Positions 1 through 46,398 of a DNA stretch of 46,398 nt are shown piece after piece (positions within the stretch are counted from its first letter, which is position 1; each line of letters opens with the position of its first letter). The DNA lies in assembly GCA_001512485.1 (NCBI GenBank), contig LFRV01000068.1, positions 6,101 through 52,498 of the forward strand, given 5' to 3'. The notes beneath the pieces are model-generated. The model saw nothing but the letters and a program-made list of their open reading frames with translations, was not told the DNA's origin and made no database searches. A program made the position numbers and the translations under genes. This DNA is from Clostridiales bacterium DTU069. GTDB lineage: Bacteria; Bacillota; Clostridia; DSM-8532.

Positions 1-3
1 TGA

Positions 4-30
4 GTACGCGGCTCTGGTTCGGGTGCTTTC
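4..30. repeat. Partial copy of interspersed palindromic repeat (end fragment)
   Basis: These 27 bases are identical to bases 44176-44202, in the repeat mosaic near the other end of the window. They carry the CGGGTGCTTTC core that also recurs at about 7100, 7315, 43530 and 43985. The element presumably continues to the left of the window. It ends about 15 bp before the stop codon of spoIIR, which is read toward it. Confidence 0.75.
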
Positions 31-44
31 CATGATGAAGGATA

Positions 45-752
45 TCAGTTAAAGCGTATGATTCCACGAAAAAGGTTAGCCAGTTTAATTTTTGACTGCT
101 GAAACAGTTCGACGATTTTGAACCTTATTTCAACGGGTATTTCTTCGGAACCCGAAGCGGCCATTATAATACTCATTTCATCCTCCGACAGTTCGTTTTT
201 CAACATGTCGAAATATTCTTGATCCATTTCGCCTTTTGTTTCGTCAACAAAACACAATGGAGGAAACATCACGCACCACCAATTCTGCCCTTCTGCTTTG
301 CCTATGTCTATTTTTACCGAATCATAGTACCCGGCGGGAAGAATGATGTTGTTATACCTTTTTGACGGAAACGGATACTTTCCGTAAGATACCTCTGCCG
401 TGTAGGCTGAACCTGAATGCGCAATTGCTTTGTTTGCGATGTTTTCCAGCTTTTCAATATTGTTTTTTATATATGCCTTTGCATCTTCCTTGCTTTTTAG
501 CTGATCCGCAATTGACGTCATATGGTTTACAATCTCGTCCCTGATGAGGTATTTTATGTCCTGATCCGCTTTTGAGTCGCTGTTCGCTACAATATGCAGG
601 CGAATCATATTCCCTGACAAACTCCTGTTTACCTTTTCGGCATATATGCTAAACACAAGCATAATGAAAACGGCAGAAAAAACAACGGCAGCTGTTATTT
701 TGTTTAATTTATCGTTATTTACCGGATATCCCAATACCGGTTCTGTTTTCAT
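45..752 (-). CDS. spoIIR: Stage II sporulation protein R (SpoIIR)
   Basis: Forespore-made secreted signal that, in Bacillus, activates the membrane protease SpoIIGA so that pro-sigma-E is processed in the mother cell. The 235-residue product has a short cytoplasmic N-terminus, one hydrophobic segment at about residues 21-38 (signal/anchor) and then the family's RLHIVANSDS motif near residue 50, followed by QDIKYLIRDEI. These motifs and the length fit SpoIIR well. The ATG is preceded by GGAAGGAATGG at good spacing. It stands alone, divergent from the lytic transglycosylase gene. A repeat fragment lies just past its stop. The family call is secure; the role is known from other spore formers. 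Confidence 0.93.
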   Translation of the reverse strand: MKTEPVLGYPVNNDKLNKITAAVVFSAVFIMLVFSIYAEKVNRSLSGNMIRLHIVANSDSKADQDIKYLIRDEIVNHMTSIADQLKSKEDAKAYIKNNIEKLENIANKAIAHSGSAYTAEVSYGKYPFPSKRYNNIILPAGYYDSVKIDIGKAEGQNWWCVMFPPLCFVDETKGEMDQEYFDMLKNELSEDEMSIIMAASGSEEIPVEIRFKIVELFQQSKIKLANLFRGIIRFN

Positions 753-982
753 AAAACCATTCCTTCCAATATATATTATGCGGTGTGTTGAAATTGCTAA
801 TCAATTCATCCGTTATTCTAATTATGAACAACATATAATAATTACATACATTTTTTTATATCTTTCCTTACATTTCATATTCAGGCAGTGGCAAAAACTA
901 AAAAATCCCGAACACATTTGTGCTTTAGTCGGTATTATTAGTTTCCGATATATTTTTTGAAGTATTATTTTAAGGTGTGGAA

Positions 983-1666
983 ATGAAACTTAACATAAGT
1001 GTAAAAGACATACTTGATCAGAAAATATCCGACATACAAAGCAGGATACCGATGCCCATAAGGATAAACACTCCTTATATGTCATTTTCCAATGTCCTTA
1101 AACAGGAAATTGAGAAAACCACGAACAGGACACTCAATTTGGATACTTCAATAAAAAAATATCCGTTGGTTTCAGGCAGTTACGAATCCGTATATCCACG
1201 GCTTTCATCCGAGGAAATAGCAGCTCTGATGCCGCGCATAAACAATGCAATAACAGAAGCCTCAAAAAAATATGGAATAGATGAAAACATGATCCGGGCA
1301 ATAATAAAGCAGGAATCGTCATTCCAGCCTTTTGCGCTGTCAACCTCAGGAGCGATGGGACTTATGCAGTTAATGCCGGAAACCGCCAAATGGCTCTCTG
1401 TCGATGATCCGTATAATATTGAACAGAATATTATGGGTGGGACCCGTTATTTCAAAGACCAGTTGGACGCGTTCGACAACGTGGAGCTGGCATTAGCGGC
1501 ATATAATTCCGGCCCGAACAATGTCCGCAGGTACAATGGCATTCCTCCCTTTCTGCAAACGCAGAACTTTGTCAGAAATGTAATGCGGTATTACCAGCTC
1601 TATAACGAAGCCCAAAAACCTTCCTCCGTTTCGACAGACAGCGGGAAAGAGTTATCCACAGATTAG
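983..1666 (+). CDS. Lytic transglycosylase (SLT domain)
   Basis: Predicted peptidoglycan lytic transglycosylase, cleaving the MurNAc-GlcNAc bond with formation of 1,6-anhydroMurNAc. The C-terminal half (about residues 80-215) is a Slt/LysM-less SLT domain: the catalytic Glu lies in IIKQESSF, followed by SGAMGLMQLMPETA and later ALAAYNSGPNNVRRY, all classic family motifs. The N-terminal 75 residues are not recognisable and show no clear signal peptide, so export is uncertain. I chose ATG 983, five bases after AAGGTG; an in-frame GTG at 977 would add two residues but overlaps that ribosome site. Single-gene transcription unit, divergent from spoIIR. The last codons contain a perfect DnaA-box sequence, TTATCCACA (1652-1660). 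Confidence 0.9.
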   Translation: MKLNISVKDILDQKISDIQSRIPMPIRINTPYMSFSNVLKQEIEKTTNRTLNLDTSIKKYPLVSGSYESVYPRLSSEEIAALMPRINNAITEASKKYGIDENMIRAIIKQESSFQPFALSTSGAMGLMQLMPETAKWLSVDDPYNIEQNIMGGTRYFKDQLDAFDNVELALAAYNSGPNNVRRYNGIPPFLQTQNFVRNVMRYYQLYNEAQKPSSVSTDSGKELSTD

Positions 1667-1769
1667 CAGTCAAAAAGAGATGTAATATGATTTTATATGA
1701 CCATATTTGTCATTAAGTAACAAAATATATGAATTTTTTCTCATTCGTTCCGTCATTTTTTTCAATGCT

Positions 1770-1851
1770 ACATCCACATAATCCACAAACTTATCCACAT
1801 CCGGATAAGGTAATATTTCCAAAAAAATATGCCTTTTCCACAGTATTCACA
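1770..1851 (+). promoter_or_regulatory. Cluster of DnaA-box-like sequences
   Basis: Within 82 bp lie ACATCCACA (1770), TAATCCACA (1779), a perfect TTATCCACA (1791), TTTTCCACA (1834) and GTATTCACA (1843), all on the same strand. A further perfect TTATCCACA sits at 1652 inside the preceding gene. The consensus bound by DnaA is TTATNCACA. The surrounding 248-bp gap between two convergent genes is AT-rich. Whether DnaA binds here is inference. No dnaA, dnaN or other origin gene is nearby, so this is not presented as oriC. Confidence 0.45.
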
Positions 1852-1914
1852 ACAATTTTATTCGCAATAGACTGGAACGGTAAGAATGAAGGAAATCATG
1901 CATAGTTTTCGGTA

Positions 1915-2952
1915 TCATTCCTTATTTATACCGCACTCTTCCAGTTTCAAGCCGGGCACAGCATTAAGATCATTTGCTGACCACTTTTTATCAATATAAT
2001 AAAAATACGCTGCGCTTGCTATCATTGCGGCATTGTCGGTACACAACAATACGGGAGGATAATGCAGGCTTATTCCGTTTTCGAGGCATGCCGTTGTCAT
2101 CCTCTCACGAAGACTTGAATTGGCCGCGACACCTCCGGCAATACAAATTACCGGGGAATTGCAATCCAATGCTGCGGATAATGTATTTCCGACAAGAACA
2201 TCAACCACCGCGTTCTGAAATGATGCGCATATATCCGCTACAGGAACGGGCATTCCTTTTTGTTCGAACTGATTAACGGTATTAATAACTGCTGTTTTTA
2301 ATCCGCTGAAGCTGAAATCATATGGAACATCGCTGAATTTAACCCGCGGAAAGTTAAATGCTTCCGGATTTCCTGAAACTGCTCCCTTTTCAATTGCAGG
2401 CCCGCCAGGGTAGCCAAGCCCCAAAACTCTCGCTATTTTATCAAACGCTTCGCCCGCGGCATCATCGCGTGTCCGACCGAGAACAACAAAATCACGGTAT
2501 CCCTTAACATGGACAACATGGCTGTGGCCTCCGGAAGCTACAAGACAAATAAAAGGAGGCTCCAATTCCGGATTTGCTATATAATTGGCGGCAATATGGC
2601 CTTCAATATGGTTCACTCCAATAAGCGGTTTATCAAGTGAAAAGGCTATCGCTTTAGCAGCCGATATCCCCACAAGAAGCGTACCGACCAGCCCCGGACC
2701 ATAAGTAACCGAAATCGCATCAACATCGTTAAGCGTTATACCGGCATCTTTTATAGCTTTGTCTATAACCGGGATTATTAATTCCACATGTTTTCTTGAA
2801 GCTATTTCCGGCACAACTCCGCCGTATTCCGCATGGAGTTTAACCTGCGTGGCAATAATATTTGACAAAACTTTCCGCCCATTCACTACGACAGCCGCGG
2901 ATGTCTCATCACAGCTTGATTCTATCCCGAGCAAAATTATATCTTTCTTCAA
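1915..2952 (-). CDS. tsaD: tRNA N6-adenosine threonylcarbamoyltransferase TsaD
   Basis: Catalytic subunit that transfers threonylcarbamoyl to A37 of ANN-decoding tRNAs, working with TsaB and TsaE. The sequence has [15 protein letters not shown] at the N-terminus, the metal-binding [15 protein letters not shown]-like ([10 protein letters not shown]), GEAFDKIAR and the C-terminal [10 protein letters not shown] and DNAAMIA motifs. A longer reading to 3048 adds 32 residues unlike the family. I prefer the TTG at 2952, which follows GGAGG by five bases and gives 345 residues, the family's usual length, beginning [13 protein letters not shown]. The gene is alone; the uppP terminators lie just upstream, so it should have its own promoter between about 2953 and 3029. 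Confidence 0.95.
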
Positions 2953-3018
2953 AATTTCCTCCGAAATTTCAGATTTCCAAAGACGATTGTACTTTAAAAC
3001 GGGCAATTGTGCAAGGCA

Positions 3019-3080
3019 ATAAAAAAGTAGAGAGCATAATGCTCTCAAATAAAAAACAGGAGAAATGCTAATGTTCTCCT
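3019..3080 (-). terminator. uppP: Tandem rho-independent terminators after uppP
   Basis: Read on the minus strand, AGGAGAA/TTCTCCT (arms 3074-3080 and 3058-3064) is followed by GTTTTTTATTT. Then a second perfect 8-bp hairpin, GAGAGCAT/ATGCTCTC (3030-3046), is followed by TACTTTTTTATT. Both have the hairpin-plus-T-run form. They lie about 150 bases past the uppP stop and insulate tsaD. Confidence 0.75.
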
Positions 3081-3230
3081 ATATATTATCAAAATCTCAT
3101 ATTATGTCCCATAGGTCAATGGTCTGTATTAATGGGACTAAAGACCTATTAAAATGAAGATATATGTACGCTCATAATACAGTGAAACAAGACAGCCTGC
3201 CGGTTATCCACCAGTTAGCGCCGGAGTTCA

Positions 3231-4025
3231 TTAGAAAAACACGTGAAAAATAAGCTGGTCCAATAAGACTAAACCACCAAGCGCCCAAAGGTAGTATGAA
3301 AAATAACGAAGCCTGCTCTTTTGTATAAGGTTTATCATCGCTTTAACCGCTATAAAGCCTGATACTGCGGCAAAAAGCATTCCAAGCGCGGTGGGAAGGA
3401 CACCGATAGCAGCCAGAGTGTTCTCCCCGGTTTTAATTACTTTGTATAAATCTTTGGCCACCGCCGCAAGTATGGCAGGTATCGACAAAAGGAAAGCATA
3501 GTCGGCCGCAGTTTTCCGTTCAATCCCAAGCATCAGTGCACCGGATATCGTCATCCCCGATCGAGATACCGCCGGCAGCATCGCGATTGCCTGTGCGGTT
3601 CCGATAATCAGCGGATCTTTAACCTTCATATCTTCTATGGTCTTTCTTTTTTCGCCCGTGCTTTCCGCATACATTAATACAAGCCCGGTAAAAATGAAAC
3701 CAACTCCAAGCGTAGCCCCGGTTTCAAAAAACGATTCTATCAAATCATGGAACAACAACCCGGCTATCGCTATCGGGACCGTTCCGATAATAATATATAC
3801 CGGCAGCTTTGAGAACGGTTTGCGCAGCATTGATAATATTTTTTCTCGGTAAACGACTACCACAGCGATAAGGGTTGCGAAATGAAGGGCTATGCTAAAG
3901 CTCAGCGCGCCTTCTTCCACGTTGAATATCTTTTGCAGCAGAACCAGATGCCCTGAACTGCTAACCGGGAGGAATTCGGTAAAACCCTGCACGATTCCCA
4001 GGATAATGGCTTCAATCCAACTCAT
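3231..4025 (-). CDS. uppP: Undecaprenyl-diphosphatase (UppP/BacA)
   Basis: Integral membrane phosphatase that converts undecaprenyl diphosphate to the monophosphate carrier used for peptidoglycan and wall-polymer synthesis; overproduction gives bacitracin resistance in other bacteria. The 264-residue protein has the BacA motifs GIVQGFTEFLPVSSSGHL near the N-terminus and LPAVSRSGMT near residue 155, with about seven hydrophobic segments. I chose ATG 4025 behind GGAAGG; the longer reading begins at TTG 4028 and adds only one residue. It is upstream of tandem terminators and downstream of the DUF4015 gene pair in the same direction. The carrier it recycles is needed by the polysaccharide genes at 35-45 kb, though they are not linked. 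Confidence 0.95.
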   Translation of the reverse strand: MSWIEAIILGIVQGFTEFLPVSSSGHLVLLQKIFNVEEGALSFSIALHFATLIAVVVVYREKILSMLRKPFSKLPVYIIIGTVPIAIAGLLFHDLIESFFETGATLGVGFIFTGLVLMYAESTGEKRKTIEDMKVKDPLIIGTAQAIAMLPAVSRSGMTISGALMLGIERKTAADYAFLLSIPAILAAVAKDLYKVIKTGENTLAAIGVLPTALGMLFAAVSGFIAVKAMINLIQKSRLRYFSYYLWALGGLVLLDQLIFHVFF

Positions 4026-4099
4026 CAAATATCATCCTTCCCATTTACAACGAGGCTGAAGATGCGCCGGTAGCATACCACAGTTACTACGTCAACAGC

Positions 4100-5515
4100 T
4101 TACTCTTCGCTCTCGGGCAAAAACGCCTCTTCGACATATTCGCTTCTTGCATTCCAGAATATCCATTCTTCGTACCCGGCGTCATAAACCGCCTGGATTT
4201 GGGCACGATACTGTTCAACGCCATATTCCATCCAGTAACCGTCAGGTAGATAGGAAGCCGTAAATCCCTGTATATACGGGCGGCATTTCAGATTATACCC
4301 CTCTATCGCCTCAATCCTCTTTTTGCCTACTATAAGCGTATTGTATACTACCTCATACGGTTTTAAATCAGGATGTGTGAATTTAACCCCGTTAATTACC
4401 TGCCCGACCTTGTTGGACATTACACCGCGCGGTGCGTCGTTAGCATAATGGGACGGATAAATCATAGGCGAAATATAATCAAGATCTTTTCCGATTGACT
4501 CAAGCGTCTGACCTATTTCCCCATAGTCCCTCGATGAAATCATGGGCATGCCGAATATATCCGCCGACAGTATCGTTCCTTCGGGAACGCGGCTGCGTAC
4601 ATATGCTAAAAATTCTTCGATATATTCGCGCCGTTCCTTGCCCTCGTCAATGTTAGTCAACTGATATTCGTAAAGTGATGTTTCGGGAAACCGGACATAA
4701 TCAAATTGTATTTCATCAATGCCGAAGCTTATCGCTTCTTCGACAATATCGGCGATATATTCCCAAGTTTCACGGTTTGTTGCATCGAGCCAAAGGGAAT
4801 ATCCGCTTGATTCAGGCTGCTTGAAAATCTCGCCGTTATTGCGTATCGCCCATTCAGGTTTGTGTGCGGCCATTTTTGTATCCTTAAACGCAACCAAACG
4901 GCCGATGACACGTATATTGTTATCATGGAACTTTTTTATTAATTTTGCGAGATCCAGATACTTCACGCATATGTCGGCTTCTTTTACAATATCAATTTCC
5001 GATTTATACATAACCATACCACCATCGCCTTTAATATCGATGACATAAGCGTTAATTTCGGTACGGTTCGCCAGTTCTATATAATGATCTATTTTTTCGC
5101 TGTTCTGAACCGAACCGGGAGGTAAATACAATGCCTTTACCGGTTTGAACTCAAGCTTTGGAAGCGGTGTGGGTTTCGGTGTAACCGTAGGTTCCGGCGA
5201 AGGTTCCGGGGATGGTTCCTGCGCGGGGACATCAGTTGGAGTTAAAGCCGGTGCTTCCGTAGGAGCATTTGTCGGAACAGACGTCGGAGTCAGTGACGCG
5301 TAATCCTGCGGATCAATGCCCGGGTTCGGCTGATTCTGCCCTGTTTTCCATGCAAAATATCCAAGCAGTGACAATGATAATACAACAGCAATAGTTAAAA
5401 GAACCGGTAAAATGGATTTTTTACTTCCATTTTCCTGTTCACTCTCATTCACATGAGATTCTTGACCATCCGTACTTTTTATCTCTTCAGTATTACCGTT
5501 TTTATCGTTTTCCAT
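4100..5515 (-). CDS. DUF4015 glycoside-hydrolase-like membrane-anchored protein (copy A)
   Basis: Predicted extracellular (beta/alpha)8 glycosidase-like protein of the DUF4015 type; substrate unknown. The order is a charged N-terminus, one transmembrane anchor at about residues 35-52, a long Pro/Thr/Glu linker (repeats of PTSVPT, PTEAP, PSPEP) to about residue 125, then the catalytic-like domain. That domain holds NRTEINAYVIDIKGD, IGRLVAFKD, DEIQFDYVRFPE, ADIFG, YISPMIYPSHYAND and a C-terminal WIFWNARSEY. Asp/Glu residues in DEIQFDYVRFPE are the likely active-site group. I chose ATG 5515 after GGAGGT; an in-frame upstream start at 5545 lacks a ribosome site. It lies 48 bp after copy B, probably as one operon. 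Confidence 0.85.
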   Translation of the reverse strand: MENDKNGNTEEIKSTDGQESHVNESEQENGSKKSILPVLLTIAVVLSLSLLGYFAWKTGQNQPNPGIDPQDYASLTPTSVPTNAPTEAPALTPTDVPAQEPSPEPSPEPTVTPKPTPLPKLEFKPVKALYLPPGSVQNSEKIDHYIELANRTEINAYVIDIKGDGGMVMYKSEIDIVKEADICVKYLDLAKLIKKFHDNNIRVIGRLVAFKDTKMAAHKPEWAIRNNGEIFKQPESSGYSLWLDATNRETWEYIADIVEEAISFGIDEIQFDYVRFPETSLYEYQLTNIDEGKERREYIEEFLAYVRSRVPEGTILSADIFGMPMISSRDYGEIGQTLESIGKDLDYISPMIYPSHYANDAPRGVMSNKVGQVINGVKFTHPDLKPYEVVYNTLIVGKKRIEAIEGYNLKCRPYIQGFTASYLPDGYWMEYGVEQYRAQIQAVYDAGYEEWIFWNARSEYVEEAFLPESEE

Positions 5516-5563
5516 TAGCTGACAACCTCCAATATAATTAAGCAAACATTCTACAGAAAAAAA

Positions 5564-6856
5564 TTATTCCGGTAAAAAAGCATCTTCCACGTAAGTGTTC
5601 CTTGAATTCCAGAACAGCCATTCTTCATACCCGACATCATAAACGGCCTTTATCTGATCTCTGTATTGCTCTACCCCATATTCGATATAGTACCCCTCTT
5701 CAAGATACGTATTTGCGGTAAAACCCTGCAAAAATGGTCTTACCTTTATGTCCAACCCCGCTTTCTCAAGCCTGTTCCTGGTTATCAGAAGGCTGTTGTA
5801 AACTACATTATACGGCTCCAGATCGGGCTTTGGGTAAAGTACGCCGTTTATATTTGTTCCAACTCCGTTTCCTGTGTAATGAGTGGTACTGTCGTTGGCA
5901 AAATGTGACGGATATATCATCGGTGATATATAATGGAATATCTCGCTTATTGTCTCAAGTGTCTGGCCTATTCCGCCGGCGTCTTTGCTCTGCAGGCATA
6001 TGCTGCCGAATATATCCGCTGAAAAAATAACACCGGGAAGCTGGTTCACAGACTCCTGCATAAAGTCGTTGATATACTCGCTTTTTTCCTTTTCCAGATG
6101 ACTCATATCATATTTGAAATTCGTTGTTTCCGGAAAGCGGACATAATCATACTGTATCTCATCAAATCCAAGCTCGAAAGCTTCTTTAGCGATATCAATC
6201 AAGTACTGCCAAGCTTCTTTGTTTGACGGATCAAGCCATGCAAGATGGGAGTTGTTTAACGGAACTTTGAATACGCTACCGTTCGGATTTTTTAAAGATA
6301 AATCCGGTTCTTTCAGAGGCATCGCGGGATCACTGAAGCATACTATCCTGCCAATCGCCCTGATCCCGTTTTCATGCAGCAGGCGCAAAACTTCCTTTAC
6401 ATCATATTTCTTTTCCCACACACCATGCTTTACGGCTAACGGAACTTTAGTCTCGTAACATATTATTCCGTTATCGTCTTTTATATCAATAACATATGCA
6501 TTAATTTCGGTTCTGTTGGCCAAATCAATATAATGCTGAAGTCTTTGCGGAGTGCCCACCGTATTGGTGGTCAGATACAGGCCTTTTACGGGAACAATTT
6601 CGGGTTCCGGCACGGGAGTCGGCGTCGGTTCCGGAACAGGAGTCGGTGTTTGTTCCGCAGCAGGTTCCGGTGAAATTGTCGGCACACTCTCCTGAGAATT
6701 TTGTTCAGCAACCTGCGTCGGGGTATTTAGAGATGCTTTATTGCCGCCGGCAAAAGAGTCTTCGAATAATTTAAGTACTAAAAATACTATGCCCGCAGAA
6801 GCAAGTGCAATTATTAAAAGCCCGACAAAAATATTTATTCTTCGCTCTCCCCGCAT
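5564..6856 (-). CDS. DUF4015 glycoside-hydrolase-like membrane-anchored protein (copy B)
   Basis: Paralogue of the adjacent downstream gene with the same design in 430 residues: cytoplasmic MRGERR, one hydrophobic anchor (about residues 9-28), a Pro/Glu/Thr linker with repeated PTPVPEP, then the glycosidase-like domain with NRTEINAYVIDIKDD, IGRIVCFSD, DEIQYDYVRFPET, SADIFG, YISPMIYPSHFAND and WLFWNSRNTYVE. The two domains align almost without gaps, so this is a tandem duplication that has diverged, mostly in the linkers. The start ATG follows AGAGGTG. The linker suggests that the domain sits outside the cell within the wall. Substrate is not predictable from sequence. Confidence 0.85.
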   Translation of the reverse strand: MRGERRINIFVGLLIIALASAGIVFLVLKLFEDSFAGGNKASLNTPTQVAEQNSQESVPTISPEPAAEQTPTPVPEPTPTPVPEPEIVPVKGLYLTTNTVGTPQRLQHYIDLANRTEINAYVIDIKDDNGIICYETKVPLAVKHGVWEKKYDVKEVLRLLHENGIRAIGRIVCFSDPAMPLKEPDLSLKNPNGSVFKVPLNNSHLAWLDPSNKEAWQYLIDIAKEAFELGFDEIQYDYVRFPETTNFKYDMSHLEKEKSEYINDFMQESVNQLPGVIFSADIFGSICLQSKDAGGIGQTLETISEIFHYISPMIYPSHFANDSTTHYTGNGVGTNINGVLYPKPDLEPYNVVYNSLLITRNRLEKAGLDIKVRPFLQGFTANTYLEEGYYIEYGVEQYRDQIKAVYDVGYEEWLFWNSRNTYVEDAFLPE

Positions 6857-6880
6857 AACCTAACAACACCTCTTATTAAT

Positions 6881-6955
6881 AAGGCAGTGGATATCCCCTG
6901 CCTTTATAGGCAGATATTACTCTCTCAATAAAATAGGAAAGCCCTATGACTTTCC
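6881..6955 (-). terminator. Two hairpins before the DUF4015 pair, possibly terminating spoVA transcripts
   Basis: On the minus strand GGAAAG/CTTTCC (arms 6950-6955 and 6936-6941) is followed by TATTTTATT. A second hairpin, AAGGCAG/CTGCCTT (6881-6904), follows. They come after the spoVAE stop and the repeat element and before copy B, so they could end spoVA transcription or sit in the leader of the DUF4015 operon. The T-runs are imperfect. Confidence 0.4.
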
Positions 6956-7036
6956 GATAAAGCTATATTATGATTATAAAGAAAACAACCCCCTTATGCA
7001 ATAGAGAACAACGTGAATTTTTCGTTTCTCTCGCAA

Positions 7037-7331
7037 AGGAAACGAAACACCCGAGCGGGATCCCCGGAAATAATGCAATAACCCAGCGGGTGGCTCGGGT
7101 GCTTTCGGTGACGACGGGCGACATGCTTCAGTGCCCTGCTGCATATAAGTAACTGTGGAGCGGGTTGATGAGCGGCCCGGGATATGGAGACCGCTGTGTG
7201 AAAACAGTACCGGAACGGAAGCGTGCTTTCGGTATGTGCTTTGTCGCCCGAGGAAACGAAACACCCGAGCCAGGACCCGCGGAAATAATGCAATAACCCA
7301 GCGGGTGGCTCGGGTGCTTTCGGTGACGACG
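7037..7331. repeat. Palindromic interspersed element, two ends plus 197-bp body
   Basis: An 80-bp sequence at 7037-7116 recurs at 7251-7331 with only a few differences. Each copy is itself a hairpin: CGAAACACCCGAGC...CCGCGG, an 18-base loop, then GCGGGTGGCTCGGGTGCTTTCG. Seen the other way, bases 7086-7282 form a 197-bp unit with imperfect inverted ends of about 38 bp, reaching from GCGGGTGG to CCACCCGC-like GGACCCGCGG and including GGGCGAC/GTCGCCC. A homologous unit of 189 bp lies at 43518-43706. There is no transposase and no convincing ORF. It fills the gap between spoVAE and the DUF4015 pair. It could be a MITE-like mobile repeat or a structured RNA. Confidence 0.8.
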
Positions 7332-7339
7332 AGGCGAAG

Positions 7340-7702
7340 TTAGTTTTTGTTTTTTGCTTTCGGCTTCGATAACAAGGCCATTATATATCCGAAAAAAACA
7401 GCGGCGGCTATTCCAACCGAACCGGCTCTTACACCTCCACTAAACGCCCCCAGTAAGCCTTTTTTATCAACATCTTCGATAACCCCCTTGGCAAGGACAT
7501 TCCCAAACCCGATGATCGGCACGGTGGCCCCGGCTCCTCCCCATTCAACCAATGCCGGATATATCCCGAGTATACCGAGCACTACACCTGCTACGACGAA
7601 TAAAACCATGATCCTGGCAGGCGTCAGCTTTGTAAGATCGATCAGTATCTGTCCAATAACGCAAATTAGGCCGCCAACAACAAAAGCTCTTATAAATTCC
7701 AA
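7340..7702 (-). CDS. spoVAE: Stage V sporulation protein AE (SpoVAE)
   Basis: Small membrane subunit of the SpoVA channel, which moves Ca-dipicolinate into the forespore during sporulation and out at germination. The protein is almost wholly hydrophobic, with about four membrane segments and the family sequence FVVGGLICVIGQILIDLTKLTP near the N-terminus and GGAGATVPIIGFGN in the middle. The longest ORF begins at ATG 7717, but the AGAGGTGG ribosome site lies inside that extension. The TTG at 7702 gives MEFIRAFVVGG, the usual family N-terminus, and 120 residues. It is the third of the spoVAC-AD-AE genes. The palindromic repeat begins eight bases past its stop. Confidence 0.93.
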   Translation of the reverse strand: MEFIRAFVVGGLICVIGQILIDLTKLTPARIMVLFVVAGVVLGILGIYPALVEWGGAGATVPIIGFGNVLAKGVIEDVDKKGLLGAFSGGVRAGSVGIAAAVFFGYIMALLSKPKAKNKN

Positions 7703-7749
7703 AATACCACCTCTCATTTAATATGCGATTAAGACTTTTTCCCTGGTCG

Positions 7750-8763
7750 TTACGATATCATTTCAATTCCTACCGCATGTGCTATAGCCGGAATGCTTTC
7801 TCCCTGCTGAATGGATGACGGGCTGTGCAAAGCGCCTGTACAAACAAGCAATATTTTATTTAGTTCCTTTTTCGATAGTTTATCAAGAAGATATCCTGCA
7901 AGAATTACAGCGGAACATGCGCATCCGCTTCCTCCGCAGTTGGTTTTTTGCACCTCGGTATCATATATCATTGTACCGCAGTCTTCCAGAATTTCCTGGA
8001 TTAATATCCCGTTTTCTTCCAGAAGTTGTTTACATATGTTTTTACCATGTATCCCTAAGTCACCCGTTATAACCATATCATAATAATCGTGTGCCAAACC
8101 GGTTTCGGTAAAATGCGCCGTTATCGTATCGCATGCGGCAGGCGCCATTGCCGAACCCATATCGTTAGCGTCCGTTATTCCCATATCCACTATTTTTCCT
8201 GTTGTTACATGTACGATTCTCGGGCCGCTTCCCGAATTTCCAACGAGAACGCCCCCGGATCCGGTAACCGTCCACTGCGATGTAGGCGGTCGCTGATTTC
8301 CAAACTCCAGCGGGAACCGGAATTGTTTTTCAGCCGAACAAAAATGACTCGACGTAATACATACGGTTCTTTCGGCAAACCCGCCTTCCACCATTAAACT
8401 TCCGAGAATCATTGATTCCGCCATAGTTGAACATGCGCCGTACAGCCCAAAGAACGGAATCTCAGATTCACGGACACCATAACTCGCGGCGATGCATTGA
8501 TTAAGCAAATCCCCCGCGAATATATACTGGATATCGCCGGCGGATACATTCCCTTTCATTAATATTTTCGCAAGGGTTTCCCTGATTAGCTTGCTTTCCG
8601 CCTTTTCAAAACTTTTTTCACCAAAATATTCATCCTGTATAACTTCGTCAAAATACCGGCCCATCGGCCCATTTCCCTCTTTTGCGCCGGCAATTGACGC
8701 CCAGGCCTGAATCACCGGATGGCTGTCGAGCCTTAAAGTTTGCTTTCCCAACCTTGTTCCCAT
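7750..8763 (-). CDS. spoVAD: Stage V sporulation protein AD (SpoVAD)
   Basis: Soluble, thiolase-fold subunit of the SpoVA channel that binds dipicolinic acid in Bacillus. At 337 residues it has the usual family length. Recognisable features are the N-terminal GKQTLRLDSHPVIQAWASI, the thiolase-like YGACSTMAES near residue 113, SSHFCSAEKQFRFPLEFGNQRPPTSQWTVTGSG, and GGSGCACSAVILAGYLL near residue 275. The ATG follows GGGAGG. It is separated from spoVAE by 47 bp and from spoVAC by about 100 bp, on the same strand. SpoVAD membership is secure. Confidence 0.95.
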   Translation of the reverse strand: MGTRLGKQTLRLDSHPVIQAWASIAGAKEGNGPMGRYFDEVIQDEYFGEKSFEKAESKLIRETLAKILMKGNVSAGDIQYIFAGDLLNQCIAASYGVRESEIPFFGLYGACSTMAESMILGSLMVEGGFAERTVCITSSHFCSAEKQFRFPLEFGNQRPPTSQWTVTGSGGVLVGNSGSGPRIVHVTTGKIVDMGITDANDMGSAMAPAACDTITAHFTETGLAHDYYDMVITGDLGIHGKNICKQLLEENGILIQEILEDCGTMIYDTEVQKTNCGGSGCACSAVILAGYLLDKLSKKELNKILLVCTGALHSPSSIQQGESIPAIAHAVGIEMIS

Positions 8764-8864
8764 AATTTCCTCCCGCGGCCAAATGTTAATTACAATCTAC
8801 AACCGGTTTTATTAAATTGGAGCATTTTCCGGATCCGGCAATCAAAATAGAACTTGTCTAATGG

Positions 8865-9317
8865 TTAAACATTAATTGTAAAAATGTAATAAAGGATTCC
8901 CGCTGCAATTGATGCCACAATCCCATAAACTAATACCGGACCTGCAATTAAAAACATTTTTGCTCCCACTCCCATTATATAACCTTCCTTTTTATATTCC
9001 ATAGCGGGTGAAACTATTGAATTCGCAAACCCGGTTACCGGTATTGCAGCACCTGCTCCGCCGATTCTCCCAATATCGTCGTATACATTTATACCTGTTA
9101 AAAACGCACCCAAAAAAATCATCAGTAGCGTTGTCAGGGAAGCAGCGTCTTCTTTTACCATACCGGCTTTCACCAACAGGCTTAAAATCACCTGCCCTAT
9201 TGTACAGATTATTCCGCCCGTTATAAACGCCATTATCATGTTTTTTAATTTATGTGTTTTAGGTGCGATCTTCTGTGTCCACTCGACATATTCCTGCTTT
9301 GTCCTTATCTTTTTCAT
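8865..9317 (-). CDS. spoVAC: Stage V sporulation protein AC (SpoVAC)
   Basis: Membrane subunit of the dipicolinate channel; in Bacillus SpoVAC behaves as a mechanosensitive pore. The 150-residue protein has a basic N-terminus, then four hydrophobic segments, with the family motifs FITGGIICTIGQV, DDIGRIGGAGAAIPVTGFANSIVSPAMEYKKEG and GAKMFLIAGPVLVYGI. The longest ORF starts at 9332, but that ATG is part of the GGAGGATATTTGG ribosome site, so ATG 9317 is the likely start. It shares repeated sequence logic with spoVAE (GGAGA and GLICVIGQ-like segments), as is normal for these paralogous subunits. Confidence 0.94.
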   Translation of the reverse strand: MKKIRTKQEYVEWTQKIAPKTHKLKNMIMAFITGGIICTIGQVILSLLVKAGMVKEDAASLTTLLMIFLGAFLTGINVYDDIGRIGGAGAAIPVTGFANSIVSPAMEYKKEGYIMGVGAKMFLIAGPVLVYGIVASIAAGILYYIFTINV

Positions 9318-9381
9318 CCAAATATCCTCCATGGGTTTAATAAATTACCGCAAAGTTTCCATTGTTTTGGGCTTTCCTTGC

Positions 9382-9558
9382 TTATTGCGGCGATACGCCG
9401 GTTTTTATATCCGCATAAACAAAAACGCCTTTTTTTGGAATTTCCGTTTTCGATTGTGATGTCAAGACCCATACTAAAATTATTACCGCGAGAAATACCA
9501 GCATAGATATAATCATAATCCACAAATTCCTTGCTCTGCTCATTATCCTGCCAACCAT
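9382..9558 (-). CDS. Small single-pass membrane protein, first gene of spoVA operon
   Basis: A 58-residue product with a basic start (MVGRIMSRARN), one strong hydrophobic segment at about residues 12-32 and a polar C-terminal tail ending TGVSPQ. The ATG at 9558 follows GGGAGG at nine bases, which makes translation credible; the 31-residue upstream extension has no ribosome site. It ends 64 bp before spoVAC on the same strand, so it is probably co-transcribed with the SpoVA channel genes. I do not recognise the family. In Bacillus the first spoVA genes are different (SpoVAA and SpoVAB), so this is not an obvious counterpart. A role in spores is inferred only from position. Confidence 0.6.
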   Translation of the reverse strand: MVGRIMSRARNLWIMIISMLVFLAVIILVWVLTSQSKTEIPKKGVFVYADIKTGVSPQ

Positions 9559-9628
9559 TGCAACAGCCCTCCCATGAAATGTTGATTTTTTAAAACCTGT
9601 TTTATTTTTTGATACTTCCAAAAAAAAT

Positions 9629-9645
9629 ATTCGAATTATTCGAAT
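9629..9645. promoter_or_regulatory. Perfect inverted repeat upstream of spoVA operon
   Basis: ATTCGAA-TTA-TTCGAAT, a perfect 7-bp inverted repeat with a 3-base centre, lies about 70 bp upstream of the first gene of the spoVA operon and downstream of the clpE terminator. This is where an operator would sit. No sigma-G or sigma-A promoter with correct spacing could be placed with confidence. Confidence 0.35.
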
Positions 9646-9681
9646 CGTCAAAACAGTGCACTATTTATCACATAATTAAGC

Positions 9682-9731
9682 AAAAAAAGAGCGGGTATGC
9701 AAAACCGGCCGTCCGGCTTTACATACCCGCT
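9682..9731 (-). terminator. Rho-independent terminator of the clpE-like gene
   Basis: Read on the minus strand: AGCGGGTATG, an inner GCCGGACGGCCGG stem-loop, then CATACCCGCT followed by CTTTTTTTG. The outer stem of 10 bp plus the T-run makes this one of the strongest terminators in the window. It is 50 bp past the clpE-like stop. Confidence 0.9.
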
Positions 9732-9781
9732 GATATGAACCTTTTCTTTTTCCTTAATCTATTTAAAAGTAAAAAGCTCGA

Positions 9782-12112
9782 TTAGTTTGTAACCTGCCCA
9801 CCAGGAACCTGAACCAAACCAGCTTTCTTTACGGAAAATGTGAAATTCTCTCCATCGTAGCCAACATATACCGAGCAGCCGGCTTTTAACTCGCCCATAA
9901 GGAATCTTTCAGCAAGTTCGTCTTCAATACAACGCTGGATTTTTTTCCTTAACGGCCTTGCCCCGTATTTTTCACTGTATCCTTTCTCAACAAGGGCATC
10001 TTTTGCCTTTTGGTCAAAGAAAACGTCTATGCCTTTATCCAGTGTGTTCTGTCTTACTTCATCAAGCATCATATTGACAATGCTTCCAAGCTGTTCTTTA
10101 GTTAACGGCTCGAAAACAATTATTTCATCAACCCTGTTCAAAAACTCGGGTCTGAAGGTTTCCTTAACAGCATCCATTACCTGCTTTTCGAGCGCGATCC
10201 TTACATCCTGGTTAAACCCTATGCCATACCCTCGATTGCTTGTTCCGGCATTTGACGTCATAATGATAATTGTATTCTCAAATCCGACCGTTCTGCCCTG
10301 GCTGTCGGTTAACCGTCCGTCTTCCATAATCTGCAGAAGCATATTAAAAACATCGGGATGGGCTTTTTCGATTTCATCAAGCAAAATAACCGAATAAGGC
10401 TTTCTGCGGACCTTTTCGGTAAGCTGCCCGCCCTGGTCATAACCAATATAGCCCGGAGGAGCTCCTATTAATTTTGATACGGTATGCTTCTCCATATATT
10501 CGGACATATCAAGGCGTATCATCGCGTCTACGCTGCCGAACAGTTCTTCGGCCAATGCTCTTGCAAGCTCGGTTTTGCCGACACCCGTGGGACCGACAAA
10601 AATAAACGAGCTTGGCTTAAGTCTTTTCCTGAAATCCGACCTGTTTCGCCTGATTGCTCTCGAAACACTTTCCACGGCCTTATCCTGCCCGACAACTCTT
10701 AAATGCAAACTCTGTTCGAGAGACATGAGCTTCTTTGCTTCCTCTTCGGTAATACGGCTTACGGGAATTTTTGTCCAGGATTCTATAACATGCGCTATGT
10801 CCTGGATTGTAACATCCATTGTTCCGCATATTGCAGACAACTCGTTTATTTTTTGAATAAGCCTGCATTCTTCCATTTTATAATCCGCCGCTTTCTTATA
10901 ATCATCGTTAAGGGCAGCGGCTTCTTTTGCCTCCTGGACTTTTTTCAATTCCTGCTTTAATGATTCAAGCTCCACTAATCCATGATTCATCAAATTTACT
11001 CTTGAGCCGGCTTCATCAATAACATCAATGGCTTTATCGGGAAGGAAACGATCGTGAATATAGCGCGCGGACAACTTGACCGCCGCTTCAATCACCTCAT
11101 CGGATATCCTAACCTGATGGTAATCTTCATAATAATTTTTGATGCCTTTTAATATTTCAATGGATTCTTCTATCGTAGGCTCATCGACCATTACGGGCTG
11201 GAACCTTCTTTCAAGCGCCGAATCCTTTTCGATATGCTTCCTGTATTCATCCAGCGTCGTTGCGCCGATTATCTGTACTTCGCCTCTCGACAATGCCGGT
11301 TTCAGTATATTCGCGGCATTCATCGCTCCGCCTTCTGCATCCCCGGCTCCAACTATATTATGAAGCTCATCAATTACAAGTATGATGTTCCCGCTTTCCG
11401 TTGCTTCTCTTAAGATAGCCTTCATCCTTGCTTCAAACTGGCCCCTGAACTGAGTACCCGCAACAATAGCGGCAAGATCCAGCAGATAAATCTCCGTGAA
11501 AAAAAGTTTTGCCGGAACCTCACGGTTTACGATCCGGACAGCAAGCCCTTCCGCGATTGCTGTTTTACCGACACCGGGTTCTCCAATCAACACGGGATTA
11601 TTTTTAGCCCTGCGGTTGAGAATCTGCACAACGCGTTCTATTTCCTTGTCACGGCCGACTATTCTGTCTATTTCGCCTTTCTCCGCTCTTTCAGTCAGGT
11701 TAATGCCATACATGTCAAGATATTTTCGCTTCGCTGCCTGTTTTCTTGCTTTAACCCGAACGCCGTCGTGATTTTGCAAAGAAGCGCTGTCATTATGAGT
11801 ATCTGCTGATTTTTCATTGGTATTTGTCTGCCCCAACGATCTCAGCAATTGATTGCCGGTATTCTCTTTATCCGGAAAAGCTTCCGCAATGCTGTCAATA
11901 TCCATATTTTCGAAAATATTCAACATCTGACTGTTGAGGTTTTCAATATCCTGCTGGGTCATACCGGTCTGCTGTATAATCTGGTTAAGCGGAGCAATCC
12001 CCTGTTTTTGCGCACAGGGTATACATAAGCCTATCGGCTGCTTCTTGCCGTTAACTATTTTCGTAATAAAAATAACCGCTACATTTTCTTTACAAACTGA
12101 ACACTTCATCAT
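9782..12112 (-). CDS. clpE: Clp unfoldase with N-terminal zinc finger (ClpE-like)
   Basis: AAA+ Hsp100 unfoldase that would feed proteins to ClpP. The N-terminus has a four-Cys zinc finger (CSVCKEN...LCIPCAQK) instead of the Clp_N repeats of ClpC, which is the ClpE arrangement. Next come a Ser/Asn-rich linker, AAA domain 1 (Walker A GEPGVGKT, Walker B LVIDELHN), a UVR-type middle segment with [22 protein letters not shown] domain 2 ([22 protein letters not shown]) and the C-terminal D2-small domain [16 protein letters not shown]. From ATG 12112 it has 776 residues; the upstream extension to 12166 lacks a ribosome site. No ctsR, mcsA or mcsB neighbours. ClpC of an unusual kind is the alternative name. 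Confidence 0.88.
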
Positions 12113-12232
12113 ATATATCATCCCCGTTTCTTCTGATGTCTGTCTATATCCGGAACTTGCAACCAAATCCTGAACGAAAACTGGTAAATCGCTTGATTTA
12201 TATATACCAGCCCTGTTTCTTCTTTCAAAATT

Positions 12233-12261
12233 ATTTTAACACAATACGGAGGATTTGACCA
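12233..12261 (-). promoter_or_regulatory. Probable sigma-A promoter of the clpE-like gene with CtsR-like half sites
   Basis: On the minus strand TGGTCA (12256-12261) and TAAAAT (12233-12238) are 17 bp apart, giving a leader of about 115 bases. The -35 overlaps GGTCAAA (12254-12260), the heptad recognised by CtsR, and a near copy, GGACAAA, lies ten bases upstream (12271-12277). Canonical CtsR sites have a three-base gap, so control by CtsR is only a possibility. Confidence 0.45.
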
Positions 12262-12348
12262 GATAAAAAATTTGTCCTTCCCTTACCTTAGTACCATAAA
12301 ATGTAAATTATATTCATCAGCAGCGGAGACGTTGGTGGTATTAAAGAT

Positions 12349-12804
12349 TTATTCCGGATATGACAAGCGTTTTCGAACTGTTATGCAATTCCCGCGCCGG
12401 TTAAAAACAATGTCATCGCATAGGCTCTTCACTATTTGAAGACCGCGGCCGCATTCCGTTAAACCAGGGATTTTTCCTTCTGCCCGGTTTTGTTCTTCCT
12501 GGATAACTTCACATGCGTTAAAACCATTTCCTTTATCTCTTACCGTAATATTTAACATGTCATTATCTTTAATCATTACATTCATGTATACCTTGCAATC
12601 CCCGGATGTCTTACCATGCGTTATGGCATTTTGCAAAAGTTCGCTCAATATTACACGCACATCAAAAGATTGCTCGCTGTCTATGCCAATGATTTTCTCA
12701 ATACGCGATACAATCATTTTTACTTTTTCGCAAGCCTGGTGTGCATCGCTTAATACAAATCCCCTGTATATTTCCTTGTTATCTCGTTTGTTAGGATATA
12801 ACAT
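12349..12804 (-). CDS. GHKL ATPase, RsbW-type serine kinase/anti-sigma candidate
   Basis: A 151-residue histidine-kinase-like ATPase domain without any sensor region. The ATP-binding boxes are intact: N-box SELLQNAITHG, G1 box DKGNGF and G2 box GRGLQIVKSL. Such stand-alone domains act as anti-sigma factors that bind a sigma or phosphorylate an STAS partner. ATG 12804 is preceded by AAGGAG; the earlier ATG has no ribosome site. It lies about 120 bp downstream of the sigB-like gene on the same strand. Its intact boxes contrast with the degenerate boxes of the RsbW-like protein upstream, so it may supply the kinase activity of the module. That division of labour is inference. Confidence 0.75.
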   Translation of the reverse strand: MLYPNKRDNKEIYRGFVLSDAHQACEKVKMIVSRIEKIIGIDSEQSFDVRVILSELLQNAITHGKTSGDCKVYMNVMIKDNDMLNITVRDKGNGFNACEVIQEEQNRAEGKIPGLTECGRGLQIVKSLCDDIVFNRRGNCITVRKRLSYPE

Positions 12805-12924
12805 TGCTGTTCTCCTTTGACGCAAAACACCTTTATTACTTTTGCATGCCCGGGCTTCGACCCTATTAATTGCAGCACAATATTATTATAGTATTTACCT
12901 TTTTATATTTACCCATATTTCCTG

Positions 12925-13677
12925 CTATTTTCTCAGAATTTTTCTAAATTTCTCTAAAGTCTTTTTTTCAAGCCTTGAAATGTACATTTGAGAGACGTTA
13001 AAATGCGCGGCTATTTCTTTTTGTGTTTTGTTTTCGAAGTATCTTAATCTCAAAAACTTTTTTTCAATCCCGTCAAAATTTTTTATCGCTTTTTCAAGAA
13101 AATCCCTATTATTGATACGTTCAAAAGTTTCATCGTCCTCACCGATAGTTTCATGCAGTTCAAGATCGTCTTCTTCATACAGAGTCTGGTCAAAAGATCG
13201 TATCTTATAAACATTCCATGACTCTATTATCTCAAGAATTGTTTCCTCGGGAAGGTTAAGATAATCGGCAATTTCATCAACCCTTGGAGCTCTCCTGTTT
13301 TTCTGTGTCAAATAATCCCTTGCCTGGTTGACTTTTTGATAAACTTCGTAAATCCTTCTGGGGATACGGATAACAGAAGCTTTGTCCCTGAAATAACGCT
13401 TTATCTCTCCTATAATAGTAGGAGTGGCAAAACTTACGAATTTCACTTCGGCATTAACATCGAAACGCTCGACGGCATTGATAAGCGCTATGCACGCTAC
13501 TTGATAAATATCATCATAATCAACGCCGCGGTTTATAAATTTTTTTGCGAGTATTTCCGCCAGGTATAAATATCGTGATACTATTTCGTTTCTGATGCTT
13601 TCATCTTTTTCTTCTTTGTATCGCCTGAACAATTCAGCGTCCGAATCCCCGTTACGTTTTCCTTTGGTTTTATACAT
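12925..13677 (-). CDS. sigB: SigB-type alternative sigma factor
   Basis: A 250-residue group 3 sigma-70 factor of the SigB/SigF/SigG class. Region 2 holds NRGVDYDDIYQVACIALINAVERFD and FATPTIIGEIKRYFRD, region 3 RIPRRIYEVYQKVNQARDYL with APRVDEIADYLNL, and region 4 the helix-turn-helix KTQKEIAAHFNVSQMYISRLEKK. The AKKF, PRRI and EIADYL segments look closer to SigB than to the sporulation factors SigF or SigG; this is my comparison from memory, not a search. The ATG directly abuts the TGA of the rsbW-like gene, with no intervening base, so translation is probably coupled. Expected target is general stress genes. Confidence 0.85.
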   Translation of the reverse strand: MYKTKGKRNGDSDAELFRRYKEEKDESIRNEIVSRYLYLAEILAKKFINRGVDYDDIYQVACIALINAVERFDVNAEVKFVSFATPTIIGEIKRYFRDKASVIRIPRRIYEVYQKVNQARDYLTQKNRRAPRVDEIADYLNLPEETILEIIESWNVYKIRSFDQTLYEEDDLELHETIGEDDETFERINNRDFLEKAIKNFDGIEKKFLRLRYFENKTQKEIAAHFNVSQMYISRLEKKTLEKFRKILRK

Positions 13678-14067
13678 TCATTCTGCCCCCAGATTTTTTC
13701 CCATGGTTATAACACAATCACCATTGCAATCAACACTGAATTCATCCATAAGTGATGATATTATCGCATAAGCAAACTCTCCGGACTCACCCTCAAACAT
13801 TTTCCCGGCGATTTCTCCGGGAACTGTAAATTGCACTTTTAAACCATCATCAAATAAACGAAATATTATGTCATAATACTTATCGCGGCTTTCCGGGTCC
13901 ATAGATACTATTTTGTTGCATACTTCGGATACCGCTACTTTAATGTCTTCTATGACATCTATATCAAAACCGATTTTTGAAGCAATTCCGGATACAGCTA
14001 ACCTGACCAGGCTCGCGTAATCAGCCTTCCGGGGAAGGTGAATTGTTACCGTGTCATTTCCTTTCAT
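13678..14067 (-). CDS. rsbW: RsbW-like anti-sigma factor with degenerate ATP-binding boxes
   Basis: Middle gene of an rsbV-rsbW-sigB cassette; its 129 residues have the anti-sigma fold pattern (IKVAVSEVCNKIVSM near residue 45 and FAYAIISSLMDEF near residue 100). The ATP-site motifs are poor. In the N-box the Asn that follows SEA-x-T in SpoIIAB and RsbW aligns with Lys. The G1 box DxGxG is absent (the place reads TVPGEIAGK), and the G2 glycines are replaced by GEFAYAI. It may therefore bind the sigma factor without phosphorylating the STAS protein. The start overlaps the rsbV stop by four bases (ATGA). Cassette membership is certain; the kinase defect is inferred from motifs. Confidence 0.78.
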   Translation of the reverse strand: MKGNDTVTIHLPRKADYASLVRLAVSGIASKIGFDIDVIEDIKVAVSEVCNKIVSMDPESRDKYYDIIFRLFDDGLKVQFTVPGEIAGKMFEGESGEFAYAIISSLMDEFSVDCNGDCVITMGKNLGAE

Positions 14068-14381
14068 ACCGCTTCCTCCAGAATAAAGACCATATCAAGG
14101 CCCGTAATATGAAAAAGCTTTTTGATATTATCCCTTAATTGATAAATATAAACGTTCCGCTGGTGCAGTTTAACCTTTTTCAAAGCTCCTACCAGGATGC
14201 CGAGCCCCGTACTGTCAATATATTTAAGCCCATTACAGAATAATATGATATCTTTTTTGCCGTCACCTATAAGAGCATATAATTTCGTTTTAAACTCCGG
14301 TGCCGATGCTATATCTATCTCTCCGCTCAAAGCAATCTCCAGTTTATCTTTGGTCTGGTTGTTCAATTTCAGCGTAAACAA
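14064..14381 (-). CDS. rsbV: STAS-domain anti-anti-sigma factor (RsbV-like)
   Basis: A 105-residue single STAS domain. GEIDIASAPEF occurs near residue 20 and the phosphorylation loop YIDSTGLGIL near residue 55, with the Ser that RsbW-type kinases modify and SpoIIE/RsbU-type phosphatases restore. In the dephosphorylated state such proteins capture the anti-sigma factor. The start is TTG 14381, seven bases after GGAGGG; no ATG fits. It is the first gene of the cassette with rsbW (four-base overlap) and sigB. No phosphatase gene is in the window, so the stress input must be encoded elsewhere. Confidence 0.88.
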   Translation of the reverse strand: MFTLKLNNQTKDKLEIALSGEIDIASAPEFKTKLYALIGDGKKDIILFCNGLKYIDSTGLGILVGALKKVKLHQRNVYIYQLRDNIKKLFHITGLDMVFILEEAV

Positions 14382-14448
14382 ACGGCTTCCCTCCTTTTTC
14401 TGTTCCGGAACAGGTTTGCATAAAGATCACGATATTTTTATTCCCATT

Positions 14449-15321
14449 TTACTTTAATAGTTTCATAAACTCAATTGCTTTATCTTTCTTTTCGGTATTC
14501 CTGACAATGCCGGCAACAAGTTTTTCTCCGTGAATACCGTTTTCCTTAATGAAAATGCTGTCGGACACCTTGATTCCATAAATATTATCAGGCTCTATTT
14601 CAATCTCTTCTTCATCTGACTCGTCAATAATATCCATACCTTTAATATAGCGATCATCGGAATATCCAAGAGTATCCGCAATATCATCAAGAGATACAAA
14701 CATACCCTGCTTGGAATGGGATTTAAAGATCGATTCGTTTGTTATTAAAACATCTATCTCTTTTGCGGCCGCCATTGCGATAAGCTTCATTTGAGTTGCA
14801 TACTGATACTGCGGATCAGCATCATATGAAGGCATTACAAAAACACTCGGAGTTTCCGACGAAGTCATTTGTTCCTGAATAAAAGTTACTATTTTTTGTT
14901 CATCTTCCGCGTAAACTTCACCAAAAATGACAACACAAAAGTCATATTTGACTTGATTAATACAGCTTCTGATCATAAAAAACAAAAAAACCACTACTAC
15001 GAGTGATACAATAATATGTATCCTGTAATAATAAAAGATGTTCTCAAGCTTTACGGGATCTTTTTTTAAAATTCTGGCGATTAACGGCGGATTTTCCCTT
15101 AACCTTTTTTGACGAAGTTCTTCCTTATCATCTTTATAAGTAATCCCCATCAATAGATCATATGCTTTTGTAACGTCTTCGATAGTATATCCATTCTCAT
15201 CTTTTTCGATTGTTCGGAATTTCCTCGTCAGTATGCGATAGCGCATTGATATTTCGTCACTGGTCGCATCCGGGCTTAACTGCAATATTTCATAAGCTTT
15301 TTCCTTATCCAGTATTTGCAC
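14449..15321 (-). CDS. Membrane-anchored protein with degenerate J-like N-terminus
   Basis: A 290-residue protein in three parts. Residues 1-60 resemble a J-domain (EKAYEILQLSPDATSDEI, then a second helix RYRILTRKFR and a final helix EDVTKAYDLLM), but the HPD tripeptide needed to stimulate DnaK is missing and the loop reads TIEKDENGY. One transmembrane segment follows at about 101-117. The outer part, residues 118-290, is acidic and includes SVFVMPSYDADP, EIDVLITNESIF and AIEFMKLLK, which look like parts of an extracytoplasmic solute-binding fold, though I cannot assign it. It lies between lysS and the rsbV cassette on the same strand. Function unknown. Confidence 0.7.
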   Translation of the reverse strand: MQILDKEKAYEILQLSPDATSDEISMRYRILTRKFRTIEKDENGYTIEDVTKAYDLLMGITYKDDKEELRQKRLRENPPLIARILKKDPVKLENIFYYYRIHIIVSLVVVVFLFFMIRSCINQVKYDFCVVIFGEVYAEDEQKIVTFIQEQMTSSETPSVFVMPSYDADPQYQYATQMKLIAMAAAKEIDVLITNESIFKSHSKQGMFVSLDDIADTLGYSDDRYIKGMDIIDESDEEEIEIEPDNIYGIKVSDSIFIKENGIHGEKLVAGIVRNTEKKDKAIEFMKLLK

Positions 15322-15373
15322 TGTTACTCACTACCCCCTTTATTGAAAAGAATTTTTTAATCCGTTGTCGCGA

Positions 15374-16870
15374 TTATTCCTTTGGTTTCATAGTAGGAAA
15401 CAGTAAAATGTCACGTATCGAATACGAATCCGTGAGCAGCATGACCAATCTGTCAACTCCGATTCCAAGACCGCCTGTCGGAGGAAGCCCGTGTTCCATA
15501 GCTACTATATAATCCTCATCCATCATGTTTGCTTCCTCATCTCCCTGTTTTCTCTTTTCAACCTGTTCAAGAAAACGTTCCTTTTGATCAATAGGATCAT
15601 TGAGCTCGGAATATGCATTTGCCATTTCACGGCCTGCGATAAAAAGTTCAAATCTTTCGGTTAAATGTGGTTTGTCGGGTTTTCTTTTCGTCAGAGGCGA
15701 TATTTCGACCGGGTAATCCATAACAAACGTAGGCTGGATTAGGTTGCTCTCAACAAACTCCTCAAACATAAGATTGAGAATTTCGCCTTTCGAAGGGTTT
15801 CCGGTTATCTCTATGCCTTTATTACGCGCTGCTTCAACAGCTTCAGCCTGTGTAGATATTAAATCAAAATCAACCCCGGCATATTTCTTAACAGCTTCGG
15901 TCATTGTGATTCGTGTCCACGGTGCCGTCAAGTCGATATCCTGACCCTGATAAACAATTTTTCGCGTCCCGATAACATTATCGGCAACATATTCAAACAG
16001 TCTTTCGGTTAATTCCATCATTCCGTTGTAATCTGTATAGGCCTGGTATACTTCGAGCATCGTAAATTCGGGGTTGTGTTTTACCGACATCCCTTCATTT
16101 CTGAACATGCGGCCCATCTCGTAAACCTTTTCCATTCCGCCGACTATAAGTCGCTTAAGATAAAGTTCCGGAGCTATTCTAAGATACAAATCAATATCAA
16201 GAGTGTTATGGTGTGTTATAAAAGGTCTTGCGGCAGCTCCTCCGGGAATTGTATTCAGTATGGGCGTATCGACTTCAAGGAAACCTTCTTCATCTAAAAA
16301 TCTGCGAATTGCCGATATTATTCTGCTCCTTGTTACAAAATTATCCTTAACTTCAGGGTTCGCTATAAGATCCAGATATCTTTGGCGGTACCGTATATCG
16401 GTATCTTTCAGTCCGTGGAATTTTTCAGGCAGAGGTCTTAAAGATTTTGAAAGCAGGGTATATTCATATACTTTTACAGTGATTTCTCCCATGCGCGTTT
16501 TAAACACTTCGCCGCTTACACCTATAATATCACCAATATCAAGTTTTTTGAATTCCTCATAGGCCTCTTCACCCAAATCATTTATCCTGAAAAACAATTG
16601 TATTTTTCCATCCCTGTCATGCAAATCGCAGAAGGATGATTTGCCCATGTCCCTCTTTGCCATGAGCCTTCCTGCAAGCTTTACCTTTTTTCCTTCCATT
16701 TCGGCGAAGTTATTAATAATTTCTTTTGAATGGTGCGTCGCGTCGTAACGGACTATTTTAAAAGGATCCTTCCCCTTTTTCCGCAATTCGTCAAGTTTTT
16801 GCCTTCTTACTTTCAATATCTCCTGTAATTCTTCATTTTCTGATAAACTGCCATTTAATTCATCCGACAT
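15374..16870 (-). CDS. lysS: Lysyl-tRNA synthetase, class II
   Basis: Charges tRNA-Lys with lysine. The 498-residue length and domain order fit class II LysRS: N-terminal OB-fold anticodon-binding domain ([21 protein letters not shown] at about 60-80), then the catalytic core with motif 1 around [18 protein letters not shown], motif 2 [18 protein letters not shown] and motif 3 [13 protein letters not shown] near the C-terminus. The ATG follows GGGAGG. It lies 121 bp downstream of greA, with a hairpin between them. This gene order (greA then lysS) is common in Firmicutes. No T-box leader was seen. Confidence 0.97.
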
Positions 16871-16901
16871 GCAAAAGCCTCCCGGTTAAATAATGCATAT
16901 A

Positions 16902-16939
16902 GTTAAAAACAGTTTACACTAAATTAATGTAAACTGTTT
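16902..16939 (-). terminator. Hairpin between greA and lysS
   Basis: AAACAGTTTACA and TGTAAACTGTTT form a perfect 12-bp stem with a nine-base loop. On the minus strand the stem is followed by TTTTTAACT, the layout of a rho-independent terminator after greA. Because lysS follows in the same direction, it may be leaky or act as an attenuator. Confidence 0.7.
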
Positions 16940-16991
16940 AATCATCTAACATATTATACCCTATGAACCGGTTATCTACAATACCATAAAG

Positions 16992-17468
16992 CTATTTGTA
17001 GATTTTCAGGATCTTCATTTTAACCGTTCCATCAGGTACCGCAACTTCAACTATATCTCCGGCTTTCTTACCTAATAACGCACGACCCACCGGCGAATCA
17101 TTCGATATCTTGTATTGGGCGGGATCGGCTTCCGTCGATCCGACTATGTGGTAGTCGACTTCTTCGTCATATTCCATGTCATATACTTTTACACGTGTTC
17201 CCAAACGCACAGCATCGGTATCAATCTCATCCTCATCAATAACCGTGGCATATTTTAACATATTTTCAAGCTGTAAAATTCTTATTTCATTCTGAGCCTG
17301 TTCGCTTTTCGCTTCGTCATACTCGGAGTTTTCCGCGATATCCCCAAACGTTAATGCCTGCCTGATACGCTCTGCAATTTCTTTTCGTCGTTCGCCCTTT
17401 AAATATTCCAATTCATCTTCTAACTTTCGAAGCCCTTCATAGGTCAAAAAAATCTCCTTGCCGCTCAT
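16992..17468 (-). CDS. greA: Transcription elongation factor GreA
   Basis: Rescues backtracked RNA polymerase by stimulating cleavage of the nascent RNA 3' end. The 158-residue protein has the N-terminal coiled coil ([21 protein letters not shown], then [16 protein letters not shown] with the acidic tip residues) and the C-terminal FKBP-like domain with [16 protein letters not shown]. The ATG follows AAGGAG. It is transcribed from a strong sigma-A promoter about 190 bases upstream, so the transcript has an unusually long leader. lysS follows. Confidence 0.97.
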
Positions 17469-17693
17469 ATAATGCTACTCCTTCTTTTATATTTCTGTCT
17501 GTATCCCCCTGACAACCTGCCAAAACAGTATTGACACATATGTAGATTATTAAACTATTCATAAATAAGAACCGTTGTTACAACGGACAGGCAATCAGGC
17601 AGGAGTACCTGATACTTTTTTATTCCAACCGGGAAAACTTTATCCCCCATTTGCATTAACTAACATTATAGTTCGCTCCAATTATAATGTCAA
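17469..17693 (-). promoter_or_regulatory. greA sigma-A promoter and structured leader of about 190 bases
   Basis: On the minus strand TTGACA (17688-17693) and TATAAT (17665-17670) are both perfect, with a 17-bp spacer. The start would be near 17658, leaving about 190 bases before greA. The leader includes a perfect CCGTTGT-T-ACAACGG inverted repeat (17572-17586) and an ATCAGG/CCTGAT pairing upstream of it. No known riboswitch or T-box motif was recognised. The rest of the 421-bp gap up to uvrC (17694-17889) holds an orphan terminator and no gene that I can support. Confidence 0.8.
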
Positions 17694-17720
17694 GAATATA
17701 GCGAAGAATGCCGCCTGTTT

Positions 17721-17739
17721 GCCGTAAGACGGCTTTTTT
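17721..17739 (+). terminator. Orphan rho-independent terminator on the plus strand
   Basis: GCCGT-AAG-ACGGC followed by TTTTTT. No plus-strand gene lies between lysS and here, so it would end an unannotated transcript, possibly one antisense to the greA leader (a TTGACA is present on the plus strand at 17531-17536, without a convincing -10). Chance formation cannot be excluded. Confidence 0.5.
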
Positions 17740-17889
17740 ACGCTAAAGGGAGTCAGCACTCACACGTGTTTTAATCTTATGGCTTCAACGCATTAAATAT
17801 GATTATTGTTTTAATGTGCTGTGCAACGAAATCGTATGCAGATACGGATTTATCGGCCAGGATGAAAAAACACTTTTCCATAAACAGAA

Positions 17890-19716
17890 TTAATTAAGAA
17901 AACGTTTAATTTCATCGGCGAGTTTCCGGTTGATTCCTTTCACCTGACACAACTGCTCAACGGTTGCCGTCCGTATTCTTTTAACGGAACCGAATTCTTT
18001 AAGCAGCAGTTTCTTTTTTTTCGGACCAATACCCGGTATATCATCCAAAATGGATTTTTTCCGGCTTTTTTGCCGCATTTGACGGTGATATTCAATCGCG
18101 AACCTGTGAACCTCATTCTGGATTTTTGAAATAAATTTAAGAAGATCAGGATCACTGTTCAGCGCAATATTAACACTGTCGTTTATCAGCATATTGGTTT
18201 TGTGCCTGTTGTCTTTCGCCATACCAAGAACAGGAATGTCGAGATCAAATTCGTCGAGAATTTCCTGCGCGGCATGCACATGCCCTATTCCGCCATCCAC
18301 AAGCAGCAGATCGGGTTTTTCACTAAAGCTTTTGTCACTTGATGAATCGAGCAATCGTTTAAATCTCCGGTACAGGATTTCCTGCATACATGCATAGTCA
18401 TTTTGAGTATATACGTTTTTTATCGAAAACTTCCTGTAATTATCCGGAGCAGGCAGCCCGTCCTTGAAAACAACCATGCCGCCGACCATTTCCTGACCGC
18501 CCGTATTGGAGATATCGTACGCTTCTATTCTTTCCGGGATTTCTCCGAGTCCGACGTGCTCAACAAGTTTTTTCAGAGCTTTTTCCCTGCTTTCGCGGGC
18601 CGTATAATTTACCATTCTGTGCCGTTCAAATTCTTCCCGTGCATTTTTCAGCGCCATATCAATAAAGGCCTTTTTTTCGCCGCGCAAAGGCCGGATAATT
18701 TTTACGGACCTGCCTCGCAGATCCCGCAGCCATGCCTGTAGTATTTCAATTCCTGACACCTCATGGCTGATAAGTATTTCTTGTGGAATTACGCGTCCGT
18801 TCCCGTAGAATTGGGAGATAAATGTTTCCATTACTTCAGCGTCGGACATGTCGTAAGTACTCTCAAGCAAACCCGAATTCTTGCCGACAAGTTTGCCCGC
18901 CCGTACAAACAGAACAACAACGATGCTGTCGACTTCATCGCGTACAAGAGCGCATAAATCCCGGTCCTCCATTTTTGTCGAAAGAACAAGCTGTTTTGCG
19001 GTTATATTGCGTATACTGGCCAGTTTGTCCCTTACCGCGGCAGCCTTTTCAAACTCCATGCTGTCGGCGTATTTTTTCATTTTTTCTTCAAGGCTGTTAG
19101 TTATCTCATCATGCCTTCCTTCCAAAAACCTGCAGACTTCATTTACAATTTCATTATAGGATTCCTGATCGATTTTACCCGCGCAGGGAGCTGAGCATAA
19201 CCGTATATGATAGTAGAGGCAGGGACGCTGGGGATTATCGCCTGTAATCTTCCTTTTGCAGGTCCTGATAGGATATATTCTTCTTAGAAGCTCAATTGAT
19301 TTGCGTATATCGGAAGGTTTTACATATGAACCGAAGTATTTCGAGCCATCATTATAAATTTTGCGGGTTATTTCAATTCTCGGGAACTCCTCCTGTGCTG
19401 TTATCCTGATATAAGGGTATGTTTTGTCATCTTTAAGCAGTATATTGTACCTCGGCCTGTGCATCTTTATGAGCGTATTCTCAAGAATTAATGCCTCGGC
19501 CTCGGTTTTTGTGGTTATCGTTTCAATATTATTAACTCTGGAAACAAGCGCGCGTGTTTTCGGATCTTTCTGATCGGTATTTTGGAAATACTGCCTGACC
19601 CTGTTCTTTAATACCTTAGCTTTACCCACATATATTATCTTTCCAGATTTGTCTTTCATTAAATATACTCCCGAAGAATTCGGGATATTATCCAGTATTT
19701 CCTTTATTTTATTCAT
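17890..19716 (-). CDS. uvrC: Excinuclease ABC subunit C (UvrC)
   Basis: Nuclease of nucleotide excision repair that makes the 3' and 5' incisions in the UvrB-DNA complex. The 608-residue protein has the N-terminal GIY-YIG domain (SGVYLMKDKSGKIIYVGKA), the Cys-rich stretch CKRKITGDNPQRPCLYYHIRLCSAPCAG, a UVR motif (MKKYADSMEFEKAAAVRDKL), the RNase H-like C-terminal nuclease with EAYDISNTGG and LLLVDGGIGHV, and two helix-hairpin-helix motifs (DDIPGIGPKKKKLL, VKGINRKLADEI). I chose ATG 19716; an in-frame GTG at 19725 overlaps the only weak ribosome site. The Crh-like gene ends 16 bp upstream. Confidence 0.97.
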   Translation of the reverse strand: MNKIKEILDNIPNSSGVYLMKDKSGKIIYVGKAKVLKNRVRQYFQNTDQKDPKTRALVSRVNNIETITTKTEAEALILENTLIKMHRPRYNILLKDDKTYPYIRITAQEEFPRIEITRKIYNDGSKYFGSYVKPSDIRKSIELLRRIYPIRTCKRKITGDNPQRPCLYYHIRLCSAPCAGKIDQESYNEIVNEVCRFLEGRHDEITNSLEEKMKKYADSMEFEKAAAVRDKLASIRNITAKQLVLSTKMEDRDLCALVRDEVDSIVVVLFVRAGKLVGKNSGLLESTYDMSDAEVMETFISQFYGNGRVIPQEILISHEVSGIEILQAWLRDLRGRSVKIIRPLRGEKKAFIDMALKNAREEFERHRMVNYTARESREKALKKLVEHVGLGEIPERIEAYDISNTGGQEMVGGMVVFKDGLPAPDNYRKFSIKNVYTQNDYACMQEILYRRFKRLLDSSSDKSFSEKPDLLLVDGGIGHVHAAQEILDEFDLDIPVLGMAKDNRHKTNMLINDSVNIALNSDPDLLKFISKIQNEVHRFAIEYHRQMRQKSRKKSILDDIPGIGPKKKKLLLKEFGSVKRIRTATVEQLCQVKGINRKLADEIKRFLN

Positions 19717-19732
19717 TTTCCGCACTTTCTTT

Positions 19733-19996
19733 TCAGTCCGTCATACCCCTGTTTGCAAACATTTCAAGTTCATGCAGAGCAATCTTTTCGTCGTTCCCGT
19801 CGGCTATCAGCAGCACTTTTTCTCCTTTGCTTATTCCAAGGGATAAAACACCCAGCAGACTTTTTGCGTTTGCTTTCCGCTCCCCTTTCTGAATCCATAC
19901 ATTAGCTTCGTAACACGAAGCCTTCTGGATTAACCGGGCAGCTGCCTTTGATTCCAGGCCAGACTCGTTGCTTATTACTATTTCTTTTTTTATCAT
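19733..19996 (-). CDS. HPr-family protein lacking His15 (Crh-like)
   Basis: An 87-residue HPr fold. In HPr the PEP-dependent phosphorylation site is His15 in GLHARPA; here the segment reads GLESKAA, with Glu at position 15 and Lys at 17. The regulatory Ser46 site is kept (NAKSLLGVLSLGI). That combination is the signature of Crh, which cannot carry phosphate to sugars but, when phosphorylated on Ser46 by HprK, is a corepressor with CcpA. B. subtilis Crh has Gln15. It sits 16 bp upstream of uvrC, in a probable operon. It could also be a neutral paralogue. ATG follows GGGGGA at seven bases. Confidence 0.82.
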   Translation of the reverse strand: MIKKEIVISNESGLESKAAARLIQKASCYEANVWIQKGERKANAKSLLGVLSLGISKGEKVLLIADGNDEKIALHELEMFANRGMTD

Positions 19997-20167
19997 TCTG
20001 TTTCCCCCTGTAAATAATAAACTATCTTTAATATTTTTTATTTTCTATTATATGATTCTTCCAACAGACATAAATATTATACAATGACAAAAAAGGGTTT
20101 TCAAATAAAAATGTTGAACAACACCCAATACAGTGCCCGCGGGAATTAATGCGCAATCATTTGCAGA

Positions 20168-20710
20168 TTACGCCCTTTTTAGTTTTTTGTTAAATATGTT
20201 TGAAATTAAAAAGCACACTCCGCCGATTATCAGTATGACCGCAGAAATAACCGACATGATATTTCCTGTCCTGTCAGCGAATACAAAGCTTATTATGTTG
20301 GTCAACGGCCATTTTATCTTTTGAATCAGGTTAACGCCCGCATTCAGGATTAAACTTGCAATATTGTCGGCCAGACCGTTAATAATTTTATTTATGGGAA
20401 TGAATACAATACTTGTCAATATAATTAATGCAAAAGAAACAGCAACAAGAAAAACCGGAATTTTTAGAACATTATCCCCGGGCTTTGCATTTGAAACAGT
20501 ATTTTTTATTTTATCAATTACTTTTTCCTCCAGCCCGTCAAGTTCAAAATCAGAATCCAACAGTTCAATCGTATTATACAGGCTCTCCCATTGACGAAGT
20601 CTGCGCCTGCATAATCCGCATATTGACAAATGCTGTTCAACCTTTCTTTGCTTTTCAGGTTTGAGGGAATTCTCTATAAATAATGCAATATCTCTTTCTT
20701 TTACATGCAT
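20168..20710 (-). CDS. Zinc-finger transmembrane anti-sigma factor
   Basis: Likely inhibitor of the ECF sigma factor encoded two bases upstream. The N-terminal domain (residues 1-60) has the zinc-binding H-x3-C-x2-C pattern HLSICGLCRRR of the zf-HC2/ZAS family. Two hydrophobic segments follow at about 85-110 and 150-170, with a region of 40 residues between them and a short basic C-terminal tail (KKLKRA). The ATG follows GGGAGGAATAGCC directly after the sigma stop. How the signal releases the sigma is not apparent from the sequence. Confidence 0.82.
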   Translation of the reverse strand: MHVKERDIALFIENSLKPEKQRKVEQHLSICGLCRRRLRQWESLYNTIELLDSDFELDGLEEKVIDKIKNTVSNAKPGDNVLKIPVFLVAVSFALIILTSIVFIPINKIINGLADNIASLILNAGVNLIQKIKWPLTNIISFVFADRTGNIMSVISAVILIIGGVCFLISNIFNKKLKRA

Positions 20711-20712
20711 GG

Positions 20713-21255
20713 CTATTCCTCCCTGTAAAAAGACGCCATTTTTTCCTTAAGCATTTTTCTTGCCCTGTATATCCTGTTTTTTACAATGCTTATCGGAACA
20801 TTCATGCTCTTTGCAATTTCTTCGTAGCTAAGGCCCCCTTTGTGAAATAGCAAAAGCGGTGTTTTATATCCGGGCGCCAATAGCCTTATTTGCTCTTCAA
20901 GCCATTCTTTTCTTTCTTTTTTAATTACCATTTCATCAGGAGGATCTCCATAAGCCTGTACATCCTGCTCTTCGGTGCTTACCGTCAAATGGTTCTTATT
21001 CCTTCTTATCGCATCAATGCAGGTATTATGCGTAATACGCCCAATCCATGCGGAAAATTTCATATTGCTGTCGTACATATGCAGTTTTCTATATGCCTTC
21101 AAAAAAACGTCCTGAGTAATATCTTCCGCAGCGTGCGGATCTTTGAAAAACCGAAGGGCAATAGAATAAACAAGCTTTTTATAATTTAGTACAAGATAAC
21201 TGAAACAATCGGTTTCTCCGTTAAGACATCTCTCAATTATTTCCCTTTCTTCCAT
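20713..21255 (-). CDS. ECF-family RNA polymerase sigma factor
   Basis: A 180-residue two-domain ECF sigma. Region 2 has NYKKLVYSIALRFFKDPHAAEDITQDVFLKAYRKL and FSAWIGRITHNTCIDAIRR; region 4 has LLFHKGGLSYEEIAKSMNVPISIVKNRIYRARKMLKEKM. It is followed by a zinc-finger membrane anti-sigma gene, the usual arrangement for envelope-stress sensing, and is probably autoregulated. The ATG follows AAGGGA. The SigW/RpoE group is likely; a finer group was not assigned. It is divergent from the chemoreceptor gene. Confidence 0.9.
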   Translation of the reverse strand: MEEREIIERCLNGETDCFSYLVLNYKKLVYSIALRFFKDPHAAEDITQDVFLKAYRKLHMYDSNMKFSAWIGRITHNTCIDAIRRNKNHLTVSTEEQDVQAYGDPPDEMVIKKERKEWLEEQIRLLAPGYKTPLLLFHKGGLSYEEIAKSMNVPISIVKNRIYRARKMLKEKMASFYREE

Positions 21256-21451
21256 TTATATATCCCTTCGGTAATACTTCAAATATGGAGTATTATTAAA
21301 ATATATACGATGACAGTACTGCAAAGTCTGAAAAAACGGCAACAGCTAAAGCATTTTTTCTATGTTTTATTATTACATGTTTTCGGGTATAAATAAAGTA
21401 TATTTTACGTTTAGGAGTATTTCTCAACTATCTATATCTTCCGTGAAAGCT

Positions 21452-21478
21452 TAACTATAAAAAACCAATTGCCGATAA
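21452..21478 (+). promoter_or_regulatory. Sigma-D (sigma-28) type promoter of the chemoreceptor gene
   Basis: TAAC (21452-21455), a 15-base spacer, then GCCGATAA (21471-21478). The motility sigma consensus is TAAA-N15-GCCGATAA: the -10 is perfect and the -35 has one mismatch. It lies 33 bp before the ATG of the chemoreceptor, which is the expected kind of target. Confidence 0.75.
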
Positions 21479-21510
21479 ATTATTGAGTAGTTAATCCGGA
21501 GGAGATTGTT

Positions 21511-23646
21511 ATGTTAATAAAAAGAAAAGAAAAAGCGGCCGGCAATAAAAACTTTTCACTGGCTCAATCACTTGCAAAATTCAAACAGTCAAAATTCAAA
21601 CGGGCAATAACCGAAATATTCACCAGGACCGACGTAAGTTTATTAAGAAGAATAAAAATACGATGGAGGCTTATTATCTCATTCCTGTTACTGTCAATGA
21701 CACCTCTTATCGTTCTCGGAATTTCGGCATACAACAGGTCCCGTAATGTTGTTTCGGATATTGTCAGGCAATATACCGAACAGGTTGTAATGCAGTTTGG
21801 TTCGAATGTGCAGATAGAATTATCAAAATGTATGGAGGAGGCAAACAGTTTTATATTCTCTTCGTTAATCCAGGACAATTTTGATAAGTACGGCGAAATG
21901 GAAATGTATGATAAAATAACCCTTTATAATGATATTTCGCGGGATATGACCTACAGAGCATCGCAAAACAGCGCAATATCGGACATTATCTTTTATCCCG
22001 CATCGGGGGAATCACCCATATATGTCGGATCTAAAGAATTCGGAATACCCTTTGATGACCTTAATGTCATGTTTTCGGACGAACCTGAAAACGCCAGGTG
22101 GTATATTGACGAATCAGGAAAAACAGTGTATGCCAGGAAAGCATTAAACATTAACACAAGCGTTACGTTAGGCAATTTGTTTATTTCAATAAAACCGGAG
22201 TCAATTAACTCATTTTTCAATTCGCTTGAGCTTGGCGAATCAGTGGATGTGTATTTTATTACCGAGGAAGGGCAAATAATATATTCCAACCGGGATGATA
22301 TGTCCAGGGGAGAATTACACCCCAATACACAGCTTGTTGAAAGAATAAATGATTTTTATAAATCCGGGCTGAATTCATCTTCTTTTACAATGAATATCAA
22401 CGGAAACTCCGAATGTAATTATTATAAGATCGACAAAACACCGTTCTATATCGTAACAATCACGCCTTACAGCTTTTTTTACACCGCGTCGAATGCGATT
22501 GGAAGGCTGATTATAATAATAGCTATCATAGGCCTTCTGCTTTCAGTTGTCCTTGCATTTACGATATCCGGCAGTATATCCAATCCTTTATCAAAGCTTG
22601 TAAACCTTATGAGAAAAGCAAAGCAAGGTGATCTGACCGAAGTGGTAACCGATAAAAGCAATGATGAAATCGGCGAGGTTATTTCAAATTATGATGATAT
22701 GATACAAAATATAAAAATTCTGATTCAAAAAGTCCAGTTGTCTGTCGAGAATGTTCTGAACAGCTCCGAAAAAATCTCCGCTTCTTCTGAACAAACATAT
22801 GCTTCTTCGGAACAGATTGCGATGACGCTTCAGGAAGTCGCAAAAGGCTCTTCCGAACAGGCTGAGGAGGTAGCCCAGAGCGTTAATTACATGAATGATC
22901 TTTCCAACGGAATAAATAAGGCAATCAGCGATCTGACGACCATTTCATCATTGATATCCGATACCGAGAAAATCAGTATTGACGCTATCGGCACAGTGAA
23001 AACCCTGAATCATAAAGCGGAGCAAACAAGAAACGCGTCCCAGAAAATTGTTGATGAAATTAACAGCCTTAACAATGATATGAAAGAAATAAGAAAAATT
23101 ACAAAACTAATTGTCGGGATAGCGGAACAAACCAATCTGCTCTCGCTTAACGCCGCTATTGAGGCTGCCCGTGCCGGAGAAGCAGGACGCGGATTTGCGG
23201 TTGTCGCCGAGGAAGTTAAAAAGCTTGCCGATCAGTCAAAAGAAGCATCAATAATGATTAACAATATTATAAACACTATAAATAATAAAACGGAACAGGC
23301 CGTGTCTGAAGCAAATAATTCGAGTGAAATCATCAATGAACAAATGCTTGTCGTTGAACAAACCGACGCGGCGTTTAACACGATATCAGCTTCAATGAAG
23401 AAAATCACGTCGCATATGAAGGATATGGAAAGTTCGGTCTCCAATATGATTACTTTGAAAGAAAAGACGCTGACTGCGATGGAAAACATTTCAGCGGTAT
23501 CCGAGGAAGCAGCGGCAACTTCCGAAGAAGTTTCCGCAAGCACCGAGGAGCAAATGGCCAGCGCGGAAGTTCTTACAAACCTTGCAAAGGAAATGAACCA
23601 AATGGCCAAAGAACTTGAAAGCGCTGTTACCCTTTTTAAAATTTAA
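21511..23646 (+). CDS. Methyl-accepting chemotaxis protein
   Basis: Transmembrane chemoreceptor of 711 residues. A basic cytoplasmic N-terminus of about 50 residues precedes the first membrane segment (about 53-70). Next is a large extracellular sensor domain to about residue 325 of probable dCache type, a second membrane segment (about 330-352), a HAMP domain ([21 protein letters not shown]), and a long coiled-coil signalling domain whose tip reads [34 protein letters not shown], the conserved CheA/CheW contact. Glu/Ala-rich [13 protein letters not shown] near the end is a likely methylation region. The ATG follows CGGAGGAG. Ligand unknown; no che or flagellar genes are in the window. Confidence 0.95.
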
Positions 23647-23680
23647 AACCCGCCGCTTATATATACAAATCCAAAAAAAT

Positions 23681-23715
23681 ATATCCCGCCTCTTTGGAGG
23701 CGGGGTATATTTTTT
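23681..23715. terminator. Bidirectional terminator between chemoreceptor and rnfB
   Basis: ATATCCCGCCTC-TTTG-GAGGCGGGGTATAT followed by TTTTT. The 12-bp stem sits between two convergent genes. The T-run is on the plus strand; on the minus strand the stem is followed by TTTTTTTGG, so it can serve both. Confidence 0.85.
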
Positions 23716-23744
23716 ATTAACGCAAAAGCGGGTTGCCTGTATAT

Positions 23745-24542
23745 TTAATGATACCCGGTGTACTTGTTGATAGCTCCCGTGGGACATACCAAAATACACT
23801 TTCCGCAGTTTACGCATTTATTCGTATCAATAACCGCACAAAAATCAACAATTGTTATAGCGTTTTCGGGACATTCCTTAACGCACCTCTGGCAGGCTAT
23901 ACACGCAACTTTGCAGTTTTTTCGCGCTGCCGCTCCTTTTTCATGGTTGCTGCAGCTTACCGAATATTCAGACTTGGCAGGCACCATTTTAATTATGTCT
24001 TTTGGGCACTCGGCAATGCATTTGCCGCAGCCGGCACATTTTTCCTCAATAATCCTGGCAAGGCCGTTTTCCACTTCTATCGCGCCAAAAAGGCATACCT
24101 TTTTACAGCTTCCCATACCCTCACAGCCGTATATGCATGAAGACGGCCCTCCTGCCATTTCCGCCGCCGCGCGGCAATCGATTATACCGTCATAATCATA
24201 TTTTATTGAAACATTATTCCATGTGCCTTTGCACATAACACGAGCGATATATTTCTCGCAGTCGGCAGCTTCTTTGCCCATAATATCCGCAATTTTTTCA
24301 ATCAAATCCGAGCCGCCGACAGGGCAAAGGTTGATCCCGGCTCCTCCCGCAACAGCCTCCGCGTACTGATCACAGCCCGTAAAACCGCATGCGCCGCAGT
24401 TTGCGCCGGGCAAAAGTTCGCGAATTTTTTCAATATTTTCGTCCGGTTTAACTTCAAATTTTTTTGACGCGTAGGAAAGCACAATCCCGAACAAAAGACC
24501 CAAACCCGACACAATGATAACAGGAATTCCTATCTCTGTCAT
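23745..24542 (-). CDS. rnfB: Rnf complex subunit B, Fe-S ferredoxin-type
   Basis: Iron-sulfur entry subunit of the Rnf ferredoxin:NAD+ oxidoreductase, receiving electrons from reduced ferredoxin. From ATG 24542 it has 265 residues: an N-terminal membrane helix (about 5-25), the Fe-S domain CGACGFTGCDQYAEA near residue 50, then CPV, and three later ferredoxin-type Cys clusters (CAGCGKCIAECP, CIACQRCVKECP, CVNCGKCILVCP). The long form to 24560 includes the ribosome site GAAGGTGG. It is the last gene of rnfCDGEAB, and its stop precedes a bidirectional terminator. Confidence 0.95.
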   Translation of the reverse strand: MTEIGIPVIIVSGLGLLFGIVLSYASKKFEVKPDENIEKIRELLPGANCGACGFTGCDQYAEAVAGGAGINLCPVGGSDLIEKIADIMGKEAADCEKYIARVMCKGTWNNVSIKYDYDGIIDCRAAAEMAGGPSSCIYGCEGMGSCKKVCLFGAIEVENGLARIIEEKCAGCGKCIAECPKDIIKMVPAKSEYSVSCSNHEKGAAARKNCKVACIACQRCVKECPENAITIVDFCAVIDTNKCVNCGKCILVCPTGAINKYTGYH

Positions 24543-24602
24543 AAATCCACCTTCTATCATAAATTTCTCGTAACTGTTATAAAACCAATAATAAAATATC
24601 GC

Positions 24603-25184
24603 CTATATTCCGAACAATCCCTTGAATCCGGTGAAAGCGACCGAAACAAGCGCAGCCGCAATAAAAGTTATCGGAAGCCCTTGAAAAACGTCAGGTATAT
24701 CACAAAACTCAAGCTTTTCCCTTATCCCCGAAAACAAAATTAACGCAAGTGTAAACCCTATTCCCGCCGACAGTCCGAAAACCACCGAATGCAACAGATT
24801 GTAATTTCTTTCAATATTCAATAACGCAGCGCCAAGGACAGCACAATTAGTGGTAATAAGCGGCAAATAAATTCCGAGCGCTTTGAACAAGGCAGGAACA
24901 AACCGCTTTAAAACAATTTCGACAAACTGCACCAATGCCGCAATAACAAGGATAAACACTATTGTCTGGAGATAATCCAAATTATTCGGTTCAAGAAAAA
25001 ACCTGTATACTGTCCATGTTACCGCCGACGCAAGTGTCATGACAAAGATAACCGCGCCGCCCATCCCAATGGCTGTTGACGACTTTTTTGACACGCCGAG
25101 AAACGGGCATATGCCGAGGAATCTGGATAAAACAAAATTGTTAACAAGGATAGCCCCAAGCGCTATCAGAACTATTTCCCTCAT
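24603..25184 (-). CDS. rnfA: Rnf complex subunit A
   Basis: Integral membrane subunit of Rnf, 193 residues, six hydrophobic segments. The family N-terminus LVNNFVLSRFLGICPFLGVSKK and ITTNCAVLGAALLN are present; the Cys residues in GICPF and TNCAV ligate the membrane-embedded [2Fe-2S] cluster shared with RnfE in solved Rnf structures. Its ATG overlaps the rnfE stop by four bases, and the GGAGGTGA ribosome site lies within rnfE, so translation is coupled. Confidence 0.96.
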   Translation of the reverse strand: MREIVLIALGAILVNNFVLSRFLGICPFLGVSKKSSTAIGMGGAVIFVMTLASAVTWTVYRFFLEPNNLDYLQTIVFILVIAALVQFVEIVLKRFVPALFKALGIYLPLITTNCAVLGAALLNIERNYNLLHSVVFGLSAGIGFTLALILFSGIREKLEFCDIPDVFQGLPITFIAAALVSVAFTGFKGLFGI

Positions 25185-25873
25185 TGTGCGTCACCTCCGT
25201 TTTCACCGGACTGCCCGGCGCAGCCTTCACAATTCATGCCGCACCCTGACGATATTTCCTTATTCCGAACCTTCAATACGGAAATCTTGTTTATAACCGC
25301 TATAATAAAGCCAAACACAAGAAACCCGCCGGGAGGCAGTATCATTATTGCCGCAGGATCAATAATATCTTTTGTAAGTGTCAATCCCATCCATGTTCCG
25401 GCGCCAAGAATTTCACGCACCGAACCTATTATCAGAAGCGCTATTGTAAAGCCGCCGCCCATACCAAGTGCATCGAGGATGGACAGCCCGACGCCGTTTT
25501 TGCTTGCGAACATTTCGGCTCGTGCAAGAATAATGCAGTTAACCACTATAAGCGGGATATATATACCAAGCTCTTTATATACATCCGGCAAATAAGCGTT
25601 GAGAAGCATTTGCACAATGGTAGTAAAACCCGCAATAACAGTTATAAAAACGGGGATCCTCACCTTATCGGGTACAATTTTGCGTATAAAAGATATTACG
25701 ATATTTGAACCGGTTAATACAAAGGTTGCCGCTATACCCATTCCTATCCCGTTTCTGGCCATTGTCGTAACAGCAAGGGAAGGACACATGCCCAATACCA
25801 TCTTTAGTACCGGATTCTCCTTCATAATCCCGTTTTTTAAAACGGAAAAAGCTTTAGATGATGGTTTTGCCAT
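25181..25873 (-). CDS. rnfE: Rnf complex subunit E
   Basis: Membrane subunit of Rnf, homologous to RnfA with inverted topology. The 230 residues include NGIMKENPVLKMVLGMCPSLAVT and IPLIVVNCIILARAEMFASKNG, the two Cys-bearing half-sites for the shared [2Fe-2S] cluster. The C-terminal tail has an extra cytoplasmic Cys-rich stretch, SSGCGMNCEGCAGQSG (four Cys in the last 20 residues); it could bind a metal or be incidental. The ATG is one base after the rnfG stop. Confidence 0.95.
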   Translation of the reverse strand: MAKPSSKAFSVLKNGIMKENPVLKMVLGMCPSLAVTTMARNGIGMGIAATFVLTGSNIVISFIRKIVPDKVRIPVFITVIAGFTTIVQMLLNAYLPDVYKELGIYIPLIVVNCIILARAEMFASKNGVGLSILDALGMGGGFTIALLIIGSVREILGAGTWMGLTLTKDIIDPAAIMILPPGGFLVFGFIIAVINKISVLKVRNKEISSGCGMNCEGCAGQSGENGGDAQ

Positions 25874-25874
25874 A

Positions 25875-26444
25875 TCAATTCCCTTCTTCCATTAATTTTT
25901 TCGTTATATCAAGAGCAGCCTGCACTCCTTGCGTTACACCCCTCGATGTAATCGTTGCGCCGCTTACCGCCTGTATTTCATTTGTCGATTTCCTGTTTTG
26001 TTTTACAACGGTTAATTCGTCATTGACACCAACCTGCTCAAACTGGTTTATAAAATCAGGCTCAAAGACCTTTGTACCCAAGCCCGGAGTTTCCTCATTG
26101 TCTCCGATAATTACCCCTGTCACGGTACCGTTTTTATCCACTCCGACTATCATACCAATATCGCCGCCGTATCCTTTCGCGGTTATATTGACTACATATC
26201 CTTCAAGCTCTCCATCCCTGTACCCGGCATATACATTCTTAACAGCCTCGTTCCCGGATCCAAGTTCAATTTGCTTAAAACTGTCGGCATTATCAAGCAC
26301 CTGTTTGCGAAATTCTTCTTGCTCAGCATTCGTCCTTTGCTCGATAACATCAACAGTAGCGCGATTAACAACGGCCAATGCCCCTGTTGTTACCGCACAG
26401 ACAAGAAAAAGTACTAATGCAGGTTTTATAATGCTATCCCACAT
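25875..26444 (-). CDS. rnfG: Rnf complex subunit G, FMN-binding
   Basis: Single-pass membrane flavoprotein of Rnf. From ATG 26444 (MWDSIIKPALVLF) it has 189 residues: an N-terminal anchor, then an extracytoplasmic domain with GTVTGVIIGDNEETPGLGTK and the flavinylation motif VSGATITSRGV, whose second Thr would carry covalent FMN attached by ApbE. The start overlaps the end of rnfD by 11 bp. The upstream extension to 26486 is overlap with rnfD and lacks a ribosome site. Confidence 0.94.
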   Translation of the reverse strand: MWDSIIKPALVLFLVCAVTTGALAVVNRATVDVIEQRTNAEQEEFRKQVLDNADSFKQIELGSGNEAVKNVYAGYRDGELEGYVVNITAKGYGGDIGMIVGVDKNGTVTGVIIGDNEETPGLGTKVFEPDFINQFEQVGVNDELTVVKQNRKSTNEIQAVSGATITSRGVTQGVQAALDITKKLMEEGN

Positions 26445-27420
26445 TACGTTCACCTCCAAAGCTGGCAGGTATCGTATGCCTATCAATAAGAGGCGTTACT
26501 ACATTCATCAGAATTATTGCAAACGATACGCCTTCGGGCATACTGCCGTATAGCCTGAATAACGCCGTCAATAAACCGCACCCGAAAGCATATATGGCGG
26601 CACCGGTTTTCGTTACCGGACATGTAACATAATCGGTAGCCATAAAAACAGCTCCGAGTAAAAGCCCGCCCGACAGAACATGATAAAGCGGGTCCCCGGT
26701 AAACATTCCGTCAGGTCCGAGCATCCATGTCATGACCGCAGTGGTAGCAGTAAATATTACCGGTATATGCCACGATATTACTCCTTTTACAAGCAAGTAT
26801 ACAAATCCGAGTAAAATCGCAAAGGCCGATGTTTCTCCAATACACCCGGCTATATTGCCCCAGAATAAATCACCGTACGAATAAATGCCGTATATTCCTT
26901 CTTTCAAGGCTGCAAGCGGCGTAGCGCTTGCAACCGCGTCCGCCGCCGGAGTAGCGGTAGCCGTTGTTGTAACGGTTTCTCCGAACGGCTGCGTCCACGT
27001 AGTCATTGAGCTAGCCCATGCTGCAACAAGAATTGCCCTTGCCCCAAGAGCGGGGTTCATAAAATTTTGTCCAAGACCGCCAAATAGCTGTTTTACTATC
27101 ACAATAGCAATAACCGCTCCTACTGCGGCGATCCACAGAGGTATCGCCGGAGGAAGGTTTAAAGCCAGTAAAAGCCCTGTAACAACCGCGCTTAAATCCG
27201 ATATCGTATTGTCTCTCTTTAAACCTTTTCGCATTAAATATTCGGCTGCTACGGCGGTTATAACGGTTACAAGTATAACTACAGCAGCGCGGTACCCGAA
27301 AAACCATATCCCCGCTACTACGGCAGGCAGTAGTGCAATAATCACATCCAGCATTATTTTGGTCGTTGTACAGTTATCGCGTAAGTGAGGGGAAGAACAA
27401 ACATACAATCTATTATCCAA
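26434..27420 (-). CDS. rnfD: Rnf complex subunit D, FMN-binding membrane protein
   Basis: Membrane subunit of Rnf homologous to NqrB, 328 residues with about nine or ten hydrophobic segments. PHLRDNCTTTKIMLDVIIALLP at the N-terminus, NPALGARAILVAAWASSMT in the middle and SATPLAALK (Thr for covalent FMN) identify it; TDYVTCPVTKTGAAIYAFGCGLL occurs near the C-terminus. The start is TTG 27420, eight bases after GGGGTGA; no ATG fits. It is 26 bp downstream of rnfC. Confidence 0.95.
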   Translation of the reverse strand: MDNRLYVCSSPHLRDNCTTTKIMLDVIIALLPAVVAGIWFFGYRAAVVILVTVITAVAAEYLMRKGLKRDNTISDLSAVVTGLLLALNLPPAIPLWIAAVGAVIAIVIVKQLFGGLGQNFMNPALGARAILVAAWASSMTTWTQPFGETVTTTATATPAADAVASATPLAALKEGIYGIYSYGDLFWGNIAGCIGETSAFAILLGFVYLLVKGVISWHIPVIFTATTAVMTWMLGPDGMFTGDPLYHVLSGGLLLGAVFMATDYVTCPVTKTGAAIYAFGCGLLTALFRLYGSMPEGVSFAIILMNVVTPLIDRHTIPASFGGERNVG

Positions 27421-27446
27421 GTATAATTCACCCCAATCCTTTTATC

Positions 27447-28763
27447 CTAAGCTTTCTTTGCATTCCTTCTGACAGCATCCTTGCCAAGGCGTATCGATTG
27501 GACAAGATGCCTTTTCGCAGGGCATACATACGAACAGCTCCCGCATTCAATACAGTCGAGTATATGAAATTTGTCCAATTCGTTATACCTTCCGGCCATT
27601 ACGAAACGGTTTATCTCATGCGGCAGCAGATTCATAGGGCAAGCCGCCACACACCGCCCGCAGCGTATACATGGGGTTTCCGGCGGGAGATCCCCTTCAT
27701 TTTTGTCAAACGCCAATATCGCATTAGTATTTTTTATAACCGATGTTTCAAGTGAATACTGGGCGATGCCCATCATCGGACCGCCCATCAACACTTTATA
27801 CGGCTTGGACAGGAAACCTCCGGAGAATTCAAAAACATCGCCGATTGAAGTTCCTATTAAAACCTCAACATTTTTTGGTTCCCTTACAACGGGGCCATCA
27901 ACCGTAACCCGTTTTTTAATAAGCGGTATGCCTGTTTCAACGTATTTTGCCATAAATGAAATGCTGTTAACGTTAAATACGAGGCATCCGACATCGGCCG
28001 GAAGTTTACCCGGTGGTACTTTTCTCCCGGTAACCGTATATATCAAAGTTTTTTCAGCACCCTGCGGATAACGGGAGCGGAGCGAATAAACCGATATCCT
28101 GCTGTCATTTTTACTTTTTTCCTTTAAAAGGCTTATCGCTTTCGGCTTATTGTCTTCAATTCCGATAATCGCCCTGGGAATTTCAAGCATATCGAGCACG
28201 AGTTGTATCCCTTTTATAATATACGGCGCAAACTCAATACATTCCCTGTAGTCGGAAGTAATATAGGGTTCGCACTCGGCTCCGTTTATAATTAAATAAT
28301 CAATTTTTTTATCTTTTGGAGGGTTCAGCTTTACATGTGACGGAAAACCTGCTCCTCCGAGCCCTACAAGGCCTGATCCTCTTATAGCCTCAATAAATTG
28401 CTCCCTGTTATTAACAGACGGAGCTTTTATATCTTCAGATAACTCTTGCTTATTATCAGCTTCAATCTCAACCGATATTACCAAATGCCCGCTGGCATAA
28501 AGCATCGGTTCAACCCTTTTTACAATTCCTGAAACACTTGAATGTATCGGAGCGGATATATATGCGTCCGAGTCGCCTATTAACTGCCCTACCTTTACAA
28601 TATCCCCCTTTTTCACTGTTGGACGGCAGGGCGGTCCGCTATGCTGGGCCATCGGAATTATCACCTTTGATGGCGTATCCATTACAACTGTTTCCATTTC
28701 TGCCGTATTTTTACGGTGAGGCACAGCAACACCGCCGGCAAATAGTTTATTTATTAAAAGCAT
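27447..28763 (-). CDS. rnfC: Rnf complex subunit C, NADH-binding
   Basis: Peripheral subunit with the NAD(H) and FMN sites of Rnf. The 438 residues start with the short barrel-sandwich domain (GGVAVPHRKNTAE, KVIIPMAQHSGPPCRPTVKKGDIV), continue with the flavin/NAD domain (GLVGLGGAGFPSHVKL, INGAECEPYITSDYRE) and end with two [4Fe-4S] motifs, CIRCGRCVAACPMNLLP and CIECGSCSYVCPAKR. The usual length is matched. The ATG follows GAGGTGAT. First gene of rnfCDGEAB. The 272-bp gap upstream should contain the promoter, but none could be fixed with confidence. Confidence 0.96.
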   Translation of the reverse strand: MLLINKLFAGGVAVPHRKNTAEMETVVMDTPSKVIIPMAQHSGPPCRPTVKKGDIVKVGQLIGDSDAYISAPIHSSVSGIVKRVEPMLYASGHLVISVEIEADNKQELSEDIKAPSVNNREQFIEAIRGSGLVGLGGAGFPSHVKLNPPKDKKIDYLIINGAECEPYITSDYRECIEFAPYIIKGIQLVLDMLEIPRAIIGIEDNKPKAISLLKEKSKNDSRISVYSLRSRYPQGAEKTLIYTVTGRKVPPGKLPADVGCLVFNVNSISFMAKYVETGIPLIKKRVTVDGPVVREPKNVEVLIGTSIGDVFEFSGGFLSKPYKVLMGGPMMGIAQYSLETSVIKNTNAILAFDKNEGDLPPETPCIRCGRCVAACPMNLLPHEINRFVMAGRYNELDKFHILDCIECGSCSYVCPAKRHLVQSIRLGKDAVRRNAKKA

Positions 28764-29035
28764 TGTATCACCTCATCTTCAATAAAAAATCATTCCATTT
28801 TATTGCATTGCTGAAAAATACCTGTTCCGACAATCAATACTATTACCGTCAAACACAATGGAATAATACCGGCAGGACAGAACCTGCCTATTAATCTTTA
28901 TCAAAACAAAAAAAACGACCAATCACAAAACCTCTATTGCTATATTAACATATGACATGTGTTTTGTGAATATTTTTTTGTTTATTGTATACAAACAACA
29001 AATATGGTTAATACGCCTGTATCAAGGCTTATCGT
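28764..29035. other. 272-bp gap between the hydrogenase-like genes and rnfC
   Basis: AT-rich. It contains the hairpin GGCAGG-ACAGAA-CCTGCC (28871-28888) without a T-run, and a TTGTATACAA palindrome near 28986. Either could belong to a leader or operator for rnfC. No ORF. A redox-regulator (Rex) site was looked for, and only half-matches were seen. Confidence 0.4.
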
Positions 29036-30400
29036 TTATTTTTCCATGCCGGACAAATCAAGATCTAAACTGGATACAATCAGCGGAAGATCTGTAAGCT
29101 CCGCTCCATTCAGACAGCCGGGCAAAAACGAAATATTTACGGTCGTATCATTTCTGAAAAATATATAATCAACAGTATCCTTTTCCAGCTTAACACGCAC
29201 AATCACTTCACCTTCCGCTCCCGGTTCCCTGGCAAGCGCTTCGCCGCTTTTTTTCATTTTGGCTTCCAGTTTCACTTCTCCCTTCGGCATATTTTCAATG
29301 CCCATATCTATTAGCCTGAGAGACTGGGTTAAATCATCGAATTTCAACATAGTACGCGCATAACAATTGCTATCTTCCCGAACCGGTACAGTATAGGGAA
29401 GTTCATCATACGGAAGCTTCGAATATTTTTTCGAATCAACCGCATTCCCCGCCGCACGCGCGAGCCTTCCCGATGCCGTCATCGCAGTTTCGCTGTCAAT
29501 GAAACCTGTCGTTCTTAACCTTTTTGCAATGGCCGCGGTGCTTTCCCATCTCTTCCTTATATTCGCAAGTTCGCTTTCTATTTCCTGCAAAACAGCATTT
29601 GCAGCATAAAAAGTATCCTTAGGGATATCCTTGTTAATGCCTCCTATCCCGATAATCCCGAAAAGAAGCGGGTGACTGCAAATTAATCCCGCGGCTTCAC
29701 GATATAGATTAACAAGCCTGGAAATACGGACACTGTCGCTGTATAACCCAAGGCACCGGGTCGTATTATACAATCCATGCAAATTTGCATTAACACAGCT
29801 CATTTCATTAATAACCAATCTAACCCATTGGGCTTTCTGCGGGATATAAAACCCGTTTATATCCTCGACAGCAGAAGCGAACGCAAGAGATAATGAAATA
29901 CCGTTTGCGCTTGAGACCCTTTCAAGTATATCGGGAATATCCCAAACCTTCCTGCCGGTACACAGTTTTTCAACTTCCCTGTAGTTATAGCCTGTTTCAA
30001 ACGATACTTTTTTTATTACTTCATCTTTCATCAACAGATGGAATAAAACAGGTTCAGTAAGCAGCGGATGAAACGGCCCCCAGTCAATTAATGAATAACC
30101 TTCTTCATCAATCACTTCAACAGATTTTCGATTAAACAGCACCGGAAATCTTTGTTCGATATCGGCTTCCATTCTTTCACCGCGGGGATAAACAAGCGTA
30201 ACCGACGGTATGGCCGTGTTTTCAGAAACAGTAATATCAACGGATTCAAATTGGCCTTCTTTTTCTAACAGATAATTAACAGTAATCTTGTTATTATCTC
30301 CATAAGCCTCAATAAGAAGCAATTCAAACCCCATAGATTTAAAACCGAATAATTTACTCAAAAGCGACGCGCTTCGTTTATCGCTCAAGTTCCGTATCAT
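29036..30400 (-). CDS. [NiFe]-hydrogenase/NuoCD-like large subunit without nickel ligands
   Basis: A 454-residue protein. About the first 90 residues resemble the NuoC/HycE N-terminal domain; the rest, from DWGPFHPLLTEP, resembles the NuoD/HycE large subunit. In true [NiFe] enzymes the nickel is held by two CxxC pairs, in ERICGICS and DPCxxC. Here the first reads ERVSSANGIS and the C-terminal one reads SSLDLDLSGME, so all four Cys are absent and no Ni-Fe site can form. Complex I NuoD has the same loss. ATG 30400 overlaps the small-subunit gene by 23 bp; the longer reading to 30445 lacks a good ribosome site. It probably docks to the small subunit as in Ehr-type complexes. Substrate unknown. 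Confidence 0.82.
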   Translation of the reverse strand: MIRNLSDKRSASLLSKLFGFKSMGFELLLIEAYGDNNKITVNYLLEKEGQFESVDITVSENTAIPSVTLVYPRGERMEADIEQRFPVLFNRKSVEVIDEEGYSLIDWGPFHPLLTEPVLFHLLMKDEVIKKVSFETGYNYREVEKLCTGRKVWDIPDILERVSSANGISLSLAFASAVEDINGFYIPQKAQWVRLVINEMSCVNANLHGLYNTTRCLGLYSDSVRISRLVNLYREAAGLICSHPLLFGIIGIGGINKDIPKDTFYAANAVLQEIESELANIRKRWESTAAIAKRLRTTGFIDSETAMTASGRLARAAGNAVDSKKYSKLPYDELPYTVPVREDSNCYARTMLKFDDLTQSLRLIDMGIENMPKGEVKLEAKMKKSGEALAREPGAEGEVIVRVKLEKDTVDYIFFRNDTTVNISFLPGCLNGAELTDLPLIVSSLDLDLSGMEK

Positions 30401-30830
30401 GATCCCACCCGTCTTTATACTCTTTATAACCGTCTTCAACGACATTTATAACGGCTTCCAGCATCTTGTCCATTTCAGGTATACACCCTCGCACATATGT
30501 ATTAACAGGCAAAACTTTCTCAAGCGGATTAATTCCGTTTTCTTCACTGCGGAACAGGCTTCCCTCGCACGCACACGCTCCCGCAGCGATAACCGCTTTA
30601 GGAGAAGGCATTTTATTATATATTTCTTTTAAATAGTCCGCAGACTTATTATTGATACATCCTGCCACGAATAGAACATCCGCGTGCCTTGGATTACCGG
30701 TTAAAGTTATTCCTTTGCCGGAATCAAGCAGTAACGCGGCCTGAAACTGACGGGCGCAGCCCGTACACCCACCCGCGTTTATAAGCATTACCGATATGCT
30801 TTTGGCCCTTATTCCGTTCAACCAGGACAT
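30378..30830 (-). CDS. Hydrogenase/NuoB-like small subunit with intact proximal [4Fe-4S] site
   Basis: A 150-residue electron-transfer subunit of the EchC/HycG/NuoB family. The four cluster ligands are in place: Cys22 and Cys25 in GGCTGCAR, Cys86 or Cys88 in AGACACEGS, and Cys116 in RGCIPE; GNPRHADVLFVAG is the family core. So electron transfer remains possible even though the partner large subunit has lost its nickel ligands. It starts 13 bp after the HyfC-like gene with AGGAG upstream, and overlaps the large-subunit gene. Confidence 0.88.
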   Translation of the reverse strand: MSWLNGIRAKSISVMLINAGGCTGCARQFQAALLLDSGKGITLTGNPRHADVLFVAGCINNKSADYLKEIYNKMPSPKAVIAAGACACEGSLFRSEENGINPLEKVLPVNTYVRGCIPEMDKMLEAVINVVEDGYKEYKDGWDHDTELER

Positions 30831-30843
30831 TACAACAACTCCT

Positions 30844-31689
30844 TCATAGCATATATAGCCAGATATAATTTATAGCCGGCAATCCTCCAGCCCATATCCA
30901 TGAGTTCATCATAACCTTTTTCCATGGCATTTTCGGTACAACAGCGTTTAGAAGCATCGCGGCAAGATAAAAAACTGCCGAAACCAAGAACGATATCCAG
31001 GGCTGCCACGGCAAAAAGTAAGATATGAGCTTGAGCCAGATGCCTGTTTCAATCCACTGCGTCAATTGAATAACACCAAGGCTTCGCCCGCCATACGGAG
31101 TATATAGTGCCGTATCGAGAAACGACATCGTATTTGCGTTGATACCAAAATCAAAGTACCCTAGATTCCCTTTTATCATCGCTACCGCAAACAAGCCTGT
31201 AGCAACGAGCGGAAGCCTGGCGAGCAAAACATTCCCGGCAGAGTATTGGACCACGAGCGACAACTTAAGCGTTCCAACTGCTTTATATAACGACGCACCC
31301 GCAATCATTAGCGCAAAAGACCATACCGTCAGCCTTGAGATCCCTCTCTGCGCGGCCATTATTCCATATGCTTCCTTTGTGCTGCATGCACCGACAAGAA
31401 TAAACAACTCCATCATAACCAGTCCGGAAAGTACTAAAAGTATATTTTCTCCGGCGGACACAAAGTAAAGGGTTACAAGCGCAAAAAGACATGCTCCGAC
31501 AGGAAACCAGCGTGTCAGAGGGCGATTGTGATAATCCGTTTTTGAAAAGTGCTTGATTAACCTGTATATCGGTTGAAGCGGATACGATCTGTTCTGACCG
31601 GGCACTGCGCTTAATATTAAATTCTCAACCAGATATATAACCGGTACTATGATAACTATACCGATAAACCAAAGGATTACTTCAAGCAT
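30844..31689 (-). CDS. NuoH/HyfC-like membrane subunit
   Basis: A 281-residue integral membrane protein with about eight hydrophobic segments, related to the subunit that links the redox module to the ion-translocating arm in group 4 hydrogenases and complex I. It begins MLEVILWFIGIVIIVPV and has PLQPIYRLIKHFSK in the first loop and GRSLGVIQLTQWIETGIWLK late in the chain. ATG 31689 overlaps the stop of the upstream antiporter-like gene by 13 bp, with GGGGTGG before it; the ORF to 31731 is over-long. Assignment is by gene order and hydrophobic pattern as much as by motif. Confidence 0.75.
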   Translation of the reverse strand: MLEVILWFIGIVIIVPVIYLVENLILSAVPGQNRSYPLQPIYRLIKHFSKTDYHNRPLTRWFPVGACLFALVTLYFVSAGENILLVLSGLVMMELFILVGACSTKEAYGIMAAQRGISRLTVWSFALMIAGASLYKAVGTLKLSLVVQYSAGNVLLARLPLVATGLFAVAMIKGNLGYFDFGINANTMSFLDTALYTPYGGRSLGVIQLTQWIETGIWLKLISYFLPWQPWISFLVSAVFYLAAMLLNAVVPKMPWKKVMMNSWIWAGGLPAINYIWLYML

Positions 31690-33536
31690 GACAACGCCAC
31701 CCCTGTAATTAATGCCGCCAGTGAAATCCACGCTGCTCTAATTATAAACCCCGGATTGGCTCCGGCTGGAATCCATGCGGTAAGCGAATAATGGTAAAAA
31801 ACCCGGGAATCACTGTTACCGGCGTATTCTTCTGCTTTGCCAAACCTGTATATTGCATAGAAACAGGCAGCAAGAATAACAATTACACCACCGGTATAGA
31901 TCAGTCCTTTTCCGGGCTTAAGCATATATAAAAAGCCTTCAAGGTTTGAATACTTCTCAATATTTTCTGCAGGTAAACTGCCCATCGGTATCGGCTGCCG
32001 CCCGAAGTACCGGTAAAGACTGCCGAGTGAAAGGTTTGCCGCTGCTGTAAAAACAAAAAACAACGGCAGAATAACCCGGAATATGACAGGGTAAGTATCA
32101 ATTTCAATGCTTGTTTTGTCTCCGGCGGATAAAAGAACCGACAGCCATCTGAATATCACCGCGGAAACTAAAACCAGCGCCGCAACCGTAAGCAGCATTG
32201 AGACCGGATTATCGGCCAAAAACCTTACAAACAGCAATCTCTGCAGAGCGGAATAAAACGGCGCGAACAGGAACAGCAGCATCGCGGCCGACATGAAAAA
32301 CGTCATCTCCGGCATTTCTCTCCGCAGGTTATACATTTTCTCTACATCCTGTGTTCCCTTTATATATTCCAGTATTGTTATGCATGCAAAAAGAAAAGTG
32401 ACAGTAATTGCTGAAGCGGCAGTGTATCCGACAGTAAAAAACATGCTTTCCCTGCTTATAAAAACCGTTGATATTCCCCATCCGGCGACGGACATTAAAA
32501 TGCCCTGCAATATTTGCGCTGCTTTTCGGGCTACGCACGAATAGTAGGCGCCGCCAACCATAACAAGGCTTCCGAAAATAATAACCAGCGTCAGAATTAC
32601 ATTGTTAACTCCCGTAAGCAGAAATACAAACTTAAGCAAAACCGCAACCGGAGATATAACGGACATAATAAGCGCAGTTATACCGGAAACGGGAGCAGGC
32701 ATCGAAAAAAGTTTATTCCATATGCTTTTATCGGGAACAAGGCATCCGCAGACGATTGCCGATGCAAAAACCATCACGGCAATCAGTACGCGGGATTCTC
32801 CGAAACCGGCATCCAAACCGTTTATTTGTACGGAGCCGGCTTTTTGATAGATAAACGGGATCGAAGCCATCCACACCGTAAGCACGGCCTGTTGAACAAT
32901 ATGCATACCCGCTGCAGGTTTTCGTTCGCTGTTTTGAAACGTTCTCAAAAAAAGTCCGACTGCTATATACATCCACTGCCAGAATAAAAACAAACCCGTG
33001 AAACTGTTAGCTGCGACCAGGCCAGCAAATGCGGCCATCAAAAGAAGAATTCCCGCTTCAATCTGTCTTTCCTGTTTTTTAGCTGCTTTTTTTTGGCTGA
33101 AATATTTCTTAAGATAAATTAACGTTATCGGAATAAAAAACGCAATTATACAAGAACCCGCCAGCAGCAAAACTTTACCGTTATAGTCAAATGTTACGAA
33201 TGGAACGGCCTCTTCCGGCGAGTTTATTATTTCAAATACAGCCAGTATTATTGACTGGGTAAAAGAAAGCACAGATATGATATAATGCTTGTCCAATATT
33301 GAACGAATAAAAACAAAAACTGCGGTTAACAATGTAACCAATTTCCATACAATATGGGGAATATATAAATTAAACATATAGGAAGCCGGATAAACAAACA
33401 AAAACACTGCGGTTAGAAAAAATAAAACGGCGGATATTTCAATAAAAATACGACTTGCCTTTCCCTGCGGGATAAGAAATGATATAAATAAAAGAACTAC
33501 AGGACCAAATACCACACCCAATACAACAAAATCCAT
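31677..33536 (-). CDS. NuoL/HyfB-like antiporter subunit lacking conserved channel residues
   Basis: A 619-residue membrane protein with about 15-16 hydrophobic segments. PAPVSGITALIMS near residues 280-292 corresponds to the PTPVSALIHAATM of NuoL/MrpA/HyfB, and GLFLFWQWMYIA near 181-192 to their WE-containing helix. At the latter site the proton-path Glu is Gln187; the Lys that precedes the PVS motif by about 20 residues falls at Cys263-Gly264-Cys265, and the His of SALIH is absent. A working proton channel of the classic sort is therefore doubtful. It is the first gene of the four-gene cluster. Alternative: a distant family member with shifted residues. Confidence 0.72.
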   Translation of the reverse strand: MDFVVLGVVFGPVVLLFISFLIPQGKASRIFIEISAVLFFLTAVFLFVYPASYMFNLYIPHIVWKLVTLLTAVFVFIRSILDKHYIISVLSFTQSIILAVFEIINSPEEAVPFVTFDYNGKVLLLAGSCIIAFFIPITLIYLKKYFSQKKAAKKQERQIEAGILLLMAAFAGLVAANSFTGLFLFWQWMYIAVGLFLRTFQNSERKPAAGMHIVQQAVLTVWMASIPFIYQKAGSVQINGLDAGFGESRVLIAVMVFASAIVCGCLVPDKSIWNKLFSMPAPVSGITALIMSVISPVAVLLKFVFLLTGVNNVILTLVIIFGSLVMVGGAYYSCVARKAAQILQGILMSVAGWGISTVFISRESMFFTVGYTAASAITVTFLFACITILEYIKGTQDVEKMYNLRREMPEMTFFMSAAMLLFLFAPFYSALQRLLFVRFLADNPVSMLLTVAALVLVSAVIFRWLSVLLSAGDKTSIEIDTYPVIFRVILPLFFVFTAAANLSLGSLYRYFGRQPIPMGSLPAENIEKYSNLEGFLYMLKPGKGLIYTGGVIVILAACFYAIYRFGKAEEYAGNSDSRVFYHYSLTAWIPAGANPGFIIRAAWISLAALITGVALSCLK

Positions 33537-33624
33537 TTACCTTTGGTTCCTTTCAAATTCATACCATAATCATTAAAGATTATATCTCTTTTTATCCATT
33601 TACTCAAGACCAATTCCTTTTCCT

Positions 33625-33801
33625 TCAGCGGCCTTTTACTTTATGGTCGCCATCCTTTGCCATGTTTTTCAACACTTTGATCACATCATCTGCGACCGTA
33701 TTCATAACAAAATTCTTTTTGCGGTTCCTGACCGAATACTGCATATTCTCTTTATTCGAAGCTTGTGCCGGAACATCGGACAAAAGCTCGCGGGCAGACA
33801 T
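33625..33801 (-). CDS. Possible small basic protein coupled to rlmB
   Basis: A 58-codon ORF starting one base after the rlmB stop (TAG-G-ATG). The product, beginning MSARELLSDVPAQ and ending DGDHKVKGR, is polar and basic (RNRKKNF in the middle), with no membrane segment. The start has only a weak AGG-rich region before it, so translation would rely on coupling. I do not recognise a family. The longer reading to 33852 overlaps rlmB by 50 bp and is less likely. It could be chance. Confidence 0.35.
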   Translation of the reverse strand: MSARELLSDVPAQASNKENMQYSVRNRKKNFVMNTVADDVIKVLKNMAKDGDHKVKGR

Positions 33802-33802
33802 C

Positions 33803-34627
33803 CTAATGCCTATAGCCTGCTTCCTCCCTTTTCCTTGCTGCTTGGAATACAATCAGCGCTGCAGCAGTTGCGGCATTCAAAGAGTTTATTTTCCCGTATA
33901 GCGGTATTCTTACCAGTATATCGCAGTTTTCTTTTACAAGACGGCTGATTCCGTTTCCTTCGCTTCCTATTACGATTGCCGTAGGGTGTAAATAATCATA
34001 TTCGTAATATATCGTTTCGCCTTGCATATCCGCTCCAATAATCCAAAAACCGGACTTTTTCAAATCATTTATTACCCTTGTTAAATTTGTCACTTTTGAG
34101 ATCGGGATATGTTCCGCGGCTCCGGCTGCAACTTTTGCCACAACAGGCGACAATAACGCCGAGCGCTTTTTCGGCAGGATAATGCCATCGACGCCGGCGC
34201 ATTCCGCGGTTCTGATTATTGCTCCAAGATTGTTCGGATCGGTAATACCGTCAAGTATTAGTATTAATGGAGGATGACCGGCCGTTTCAGCTGTTTTGAC
34301 AATATCCGAAATATCAACATAATCCACTGCCGCAGCTTCGGCAATAACACCCTGATGCCCGCGCGTAACCGACATTCTGTCCAGTTTATCCTTATCGAGA
34401 AACGTAATGACGATTCCCCGTTCCCGAGCATTTGCATAAATCTTTTTTAACACCGGGTCATTCATATTCTTTTCAATATAGATTTTGTTAATCGGTCGTT
34501 CTGCCCGGAAAGCCTCAATAACGGCATTCTTGCCTTCAATCCTTCCTGTTTCGCCAGCATCTTTGCCGGCCATCGGAGTTTCTTTCGCGGCAGTTCTTTT
34601 AGAGGGATATCTATCACTTGTTTTCAC
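33803..34627 (-). CDS. rlmB: 23S rRNA 2'-O-methyltransferase of the RlmB/TrmH family
   Basis: SPOUT-class methyltransferase expected to modify G2251 of 23S rRNA. An N-terminal substrate-binding domain (RIEGKNAVIEAFRAERPINKIYIEK) is followed by the knotted catalytic domain with LDGITDPNNLGAIIRTAECAGVDGIILP, IGSEGNGISRLVKENCD and IPLYGKINSLNAATAAALIVFQA, the three TrmH motifs. The start is uncertain: GTG 34627 is nine bases after AAGGTG, GTG 34639 is too close to that site, and ATG 34573 is also possible. It overlaps the end of mrnC and follows it as in many Firmicutes (cysS-mrnC-rlmB). Confidence 0.92.
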   Translation of the reverse strand: MKTSDRYPSKRTAAKETPMAGKDAGETGRIEGKNAVIEAFRAERPINKIYIEKNMNDPVLKKIYANARERGIVITFLDKDKLDRMSVTRGHQGVIAEAAAVDYVDISDIVKTAETAGHPPLILILDGITDPNNLGAIIRTAECAGVDGIILPKKRSALLSPVVAKVAAGAAEHIPISKVTNLTRVINDLKKSGFWIIGADMQGETIYYEYDYLHPTAIVIGSEGNGISRLVKENCDILVRIPLYGKINSLNAATAAALIVFQAARKREEAGYRH

Positions 34628-35045
34628 TATCAACCGCACCTTCCTGTTCTATAATTCCGGCCGCCGCATTCATCAGCTTGTTCAGGCGCCCATAATTACC
34701 GGTTAGGTAAAGATAACCCAAAACTGTTTCTAAAGCAGTCGCATGCCTGTAATCAGTCATATCGGCGTTTTTGGGAACAGTAGCCGGGTTTGAGTTTCTG
34801 CCGCGCCTGAAAATCTTCTTTTCTTCATCATCCAGCATATCATAAAGGCGTAACGCAATTCTTCCCTGAGCTTCCGCTTTGACATAGCTTGTCGCTTTAA
34901 TATGCATTTTATGCGGTGACTCGTTTTTCCTCATCGCGAGCCGGCTTCTTATGAAAAGATCAAATACGGAATCTCCTACGAAAGCCAACATCAACGGCGA
35001 TAGTTGTTTTATATGTTTTAAGGAGTTTTCGTCAACAGCATTCAT
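34614..35045 (-). CDS. mrnC: Mini-ribonuclease III
   Basis: RNase III catalytic domain without the dsRNA-binding domain; in B. subtilis it matures 23S rRNA. The 143-residue length matches. SPLMLAFVGDSVFDLFIRSRL has the catalytic Asp, and the later TALETVLGYLYLTGN holds the second acidic cluster; HIKATSYVKAEAQ is also characteristic. The start ATG is preceded by TATAGGGAA. Overlaps rlmB. Confidence 0.94.
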   Translation of the reverse strand: MNAVDENSLKHIKQLSPLMLAFVGDSVFDLFIRSRLAMRKNESPHKMHIKATSYVKAEAQGRIALRLYDMLDDEEKKIFRRGRNSNPATVPKNADMTDYRHATALETVLGYLYLTGNYGRLNKLMNAAAGIIEQEGAVDSENK

Positions 35046-35369
35046 TTCCCTATACCCATAAACCTATGCTATTTAAAACTAAAACAGCGGAAGAAACTGC
35101 ATATAAGACACTTTCTGCCCCGTTATAAATGATTTTACTTTATCAACCGGTACTAATCAAGGATAAAAGCATTTGACTCACCGGTTTTAAATAAACATAA
35201 CGCTCATATTCCTTATTTGACAAAAAAACCGCTTTTATGATGTTGATCTTTACATAACAATTGATCAACCGCAAAACCGGCTGTACGAATGTTTATAAAG
35301 CAATGCCCGGTTATCGGCGTATCTCGAAATATATAGAATATACAAACATAAAGTTTTTATGCAGAAAAT

Positions 35370-35444
35370 TTATGTGTATTTTGTCACTTGTTTTGCATAT
35401 GCGTTAAATCTTATAATAAATACGTACACTGATACTTTTAACAT
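35370..35444 (-). CDS. Candidate 24-residue peptide with strong ribosome site
   Basis: ATG 35444 is preceded at seven bases by GAAAGGAGG, a near-perfect match to the anti-Shine-Dalgarno. The peptide begins MLKVSVYVFIIRF, a short hydrophobic stretch, and ends KQVTKYT. A possible plus-strand transcript covers its ribosome site (see the next entry). The pattern resembles type I toxin genes but matches none that I can name. It may also be a spurious ORF. Confidence 0.35.
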   Translation of the reverse strand: MLKVSVYVFIIRFNAYAKQVTKYT

Positions 35445-35518
35445 ACTTTTACCTCCTTTCTTTTATAAATAAAAAATTTTTATATAATCGGAGTCAATAG
35501 CTCCGATTTTTTTCTTTT
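35388..35518 (+). ncRNA. Candidate antisense small RNA with terminator
   Basis: Plus-strand TTGTTT (35388-35393) and TATAAT (35412-35417), spacer 18 bp, would start a transcript near 35424. A clear terminator follows: AATCGGAG (35486-35493), a seven-base loop, CTCCGATT, then a T-run to 35518. The roughly 95-base RNA would be complementary to the ribosome site and start codon of the 24-codon minus-strand ORF (it contains ACCTCCTTTC). The terminator is visible in the sequence; promoter and antisense role are inference. Confidence 0.4.
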
Positions 35519-35623
35519 CATTTATTAATTTTAAGCCTGATTGTTAAATCCATTTGCATGGTGTACACTATAATTAAGTTTTCGCAGAAGACATACTATC
35601 CGTTTTCGGGAGGAGCAGAAATA

Positions 35624-36982
35624 ATGGATCTTAATGCCGCGGCGATAAAAAATATAATATTTCCTATGTTAAAATACGCAAAAAACAATAATACGTTGGA
35701 TTATCTGGCAAACCTGAACAAGACCCAGTTTTTGCCGATGGGTGAAATTATTAGTGTCCAAAAGGAAAAACTTCGCAAACTTCTGCTTCATTGTGTAAAT
35801 AACATACCTGCATATCAAACTTACAAAGAGATTATACCCGTGATAGAGAAAGAGCCGGCTGAAGCCCTCGCGCATTTTCCGATACTTACAAAACAGCAGG
35901 TTAATGATATGCAGGACATTTTTATTTTTCCGGATGCCGACAAATCAAAACTTATACCTAACCGTTCAGGAGGTTCAACCGGACAGCCCGTCAGGTTTTA
36001 TATCGACAGACCTACGTCGGAACATTCCGAAGCGGCAAGATGGCGGGCGCTTTCATGGTGGGACATCTCGATAGGCGATAAATGCCTGATGGTATGGGGC
36101 AACCCTCTCGAACTGAGCAATCACGAAAAACTGATATATAATATGAAAGAAAGGTTTTTAAAAAACATAATATTCGTTTCGGCTTACAGCCTGAATCCGA
36201 AATCGGTACATAAATACGCCGGGATGATAAATACCTCCAAACCGAAATATTTTTACGGCTATGCGTCCGCGCTGCATCTTCTGGCCCAATTGGTCATAAA
36301 AAACAACGTACAGATAAAACACCGTCCTAAAGTTATAGTATCGACCGCGGAAACGCTTTACGACTTTCAGCGCGAAACGATAGAAAAAGCGTTCCGGTGC
36401 AGGGTAATCAACGAATACGGCGCAAGAGACGCAGGAATAATAGCATATGAATGCAAAAACGGCAAAATGCATATATCCGCGGAGAATATGATTGTTGAAA
36501 TAGTTGACATTGAAACGAAAAGACCGCTGAAATCCGGAAAAAGCGGGCTTGTAATTATAACAGACTTAAACAATTATTCAATGCCGCGTTTAAGATACCA
36601 ACTCGGAGATATCGCGTCGCTTTCCGATGAAACGTGCGGGTGCGGCATAAACCTTCCTTTAATTGACAATGTGCAGGGCCGTGAGGATGATATATTTGTA
36701 TCTTCGGACGGCAATTATGTTCATGCGGTTTATTTCTGCAATCTGGCACGGAGCTATCCAAGCATAAGGCAATTCCAGATAATCCAGAAAACAAGGCATG
36801 ATTTGCTTCTGAAAATAATAAAAAACGATCCGTTTATCGAATCGGAAATAATGTCGTACATAAAAGAAATTTATAAGGTGATGGGACATATTAATATTGA
36901 TATTGAATATGTTGACGCAATCGAGCCTGCCGCGTCCGGAAAAATAAGATATTCAAAACGCGAATTTCCATTAATTGTTTAA
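35624..36982 (+). CDS. CapK/PaaK-like adenylate-forming enzyme
   Basis: A 452-residue member of the phenylacetate-CoA ligase-like (CapK) branch of the ANL superfamily, often encoded in polysaccharide clusters, where it may activate an acyl or aryl substituent. The P-loop-like NRSGGSTGQPVRFYIDRPTS, then AEALAHFPILTKQQV, NEYGARDAGIIAYEC and RLRYQLGDIASLSDETCGCG are the family motifs. ATG 35624 (MDLNAAAIKN) follows GGGAGGAG; an upstream in-frame ATG at 35558 lacks a ribosome site. First gene of a plus-strand series with the flippase and the GT-CsaB fusion. Substrate unknown. Confidence 0.85.
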   Translation: MDLNAAAIKNIIFPMLKYAKNNNTLDYLANLNKTQFLPMGEIISVQKEKLRKLLLHCVNNIPAYQTYKEIIPVIEKEPAEALAHFPILTKQQVNDMQDIFIFPDADKSKLIPNRSGGSTGQPVRFYIDRPTSEHSEAARWRALSWWDISIGDKCLMVWGNPLELSNHEKLIYNMKERFLKNIIFVSAYSLNPKSVHKYAGMINTSKPKYFYGYASALHLLAQLVIKNNVQIKHRPKVIVSTAETLYDFQRETIEKAFRCRVINEYGARDAGIIAYECKNGKMHISAENMIVEIVDIETKRPLKSGKSGLVIITDLNNYSMPRLRYQLGDIASLSDETCGCGINLPLIDNVQGREDDIFVSSDGNYVHAVYFCNLARSYPSIRQFQIIQKTRHDLLLKIIKNDPFIESEIMSYIKEIYKVMGHINIDIEYVDAIEPAASGKIRYSKREFPLIV

Positions 36983-37085
36983 AGTCGTCTTATTTCATAT
37001 TGAGATGTGCATTTAACTGTAGTATAGTATTACGAGAACCAGGCCCCGTCCACCTTTTGAGGCGGCGGCCAGCGATGATATACGG

Positions 37086-38603
37086 GTGGATGAATTGAAT
37101 ACAAACGAAGTAAGAAAAATAATGGTAAAGGATACAATGCTGTATCTGCCGGCCAGAATAATCGAAGGCACGATCGGGCTTCTTACGATATCGCTGTATA
37201 CCCGATATTTTGCACCTGATGTATATGGTACTTACGGTATTATTACGTCTACGGTAAATATTTCCACACTATTGCTTCTTGGCTGGTTGATTCAATCGGT
37301 GTTCAGGTATGTAAATGCTTTTGACGGAAGCAAAAAACGGGTTTTGTTTTTTTCCACATCGTTTACTCTTTGGATATTGATAAACGGGATTATATTGTTG
37401 GGCGGGCTTGCCGGTGTATTCATACTAAGCCGAAATAATGAGACCTGGCTTACGCAATTATATATTCTTGTTATTTTTATGTTTATATCCTACAACACGA
37501 CACAGATTTTAACATCTGTGCTTTCTGCTACGAGAAGAACAAAGCTGCTGCTTTCCCTTTCAATCTTCTCGGTTACGGCAAAACTGCTGCTTACAACATT
37601 TTTTGTTTATTACTATAAAACAAACTCAACGACTCCAGCTGCGGCGGTTATAAGCCATATAATCGTAGATACGGTTTTTATTCTCGTTGCCGTGCAGCGT
37701 ACCCGTATATACAGGTATATTAAATTTAAGCTTTTTTCGAAAAGGGTTTTGCGTAAATTTCTTATATACAGTATGCCGCTGGTTGGAGTAAACATAACAA
37801 TGAGCGTGCTTAACCTTTCGGACAGGTACGTTATCACTCCTATTCTCGGAACCGAAAAGATGGGCATATATCATGCGAACTATTCAATATCGTCTTCGGT
37901 ATTTACTCTGATTCTTGTCGCCGTAATGCGCGGCGTTTATCCCGTAATACTTAAAACCTGGCGCCAGAACAACAAACCGCAGACCGAACAATTTCTTTCC
38001 CAGGCGGTAAGATATTTTCTTCTTGTTTCAATGCCGGCTTTTACCGGTATAAGCATTCTTGCGGACACAATATCAAAACTTTTTCTTGACACTCAGTTTT
38101 ATGAACGGGGTTTCGTAATTATATGGGTCGCGGCAGGCATGTTGTTCTTCGGCCTGGCAGAATACAGCAACAAGGCGTGGGAACTGACATCAAACACAAA
38201 ACCCCTGTTTTATAATACCGTAATAAGCGCATTAATAAATCTTGGAATAAATATTGCCTTCATTCCGATTTACGGCTACAGAGCGGCTGCCGTAAGCACA
38301 GCGCTGTCATATTTGATATACCTCACTCTTTCATTGGTACGAAGCAGAAAAATACTGAAAATAGGCTTTAACCTGTTAAGTCTCGCAAGAATATTTTTTA
38401 GCTGTGCCGTTATGGGCGTTTCGGTATACTTTGCCGTAAATTATTTAAAACCGTCCTTTATCGCTCTTTTGTTTACTGTTTTATTAGGGATCGCGATTTA
38501 TTTCATTTGCTTATATGCCAGCAAAGAAATTAGCAATGAAGTTAATTATGCCGTAAACTGGCTAAAAGATAAAAAAAATAAGAAGGGGCTCAAGGAGTTG
38601 TGA
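37086..38603 (+). CDS. Polysaccharide flippase of the Wzx/RfbX type
   Basis: A 505-residue MATE/MOP-superfamily membrane protein with about 12-14 hydrophobic segments, expected to flip undecaprenyl-linked oligosaccharides across the membrane. It has the usual N-terminal pattern (DTMLYLPARIIEGTIGLLTISLYTRYFAPDVYGTYG) and NLSDRYVITPILGTEKMGIYHANYSIS in the middle. The start is uncertain: GTG 37086 has only a weak GGCGG stretch before it, and ATG 37122 (MVKDTMLYL) is possible. Its TGA overlaps the ATG of the next gene by one base. Confidence 0.9.
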   Translation: MDELNTNEVRKIMVKDTMLYLPARIIEGTIGLLTISLYTRYFAPDVYGTYGIITSTVNISTLLLLGWLIQSVFRYVNAFDGSKKRVLFFSTSFTLWILINGIILLGGLAGVFILSRNNETWLTQLYILVIFMFISYNTTQILTSVLSATRRTKLLLSLSIFSVTAKLLLTTFFVYYYKTNSTTPAAAVISHIIVDTVFILVAVQRTRIYRYIKFKLFSKRVLRKFLIYSMPLVGVNITMSVLNLSDRYVITPILGTEKMGIYHANYSISSSVFTLILVAVMRGVYPVILKTWRQNNKPQTEQFLSQAVRYFLLVSMPAFTGISILADTISKLFLDTQFYERGFVIIWVAAGMLFFGLAEYSNKAWELTSNTKPLFYNTVISALINLGINIAFIPIYGYRAAAVSTALSYLIYLTLSLVRSRKILKIGFNLLSLARIFFSCAVMGVSVYFAVNYLKPSFIALLFTVLLGIAIYFICLYASKEISNEVNYAVNWLKDKKNKKGLKEL

Positions 38604-40837
38604 TGAAAGTATTGCACCTTATCGGAGGCGGAGACGTAGGCGGGGCAAAAAGCCATGTCCTTTCGCTGGTACGACAATTAAGCAACCATATAACCGTTAA
38701 GCTTATTAGTCTTCGACCCGGCTCGTTTACCGAGGATGCGAAGGCGATGGGCATTGACGCCATTGTTGTCCGCTCCGGCAATATTTTACGTGACATTAAA
38801 ACTATAATCCGGATTATACAATCGGAGGGCTATGACATACTGCACACGCATGGAGCAAAAGCCAATATGATAGGCGTGTTTGCAAAAAGAAATACCGGAA
38901 TCCCAGTTGTATCCACCGTACACAGCGATTACCGTCTCGATTACCTGCACAGCGTTCTGAAAATGTATACGTTTGGCCTGATAAACACCGTTGCACTCAG
39001 ATTAATCGATTACTATATCGGTGTTTCGAAAAACTATAAAGAAATGCTTATACGCCGCGGTTTTCCCGCTCACAGGATATATACCGTATATAACGGTATA
39101 CCATTTGACAACAGCATTGATATTATGCCAAAAGACGATTTTGCGAAAAAATACGGTATCGAATTGAAAGATGACGATGTTGTCGTTGGCATCCTCGCGA
39201 GGCTTCACCCCGTAAAAGGTCATACCGTTTTTCTGGATGCGGCGGAAAAGGTACTTAATAAGTTTCCGCATACCAAATTCCTGATCGGAGGGCCTGGAGA
39301 CGAATTAAGGCCGGTGCTTGAAAGAAAGGCGAGGCAGCTTGGCATTTCTAATAACGTTTTTTTCCTTGGCGCCGTTGCCGAACCTTATTCATTTTTTGAA
39401 CATATTGATATAAATGTCCTGGCCTCCTATAGCGAGAGTTTTCCTTATGCAATCCTTGAAGGCGCGCGCATGAAAAAAGCAACCGTTTCAAGCAGGGTCG
39501 GCGGGCTGGAAGACCTTTTCGTCCAGGGTGAAAACGGGTTTTTGTATACCCCCGGCGACAGTGACGCGCTGGCTGAACACCTTGTTACACTTATCGAAGA
39601 TCCGGATAAACGTAAAGCCATGGGAGAAAAGCTCTATGAATCCGCCAGGAATAATTTCTCCCTCAGCGCGATGACTGAAACCCAATTGAATATATATAAC
39701 TCGATCTTTAAACATCAGGCTAAAATCGAAAAAGACGGAAAAGAATACGATGTCGCTATACTTGGCTATTACGGTTACAGGAACAGCGGTGATGATGCAA
39801 TTCTGCAATCTTTTATCGATCATTTGCAGCAGAATCATAAAGACATATCGGTAATCGTTCTTTCAAACAACCCATCGGAGACGAGAAGATTATATCATGT
39901 TCAGGCTGTATATCGTTTCCACCCGTTCCGGATACCATCCGTTCTTTCAAAAACGCGGCTCTTTATCGCAGGGGGTGGGACATTGCTGCAGGATGATACG
40001 AGCAGTCGATCGCTTTGGTATTACCTATCTATGCTTCACGTCGCAATGAAAAAAGGCGCACGGCTCGCGCTTCTGGCCAACGGTCTTGGGCCTTTGACAA
40101 AGAAAAAGAACAGAAAGGCCGCCGCGAGGATCCTTGACAGGATGGATGTAATTACGCTGCGTGATCCATACGCGTTTGAAGAATTGAAATCTCTCGGTGT
40201 TTCCAAACCGGTTACAATGATAGCCGCAGACCCTGCTATGGCTCTTGTTCCTGGTGATCGCCTCCCCGGTCTGAAACTTCTTTCACTGGAAGGCGTTCCA
40301 GCGGACAAAAACCTTGCAGCATTTTGTCTTAGAAAGTGGAAAAAGGTTAGACGTTCCGAAAAAATACTGGCTGCTCTCGCCGATAAAATAGCCGATGAGT
40401 TCAACCTTGTACCTTTGTTTATTCCGATGCAGCACCCTGATGATGTCCGGTTTCTGAAAAAAGTAATGTATCATATGAAGCAGAAAGGATATATAATGCA
40501 GAACCGCTACTCGGTTGATCAAACTTTATCGATTTTTGGAAACGTAAAGATGGTTGTGGGAATGCGCCTTCATTCGCTTATATATGCCGCAAAACTCAGC
40601 ATCCCTATGGTTGGGCTCGCTTATGAACCTAAAGTCAATTATTTCATGCAATCTATAAACCAGCCCTATGTAAATTGGGACCGGAATTTTTCAATGGAAG
40701 ATTTAATGGAAAAAATATCATATGTGTGGAACAACGCTTCACGTATAAGCAGCGAACTTGACGCAATAAAACCGATACTTGAGGAAAAAGTAAAAGAAGC
40801 AATGGAGCTTACCCTGTCTCTTTTGCCTGGGGAGTAA
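38603..40837 (+). CDS. Fusion of GT4 glycosyltransferase and CsaB-type pyruvyltransferase
   Basis: A 744-residue two-domain enzyme. Residues 1-370 form a GT-B/GT4 glycosyltransferase: GGGDVGGAKSHVLSL near the N-terminus, HTHGAKAN, VGILARLHPVKGH and SYSESFPYAILEGARM with the E-x7-E pattern. Residues 375-744 resemble CsaB-type polysaccharide pyruvyltransferase: AILGYYGYRNSGDDAIL, FIAGGGTLLQDDTS, LANGLGPLTKK, LRDPYAFEELKSLG, ADPAM and GMRLHSLIYAAKLSIPMVGLAYEPK. Normally these are two proteins. CsaB pyruvylates secondary wall polymers that anchor SLH-domain proteins. One polypeptide could add and then pyruvylate a sugar. ATG 38603 follows AAGGAG. Confidence 0.88.
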   Translation: MKVLHLIGGGDVGGAKSHVLSLVRQLSNHITVKLISLRPGSFTEDAKAMGIDAIVVRSGNILRDIKTIIRIIQSEGYDILHTHGAKANMIGVFAKRNTGIPVVSTVHSDYRLDYLHSVLKMYTFGLINTVALRLIDYYIGVSKNYKEMLIRRGFPAHRIYTVYNGIPFDNSIDIMPKDDFAKKYGIELKDDDVVVGILARLHPVKGHTVFLDAAEKVLNKFPHTKFLIGGPGDELRPVLERKARQLGISNNVFFLGAVAEPYSFFEHIDINVLASYSESFPYAILEGARMKKATVSSRVGGLEDLFVQGENGFLYTPGDSDALAEHLVTLIEDPDKRKAMGEKLYESARNNFSLSAMTETQLNIYNSIFKHQAKIEKDGKEYDVAILGYYGYRNSGDDAILQSFIDHLQQNHKDISVIVLSNNPSETRRLYHVQAVYRFHPFRIPSVLSKTRLFIAGGGTLLQDDTSSRSLWYYLSMLHVAMKKGARLALLANGLGPLTKKKNRKAAARILDRMDVITLRDPYAFEELKSLGVSKPVTMIAADPAMALVPGDRLPGLKLLSLEGVPADKNLAAFCLRKWKKVRRSEKILAALADKIADEFNLVPLFIPMQHPDDVRFLKKVMYHMKQKGYIMQNRYSVDQTLSIFGNVKMVVGMRLHSLIYAAKLSIPMVGLAYEPKVNYFMQSINQPYVNWDRNFSMEDLMEKISYVWNNASRISSELDAIKPILEEKVKEAMELTLSLLPGE

Positions 40838-42221
40838 CGTCTTCAGGATTTAACGTCATATCCCCTTCGATATGAGAGCGCCCATAAGCAAGGAACATAA
40901 CAACTCCGGCGAGCATCCAGAAATATGACGATATCAGCGGGATTTCCAGCATGTTTTCTGTCAAATTATACATCACGATACCCGCCAGGCTTGCCGTTAT
41001 GCCCCTCGCCCAGTCCTTCTGCGCCGCATCACTAATCTTTGATATTGCGCGCGAACACCACATAATGGTATTGTACAGTAAAACTATTAACGCGATTAAC
41101 CCGAATATACCCATCTCCACAGCGGTTTTCAGGTAATAATTATCCATGGAGAAAGTGTTGTTAAGCTTATGGCTCAGCGCAACTGATCCTCCGAACTGGC
41201 CGAGCCCCATTCCCATCCAGAAATTTTCCCTGAAAAGTTCAAAACCCTGTATTGCTCTTAAAATCCTGCCGCCTTTACTCGAGCTTTCAATATATTCAGG
41301 TGAGAGCAGGTACAAAATTCTGTTTGCAACCGACGGCACGAATATTACCGTAAAAACAAACAGCGCGGCCATTATCAACAAACAGGGAACGAAGAACTTC
41401 CTGTTCTTCAGCCAAACAAAAACCATCATCGACAAAAAACAGAAAATCCAGCCGCCGCGTGATAATGTAAATAACAGCGCGACACCCATGCAAAAGATGG
41501 CTCCGCCGTAGTATAATTTTCTCATTCTGTCCTTTTCACCGAATAGTAATCCGACAGAAACGGGAATAATCAATGAAAGGTACCCGGCAAGCATATTCGG
41601 AGTTGTAAAAATTGAAAATACCCTCGTTCGGACATTTCCTTCCATCTCATCTACCCAGTGTGCAGGGATTTCAACAGCCACAATAAACTGGTAGATTCCG
41701 TACAGGCTTACCAGAAGACCCGATATAACCAGTATGTTCAAAATCCTTTTTGCGCCTTCGGGCGTTTTTAACAGCTGCGTTATGACGAAAAACCAGAACA
41801 TATACTGAATTACAACCCTTAGCCCCTCGATACCTATAATAAAATCGGGAGCGGCAATAAATAAGGATATAACTCCGAGAACCATAAACAGAAGAATGGA
41901 AATATCAAGCGGAGTCTTACGGTATGGTTTTTCCTTCGTTCTTGTAAACCATTTGTACAGCCAGACGGCAGCACATAGTAAAAGAGCCGCTTCATCCCAT
42001 AAGCTCGAAAGAATAGGGTGTGAAATAATGTACCTTAGAAAAAAATCAAAAACAGTATACAATGCCACAATAATAGTTGCCTTTTCATAATCAAGAAACA
42101 GTATGGCAATAGCAACAGTAATAACTATAAGCGCGATAACGGGCAGCATGCCTACCCACGATGCGGTAAGACCCAATATAAGCACTCCTATGAAAACAAA
42201 TACAGCTTTTGCTTTATTCAT
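40809..42221 (-). CDS. O-antigen ligase/polymerase-like membrane protein
   Basis: A 470-residue polytopic protein with roughly 12 hydrophobic segments and a large extracytoplasmic loop (about 315-365, SPEYIESSSKGGRILRAIQGFELFRENFWMGMGLGQFGG), the layout and motif of Wzy_C/O-antigen ligase-type transferases such as WaaL and RfaL. It probably polymerises or attaches the surface glycan to the wall or to a lipid. ATG 42221 follows AAGGTG; the longer GTG reading to 42230 adds three residues. Its 3' end overlaps the convergent GT-CsaB gene by 29 bp. Third gene of a minus-strand operon with DUF4330 and an unknown protein. Confidence 0.85.
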   Translation of the reverse strand: MNKAKAVFVFIGVLILGLTASWVGMLPVIALIVITVAIAILFLDYEKATIIVALYTVFDFFLRYIISHPILSSLWDEAALLLCAAVWLYKWFTRTKEKPYRKTPLDISILLFMVLGVISLFIAAPDFIIGIEGLRVVIQYMFWFFVITQLLKTPEGAKRILNILVISGLLVSLYGIYQFIVAVEIPAHWVDEMEGNVRTRVFSIFTTPNMLAGYLSLIIPVSVGLLFGEKDRMRKLYYGGAIFCMGVALLFTLSRGGWIFCFLSMMVFVWLKNRKFFVPCLLIMAALFVFTVIFVPSVANRILYLLSPEYIESSSKGGRILRAIQGFELFRENFWMGMGLGQFGGSVALSHKLNNTFSMDNYYLKTAVEMGIFGLIALIVLLYNTIMWCSRAISKISDAAQKDWARGITASLAGIVMYNLTENMLEIPLISSYFWMLAGVVMFLAYGRSHIEGDMTLNPEDVTPQAKETG

Positions 42222-42232
42222 CTTATACACCT

Positions 42233-42748
42233 TTATCCCAACACCAATAAATACAATTTGTAAATAAGGCTGTTCTTTACATACAGTTTAATTTTTTCCC
42301 TGTCAAATGCTAATAGAACAGCTGCAATAACAGACAGACAAAACAGGATAATATCCCTTTTCATAAGCCTGTTTTGTATTACTCTGCCTATAATATAACC
42401 TGTTCCGAAAATAGGGAATACAAACGGAAAAAACTTTTCATTCGACATACGGATAATCCCTTCGGCAGCGGTAAATAAAAGACTGGATTTTCTCCATCTG
42501 CCAAAAGCGGATGAAAAGCGCTTCGCTGCCTTATCCATTTTATTAAACAGCTTTTTTATCACGCTAACAAAGGCCGAATGATCTGCCGAACTTTCACGAT
42601 TAGCCGTGGCTTTTATGCATCTGCCCACTAAACTGTGCCTGTAAGCGCAGACTATCCCGGAAACAACCTTAGAAAGAAAGCTGTTTCTGTAAAAAACAAG
42701 TAATTTTTTATATAGTGCATAAAAAATGCTTCCTTCAAGAATATGCAT
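42233..42748 (-). CDS. Unknown protein with C-terminal membrane helices
   Basis: A 171-residue basic protein with no family that I recognise. The first 100 residues are amphipathic and rich in Lys/Arg; the C-terminal part has one or two hydrophobic segments (about 105-125 FPFVFPIFGTGYIIGR and 131-150 RDIILFCLSVIAAVLLAF) and ends YKLYLLVLG. ATG 42748 is preceded by GAGGAATAGGGG. It lies between DUF4330 and the ligase-like gene with gaps of about 10 bases on either side, so the three are probably co-translated. A role in assembling the same glycan is inferred from position only. Confidence 0.7.
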   Translation of the reverse strand: MHILEGSIFYALYKKLLVFYRNSFLSKVVSGIVCAYRHSLVGRCIKATANRESSADHSAFVSVIKKLFNKMDKAAKRFSSAFGRWRKSSLLFTAAEGIIRMSNEKFFPFVFPIFGTGYIIGRVIQNRLMKRDIILFCLSVIAAVLLAFDREKIKLYVKNSLIYKLYLLVLG

Positions 42749-42758
42749 TCTACTACCC

Positions 42759-43241
42759 CTATTCCTCAACAGCCGTAATAACTGCCGGAATCTCGACGTA
42801 TCTTGTTTTTAAAACCATTTCCTTTCCTACCGTAGCATGAAGTTGACCGATAAAAATCATAGGATCGTCAAGGGAGTCGGAAACCCTTACTTTAACATAT
42901 ATATCCTTCAGCTTTGGATGCTGCTGTACGACAATCCTTCCGTCCGACGTATATACATCAATCTCCGCAGGTTCGCTATTAATCTCGATAATTTCGGCGT
43001 CTATAAACCCTCCGGCATAATACAGCTTATCCCCGATATGCATCGCATTAAGAACATCATAATCATAACCGGGACATTTAATTGTAACGATATAATCTTT
43101 CATATTTGCGGTGTCTGAAGGTTTGTCTCGATTTATATACCAGATTGCGCCGGCTACAAGGAGAAGAACAATTAAAATCACTGCAAGGTCAATAATATTA
43201 ATAAGACCAAAGAGTTTTCCTTTTTCGTCTAATACTTTCAT
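42759..43241 (-). CDS. DUF4330 single-pass membrane protein
   Basis: A 160-residue protein with a short cytoplasmic N-terminus (MKVLDEKGKLFGLINIIDL), one membrane helix (about 16-36) and an extracytoplasmic domain of about 120 residues beginning KDYIVTIKCPGYDYDVLNAMHIGDKLYYAGGF. The N-terminal LFGLINIIDLAVIL and the layout fit the DUF4330 family, common in Clostridia beside O-antigen-ligase-type genes. Function unknown. First gene of the three-gene minus-strand operon. ATG follows AAAGGGTG. Confidence 0.8.
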   Translation of the reverse strand: MKVLDEKGKLFGLINIIDLAVILIVLLLVAGAIWYINRDKPSDTANMKDYIVTIKCPGYDYDVLNAMHIGDKLYYAGGFIDAEIIEINSEPAEIDVYTSDGRIVVQQHPKLKDIYVKVRVSDSLDDPMIFIGQLHATVGKEMVLKTRYVEIPAVITAVEE

Positions 43242-43320
43242 TTTTTATGCACCCTTTCTATATTTCACGTGTATTTCCCTTTATCCAATTATTTTCAGCC
43301 ATTCTTGATAAATATATTAT

Positions 43321-43497
43321 AACAACGGAAGAAATTGCGCAAGCAATTTCATCACACCGTTACAAGGTTCTTGTGCAAAGCATAAGGTTCTTTTAACAAC
43401 GGAAGAAATTACGCAAGCAATTTCATCACACCGTTACAAGGTTCTTGTGCGAAGCACAAGGTTCTTCTAACAACAGAAGGAAATACGCAAGTAATTT
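43321..43497. repeat. 74-bp tandem repeat, about 2.4 copies
   Basis: Units begin at 43321, 43395 and 43469 (AACAACGGAAG, then AACAACAGAAG in the third). Each full unit has two hairpins: GAAATTGC-GCAA-GCAATTTC and CTTGTGC-GAA-GCACAAG. The stems differ between copies in a compensating way (TGC/GCA in unit 1, TAC/GTA in unit 3, the mismatched TAC/GCA in unit 2). It lies upstream of the DUF4330 operon and next to other repeats. Confidence 0.85.
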
Positions 43498-43517
43498 GAA
43501 TTTATACCGCAAACACA

Positions 43518-43706
43518 GCGGGTGGTTCGGGTGCTTTCGGTGACGACGGGCGACATGCTCCGAAGCTCTGCTGCACATAGGTAACCGTGGAACGGGCAAA
43601 TGAGCGACCCGTGCCTCTCCGTAAATGTAAATCATGATCTGGAGCGTGTTGCCGGTAGGTGCTTTGTCGCCCTAGGAACCCGAAACACCCGAACCAGGAT
43701 CCGCGG
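43518..43706. repeat. Palindromic interspersed element, second copy (189 bp)
   Basis: Homologue of the 197-bp element at 7086-7282: it begins GCGGGTGGTTCGGGTGCTTTCGG, runs GTGACGACGGGCGACATGCT, has a more diverged centre, and ends GTGCTTTGTCGCCC...CCCGAAACACCCG...CCGCGG. Ends are inverted repeats of about 38 bp. Changes in the two arms compensate: here GGTTCGGG pairs with CCCGAACC, whereas the 7-kb copy has GGCTCGGG with CCCGAGCC. No ORF is credible. Confidence 0.8.
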
Positions 43707-43731
43707 AAATATTGTTAAAAACCTGCTCATT

Positions 43732-43934
43732 GAACTATTGTACAATAACGTCAACAGGAGCTTCATTTGCAAGAGCTACACAGTTCAGCTCGGGCAAGTC
43801 GAAACTCGCAAAAATGCTTGGAATATTTTTTTCAGGAAGCATTTTTGCTCAGACAGTCGACTTGCTTATCCTCGCTCTGACTGTATATCTCTATGCTTCA
43901 TTCCGCTATAGTTTCCGTTATTGTACAATAGTTC
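43732..43934. mobile_element. 203-bp fold-back (MITE-like) element nested in the repeat mosaic
   Basis: Perfect 19-bp terminal inverted repeats, GAACTATTGTACAATAACG (43732-43750) and its complement (43916-43934). Inside is a perfect 12-bp hairpin, GCAAAAATGCTT (43808-43819) with AAGCATTTTTGC (43837-43848). The arms between can also pair imperfectly, for example at GCAAGTCGA. A related stretch at 44050-44090 has the same flanks but only a single TATTGTACAATA where this element sits, as if it were an empty or excised site. No transposase is present. Confidence 0.75.
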
Positions 43935-43970
43935 TTCCGAGTAGCCCGTGAGAGTTACGCAGAAAACACA

Positions 43971-44045
43971 GCGGGTGGTTCGGGTGATTTCGGTGACGAC
44001 GGAGAATAATAAAGGGAAACGAAACACCCGAACCAGGACCCGCGG
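43971..44045. repeat. Shortened copy of the palindromic element (75 bp)
   Basis: Has the same two ends as the 189-bp copy (GCGGGTGGTTCGGGTG...GGTGACGACGG and GAAACGAAACACCCGAACCAGGACCCGCGG), but only about 14 bases between them. It looks like an internal-deletion form, capable of a near-continuous hairpin. Confidence 0.75.
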
Positions 44046-44205
44046 GAATATTGTTCTAAACCTGCTCATTGACCTATTGTACAATAGTTCTTTATATGAG
44101 AAACATACAGCGAATTAAAACCGCAAACACAGCGGGTGGCTGACGGGTCGAGGTACTGCTGCCGCGTTCCGGTTGGTACGCGGCTCTGGTTCGGGTGCTT
44201 TCGGT
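44046..44205. repeat. Spacer repeat and two further element ends
   Basis: Bases 44046-44090 resemble 43707-43745 (AATATTGTT...AAACCTGCTCATTGA) but carry one uninterrupted TATTGTACAATAGTTC. A truncated end follows (CAGCGGGTGGCTGACGGG, 44127-44144), then another end (GTACGCGGCTCTGGTTCGGGTGCTTTC, 44176-44202; identical to window bases 4-30). The last lies about 33 bp before the stop of the next glycosyltransferase gene. No gene is supported between 43242 and 44237. Confidence 0.7.
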
Positions 44206-44237
44206 GGCGAAGGGTGAAAAAGACAGGAAATAGTCAG

Positions 44238-45488
44238 TTACTTCTGGAATAGGCTATCGAAAACAGCCGCCAGTTCTTTGGTAAGTTCTCGCCGTTCGTA
44301 CCGGGAGATTAATTCGATATTCGGGGAAATAGGCTTTTTACCGATAAGCCAGCTATCATAAAGAGTTTGTATATGACGTGCTGTCGTTTCAACGTCATCA
44401 CAGTCGGCGACAAACCCTGTCCCTGTTTCGGTTACAAGCGCAGCAGCAGCGCCGTTTACCGGAACCGACGCCAAAATAGGCTTGCCTGTGTTAATGTATT
44501 CCATGAGCTTCCCCGTATAAATTGCTTCGGTGCCTTTTCCAAGAAGAAGCAGCAGCGCGTCGGACATCATCAGCTTTCTTATGCTTTCCTTATGCGAATG
44601 ATACGGCAGAATCTCCATTATTTCAGAAACGCCATGTACATTTGCCATCTGGATAAGTTTGCTTTCCTTAAACCTTCCTACAAAACAGAGCTCTATTTTC
44701 TCCGCATCTATCTTTTTTTCATGGAAAAGCGCCGATATCGCTTTAAATACCGTTTCCGGGCTTGTATTTCCATATATCAGGCCCGTATACGTTAGGGTAA
44801 ATTTGTCGTTCGGCGGCCCTTCGGTAATACCCTCAAAATCTTCCTTGTCAAATCCATTCGGTATAACATGGAATTTGTGTTCGAGATCCGGATTATCCCG
44901 TACTGAATTGTTGCGCATAAAAGGCGTGTTTATAACAACAGCGTCCGACATTTCAAACACACGGCGCTCCATTCGTTTTTCAATTCTAATTCTTACAGGA
45001 TTGTAGTTATATGCCTTAACAAAGGCGTTATTAGTCCATTCATCCCTAAAATCAGCAACCCATGGTATTTCAGGGTACGTTTTTTTGATTTCCAAAGCAA
45101 GCAAATGAGTGGAAAAAGGCTGTGAAGTTGAATAAAGTATCTGAATATTTTCATTTTCAACTATTTGTTTCGCTTTCTTTATCGAAAAATGCTCCCACAG
45201 CCGTTCTCCGTCCGGAATCAACACTCTGCGGCGAATAAACTTCCCCGCAAGATTCAACGGAAAAAACCATTCGGACAGATCCCAGGCTTTAGTGCGATAT
45301 ATAACCGTTTCGGCAGGTATATCCAGATACAGCGTGTCATCCGTAAGCTGTACATTTTTAGCCTGCCTCGTAAGCACAAAACAGGTATATCCGAACTCAG
45401 GAAGATACTTTGCGAATTTTACTGTGCGCTGTACCCCTGAACCTCCGATGGGAGGAAATTGGTGAGCAATCATTAGAACTTTTCTCAT
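44238..45488 (-). CDS. Glycosyltransferase, GT4-type
   Basis: A 416-residue GT-B-fold enzyme, probably of the WbuB/GT4 type in surface glycan synthesis. The N-terminus MRKVLMIAHQFPPIGGSGVQR has the Gly-rich loop; the C-terminal domain has FTLTYTGLIYGNTSPETVFKAI, GRFKESKLIQMANVHG and a sugar-nucleotide region with LLLLGKGTEAIYTGKLMEYINTGKPIL. I chose ATG 45488 behind GGCGGAG; the ORF extends 30 codons further with no ribosome site. It lies at the end of the polysaccharide region beyond the repeat mosaic. Donor and acceptor cannot be told. Confidence 0.9.
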   Translation of the reverse strand: MRKVLMIAHQFPPIGGSGVQRTVKFAKYLPEFGYTCFVLTRQAKNVQLTDDTLYLDIPAETVIYRTKAWDLSEWFFPLNLAGKFIRRRVLIPDGERLWEHFSIKKAKQIVENENIQILYSTSQPFSTHLLALEIKKTYPEIPWVADFRDEWTNNAFVKAYNYNPVRIRIEKRMERRVFEMSDAVVINTPFMRNNSVRDNPDLEHKFHVIPNGFDKEDFEGITEGPPNDKFTLTYTGLIYGNTSPETVFKAISALFHEKKIDAEKIELCFVGRFKESKLIQMANVHGVSEIMEILPYHSHKESIRKLMMSDALLLLLGKGTEAIYTGKLMEYINTGKPILASVPVNGAAAALVTETGTGFVADCDDVETTARHIQTLYDSWLIGKKPISPNIELISRYERRELTKELAAVFDSLFQK

Positions 45489-45722
45489 AAAACTCCGCCT
45501 TAATTTTTTTCGTTCATATATATCCGCCGGCAACTGTTTTGTGAAATAAGCTTCTTTCTTTGACAAGTTTTTAACCACAATGTGTTATTAATCCGCCAAT
45601 GCATCAGAAACAATAAGAACCGCGGCCCAAAATATTTAACGCGAATTTGTCCGCATTTTTTGGTCGGTTCGAGCGCCTTCATTAATTAATAAAAGCGTAT
45701 AAGGACAAAAAGATAAAATAAA

Positions 45723-45747
45723 AGGACAGAGAATATTTCCCCGTCCC
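45723..45747 (-). terminator. Probable terminator of the small membrane protein gene
   Basis: On the minus strand GGGACGGGGAAATATTCTCTGTCC is followed by TTTTATTTT. The outer GGAC/GTCC stem and partial inner pairing make a modest hairpin 14 bp past the stop. Confidence 0.45.
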
Positions 45748-45760
45748 TGGATTCATCTAA

Positions 45761-46240
45761 CTATGGTAAATTTACCGGCTCCATGTTATACAGTTTTTTA
45801 AGTATAAATGGTATGGTAACCCCAAGAATACTGACAAGCGCATATGTTTTTGCCTTTTCGGGCGTATATTGGTTATAAAGGTTATAAAGTACAATAATTA
45901 AAAAAGCCCAAAACGCAAGCGTAAACAACCATCCTATAACCGGAATCAGACCAAGAATCCAGCTTGCTATGGCTGCTACAGGAAATACCATTTCCAGTTT
46001 TGGTACTTCAAATGTACTGATCTTTACCGATTTTACCATCATTCCCAATACATAGAACTGCGCAATTGGTATCCAAGCAAGCCAGGGCATTTCAAGTCCT
46101 CTCTTTTGCGCCAGTTTGTACAGCGTAAAAGAAAAGAAAATATAAAATGCAATTACTATAACTGCAAGAATGAAGGAAAAAATCGCCATCAAAACAGCAA
46201 ACGCACCAAAAACGCCACCAAAATCATTATAACCCGACAT
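45761..46240 (-). CDS. Polytopic membrane protein of unknown function
   Basis: A 159-residue protein with four hydrophobic segments (about 14-42, 55-70, 84-102 and 106-122). Sequence features are LYKLAQKRGLEMPWLAWIPIAQFYVLG in the first loop and AFLIIVLYNLYNQYTPEKAKTYALVSIL. The KRG...PWLAWIPI...YVLG pattern recurs in small membrane proteins of unknown function in Firmicutes; I cannot assign a function. The ATG follows GGGAGGG. It stands apart from the polysaccharide genes. Confidence 0.7.
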   Translation of the reverse strand: MSGYNDFGGVFGAFAVLMAIFSFILAVIVIAFYIFFSFTLYKLAQKRGLEMPWLAWIPIAQFYVLGMMVKSVKISTFEVPKLEMVFPVAAIASWILGLIPVIGWLFTLAFWAFLIIVLYNLYNQYTPEKAKTYALVSILGVTIPFILKKLYNMEPVNLP

Positions 46241-46398
46241 ACCATTAACCCTCCCATAAGAAAATATAGAATTAGATCATTGTTTTTCCATTACAGTTTA
46301 TATCATTTCATATGATAATTCAATTGCTTTTTGAAAAAAGTTTGTGTCAAGTAAACGTGGGCAAATTATTTTCTATTCCTTTTTACTGTAGTTTAAAG

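What the first reader, a model, noticed from the sequence alone, without database searches (positions are those of the whole stretch)
7037..7331. Family of palindromic elements with compensating changes between arms
Homologous elements with about 38-bp inverted ends occur at 7086-7282, 43518-43706 and 43971-44045, with end fragments at 4-30, 7037, 7251, 44127 and 44176. Arm changes are matched (GGCTCGGG/CCCGAGCC versus GGTTCGGG/CCCGAACC), so the pairing is maintained, either as RNA or as DNA cruciform or transposon ends. No gene of mobility is in the window, and I do not recognise the family.
Basis: partly seen in the sequence, partly recalled or inferred. Interest (0 to 1): 0.65.

Follow-up and report, generated by a model that had tools for sequence, protein, structure and literature searches.

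The report
Mobile modular hairpin repeats in Clostridia
The finding is part of a previously uncatalogued family of roughly 200-letter DNA hairpins that has spread to dozens of intergenic places in this bacterium and, with wholly different but still matching arms, occurs in two other families of Clostridia, so the folded shape itself appears to be conserved.

Summary
The elements are copies of one 196-200-nt hairpin: left arm L, about 110-nt interior m, right arm R. The own genome has about 54 full or partial copies; two congeners have 39 each. Distribution elsewhere in the family is patchy. Arm changes are matched within a hairpin (53 of 58) far better than between neighbouring units (40 of 59). 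Copies sit in modular intergenic arrays with a second hairpin (E2) and an 18-bp palindrome (P). Against an 85%-identical congener, most sites are occupied in both species, but array content differs, about six arrays lie inverted and four sites have no recognisable element.

The key result: two independent covariance models find homologues in two further Clostridia families. There the arms have quite different letters yet still pair, while interior blocks are conserved. Mismatches favour G.U over A.C on one strand. Rfam has no match.

Best reading: a non-autonomous mobile modular hairpin repeat (MITE/BOX-like) whose folded + strand is the conserved unit. Part of the matched arms and the inversions could come from template switching between inverted repeats. 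The mobilising enzyme, target duplication and transcription were not found or could not be tested. RAYT does not fit.

The parts
4..41 (+). left-arm fragment of the variant carrying the extra 'GTACGCGGCTCTGG' stretch, directly after the 3' end of a spoIIR gene on the - strand
   Evidence: the orthologous site in G001 also carries an element in the same orientation
7037..7069 (+). right-arm (R) fragment at the left end of the array
7070..7083 (+). short spacer X (aataatgcaataac), repeated at 7285-7298
7084..7280 (+). complete L-m-R hairpin (core element)
   Evidence: 230.6 bits
7299..7333 (+). left-arm (L) fragment ending the array, just before the stop codon of the SpoVAC/SpoVAEB-family gene on the - strand
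43516..43704 (+). second complete L-m-R hairpin, with a 9-nt deletion in the conserved GGATATGGAGACC core
43733..43750 (.). palindrome P, left copy (AACTATTGTACAATAACG)
43751..43915 (+). second hairpin module E2, about 165 nt, always in the same orientation as the core
43916..43933 (.). palindrome P, right copy
43969..44043 (+). short hairpin: L and R arms with stem 2 and interior replaced by AGAATAATAAAG
44072..44089 (.). palindrome P (single, no E2)
44127..44219 (+). L-arm variant with about 50 nt inserted (CTGACGGGTCGAGG...GTACGCGGCTCTGG), ending the array before the 3' end of a glycosyltransferase gene on the - strand

Best explanation
A family of non-autonomous, mobile, modular hairpin repeats. 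The unit is a hairpin of about 197 nt: a paired arm of about 20 bp, an internal loop (f1: GTGACGAC / TAGGAA; f64: GTGGAG / CGGAA), a second stem of about 8-12 bp, then a conserved interior (TGCTYC...AGCCCTGCTGC, ACCCG-GAtA--GGAGACC and GTATGTGCTT) with one variable loop. Shown: many dispersed copies, matched arms, homologous structures in three Clostridia families with different arms, tandem and modular arrays, recurrent truncation points, inverted or element-free orthologous sites, and patchy distribution. Inferred: copies are spread in trans by a host or transposon enzyme that recognises the folded + strand (RNA or single-stranded DNA); insertion is tolerated mainly in intergenic DNA; arrays are then remodelled by slippage and by recombination or template switching between the inverted arms.
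For: Copies: 67 blastn matches and 54 model matches in the own genome, 39 in each congener. Patchy: G019 has 15 copies but three other genomes of its genus, one complete, have none. Hairpin-specific covariation. Reciprocal detection: R1 (family f1 only) finds G185 at E 3e-7; R2 (family f64 only) finds window:7092-7272 at E 1.8e-10, on the + strand only; both find G413. Arms and stem 2 differ in letters in all three lineages and still pair. G.U exceeds A.C in three sets: 33 to 23 in core arms, 21 to 5 in f64 arms, 21 to 5 in E2. L fragments tend to end at model position 40-46 and R fragments to start at 142-153. Sites without a recognisable element in G001, and inverted arrays.
Against: No clean target-site duplication and no mobilising enzyme found. 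The G.U excess is not significant in the core arms alone (p = 0.23), and 7 of the 21 in f64 are one position. Matched arms and inverted arrays can also arise by template switching (PMC8794818, PMC8604942). No transcript data.
Confidence: 0.6

Rival explanations
1. Ordinary MITE: double-stranded terminal inverted repeats of a DNA transposon, moved by a transposase; the hairpin is incidental and arm matching comes from template switching or gene conversion between arms.
For: Long inverted arms, intergenic dispersal in both orientations, patchy distribution, sites without a recognisable element. Template switching is known to homogenise arms and invert spacers (PMC8604942).
Against: Arms differ completely between families while the interior is conserved, the reverse of a TIR element. 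No target duplication, no related transposase in the window.
Confidence: 0.2
2. A functional host RNA (cis-acting or trans-acting) of Clostridia that has been duplicated many times; some or all copies act as RNA, for example on the transcripts in which they lie.
For: Conserved interior across three families, G.U bias to one strand, and a single sense-oriented copy in an exopolysaccharide operon of a complete genome, G413.
Against: In the own genome copies lie in both orientations to genes, array content at orthologous sites differs or is lost between congeners, and most related genomes have none. The operon copy is one case. No match to the Rfam epsC (EAR) model.
Confidence: 0.15
3. REP/REPIN-type repeats spread by a RAYT (Y1) transposase.
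For: Palindromic intergenic repeats in mosaic arrays; the own genome has one Y1_Tnp gene.
Against: Y1_Tnp was not found in carriers G001 (99% complete) and G002, and is present in many non-carriers. Units are 5-10 times longer than REPs.
Confidence: 0.03

Closest known systems
BOX elements of Streptococcus pneumoniae (PMC3049150)
   Same: Small, modular (boxA-boxBn-boxC), highly paired, intergenic, proposed mobile, no clear empty site with target duplication identified.
   Different: Here the core is a 197-nt hairpin with a conserved interior found in other bacterial families, separate P and E2 modules, and arrays found inverted between species. BOX is over-represented between convergent genes; none of about 29 arrays here is. 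Sequence homology to BOX was not tested directly.
MITEs (including Correia/NEMIS, ERIC)
   Same: Short, non-coding, inverted ends, dispersed, no gene of their own.
   Different: No target-site duplication seen, arms not conserved between families, interior conserved, tandem modular arrays.
BIME/REP elements and REPINs with RAYT transposases
   Same: Palindromes in alternating mosaic arrays in intergenic DNA.
   Different: Unit about 200 nt rather than 20-40; presence does not follow Y1_Tnp.
Large structured RNAs linked to mobile elements in Rfam (HEARO, IS605-orfB, group II introns)
   Same: Conserved fold with variable peripheral loop, many copies in some genomes.
   Different: No Rfam model reaches its threshold on f1 or f64 copies; no associated ORF inside the element.

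Membership tests
MITE | terminal inverted repeats | tested here: met
   arms of about 20 bp plus an 8-bp second stem
MITE | target-site duplication | tested here: inconclusive
   G001 sites without a recognisable element show no clear duplication; boundaries blurred by decay
MITE | parent transposon with the same ends | tested here: inconclusive
   no ORF-bearing copy among the copies examined, but only about 400 kb of the genome was read in full
MITE | dispersed, non-coding, variable occupancy | tested here: met
REP/RAYT | RAYT (Y1_Tnp) in carriers | tested here: not met
   not found in carriers G001 and G002, present in many non-carriers
REP/RAYT | 20-40-nt palindrome | tested here: not met
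   core length 196-200 nt in most copies
BOX | modular hairpin modules in variable number | tested here: met
   L-m-R, P, E2 and short modules
BOX | sequence homology to boxA/boxC | not tested
   no BOX model was compared
Rfam families (all 4227) | score above gathering threshold | tested here: not met
   gathering scan of the whole window; permissive scans of the arrays and of relatives listed only chance-level hits
EAR (epsC RNA) | match to the Rfam model | tested here: not met
   G413 operon copy scanned, no epsC hit

The most novel reading that the evidence does not exclude
The element is a mobile structured RNA of bacteria, in effect a bacterial SINE-like or ribozyme-like retro- or ssDNA element, with a conserved core shared by three families of Clostridia and freely drifting but paired arms. 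It is copied through its folded strand by an unknown enzyme that joins it at fixed points beside stem 2.
Probability: 0.22. Interest if true: 0.85.

Novelty: new variant of a known kind. Interest (0 to 1): 0.58.

Why it matters
Most small palindromic repeats are known from one species or genus and judged only by their arms. Here the interior and the overall fold persist across families while the arms are replaced, which gives a rare handle on what the mobilising machinery recognises. If the folded strand is an RNA, it would be a spreading structured RNA without an ORF or a known helper. It also offers a natural system for arm homogenisation and spacer inversion between inverted repeats, and probably explains assembly breaks in these genomes.

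Tried and rejected
Rfam matches: none, only chance hits such as sul1 at E 1.8. RAYT association: rejected. Viral contigs: exact core patterns gave 0, 3 and 2 hits; the five were rescanned with the covariance model and none is a copy. Phage and plasmid collections: no blastn match. Integron attC: considered, no R/L boxes seen by eye, not tested formally. Internal helices of m by column covariation: confounded by clade structure; only weak helices 4 and 5 retained. R-X-L as the structural unit: less supported than L-m-R. Phylum-wide search with model R2: empty, but uninformative because the sample held no genome with a known match at the filters used. EAR/eps antitermination as function: one operon copy only, no epsC match.

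Full report
Observation. The window is contig C98, 6101-52498, of a 2.55-Mb Clostridia assembly. One hairpin, L-m-R, is the common unit: L = CAGCGGGTGGYTCGGGTGCTTTCGGTGACGACGGGCGACA, R = AGGAAACGAAACACCCGARCCAGGACCCGC, with about 110 nt between. Of 51 full copies, 48 are 196-199 nt long. Folding energy is far below that of shuffles on both strands.

Copies. blastn finds 67 matches in the own genome. A covariance model finds 54 in G000, 39 in each of two congeners, 15 in G019 of another genus (three other genomes of that genus have none, one of them complete), 3 each in G006 and G007, and essentially none elsewhere in the family. This patchiness is what a mobile element would give.

Pairing. 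On 66 copies from several genera, 91.8% of cells in a 39-pair structure are standard pairs. Fifty-seven cells have two-sided changes against 26.4 +/- 3.6 after shuffling, and sliding the partners drops pairing to 31-46%. Permutation z is 6.9 for L-m-R and 3.1 for R-X-L. So the arms of one hairpin change together.

Arrays. Elements sit in modular arrays. Modules are complete cores; short cores whose tip is replaced by AGAATAATAAAG; a left-arm variant with about 50 nt inserted; an 18-bp palindrome P (25 sites in the genome within two mismatches); and a second hairpin E2 of about 165 nt bounded by two P copies and always oriented like the core. Most arrays begin with an R fragment and end with an L fragment. 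L fragments often end at model position 40-46 (GGGCGACATGCT) and R fragments often begin at 142-153 (TATGTGCTTTGTCGCCC). Local-alignment ends are approximate, so the clustering is suggestive.

Position. About 29 arrays were placed against a simple longest-ORF gene call. Both orientations occur. Nearly all are intergenic, often 4-70 nt beyond a stop codon; nine lie between divergent genes and none between convergent genes.

Orthologous sites. In G001 (about 85% identical) 27 flanks were located and read. About 20 of roughly 24 readable sites carry elements in both species, but array content differs. At about six sites the array lies in the opposite orientation (L077:18366, L082:8897, L083:8548, L088:12544, L089:17431, L091:6420). 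At L089:17431 the outer arm is shared and the inside is reversed. The site of window 43516-44209 has only 15 bp in G001 between the aligned flanks, and three more have no recognisable element (L082:16328, L094:8178, L091:15789). I found no clear target-site duplication. Arm homogenisation and spacer inversion are both known outcomes of template switching between inverted repeats (PMC8794818, PMC8604942), so matched arms alone do not prove selection on an RNA.

Other families. Model R1, built only from family f1, finds one further hit among 391 Clostridia genomes, in G185. blastn then shows more copies in G185 and G410, both of family f64. Their arms (ACCGGCGGCGCTGTTT / AAACAGCGCCGCCGGT) and second stem (TGTGTTTCC / GGAAACACA) have quite different letters from f1, yet pair. 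The arms also vary between f64 copies with compensation. Model R2, built only from f64, finds window:7092-7272 (E 1.8e-10) and 43524-43696 on the + strand, and copies in G019 and G007. It also finds a single copy in a third family, G413, which R1 finds too. There the arms are A+T-rich (AATTCAGCTAAT...ATTAGCTGAATT). The shared interior is TGCTYC/AAGAGC...GCTGC, ACCCG-GA...GAGAC(A/C), GTATGTGCTT and GGAA. A caution: because arms are near-palindromic, R2 also scores the reverse strand of its own f64 copies at 34-43 bits. The cross-family hits cannot be explained that way because the arms differ.

Which strand. In a folded + strand G.U is tolerated and A.C is not. Counts are 33 to 23 in f1 arms (p = 0.23), 21 to 5 in f64 arms (7 of the 21 at one position) and 21 to 5 in E2. 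All three lean to the same strand. Cells are not independent, so this is supporting evidence only.

Known families. No Rfam family matches f1 arrays, f64 copies or the G413 copy. Y1_Tnp (RAYT) does not track the element. Nothing was found in phage, plasmid or viral collections. The closest analogue in behaviour is the pneumococcal BOX element: modular, paired, proposed mobile, without a clear empty site (PMC3049150).

Verdict. A real, uncatalogued family of modular hairpin repeats, most likely non-autonomous and mobile, whose folded + strand with its conserved interior is the unit that persists. How it moves, and whether it is transcribed, remain open.

Noticed in passing
window 43733-43933 and L075-L094: Second hairpin family E2 bounded by the palindrome AACTATTGTACAATAGTT; single P copies look like E2-less versions.
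   Followed up: partly
L207:5558-5744 (G413:C1:931557-931743): The only copy detected in a complete genome lies in sense orientation between a glycosyltransferase gene and an EpsG gene of an exopolysaccharide operon.
   Followed up: partly
window 43308-43497: Tandem 74-bp repeat with its own small palindromes (GAAATTGCGCAAGCAATTTC) beside the array, also present in G001.
   Followed up: no
L075-L094 arrays: No array lies between convergent genes while nine lie between divergent genes, opposite to BOX elements.
   Followed up: no
G001 contigs C109, C162, C57, C305: Several contigs of the related assembly end at or close to these elements, so the repeats probably break assemblies.
   Followed up: no
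L175:1-330 (G185:C66): In the second family the tandem spacer contains its own palindrome ATGGTACCAT, a likely counterpart of P.
   Followed up: partly
L187:1493-1708 (G185:C39): One copy has a long extra perfect hairpin in the variable interior loop, the natural place for cargo.
   Followed up: no
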